Source of the DNA: Desulfovibrio sp.
GTDB taxonomy: Bacteria; Desulfobacterota; Desulfovibrionia; Desulfovibrionales; Desulfovibrionaceae
Length of the DNA: 15,015 nucleotides
Direction of reading: 5' to 3'
Assembly: GCA_022837365.1 (NCBI GenBank)
Contig: JALHHV010000018.1
Location: forward strand, 9,578 to 24,592
Shown here: in pieces, positions 1 to 15,015 of the stretch
How the letters are laid out: every line of letters begins with the position of its first letter
Position numbering within the stretch: position 1 is the first letter of the stretch
Program-made: the position numbers and the translations under genes
The notes under the pieces: model-generated
What the model was told of the DNA's origin: nothing
Database searches by the model: none
The model's input: only the letters and a program-made list of their open reading frames with translations

Positions 1-38
1 TTATGGAGAGCCAACCGCTCGCCACCCCCAACACCCTC

Positions 39-43
39 AGGAG
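39..43 (+). promoter_or_regulatory. purL ribosome binding site
   Basis: AGGAG lies six bases before the ATG at 50 and fixes that start. The 49 bases ahead of purL contain no other recognisable feature; any promoter must lie further upstream, outside the window. Confidence 0.8.
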
Positions 44-49
44 TCAGTC

Positions 50-3000
50 ATGCTTCGGCGCATAGAAGTCGGGCTTCGGCCGCAGGTCACCGATACCGTG
101 GGCCGCAACGTCGCCGCCAAGATCCGGGCCTCGCTGGGCCTGAACGTGGAATCCGTGCGCCTGGTCAGGGTGTTCACCGTGGATGGTCTTTCCGGGGACG
201 CGCTGGCGCGCATGGTGGCGCAGGGCGTGCTGCACGACCCCGTGTTGCAGGACGCCGCGCTGGACCTGCTGCCCGCGCCGCAAGGCGCGGCCTCGGCGGA
301 CTGGGTGCTGGAAGTGGGCTTTCGCCCCGGCGTCACCGACAACGAGGGCCGCACCGCGCGCGACACCCTGGCCCTGGTGCTGGACGCCGACCGCCGGTCC
401 ATCGCCGTATACACCTCGGCCCAGTACCACGTGACCTGCGCGCCGGACGCGCCCCTTTCCCGCGCGGACATGGAACACATCGCCCGCGACCTGCTGGCCA
501 ACGAACTCATCCAGCGTTTCATGCTGAAAAGCCGCGACGAATGGGCCGCCGAACCCGGCTTCGCCCCGCAGGCCGCGCAGGTGACAGGGGCGTCCAGCGA
601 CGAGGTGGCCGTCATCCCGCTGTCCACCATGGACGACGCGGCCATGCTGGCCTTCAGCCGCGAGAACACCCTGGCCCTGAGCCTGGAAGAACTCCACGCC
701 ATCCGCGCCTACTACGCGGACCCCGCCGTGCGCGCCGACCGCGCCGCCATGGGCCTGCCCGCCGACCCCACCGACGCGGAAATCGAAGTGCTGGCCCAGA
801 CCTGGTCCGAGCACTGCAAGCACAAGATATTTTCCGCCCGCATCGACTACGAAAACCGCGAAACCGGCCGCCGCGAGGTGGTGGACAGCCTGTACAGGAC
901 GTACATCCAGGGTTCCACCAAGGCCATCCGGCAGCGCCTTGGCGAACGCGACTTCTGCCGCTCGGTGTTCAAGGACAACGCCGGGGTCATCGCCTTCAAC
1001 GACACCCACGACGTGTGCATCAAGGTGGAGACCCACAACAGCCCTTCGGCGCTGGACCCCTACGGCGGCGCGCTGACCGGCATCGTGGGCGTGAACCGCG
1101 ACCCCATGGGCACCGGCCTTGGCGCGGAACTGCTGTGCAACACCGACGTGTTCTGCTTCGCCTCGCCGTTCCGCGAGGGCGAACTGCCCCCCCGCCTGCT
1201 GCACCCGCGCCGGGTCATGGAAGGCGTGCGCGAAGGCGTGGAGCACGGCGGCAACAAGTCGGGCATCCCCACCGTCAACGGCTCCATTGTGTTCGACGAA
1301 CGCTACCTCGGCAAGCCGCTGGTGTACTGCGGCACCGTGGGCATGCTGCCGAAGGAAATCCACGGCCGCCCCGGCTGGTACAAGAAGGCCATGCCCGGCG
1401 ACGTCATCGTCATGGCGGGCGGGCGCATCGGCAAGGACGGCATCCACGGGGCCACCTTCTCGTCCGAAGAACTGCACGAAGGCTCCCCGGCCACGGCGGT
1501 GCAGATCGGCGACCCCATCACCCAGCGCAAGATGTACGACTGCATCATGCGCGCCCGCGACATGGGCCTGTACAACGCCATCACCGACAACGGCGCGGGC
1601 GGCCTGTCCTCGTCCGTGGGCGAGATGGCGCAGGACACCGGCGGCTGCCGCCTGGACCTTTCGCGCGCCCCGCTCAAGTACGACGGTCTGCGCCCGTGGG
1701 AAATCCTGCTGTCCGAGGCGCAGGAACGCATGACCCTGGCCGTGCCGCCGGACAGGCTGGACGCCTTCCTGGCCCTGGCGAAGGAAATGGACGTGGAGAT
1801 CACCCCGCTGGGCGAGTTCACCGAGTCGGGCCGCTTCCACGTGGTCTACGGCGACCGGCAGGTGGCCTGCCTGGACATGGACTTCCTGCATGACGGCGTG
1901 CCCCAGATGCGGCTTTCCGCCGTGTGGGAACGCCCGGACTTCGCCCCCGCCTGCGAATGCCGTCTGGACCCGGCCCCCGCCGAGCAGGGGCCGCTGCTGC
2001 ACGCCATGCTGGGCCGCCTGAACATTTGCAGCAAGGAATACCTGATCCGCCAGTACGACCACGAGGTGAAGGGCGGCAGCGTGGTGAAGCCCCTCGTCGG
2101 CGTGAAACGCGACGGCCCGGCCGACGCCGCCGTGGTGCGCCCCCTGCTGGGCAGCGAGGCGGGCATCGTGCTCTCGCACGGCATCTGCCCCAAGTTCAGC
2201 GACTACGACACCTACTGGATGATGGCCAACGCCATCGACGAGGCGGTGCGCAACGCCGTGGCCGTGGGCGGCACTTCTGCTGGTGCGACCCGGTGCAGTC
2301 GGAAAAGACCCCCGACGGCCACTACAAGCTGGCCCAGCTGGTGCGCGCCAACCAGGCCCTGGCCCACTTCTGCCTTGCCTACGGGGTGCCCTGCGTCTCC
2401 GGCAAGGACTCCATGAAGAACGACTACTTCGGCGGCGGGGTCAAGATATCCATCCCGCCCACGGTGCTGTACTCGGTGCTGGGCGTCATGGACGACGTGA
2501 ACCGGGCCGTCACCTCCGACTTCAAGCAGCCGGGCGACAAGGTGTACCTGCTGGGCGACACCTTCCGCGAACTGGGCGGCAGCGAGATAGCCGACCAGTT
2601 GAACACCGTGGGCGCGCAGGTGCCCCAGGTGGACGCCCTGTCGGCCATGGCCCGCTACCGTGCCCTGCACGGGGCCATCAACGCGGGGCTGGTCACCGCC
2701 TGCCACGACCTGTCCGACGGCGGCCTTGCCGTGGCCCTGGCCGAAATGGCCGTGGGCGGACGGCTGGGCGCGCGGTGCGACATCGCCGCCGTGCCTGTCG
2801 TGCCAGGTGCGGCAGACGCGGCAGACGCGGGCGACATGACCGCCGCCGAAGTGCTGTACTCCGAATCGGCCAGCCGCCTGCTGGTCACCGTGAAGCCGGA
2901 GAACGCCGCCGCCTTCGAGGCGCGCTTCGCCGGGTCCGCCTGCGCCTGCATCGGCGAGGTGACGGCGGACGCCGTCCTGACGGTCACCGCCCAGGGCGCG

Positions 3001-3063
3001 CCCGTGCTGGCCGAGGACGTGGAAGGGCTGGCCCGCTCGTTCAAGGCCACCTTCGACTGGTAG
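50..3063 (+). CDS. purL: Phosphoribosylformylglycinamidine synthase, PurS-PurL fusion type, frameshifted
   Basis: FGAM synthase converts FGAR, ATP and glutamine-derived ammonia to FGAM, the fourth step of purine synthesis, in the cytoplasm. The first ~170 residues look like two PurS-like halves (both contain a GxRPxVTD-type segment). The synthetase core follows, with SEHCKHK at about residue 253, then the segments KVETHNSP, GGNKSGIPTVNG and DGIHGATF, and after the break SGKDSMK and CHDLSDGG. There is no C-terminal glutaminase domain, so a separate PurQ is expected. The reading frame starting at 50 stays coherent to about 2271 (NAVAVGG); homology then resumes in another frame at about 2272 (FCWCDPVQSEK) and runs to the TAG at 3061. 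The segment expected between these, of the type PDxIAxLDN, is missing. This looks like a gap of roughly 9-10 codons plus one base. As written, translation would stop at 2416. Family assignment is certain; whether the lesion is biological is not. Confidence 0.93.
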
Positions 3064-3113
3064 CCGGGGACCGCCTCTGAGACACAACAAGCCGGAAACA
3101 CATGCATAACGCC

Positions 3114-3150
3114 ACGGGGCGGGCCGCACGGCCCGCCCCGTTTCCTTTTT
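3114..3150 (+). terminator. Intrinsic terminator after purL
   Basis: The 12-base arm ACGGGGCGGGCC (3114-3125) pairs perfectly with GGCCCGCCCCGT (3130-3141) across a GCAC loop, and TTCCTTTTT follows. This is a textbook rho-independent terminator. It separates purL from the histidine kinase gene and argues against any kinase start upstream of it. Confidence 0.92.
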
Positions 3151-3275
3151 CCCGCGGCATCACCGGGCGGTTCCGGCATGATTTGGTGTGGCGCATGGCA
3201 AAAAAGCATGCCATGATCGCCGCAGGTTCCAGCGGCCGCAGCCCGGCCGGAAAGCCGTTCGCGCCCGGAGTCGCC

Positions 3276-6200
3276 ATGCGGCCGCACATGTTCTCCATCC
3301 GCGTCACCCTGGTCTGGATCGCCCTGCTGGCGGCCCTGCCCTCGTTCGGCGTCATCCTGTACGATTCCCACCGCCTCGCCGCGCAACTACAGGCCGAGGC
3401 GGAGGCGTCGGTCACCCGCGCGGCCAGCAGCATCGCCGCGTTGCAGGCCCGCGTGGCCGACGGCGCGCGCCAGACCCTGACCATCCTGTCCGCCCTGCCC
3501 GACGTGCGGCGGCTGGATCCGGCCGCCTGCGAGGCCGTGTTCCGGAAGGTGCTGGCCGAAGACACCGCCCTGCTGAACCTGCTGGCCCTGGACGCCAACG
3601 GCGACCTCGTGGCCTCCGGCCGCCAGACCGTTCCCGTCCCCGGCCCCGGCCAGGCCCCGTTCAACCTTTCGGATCGCATGTATTTCCGCACGGCGGTGCG
3701 CGACAAGCGCTTCACCAGCGGCGAATATGTGGTGGCGCGCACCCTGCAAGAGGCCACCTTCCACTTCGCGCTGCCCCTGGCCGACCCCGTCGGGCGCATC
3801 TACGGCGTGCTGGCCGCGCCGGTGCGCCTCGACCACTACGACGAACTGTTCGACAAGCTGAACCTGCCGCCGGGCTCCATACTCAGCCTGTCCGACCATC
3901 GCGGCATCCGCCTGTCGTTTCACCCCAAAAACGACGCCAACCCCGTGGGCCGCCCCATCCTTGCCGGGGTGTGGGACGCCCTGCGCGCCATGTCCGACCA
4001 GGGGCTGTTCACGCGCGAGGGGGCCGACGGCACCATGCGCCTGTACGGGTTCTCGCGCCTGCGCCTGTACCCGGAGTCCGATCCGTACGTAAGCGTCATC
4101 GTGGGCATTCCCGAAGACGGCATGCTGGCCCCGGTGCGCGCCGCGCGCAACCGCGCGCTGGCGCTGCTGGGCGGGGCCATGGCCGTGACCCTGGCCGTGG
4201 CCTGGCTGGCGGGCGGACGGCTGGTGGCCCGGCCCCTTTCGCACATCGCGGCCACCGCCACCCGCATAGGCGAAGGCCAGCTGGGCGCGCGCACCGGCGT
4301 CGGCCACGACATGGGCGAGATCGGCCAACTGGCCTTCAGCGTGGACACCATGGCCTCCATCCTCACCAGCCGCCTGCGCGAGCGCGAGGCATTCACCGCC
4401 GAACTGCGCGACAACGAGGCCCGCTACCGCGCGGTGTTCGACAACGCCATGGACGCCATCCTGCTGGCCGACGCGGACACCGGCATCATCATGGACGCCA
4501 ACCGGGCGGCCTTGCAGGTGTTCGGCTATGCCCGCGATGAACTGGTGGGCATGCACCAGCGCCAACTGCATCCGGAGCGGATGCACCGGAGCGGCTTCGG
4601 CGGACGCTTCGAAACCCTGAAAAACCACCCCCTGGAACTGCCCGTGGAAATGCCCATGCGCACCCGCGACGGCCAGGAGCGCGACATGCTGGTCAAGGCC
4701 CGGGTGCTGCGCGTGGGCGACCGCGATGTGGCCGTGGGCATGTTCCACGACATCACCGAGCGCAGGCAGTCGGAACAGCAACTGCGCGAGGTGGAGGCCC
4801 GCTTCCGTTCCATCGTCGAGGGCGCGCCCCTGGGCGTGCTGCTGCTCGCCCTGGACCAGGCCGAGCACCTGCGCATCGAGGCGGTGAACCCCACGGCCGA
4901 CGAGGCGTTGCACATCACCGTCCGGGGCATGCTGGGGCGGCGGCTGACCGAGGCCCTGCCCGGCATCGCCGCCACCAACCTGCCCACCATCTTCGGCGGC
5001 ATCGCCATCAAGGGCGGGGCGTTCAGCGTGTCCGCCCATGCCAGCGCCGGGTGGCTGCCCGCCGGATGGTCCTTTGCCGACCTGTGGGTGTTCCGCACCG
5101 GCAGCCGCCAGATCGCGGTGATGTTCGCCGACGTCACCCGGCGCACCCGCGCCGAGGACGAACTGCGCCAGGCCAAGGAGGCGGCGGAAAAGGCCAACCG
5201 CTCCAAGTCGGAATTCATCGCGGTCATGAGCCACGAGGTGCGCACCCCCATCAACGGGGTCATGGGCATGCTGCAACTCCTGCGCGGCACCCACCTTTCC
5301 GGCGAGCAGGAAGACTGCGTGGACACGGCCCTGGGCGCCAGCCGCAACCTGCTGCGCATCCTCGACGACATCCTGGACATCTCGCGCATGGAGGCGGGCG
5401 CGCTGCCGCTGGTGGAGGAATCGTTCTCCATGGCCGAGGTCACCGAACCCATGCGCGCCATGCTGGCGCACCAGGCCAGGGCCAAGGGGCTGGCCTTCGA
5501 GGCGGAGACGGACCCGGACCTGCCGCAGGTGCTCACGGGCGATGCCGGGCGCATCCGCCAGGTGCTGGTGAACCTGGTGTCCAATGCCGTCAAGTGCACC
5601 GAGGCGGGCGGGGTGCGGGTGGAGATATACCCGCTGCCGCGCTGCGGCCGGGCGGACCGGACGAGCATCCACATGGCGGTCATCGACACGGGCACGGGCC
5701 TGCAACCGGAACTGCTGCGCACCCTGTTCGACAGCTACGCCACGGGCGGCGCGGCTGCGGCGCGCCCCGCCGGGACGGGCCTGGGCCTGGCCATCGTGCG
5801 GCGGCTCACCCTGCTCATGGGCGGCACCATCTGCGTATCCACCGCCCCCGGCGAGGGCACCGAATTCCACATCACCCTGCCCCTGCGCACCGAAGAGGCG
5901 CAGGCCGCGCGCCGGGCCGCCCCCCGGCCCCCGGCCGCGCAGGCCGCCCCTCACGCATCCCGGACCGGCGAAGGTCCCACGCCATCGGGCGACGGCGCGT
6001 CCAGCGCACCCCGGACCGGCGGAGCCGCCCCGCGCGTACTGGTGGTGGACGACGACGAAGTGAACCTGATGACCGCGCAACGGCTGCTGGCGCGGCTGGG
6101 CTACACGGCCGACCGGGCCATGTCGGGCAGGCAGGCCCTGGAAATGCTGGACCGCGCCCGCTACGACGCCGTGCTCATGGACATCCAGATGCCCGACATG

Positions 6201-6437
6201 GACGGCATGGAGGCCACCCGGCACATCCGCATGCGCGAGGCCGTGCCCCCCGGCGCCACCCCGCCGTGGGTGCCGGTGGTGGCCCTGACCGCCCACGCCA
6301 TGCGGGGCGACCGCGAACGGTTCCTGGCGGCGGGCATGAACGACTACCTGGCCAAGCCCATCGAAATCGACCAGTTGGACGCCCGGCTGCGCGCCCAATT
6401 GCGAGACCAGTCACAGGTCCGATTACGCCCCGCCTGA
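3276..6437 (+). CDS. Hybrid sensor histidine kinase (periplasmic sensor, HAMP, 2 PAS, HisKA, HATPase, REC)
   Basis: A membrane-bound two-component hybrid kinase of 1053 residues. I chose the ATG at 3276 because GGAG (3267-3270) sits five bases upstream; the in-frame ATG at 3102 lies before the purL terminator. Domains by rough residue: TM1 8-27; a periplasmic dCache-like sensor ~30-285; TM2 ~290-312; HAMP ~313-370; PAS1 ~380-495; a more divergent PAS2 ~500-620; HisKA with SHEVRTP (His653); HATPase_c ~755-875 with the N-box NLVSNAVKCTE, G1 DTGTG, G2 GTGLGLAIV and G3 GEGTEF; a proline/alanine-rich linker; and a receiver domain ~922-1043 with VVDDDE, phospho-acceptor Asp969 (VLMDIQMPDMDG) and the late Lys of LAKP. 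All catalytic residues are present. The N-box has Cys where Phe is usual. No partner response regulator or Hpt gene is adjacent, so the target and ligand are unknown. Confidence 0.93.
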   Translation: MRPHMFSIRVTLVWIALLAALPSFGVILYDSHRLAAQLQAEAEASVTRAASSIAALQARVADGARQTLTILSALPDVRRLDPAACEAVFRKVLAEDTALLNLLALDANGDLVASGRQTVPVPGPGQAPFNLSDRMYFRTAVRDKRFTSGEYVVARTLQEATFHFALPLADPVGRIYGVLAAPVRLDHYDELFDKLNLPPGSILSLSDHRGIRLSFHPKNDANPVGRPILAGVWDALRAMSDQGLFTREGADGTMRLYGFSRLRLYPESDPYVSVIVGIPEDGMLAPVRAARNRALALLGGAMAVTLAVAWLAGGRLVARPLSHIAATATRIGEGQLGARTGVGHDMGEIGQLAFSVDTMASILTSRLREREAFTAELRDNEARYRAVFDNAMDAILLADADTGIIMDANRAALQVFGYARDELVGMHQRQLHPERMHRSGFGGRFETLKNHPLELPVEMPMRTRDGQERDMLVKARVLRVGDRDVAVGMFHDITERRQSEQQLREVEARFRSIVEGAPLGVLLLALDQAEHLRIEAVNPTADEALHITVRGMLGRRLTEALPGIAATNLPTIFGGIAIKGGAFSVSAHASAGWLPAGWSFADLWVFRTGSRQIAVMFADVTRRTRAEDELRQAKEAAEKANRSKSEFIAVMSHEVRTPINGVMGMLQLLRGTHLSGEQEDCVDTALGASRNLLRILDDILDISRMEAGALPLVEESFSMAEVTEPMRAMLAHQARAKGLAFEAETDPDLPQVLTGDAGRIRQVLVNLVSNAVKCTEAGGVRVEIYPLPRCGRADRTSIHMAVIDTGTGLQPELLRTLFDSYATGGAAAARPAGTGLGLAIVRRLTLLMGGTICVSTAPGEGTEFHITLPLRTEEAQAARRAAPRPPAAQAAPHASRTGEGPTPSGDGASSAPRTGGAAPRVLVVDDDEVNLMTAQRLLARLGYTADRAMSGRQALEMLDRARYDAVLMDIQMPDMDGMEATRHIRMREAVPPGATPPWVPVVALTAHAMRGDRERFLAAGMNDYLAKPIEIDQLDARLRAQLRDQSQVRLRPA

Positions 6438-6796
6438 CGTGTCATGTCACGCCAAGCATAATCCAACTGTGCGCACAACCTGCATTTTTCCCCGTCCCCG
6501 CTTGACGCAACCCCTGCCCTTGGGTACAGCGAAAACAAACAAGAACGGCGTCATACCGGGTCTTGTCGGCACGCTGCGGGGCATGGCCTGAAGTCGGGCA
6601 CGGCCTGCCCCCATGCCGCGGCGCGGCGCCATCCGCGCGCGGCGGCGCCGCGCGCCGGCCACCCATTGGCATACCGCCCCGAAGCACGGGGCGGGCTTCC
6701 TGTGCGTCCGCGCGCAGGAGGTGGTGAAGTTCCACAGAAGCGGGAAGTGGCGCGGGCTCCCTGCGCGCCCGCCCACAGGACAAACCGGGGGGTCGC
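6438..6796. other. 359-nt non-coding region: dcrA promoter and structured leader
   Basis: No credible gene was found on either strand. The stretch holds a candidate sigma70 promoter (6502-6530) and then a series of strong hairpins: GGCATGG/CCATGCC (6580-6586 with 6611-6617) enclosing GGGCA/TGCCC (6596-6610); a 10-bp perfect stem GCGCGGCGCC/GGCGCCGCGC (6621-6630 with 6644-6653); and CCGCCCC/GGGGCGG (6674-6694). None is followed by a T tract. A GGAGG at 6718-6722 is followed by no convincing reading frame. No clear terminator for the upstream kinase gene is visible. Confidence 0.6.
6502..6530 (+). promoter_or_regulatory. Candidate sigma70 promoter for dcrA
   Basis: TTGACG (6502-6507) is separated by exactly 17 bases from TACAGC (6525-6530). 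The -35 box matches 5 of 6 consensus bases; the -10 box matches only 3 of 6. Transcription would begin near 6537, giving a leader of about 260 nt before dcrA. This is inference from motif and position only. Confidence 0.42.
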
Positions 6797-8818
6797 ATGC
6801 TGTTCACCCGTTCGCTGGGCGCCAAGGTGCAAATGCTCGTCGTGGGCACCGCGGTCATGGTCTTCGCGGCGTTGTTCCTCGCAAACTCCTACTGGCAACG
6901 GGAAACCACCCTCCACCTCATCCACGACTCCTCCGCCCGCACCGCCCAGATCCTGCTCGAGGCCATCAACGACCCCATGTCCAAGGGCAACGACGAAGGC
7001 ACCGGGGAAAAGTTCAACGCCATCGCCGCGCGCTATCCCGCGGTCAGCGTGCACCTCACCGACTTCCGGGGCTCCGTCACCTACTCCACCAGGCACGAGG
7101 CCGTGCGCAAGCCCATGAAGGACGTGGTGCGCGACCCGCGCTTCGCCGCGCTGTTCGACGCCGCGCTGCAAACGCAGGTGGACGACGGCCAGTTGCTGGA
7201 ACTGGGCGGCACCCCCTACTACACCGAGTTCAAGACCATCCCAAACGCGCCGGAATGCCACCACTGCCACGGCGCCAGCCAGCCCATCCTGGGGGCCATG
7301 GTCATGCTTCAGGACATCTCGGCCGACGCGGCCCTGCTGCGCACGCGCCAGTGGCAGGGCGGCGGGCTTTCGCTGGCGGGCATGCTGGCGCTTACCGCCG
7401 TGCTCTCGCTGTTCATGCGCCGGGCCGTGGTGGGCCGGGTGCGCACCATCGCGCGGGTGAGCAGCGAGATAGAGCGCGGCAACTACGCCGTGTCCTTCAC
7501 CGACGAATCCGGCGACGAGTTGGGCGTGCTGTCCGCCAACCTGGCGGCCATGGTGTCCACCATCCGCAACCAGCTGGAATACAACAAATCCGTATTGGGC
7601 GGCATCATCGTGCCGCTGGCGGTGATGGACAAGGCGGGACGCATCGAGTTCGCCAACCAGCCCATGTGCGCCATCCTGGGTTCATCGTGCAAGGACCTGA
7701 TGGGGCTTTCGCTGCGCGAGGTGCTGGAAAAGGGAGGGACCGACTGTTCCCTGCAATGCGACCCGGTGGCCCAGGTGCTGTCCACGGGCACCAGCACCAG
7801 CGGCATGCTGCGCTTCGTGCGCCGGGACGGGGTGGCCTTTCCCCTGCATTACGAGGCGTCGCCCCTGCGCGACACCGACGGCAAGGCCGTGGGGGCCATC
7901 GCCGTGATGATCGACCTGACCCAGGAGGAGGAGGACAAGGTCCGCATCGAAACCCAGCGCCGCAACCTGCTGGAGGTGGCCGAAGAGGTGACCGGGGTGG
8001 CCCGCGCCCTGTCCGACGCGGCCGGAGAGCTTTCCGTGCGCATGGGCGAACTGGCCCGCAACGTGGTGGAATCCACCGACGAGACGGCCCAGGTGGCCAC
8101 GGCCATGGACGAGATGAACGCCACGGTCATGGAGGTGACCCGCAACGCTTCGGCCACGGCCGAGGCGGCGGACCTGGCCAACCACGAGGCGCAGCAGGGC
8201 GGGGCGGAGATGCAGGCCACCGTGTCCGAAACCCGCCAGGTGGCCGAACGGGCCGCCGGGCTTGCCGCGTCGCTCAACGACCTGGCGGCGCGGGCCGACA
8301 ACATCGGCCGGGTCATCGACGTGATCAACGAAATCGCGGACCAGACCAACCTGCTGGCGCTGAACGCGGCCATCGAGGCGGCCAGGGCCGGTGACGCCGG
8401 GCGCGGCTTTGCCGTGGTGGCCGACGAGGTGCGCAAGCTGGCCGAAAAGACCATGACCGCCACCAAGGAAGTGGAGCGCGCCATCGAGGACATCCAGGCG
8501 GGCACGGCCCAGGCTGTGGACGAAATGACCCGCACGCGCGGCCAGGTGGAGACCACGGCGGACAAGGCCGAGGGCACCGGCGAGGCGCTGGGGCGCATCG
8601 TGCGGCGCGCCGTGAGCATTGCCGACATGGTGCGCAACATCGCCACCGCGTCGGAACAGCAGTCGGCCACCAGCGACGAGATCAACCGCAACGTCACGCG
8701 CATCAACGACCTGTCGCGCGACATCGCCGACCGCATCCGCACCGCCGAGGCGTCCATCCACGAGGTGTCCGGCATGGCCCAGCGGCTGGGGCAGCTGGTG
8801 GAGCGCTTCCGCCAGTAG
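6797..8818 (+). CDS. dcrA: Methyl-accepting chemotaxis protein with periplasmic c-type heme motif (DcrA-like)
   Basis: An inner-membrane chemoreceptor of 673 residues. Order of parts: TM1 ~12-31; a periplasmic domain ~33-187 of the Tll0287-like/DUF3365 type carrying CHHCH (Cys154, Cys157, His158), the CxxCH signature for covalent heme c; TM2 ~189-208; HAMP ~208-262; a PAS domain ~268-380; and a cytoplasmic MCP signalling domain ~400-670 with the conserved hairpin tip [23 protein letters not shown] near residue 510. DcrA of Desulfovibrio vulgaris is a c-heme chemoreceptor of nearly the same length, reported to sense oxygen or redox state, and I recall it lying beside rbo; motif, size and neighbours agree with that. 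Output should pass through CheW/CheA to the flagellar motor. The Shine-Dalgarno before the ATG is only a G-run, so the start is less certain than the identity. Confidence 0.88.
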
Positions 8819-8828
8819 GGCCCTGCCA

Positions 8829-8854
8829 CCGGGGGGAGGGTGCCCCCGGAATTT
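8829..8854 (+). terminator. Possible weak terminator after dcrA
   Basis: CCGGGGG (8829-8835) pairs with CCCCCGG (8843-8849), and AATTT follows. The stem is 7 bp and the T run is short, so termination may be partial. Its position just after the dcrA stop and before the rbo promoter fits. Confidence 0.45.
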
Positions 8855-8887
8855 CGCGCAATCTTTCCGTCGGTTCGCGGAGAATGA

Positions 8888-8916
8888 TTGAACAGTCCAC
8901 CGACCTGATGTATAGG
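8888..8916 (+). promoter_or_regulatory. Candidate sigma70 promoter for rbo-rub
   Basis: TTGAAC (8888-8893), a 17-base spacer, then TATAGG (8911-8916). Each box matches 4 of 6 consensus bases at the ideal spacing. The predicted start near 8923 gives rbo a leader of about 170 nt. That leader contains CCTCCG/CGGAGG (8935-8940 with 8977-8982) enclosing CCCGC/GCGGG (8954-8966). No PerR- or Fur-like palindrome was recognised. Confidence 0.55.
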
Positions 8917-9079
8917 TGGCAGTACCGCATGTTCCCTCCGCCCCATCGAACGACCCGCCCGGCGGGCTCCCCGGAACGGAGGACGCGCGGGAGCAACGAG
9001 ACACACTGGCCCGCCACCGGCGCGGGCGACCGGCGCCGCACGAACATCACACGGCCGATACAGGCCCAAAAGGTCCTTC

Positions 9080-9086
9080 AAGGAGG
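9080..9086 (+). promoter_or_regulatory. rbo ribosome binding site deciding a GTG start
   Basis: AAGGAGG lies six bases before GTG 9093. That start gives a protein beginning [10 protein letters not shown], matching the MPN... start of known desulfoferrodoxins. The ATG at 9102 is further from the site and would remove the first three residues. Confidence 0.85.
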
Positions 9087-9092
9087 CATTCC

Positions 9093-9467
9093 GTGCCGAA
9101 CATGCTCGAAGTCTACAAATGTATTCACTGTGGCAACATCGTCGAAGTGCTGCACGGCGGCGGCAGCGAACTGGTCTGCTGCGGCGAGCCCATGAAGTTC
9201 ATGAAGGAAGGCACCAGCGACGGGGCCAAGGAAAAGCACGTGCCGGTCATCGAAAAGACCGCCACCGGCTACAAGGTGAAGGTCGGCTCCGTGGCCCACC
9301 CCATGGAGGAAACCCACTGGATCGAGTGGATCGAACTCATCGCCGACGGCCGCAGCTACACCAGGTTCCTGAAGCCCGGAGACGCCCCCGAGGCCGAATT
9401 CTGCATCCAGGCCACCGAAGTGACCGCCCGCGAATACTGCAACCTGCACGGGCACTGGAAGGCGTAA
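9093..9467 (+). CDS. rbo: Desulfoferrodoxin (superoxide reductase)
   Basis: A 124-residue cytoplasmic two-iron protein that reduces superoxide to hydrogen peroxide without making O2. Numbered from the GTG start, centre I (desulforedoxin-like FeCys4) has Cys10, Cys13, Cys29 and Cys30. Centre II, the catalytic site, has His49, His69, His75, Cys116 and His119. Glu47 and Lys48, the EKH motif residues known to assist catalysis, are present. Every ligand is intact and the length is typical of class I (2Fe) enzymes. rub follows 106 nt downstream in the same direction, consistent with an rbo-rub transcript. The name dfx is also used for this gene. Confidence 0.97.
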
Positions 9468-9573
9468 CCCCGCCCCGGATGTCCCCCCAGGAGCCCCCCA
9501 GGCGGGCGACCGCCCCTGCCCCAACCGGCGGCGTCAGGCCGCCATGCAACCACCCGACAACGAGGACCGAATC

Positions 9574-9732
9574 ATGAAGAAGTACGTCTGCACCGTCTGC
9601 GGCTACGAGTACGATCCCGCCGAAGGCGACCCCGACAACGGCGTGAAGCCCGGCACCGCCTTCGAAGACGTGCCCGCCGACTGGGTGTGCCCCATCTGCG
9701 GCGCGCCCAAGTCCGAATTCGAACCCGCCTAG
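9574..9732 (+). CDS. rub: Rubredoxin
   Basis: A 52-residue FeCys4 electron carrier. The two CxxC pairs are Cys6/Cys9 (CTVCGY) and Cys39/Cys42 (CPICGAP), with the usual DWVCP segment. I chose ATG 9574 because MKKYVC is the classic rubredoxin N-terminus and GAGGA lies at 9562-9566; an in-frame ATG at 9544 would add ten atypical residues. It lies between the superoxide reductase and the rubredoxin:oxygen oxidoreductase genes and is the expected direct electron donor to Roo and probably also to Rbo. No sign of damage. Confidence 0.97.
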
Positions 9733-9971
9733 GGCGTTTCGGCTCACGGCCACCGGGGGAGGCCGCGCCGCCGCTGGCGGTGCGCCTCCCCTTTCCGTCC
9801 GCGCGGCCCGCGCGGTCTGGGCGGTCTGGGCGGTTCGGGCCGCGCGCCATGCGCCGCCCCCTTGCCCCACCCACGGAATTTCCTTACTCCTTTGGACAAC
9901 CCTCTTGCGCATGCTCGCCGGCATGCCGCGCCCCCGCGCACACCCACCGCACCCGCATCGCGAGGTAGAAC
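9733..9971. other. rub-roo intergenic region with two strong hairpins
   Basis: The first hairpin has outer arms GGGGAGGC/GCCTCCCC (9756-9763 with 9784-9791) and an inner GCCGCC/GGCGGT stem, and TTTCC follows; it could act as a terminator or attenuator after rub. The second is a perfect 10-bp stem, GCGCGGCCCG/CGGGCCGCGC (9801-9810 with 9836-9845), whose 25-nt loop carries a tandem repeat of a GGTCTGGGC-type 9-mer. A weak promoter-like pair, TTGCCC-N17-TACTCC, precedes roo near 9860-9890. Confidence 0.5.
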
Positions 9972-11180
9972 ATGCACGCCCTGGAAATAAAGAAGGACAT
10001 CCACTGGGTCGGCGTCGTCGACCACAACAGCCGCGACTTCCACGGCTATTCGCTGTCGCCGCAGGGCACCACGTACAACGCCTACGTGGTGATGGACGAA
10101 AAGGTCACCCTGTTCGACACGGTGAAGCACGAATTCCTGCCCACCATGCTCTGCCGCCTGTCCCAGGTGGTGGAGCCGGAGAAGATCGACTACATCGTCT
10201 GCAACCACCTGGAGCCCGACCACGCCGGAGCCCTGGCCGACATGGTGGCCCGCTGCAAGCCCGAGAAGATCTTCTGCTCGCCCATGGGCCTGAAGGCCAT
10301 GGAGGCCCACTTCGACATCACCGGCTGGCCCGTGCAGGTGGTGAAGACGGGCGACTCCATCAGCCTCGGCAAGCGCACCGTGACCTTCGTGGAAACGCGC
10401 ATGCTGCACTGGCCCGACAGCATGGTGTCGTACATTCCCCAGGACAAGCTGCTGATCTGCAACGACGCCTTCGGCCAGAACATCGCCAGCACAGAACGCT
10501 ACGCCGACGAAATAGACCGCTCCGCGCTGCTGCACGCCATGAAGGAGTACTACCACAACATCGTGCTGCCCTTCTCGCCCATCGTGCTGAAGACGCTGGA
10601 CGCCATCGCGGAACTGAAGCTGGACATCGACATGCTGGCCCCGGACCACGGGCTGATCTTCCGGGGGTACGACGAAGTGCAGTTCGCCTTCGACACCTAC
10701 CGCCGCTACGCCGAGCAGAAGCCGCAGAAGCGCGCCGTCATCGTGTTCGACACCATGTGGCACTCCACCGAAAAGATGGCCAGCGCCATCGCCGACGGGC
10801 TGGAGGCGGGCGGCGTGCCCACCCGCATCATGTGGCTGAAGGCCAACCACCACAGCGCCGTGATGACCGAAGTGGCCGACTGCGGCGCGGTGATCGTGGG
10901 TTCGCCCACCCACAACAACGGCATCCTGCCCGAAGTGGCCAAGATGCTCACCTACATGAAGGGCCTGCGTCCGCTGAACCGCATCGGCGCGGCGTTCGGC
11001 TCGTTCGGCTGGTCCGGCGAGTCGGTGAAGGTCATCGGCGAATGGCTGGAATCCATGGGCATGGAACTGCCCGCCGCACCGGTGAAGGTGAAGCACGTGC
11101 CCACCCACGACACCTACGAGAAGTGCTTCGAGCTGGGCAAGACCGTGGCCGCGGCGCTTACCGCCAAGTGCGGGGGGTAG
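9972..11180 (+). CDS. roo: Rubredoxin:oxygen oxidoreductase (flavodiiron protein)
   Basis: A 402-residue cytoplasmic flavodiiron protein that takes electrons from rubredoxin and reduces O2 to water (NO reduction is also known in the family). The metallo-beta-lactamase-like domain (~1-250) carries all diiron ligands at the positions of the Desulfovibrio enzyme: His79, Glu81, Asp83 (HLEPDH), His146 (MLHWPD), Asp165 (CNDAF) and His226 (APDHG). The flavodoxin domain (~253-395) has the FMN phosphate loop FDTMWHSTEKMA and SPTHNNG. GAGG at 9962-9965 sits six bases before the ATG. The next feature is an inverted-repeat element that begins inside the TAG stop codon; the coding sequence is intact. Confidence 0.97.
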   Translation: MHALEIKKDIHWVGVVDHNSRDFHGYSLSPQGTTYNAYVVMDEKVTLFDTVKHEFLPTMLCRLSQVVEPEKIDYIVCNHLEPDHAGALADMVARCKPEKIFCSPMGLKAMEAHFDITGWPVQVVKTGDSISLGKRTVTFVETRMLHWPDSMVSYIPQDKLLICNDAFGQNIASTERYADEIDRSALLHAMKEYYHNIVLPFSPIVLKTLDAIAELKLDIDMLAPDHGLIFRGYDEVQFAFDTYRRYAEQKPQKRAVIVFDTMWHSTEKMASAIADGLEAGGVPTRIMWLKANHHSAVMTEVADCGAVIVGSPTHNNGILPEVAKMLTYMKGLRPLNRIGAAFGSFGWSGESVKVIGEWLESMGMELPAAPVKVKHVPTHDTYEKCFELGKTVAAALTAKCGG

Positions 11181-11247
11181 GGACTGTTTCCAACTTGTCT
11201 TTTCGCCCGTTGGCGTCGTCAAACTTCGCCTGCCATGGCTTTGCTGT

Positions 11248-11292
11248 CCTTATCCGTAAGACTCGCGTTGCGCGCTCGCCTAACGGCTAAGG
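11248..11292 (+). repeat. Internal hairpin unit 1 of the inverted-repeat element
   Basis: CCTTATCCGT (11248-11257) pairs with ACGGCTAAGG (11283-11292), with one internal mismatch. It is related to unit 2 at 11327-11365, and the two share the CCGTAAGRCTCG and CTCGCC(T)AACGG segments. Confidence 0.65.
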
Positions 11293-11326
11293 CTCGGTCG
11301 AATACGATAAGAGTATGCGTTGCGGT

Positions 11327-11365
11327 CCTCATCCGTAAGGCTCGAAGACTCGCCAACGGCTGAGG
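11327..11365 (+). repeat. Internal hairpin unit 2 of the inverted-repeat element
   Basis: CCTCATCCGT (11327-11336) pairs with ACGGCTGAGG (11356-11365). Compared with unit 1, the fourth pair has changed from T-A to C-G on both sides, a compensatory substitution that keeps the stem. Confidence 0.65.
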
Positions 11366-11449
11366 CACTCCCTCATGGCAGGCTTGTTTTCCTCGCCAAC
11401 GAACGAAAATCCTAATTTGGAAACAGCCCCTAGGGGGAGAAAGAACGGC

Positions 11450-11503
11450 GGCGTGGTTCGTATCGACCCGGTCACGCTGCCCGGAAGAAGCCGGGTTGAC
11501 GCC
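11450..11503 (+). ncRNA. Possible structured leader RNA or small RNA before a terminator
   Basis: Complementary segments could form a three-way junction: GGCGT/ACGCC (11450-11454 with 11499-11503) closing GGTT/GACC (11455-11458 with 11465-11468) and CCCGG-AAGAAG-CCGGG (11480-11495). A strong terminator hairpin follows 12 bases later. The pairings are short and the region is GC-rich, so this is only a candidate. It matches no riboswitch class that I can name with confidence. Confidence 0.25.
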
Positions 11504-11515
11504 ATGATGACACAC

Positions 11516-11545
11516 GGGGAAGGGTCGCGAGGCCCTTCCCCTTTT
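11516..11545 (+). terminator. Intrinsic terminator upstream of modBC
   Basis: GGGGAAGGG (11516-11524) pairs perfectly with CCCTTCCCC (11533-11541) across an 8-nt loop, and TTTT follows. It probably ends the roo transcript, which would then include the inverted-repeat element, and insulates modBC. Confidence 0.82.
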
Positions 11546-11616
11546 CCGTTCACCCATCCCGGCGGGTCACGCCCCGTAAAGCCGACCGGGAAGATGCCGT
11601 GTCAGTACCCCGTGCC

Positions 11617-11646
11617 ACGGTCACCAAGACGGAACTTTTCGTGCCT
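11617..11646 (+). promoter_or_regulatory. Predicted TunR operator upstream of modB
   Basis: ACGGTCACC (11617-11625), ten variable bases, then TTTTCGTG (11636-11643) occurs here and, on the minus strand with identical spacing, upstream of tunR. Similarity continues downstream as nCTnTnTTnCC in both copies. TunR of Desulfovibrio vulgaris is reported to activate modBC through a motif of about 30 bp, which this site fits in length and position. The sequence match is direct observation; the assignment to TunR is inference. Confidence 0.72.
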
Positions 11647-11649
11647 CTG

Positions 11650-11678
11650 TTGCCCCACCCCGGCCTTTTCGCCACAGT
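11650..11678 (+). promoter_or_regulatory. Possible modBC promoter, activator-dependent
   Basis: TTGCCC (11650-11655), 17 bases, then CACAGT (11673-11678). The boxes are poor, as is common for activated promoters. Transcription would begin close to 11685, the first base of the modB ATG. The predicted TunR operator ends just upstream of the -35 box. tunR has a similarly placed pair, TTTCCT-N17-CACAAC. Confidence 0.33.
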
Positions 11679-11684
11679 CGGGCC

Positions 11685-12410
11685 ATGGATTTCCTTTCCG
11701 CCCTGTTCCCACAGTCCCCCCTGTTCGCGGCGGACACGCTGAGGGTTTCCGTCATCCTGCTCACGCTGAAGGTGGCGGGCATCGCCACGGTGGTGTCCTC
11801 GGTGCTCGGAATCCTGACGGCGTGGTGCATCGCCCGCCGCCCCTTTCCCGGCCGCACCTGGGTGGACGCCCTGTGCGCCCTGCCGCTGGTGCTGCCGCCC
11901 ACGGTCATCGGCTACTACCTCATCCTGCTGGTGGGACGGCGCGGCCTGCTGGGGCCGTGGCTGGCCGAATTCGGCATCAACCTGATGTTCTCGTGGGAGG
12001 GTGCGGTGGTGGCGGCCACGGTGGTGGTCTTTCCGCTCATCTACAAGTCCGCCCGCGCCGCGCTGGAAGCCGTGGACCACAACCTCGAAAATGCGGCCCG
12101 CACCCTGGGCGCGTCGGAATGGAAGGTGTTCCTGCGCGTCTCGCTGCCTCTCGCGTGGCGCGGCATCCTGGCCGGGGTCATGCTGGCCTTCGCGCGCGGC
12201 ATGGGCGAGTTCGGGGCCACGCTGATGATCGCGGGCAACCTGCCCGGCCGCACCCAGACCCTGTCGCTGGCCATCTATTCCGCCTTCCAGGCCGGGGACG
12301 ACGCGCAGGCGCTGGCGCTGGTCATCGTCACCTCGCTGTTGTGCATGGGCGTGCTGATACTGGCGGACAAGCTGGCCACCGGCGGTCTTTCCTTCGGCAG
12401 GGGGGCGTGA
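11685..12410 (+). CDS. modB: Molybdate/tungstate ABC transporter permease
   Basis: A 241-residue inner-membrane permease of the ModB family; with ModC and a periplasmic ModA it imports molybdate and tungstate. Several hydrophobic helices are visible, beginning at SVILLTLKVAG (~22). The EAA loop that docks on the ATPase is clear, from EAVDHNLENAARTLGASEWKVF through GMGEFGATLMIAGN. ATG 11685 is the only usable start ahead of the conserved first helix, yet no Shine-Dalgarno sequence precedes it, which suggests a leaderless or near-leaderless transcript. The TGA overlaps the modC ATG by one base (TGATG), implying coupled translation. No modA is present here; in D. vulgaris modA is reported as a separate unit. 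A predicted TunR operator lies 38 bases upstream. Confidence 0.94.
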   Translation: MDFLSALFPQSPLFAADTLRVSVILLTLKVAGIATVVSSVLGILTAWCIARRPFPGRTWVDALCALPLVLPPTVIGYYLILLVGRRGLLGPWLAEFGINLMFSWEGAVVAATVVVFPLIYKSARAALEAVDHNLENAARTLGASEWKVFLRVSLPLAWRGILAGVMLAFARGMGEFGATLMIAGNLPGRTQTLSLAIYSAFQAGDDAQALALVIVTSLLCMGVLILADKLATGGLSFGRGA

Positions 12411-13161
12411 TGATCGACGTCGCCATCACCCATCGCCTGCCCCCGGCCCGTGGGGCCAAGGGCAAGGGCTTCAAGATCGACGTGTCCTTCGCCACCGAAG
12501 ACCGCACCCTGGTGCTGTTCGGCCATTCCGGCTCGGGCAAGACCCTGACCCTGCAAGCCATCGCCGGGCTGATGCGCCCCCGCGAAGGACGCATCGTCAT
12601 CAACGGGGCCACTCTGCTGGACACGGCGGCGGGCATCGACATTCCCGCGCGCGACCGGGGCATCGGCTACGTGTTCCAGGACTACGCCCTGTTCCCGCAT
12701 CTTTCGGTGCGCAAGAACGTGGAGTTCGGCCTGGGGGCCGGGCGGCGGGCTTCCGTGGCCGGGAATGAAGACAGGGCCATGACCGGCGGCGCGAGCGGCA
12801 AACAGCGCGTGGACGAACTGCTGGAACTGTTCGAGATAGACCACGTGGCGCAAAACCTGCCGGGCAACATTTCCGGCGGGCAGCGCCAGCGCACCGCGCT
12901 GGCCCGCGCCCTGGCGACGAGCCCGCGCGCGTTGCTGCTGGACGAGCCGTTCTCCGCCCTGGACCCGCTGCTGCGGGTGCGCATGCGCAAGGAATTCACC
13001 CGGCTGTTCGCGCACTTCGACATTCCGGCCATCATCATCACCCACGACCCGGACCCCTGGTGCTGTACGAGGACGGCCGCATCCGCCACCGCCTGAACTT
13101 CCGCGAACTGCGCGCGGAAGGAAAACCGGCGCTAGGGCTGCTGATGACGTTGATGGGGTAG
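12410..13161 (+). CDS. modC: Molybdate/tungstate ABC transporter ATP-binding protein, frameshifted near the C-terminus
   Basis: The cytoplasmic ATPase partner of ModB. A G-rich Shine-Dalgarno (AGGGGGG, 12399-12405) precedes the ATG, which overlaps the modB stop; GTG 12407 is an alternative start. Walker A is GHSGSGKT (residues 38-45), followed by the Q-loop FQDYALFPHL, the signature SGGQRQR, Walker B LLLDEP and the switch histidine in ITHD. Immediately after HDPD the frame fails: translation as written runs into PWCCTRTAASATA and stops at 13096. The expected tail LVLYEDGRIRHRL... continues in another frame from 13057 to the TAG at 13159-13161. The normal ~8-residue helix between HDPD and LVLY is missing, consistent with loss of about 22 bases. 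No C-terminal TOBE domain is present; the Mop-type domains of this locus are in tunR. Confidence 0.9.
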
Positions 13162-13196
13162 CACCCCGTCCGGCCTCCACGTTTCCGTCCACTGTT

Positions 13197-13232
13197 CCCG
13201 TCCGGCCATGCGCGTCAACATGGCCGGGCGGG
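13197..13232. repeat. Strong stem-loop between convergent modC and tunR
   Basis: The arms 13197-13210 and 13219-13232 pair over 14 bp with a single U-G wobble; the core is CCGGCCATG/CATGGCCGG with an 8-nt loop. There is no T tract on either strand, so it may be a processing or pausing structure rather than a classical terminator. Confidence 0.5.
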
Positions 13233-13320
13233 CATCCCCACCCGGCGCGCTGCCTCGCGCGTCCGGTTTCGCACGGGCCTTCGGGCACCACCCGTCGTCC
13301 GCCCGTCCGCCCCTCCATGT

Positions 13321-13358
13321 GAAAGCGCCGCCATCCCCGCAAGGACGGCGGCGCTTTC
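13321..13358. terminator. Bidirectional terminator hairpin between modBC and tunR
   Basis: GAAAGCGCCGCC (13321-13332) pairs perfectly with GGCGGCGCTTTC (13347-13358), and an inner TCC/GGA extends the stem. Because the arms begin with GAAAG and end with CTTTC, the hairpin reads the same way on both strands, with a short T run inside the 3' arm. Its place between convergent genes fits a shared terminator, though no long T tract follows on either side. Confidence 0.6.
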
Positions 13359-13402
13359 CGCAGGCGGGCGGCGTTGCGCCCCCGGATACGGCATGCGTCG
13401 CG

Positions 13403-14734
13403 CTACTCCACGTTCAGGATCACCGAAAATGCCTTGAACATCACCAGGATGTCGGTGCCCGGCTCCAGGTCCAGCGCCTTCACGCTTTCCACGGTCAGCA
13501 GGGCGCACACGGTGGTGCCCTCGGGCAGGTCCACCACCACCTCGGCGGCGATTTCGGAAAGGTTCACCCGCGCCACCTTGCCCGCGTAGCGGTTGCGGGC
13601 GCTGGTCTTCAGCCGGTTTTCCTCGCGGGCCAGGATCACCCACGGGGCCTTCACCGTGGCGGTCATCACCTTGCCGGTGCCCACGCCAAGGTTCTGGGCG
13701 CTTTCCTCGGTGATCACCGAAACCACCTTCAGGCCGCTGTTGGTGGTCAGTTCCACCTCCACGAGCAGCCCGTCCTTGACGACGGACGTCACCCTGCCGG
13801 TGAACGCGTTGCGCGCGCTGGTCTTCATCCTGGTCTCCTTGTTCAGGTAATGATGCACGATACGCCGTACGTCATCATCTGAAAAGCGCAGGTAGTTGGC
13901 CGTCTGGTTCATGCTCTGATGGCCCAGGATGCCCTGCACGATCTTCAGCGGCACGCCGCCGCGCAGCAGTTCCACGGCCCGCGAATGCCGGATGACGCGC
14001 GGGTTCAGGTATTCCTTGGGGATGGAGCATTCCGCCGCGCGCTCGTAGAACTTGCGGCGCACGTAGCCCTGGTCCATGCGGAAGACCCGCCCGCGCAGGC
14101 CGAACATCATGGGATCGTCCAGCACCCGCTGCACCTCGCGCATGACCGGCCCCGGCAGCTGGATTTCGCGCCCGCCGTGGCCGCGCACGATGGCCAGCTG
14201 GCGCACCGGGTCGAGGTCGGCGGTGTCGTCCAGGGCCAGCGCCTCGCCAAGGCGCAGCGCGCCGTGGCGCATCATCAGGAAGGCCACCCACAGCCGCCCG
14301 CGCGAACGGCGCTGCACCGGCGTGGCGGCCGCGCCGAACCAGGCGTGGAAGGTGGCCGTCAGTTCGTCGAGCTGTTCGGAGGTAAGGTGCTTGACCCCTT
14401 CCGGCACCTCGAAGCTCTGGGCCGGGCAGGGAACATCCTTTGTCCCCTGCGGCGCGGGCGGGGGATACGGCGCTTCGCCCCCGCGCCGGGCGGCCCCGCG
14501 CGGGCAGGCGGCGCCGCCACCCGTGCCCGGCGCGCCGGACAATGCGGTGACGATGGAATGCAGCGTTTCCGCGCCAAAGCCGTCCGCGCCCGCATGAGAG
14601 CCGCCGGATATGCCGGACGGGCCGGACGGGCCGCCTTGCAGGCGCGCCTCCAGTTCCCGCTCGATGCAGGCCCGCATCAGTTCCAGTTGTGTCTCGTCCA
14701 GTGCGCCGACGATTCCGGCCAAAGGAGCATGCAT
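13403..14734 (-). CDS. tunR: TunR-family regulator: recombinase-like DNA-binding domain plus two TOBE/Mop domains
   Basis: A 443-residue cytoplasmic transcription factor. The N-terminus is followed by a glycine/proline-rich linker (~35-105). A XerC/XerD-like tyrosine-recombinase domain (~115-300) comes next, then two Mop-type oxyanion-binding domains (~303-370 and ~374-443), each starting with KTSARN. TunR proteins of sulfate reducers have exactly this architecture and control molybdate/tungstate uptake, activating modBC in D. vulgaris with the effect reduced by tungstate. Of the recombinase catalytic set, Arg161, Arg249, His272 and Tyr281 can be aligned, but the HxxR histidine is Arg246. GGAGG lies ten bases before the ATG. 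The gene is convergent with modBC, and its upstream region carries the same predicted operator as modB, suggesting autoregulation. It is unlikely to be a mobile-element integrase: no attachment site or phage gene is near. Confidence 0.9.
   Translation of the reverse strand: MHAPLAGIVGALDETQLELMRACIERELEARLQGGPSGPSGISGGSHAGADGFGAETLHSIVTALSGAPGTGGGAACPRGAARRGGEAPYPPPAPQGTKDVPCPAQSFEVPEGVKHLTSEQLDELTATFHAWFGAAATPVQRRSRGRLWVAFLMMRHGALRLGEALALDDTADLDPVRQLAIVRGHGGREIQLPGPVMREVQRVLDDPMMFGLRGRVFRMDQGYVRRKFYERAAECSIPKEYLNPRVIRHSRAVELLRGGVPLKIVQGILGHQSMNQTANYLRFSDDDVRRIVHHYLNKETRMKTSARNAFTGRVTSVVKDGLLVEVELTTNSGLKVVSVITEESAQNLGVGTGKVMTATVKAPWVILAREENRLKTSARNRYAGKVARVNLSEIAAEVVVDLPEGTTVCALLTVESVKALDLEPGTDILVMFKAFSVILNVE
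13406..13828 (-). CDS. Possible internal translation product: free di-Mop (molbindin-like) protein
   Basis: Inside tunR and in the same frame, codon 303 is an ATG preceded by AAGGAG and a six-base spacer, a better ribosome site than that of tunR itself. Starting there gives a 141-residue protein, MKTSARNAFTG..., consisting of just the two Mop domains. Free molbindins, which bind molybdate or tungstate and store or buffer it, have this length and a similar MKTSARN-type beginning. The site and frame are seen directly; expression is inference. It may be only a relic of the fusion that created tunR. Confidence 0.42.
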
Positions 14735-15015
14735 GGTCGATCTGCCTCCGCAGTGTCGTTGCCGCCGCCACCCTGCCGGAAGTTGTGGTCGGTTTTCGCC
14801 GGAAAGGAAATACAGTCACGAAAATACCAACCCAGGTGACCGTGTTGCGCGCCGTCCGGGCAGCGGCTACCCGGAATATGGAAGGAGCCCCGGTCGCACG
14901 TGCCTGCCGCGCCGGTGCCCCGACGAGGTCCGGCCCGGAATGCGCACCGGGCCGGCACCCCCGTGCCGCCTTTCTCCCCCCGGAACGCCCAACCGGCAGC
15001 CCTCCGGCCCCGTGG
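14735..15015. other. Upstream region of tunR; no gene seen
   Basis: This 281-nt edge region holds the tunR ribosome site (GGAGG, complement of 14745-14749), a weak promoter-like pair on the minus strand (TTTCCT at 14810-14805, 17 bases, CACAAC at 14787-14782) and the predicted TunR operator. Further out are hairpins TCCGGG/CCCGGA (14855-14875), CCGGCCCGG/CCGGGCCGG (14930-14955) and GGCAC-CCCC-GTGCC (14954-14967), followed by CGCCTTTCT. The last may be part of a terminator, but no gene reads into it within the window. Confidence 0.5.
14814..14843 (-). promoter_or_regulatory. Predicted TunR operator upstream of tunR
   Basis: On the minus strand, ACGGTCACC (14843-14835), ten bases, then TTTTCGTG (14824-14817), the same blocks and spacing as upstream of modB. 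This copy also contains the dyad GTCAC-N16-GTGAC (14815-14840). It ends 79 bases before the tunR ATG, consistent with autoregulation. Confidence 0.72.

Follow-up and report, generated by a model that had tools for sequence, protein, structure and literature searches.

The window, a stretch of 15,015 nucleotides from a Desulfovibrio genome of 3.3 Mb that is assembled in 589 contigs and 75% complete, carries genes of a molybdate/tungstate transporter together with a TunR-type regulator gene. The features of this locus are listed below.

11516..11541, plus strand: terminator-like hairpin with a T run, located between modB and the flavoprotein gene that precedes it (hairpin scan)
11617..11648, no strand: predicted TunR operator of modB, a 32-bp degenerate inverted repeat ACGGTCACC...TTTTCGTGCCTCT (dyad scans, genus conservation, printed motif); core GTCACC-N14-CGTGCC, 2 of 12 core positions off consensus
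11650..11678, plus strand: predicted modB promoter, TTGCCC (11650-11655), 17-nt spacer, CACAGT (11673-11678), starting one base past the dyad
11685..12410, plus strand: modB, molybdate/tungstate ABC transporter permease, possibly leaderless (Pfam BPD_transp_1)
12410..13096, plus strand: modC, ABC transporter ATPase (Pfam ABC_tran), frame broken near 13054 in the assembly
13403..14734, minus strand: tunR, tyrosine-recombinase-like domain plus two TOBE/Mop stretches (Pfam Phage_integrase 4e-11, TOBE 8e-27)
14812..14843, no strand: predicted TunR operator in the region shared by tunR and the divergent trmO-modA (27-bp pattern in 7/7 genomes); core GTCACG-N14-GGTGAC, 1 of 12 positions off consensus
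14845..14873, plus strand: predicted trmO-modA promoter, TTGCGC (14845-14850), 17-nt spacer, TACCCG (14868-14873)

The TunR sequence matched PF00589 once and PF03459 in two stretches. Among PDB sequences, its C-terminal part matched Mop/ModE and its middle part XerA/XerD. Fusion of an integrase-like domain to Mop/TOBE, a trait of TunR, was present, and so was a neighbourhood of mod genes, with modBC on one side and the divergent trmO-modA on the other. The tunR gene lies on the minus strand and faces modBC. Beyond the window end, past a run of N, a gene with a TrmO domain and modA run away from tunR (L009 4856-6135; modA overlaps the end of trmO). The preliminary description had taken modB and tunR as the only genes behind the two sites, which is wrong because trmO-modA lies divergently just past the end of the window. 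The second site is in a control region common to tunR and trmO-modA. The order modBC, tunR, trmO-modA was identical in the six genomes of the genus with the whole locus. At 13054 the modC gene is about 22 nt shorter than in the relative L047, and longer copies are found in relatives; the frame break is either a real loss or an assembly error of the fragmented genome. The hairpin at 11516..11541 is weak by itself, since three terminator-like sites were found versus 2.8 in shuffled sequences.

A long leader lies between the operator and trmO (L047 9246-10378 and L009 4395-5359). It contains a conserved GC-rich inverted repeat, recognized by eye, and an in-frame hydrophobic extension precedes the TrmO domain; trmO is an odd partner for modA. 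A riboswitch in the trmO-modA leader was considered and rejected: in six sources there was no Rfam match at the gathering score, and the seven matches below that score (L047 5700-9900) had a best E of 0.054.

The pattern ACGGTCACC-N10-TTTTCGTG occurred twice in the window with no mismatch, at 11617-11643 (+) and 14843-14817 (-). This confirmed the matched sites of the preliminary description: all 17 fixed positions are identical between the modB site and the tunR-side site, the spacing is the same and the spacers differ. When up to three mismatches were allowed, the window contained these two sites only; 200 dinucleotide shuffles, tested with a 27-bp pattern that had itself been derived from the two sites, gave a mean of 0.02 matches and none reached 2. 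The window's genome had 14 matches, two with no mismatch and 12 with exactly three, and no further match with fewer than three.

Comparison of the modB and tunR upstream regions from relatives, a check that had been proposed, showed that the sites are conserved. The modB site was exact over the 27-bp pattern in all eight genus genomes examined, and the tunR-side site in all seven in which this stretch was assembled (G136, where the tunR contig is cut, is outside this count). The spacers were nearly constant among orthologous sites, unlike between the two sites. At two mismatches or fewer the genus yielded 28 matches, 15 of which were the two known sites. The only other recurring match, present in five of the eight genomes, was inside a coding frame in one genome examined. 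A one-mismatch match, present only in G038, overlapped the beginning of a 147-aa frame. When 199 genomes of the family were searched for a wider regulon with GTCACG-N14-CGTGAC at one mismatch, the result was too unspecific for naming targets: counts exceeded the reversed control in many genomes and fell below it in others.

In other genera the element has the common form of a 32-bp inverted repeat, ACRGTCACGAAAA-N6-TTTTCGTGACYGT, with the core GTCACG-N14-CGTGAC. A matrix made from the genus sites detected related sites upstream of tunR in these genera, and several of its matches overlapped their own reverse complement, five bases off. Related dyads were found upstream of tunR, modA or modB at part of the loci; at several of 41 loci the best score near tunR was no better than in shuffled sequence. 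To judge by their bases, the window's sites at 11617-11648 and 14812-14843 are degenerate copies of the 32-bp inverted repeat, the modB site matching the core at 10 of 12 positions and the tunR/modA site at 11 of 12. The split 9-N10-8 site with a meaningful orientation, as originally described, did not hold up against this form. Because the element is an inverted repeat in other genera, the 'same orientation' of the two sites carries little weight. At four loci (L074, L077, L078 and L079) two dyads were located 59-81 bp apart upstream of tunR, the weaker one being near the shuffle level in some of them; these pairs hint at cooperative binding or autoregulation there.

The predicted modB promoter had TTGC and CACAGT at constant spacing in all eight genus genomes. 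The predicted trmO-modA promoter also starts one base past the dyad, with TTGC in 7/7 genomes; its -10-like box was TACCCG in five, TACCCC in G124 and TAGGCG in G038. The -10-like boxes of both promoters are poor matches, and a consensus scanner found no sigma-70 promoter in 11300-15015. The succession of dyad, one base and TTG was found at modB in 8/8 genomes and in the modA direction in 7/7, but in the tunR direction in 0/7. This return of the modB layout on the modA side, and its absence on the tunR side, make an operator of modA the best reading of the second site. It probably serves modA, just outside the window, rather than tunR, and its earlier assignment to tunR is most likely wrong.

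Outside the genus, 44 modA or modB upstream regions were inspected (the best 30 loci each for modA and modB, minus 16 belonging to the genus). TTG was exactly one base past the best dyad in 16 of the 44; 28 were without it, and in some modA follows modB. Twelve regions had a dyad score of at least 24, a threshold chosen after looking and applied to a score that ignores the TTG position. In 11 of these TTG was one base past the dyad, and no TTG was found at offsets 0 or 2-16 in the twelve. On the far side of the same dyads TTG at the one-base offset was seen in 0/12; in L147 it was one base earlier. Nine of the twelve dyads beat the best of their own 20 shuffles and three did not, so single weak dyads overlap chance.

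The first in-frame start codon of modB (ATG) follows the end of the -10-like box by 6 nt in all eight genus genomes, and no ribosome site was seen before the modB start. Outside the genus, nine modB promoters had the TTG layout, and three of them had 5-7 nt between the -10-like box and the start; the other six, and all seven modA promoters with this layout, had longer leaders. We propose tentatively, at somewhat less than an even chance, that TunR is a fixed-register activator whose dyad stands one base before a TTG -35 element and that it drives a leaderless modB mRNA. Such an mRNA is plausible and rests on a poor -10 match. Only this possible mRNA is a fresh lead here, and we do not claim that it is unreported; the one-base register and the leaderless start may or may not be covered by the 2013 work of Kazakov et al.

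Twenty-six further upstream regions were compared: 15 genomes with a TunR match supplied 18 of them, and seven genomes without one supplied eight. A ninth region without a TunR match, 131 bases long, was left out, and the G008 region is that of a distant modB. A best dyad of at least 24 or a TTG was found in 11 of the 18 regions from TunR-bearing genomes versus none of the eight others, numbers that are not independent evidence because the genomes are related, and some genomes without a TunR match are incomplete. Taken apart, nine of the 18 had a best dyad of at least 24 and eight had the TTG; seven had neither.

It is very likely that the two sites are TunR operators, and that TunR activates modBC and trmO-modA, less so with tungstate or molybdate. 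The prediction of a TunR-type operator upstream of modB was supported by the integrase-like and two TOBE domains of the regulator and by the fit to the printed mod motif. The recombinase-like domains of an inferred TunR dimer would grip the 32-bp inverted repeat. As the repeat ends one base before the TTG -35 element, TunR on its site would contact RNA polymerase and activate the weak promoters of modBC and trmO-modA; a site touching the -35 element from upstream would fit an activator. TunR would activate both transporter promoters when the metal is scarce, and tungstate or molybdate in the Mop domains would lessen activation and cut uptake. Binding, activation and metal response of TunR are here deduced, or taken over as reportedly described in the 2013 work.

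The alternative in which tunR has its own operator in the second site and is autoregulated from it, in the same orientation as at modB, appears rather unlikely. Past the dyad and one base, the triplet towards tunR was TTC in six genomes and TTT in one, with TTG in none of the seven. The preliminary description had noted a CACA-beginning -10-like box at both sites; this stood for modB (CACAGT in 8/8), but towards tunR it was found in only two of seven genus genomes (G000 and G066), the other five having CAAGAC. The shared extension nCTnTnTTnCC was partly common to relatives, but not in full. In favour of tunR as a target, 77 bp lie between the dyad and the tunR start in each of the six genus genomes compared, and GGAGG precedes this start. 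On the other hand, the element nearly forms an inverted repeat, and the available part of the 2004 paper (PMC545781) lists the D. vulgaris sites with modA and modBC. The second site could serve both directions at once, and tunR may be autoregulated through the common site.

Binding of the sites by a single-domain ModE-like protein and not by TunR is improbable. TunR is encoded within the locus, and the dyad was found at none of the eight mod upstream regions from genomes without a TunR match, the genomes being sorted by TunR only. The 2013 work reportedly assigned the motif to TunR. A ModE-like DNA-binding domain was detected in all eight genus genomes, with best E values of 9.5e-12 to 1.3e-13, none above the curated cut-off. 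The ModE assignment was proposed in the 2004 paper, but the motif, as given in its available part, differs from the E. coli ModE consensus (PMC545781). Still far less probable is a role of TunR as an active recombinase that flips the modBC-tunR segment by crossover at the two inverted sites. The 27-bp sites are indeed inverted relative to each other, with modBC and tunR between them, and of the residues that we take to form the recombinase set the window's TunR retains the Tyr, the GH histidine and two Arg. However, the spacers of the two sites differ, the gene order was constant in the six genus genomes with the whole locus, and the residues appear eroded: in 41 TunR-like sequences the HxxR His was kept in none, the first Arg was Lys in 20, and the Tyr was replaced in seven and kept in 34, the window's protein among them. 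The inversion switch was rejected on these grounds.

A second TunR-like gene in the window's genome (L084 1304-2392) was found divergent from a TauE/SafE (TSUP-type) transporter gene (L084 3-932), with a TAACACG-N14-CGTGTTA dyad (L084 1036-1063) between them. TAACACG is a different half-site, and the N14 spacing is unchanged. This dyad was not found in limited scans of two relatives. The 2013 work is said to describe a second, TSUP-repressing TunR group, which this arrangement would fit.

Rodionov et al. 2004 (PMC545781), in the part available to us, print CGGTCACG-N14-CGTGACCG for Desulfovibrio modA and modBC, and give the D. vulgaris sites as CGGTCACG-N14-gGTGACCG at modA and CGGTCACc-N14-CGTGACCa at modBC. 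A fused integrase-Mop gene is remarked on there in the cluster, and the motif is treated as a ModE site. In the comparison with the published motif that had been proposed, both sites of the window fitted CGGTCACG-N14-CGTGACCG. As far as that part of the paper goes (PMC545781), the mod operator of D. vulgaris and D. desulfuricans has the same inverted repeat, spacing and target genes as the window. The D. vulgaris sites even share its substitutions, CC in the modB left arm and GG in the modA right arm. The differences from the printed forms are that the modB right arm of the window, CGTGCCTC, departs from CGTGACCa at three of eight positions, and that its modA left arm reads CAGTCACG for CGGTCACG, one base off the D. 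vulgaris modA arms. Unlike in the system as described there, modA follows trmO in the window's genome. Judged from sequence, the site pair is the orthologue of the published pair and already known, motif and targets having been in print since 2004. The locus offers a clean and conserved case in which a recombinase-like protein acts as transcription factor. The analysis reassigns the second operator to its most likely target gene, and the register to the -35 element with the possible leaderless modB start makes activation easy to test.

The regulator was reportedly named TunR in the 2013 work, which is said to have assigned the motif to it and to have described it as a recombinase-like domain plus Mop domains with a motif of about 30 bp. 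In D. vulgaris, TunR reportedly binds this operator and activates modA and modBC, and tungstate lowers the activation. From the TunR family as reportedly described, no departure was found in the window's TunR. Its recombinase-like domain is related by sequence to the tyrosine recombinases XerC/XerD, whose site is two-armed and of a length similar to the TunR operator. TunR differs from XerC/XerD in that the recombinase residues appear eroded across the family and its role is in transcription.
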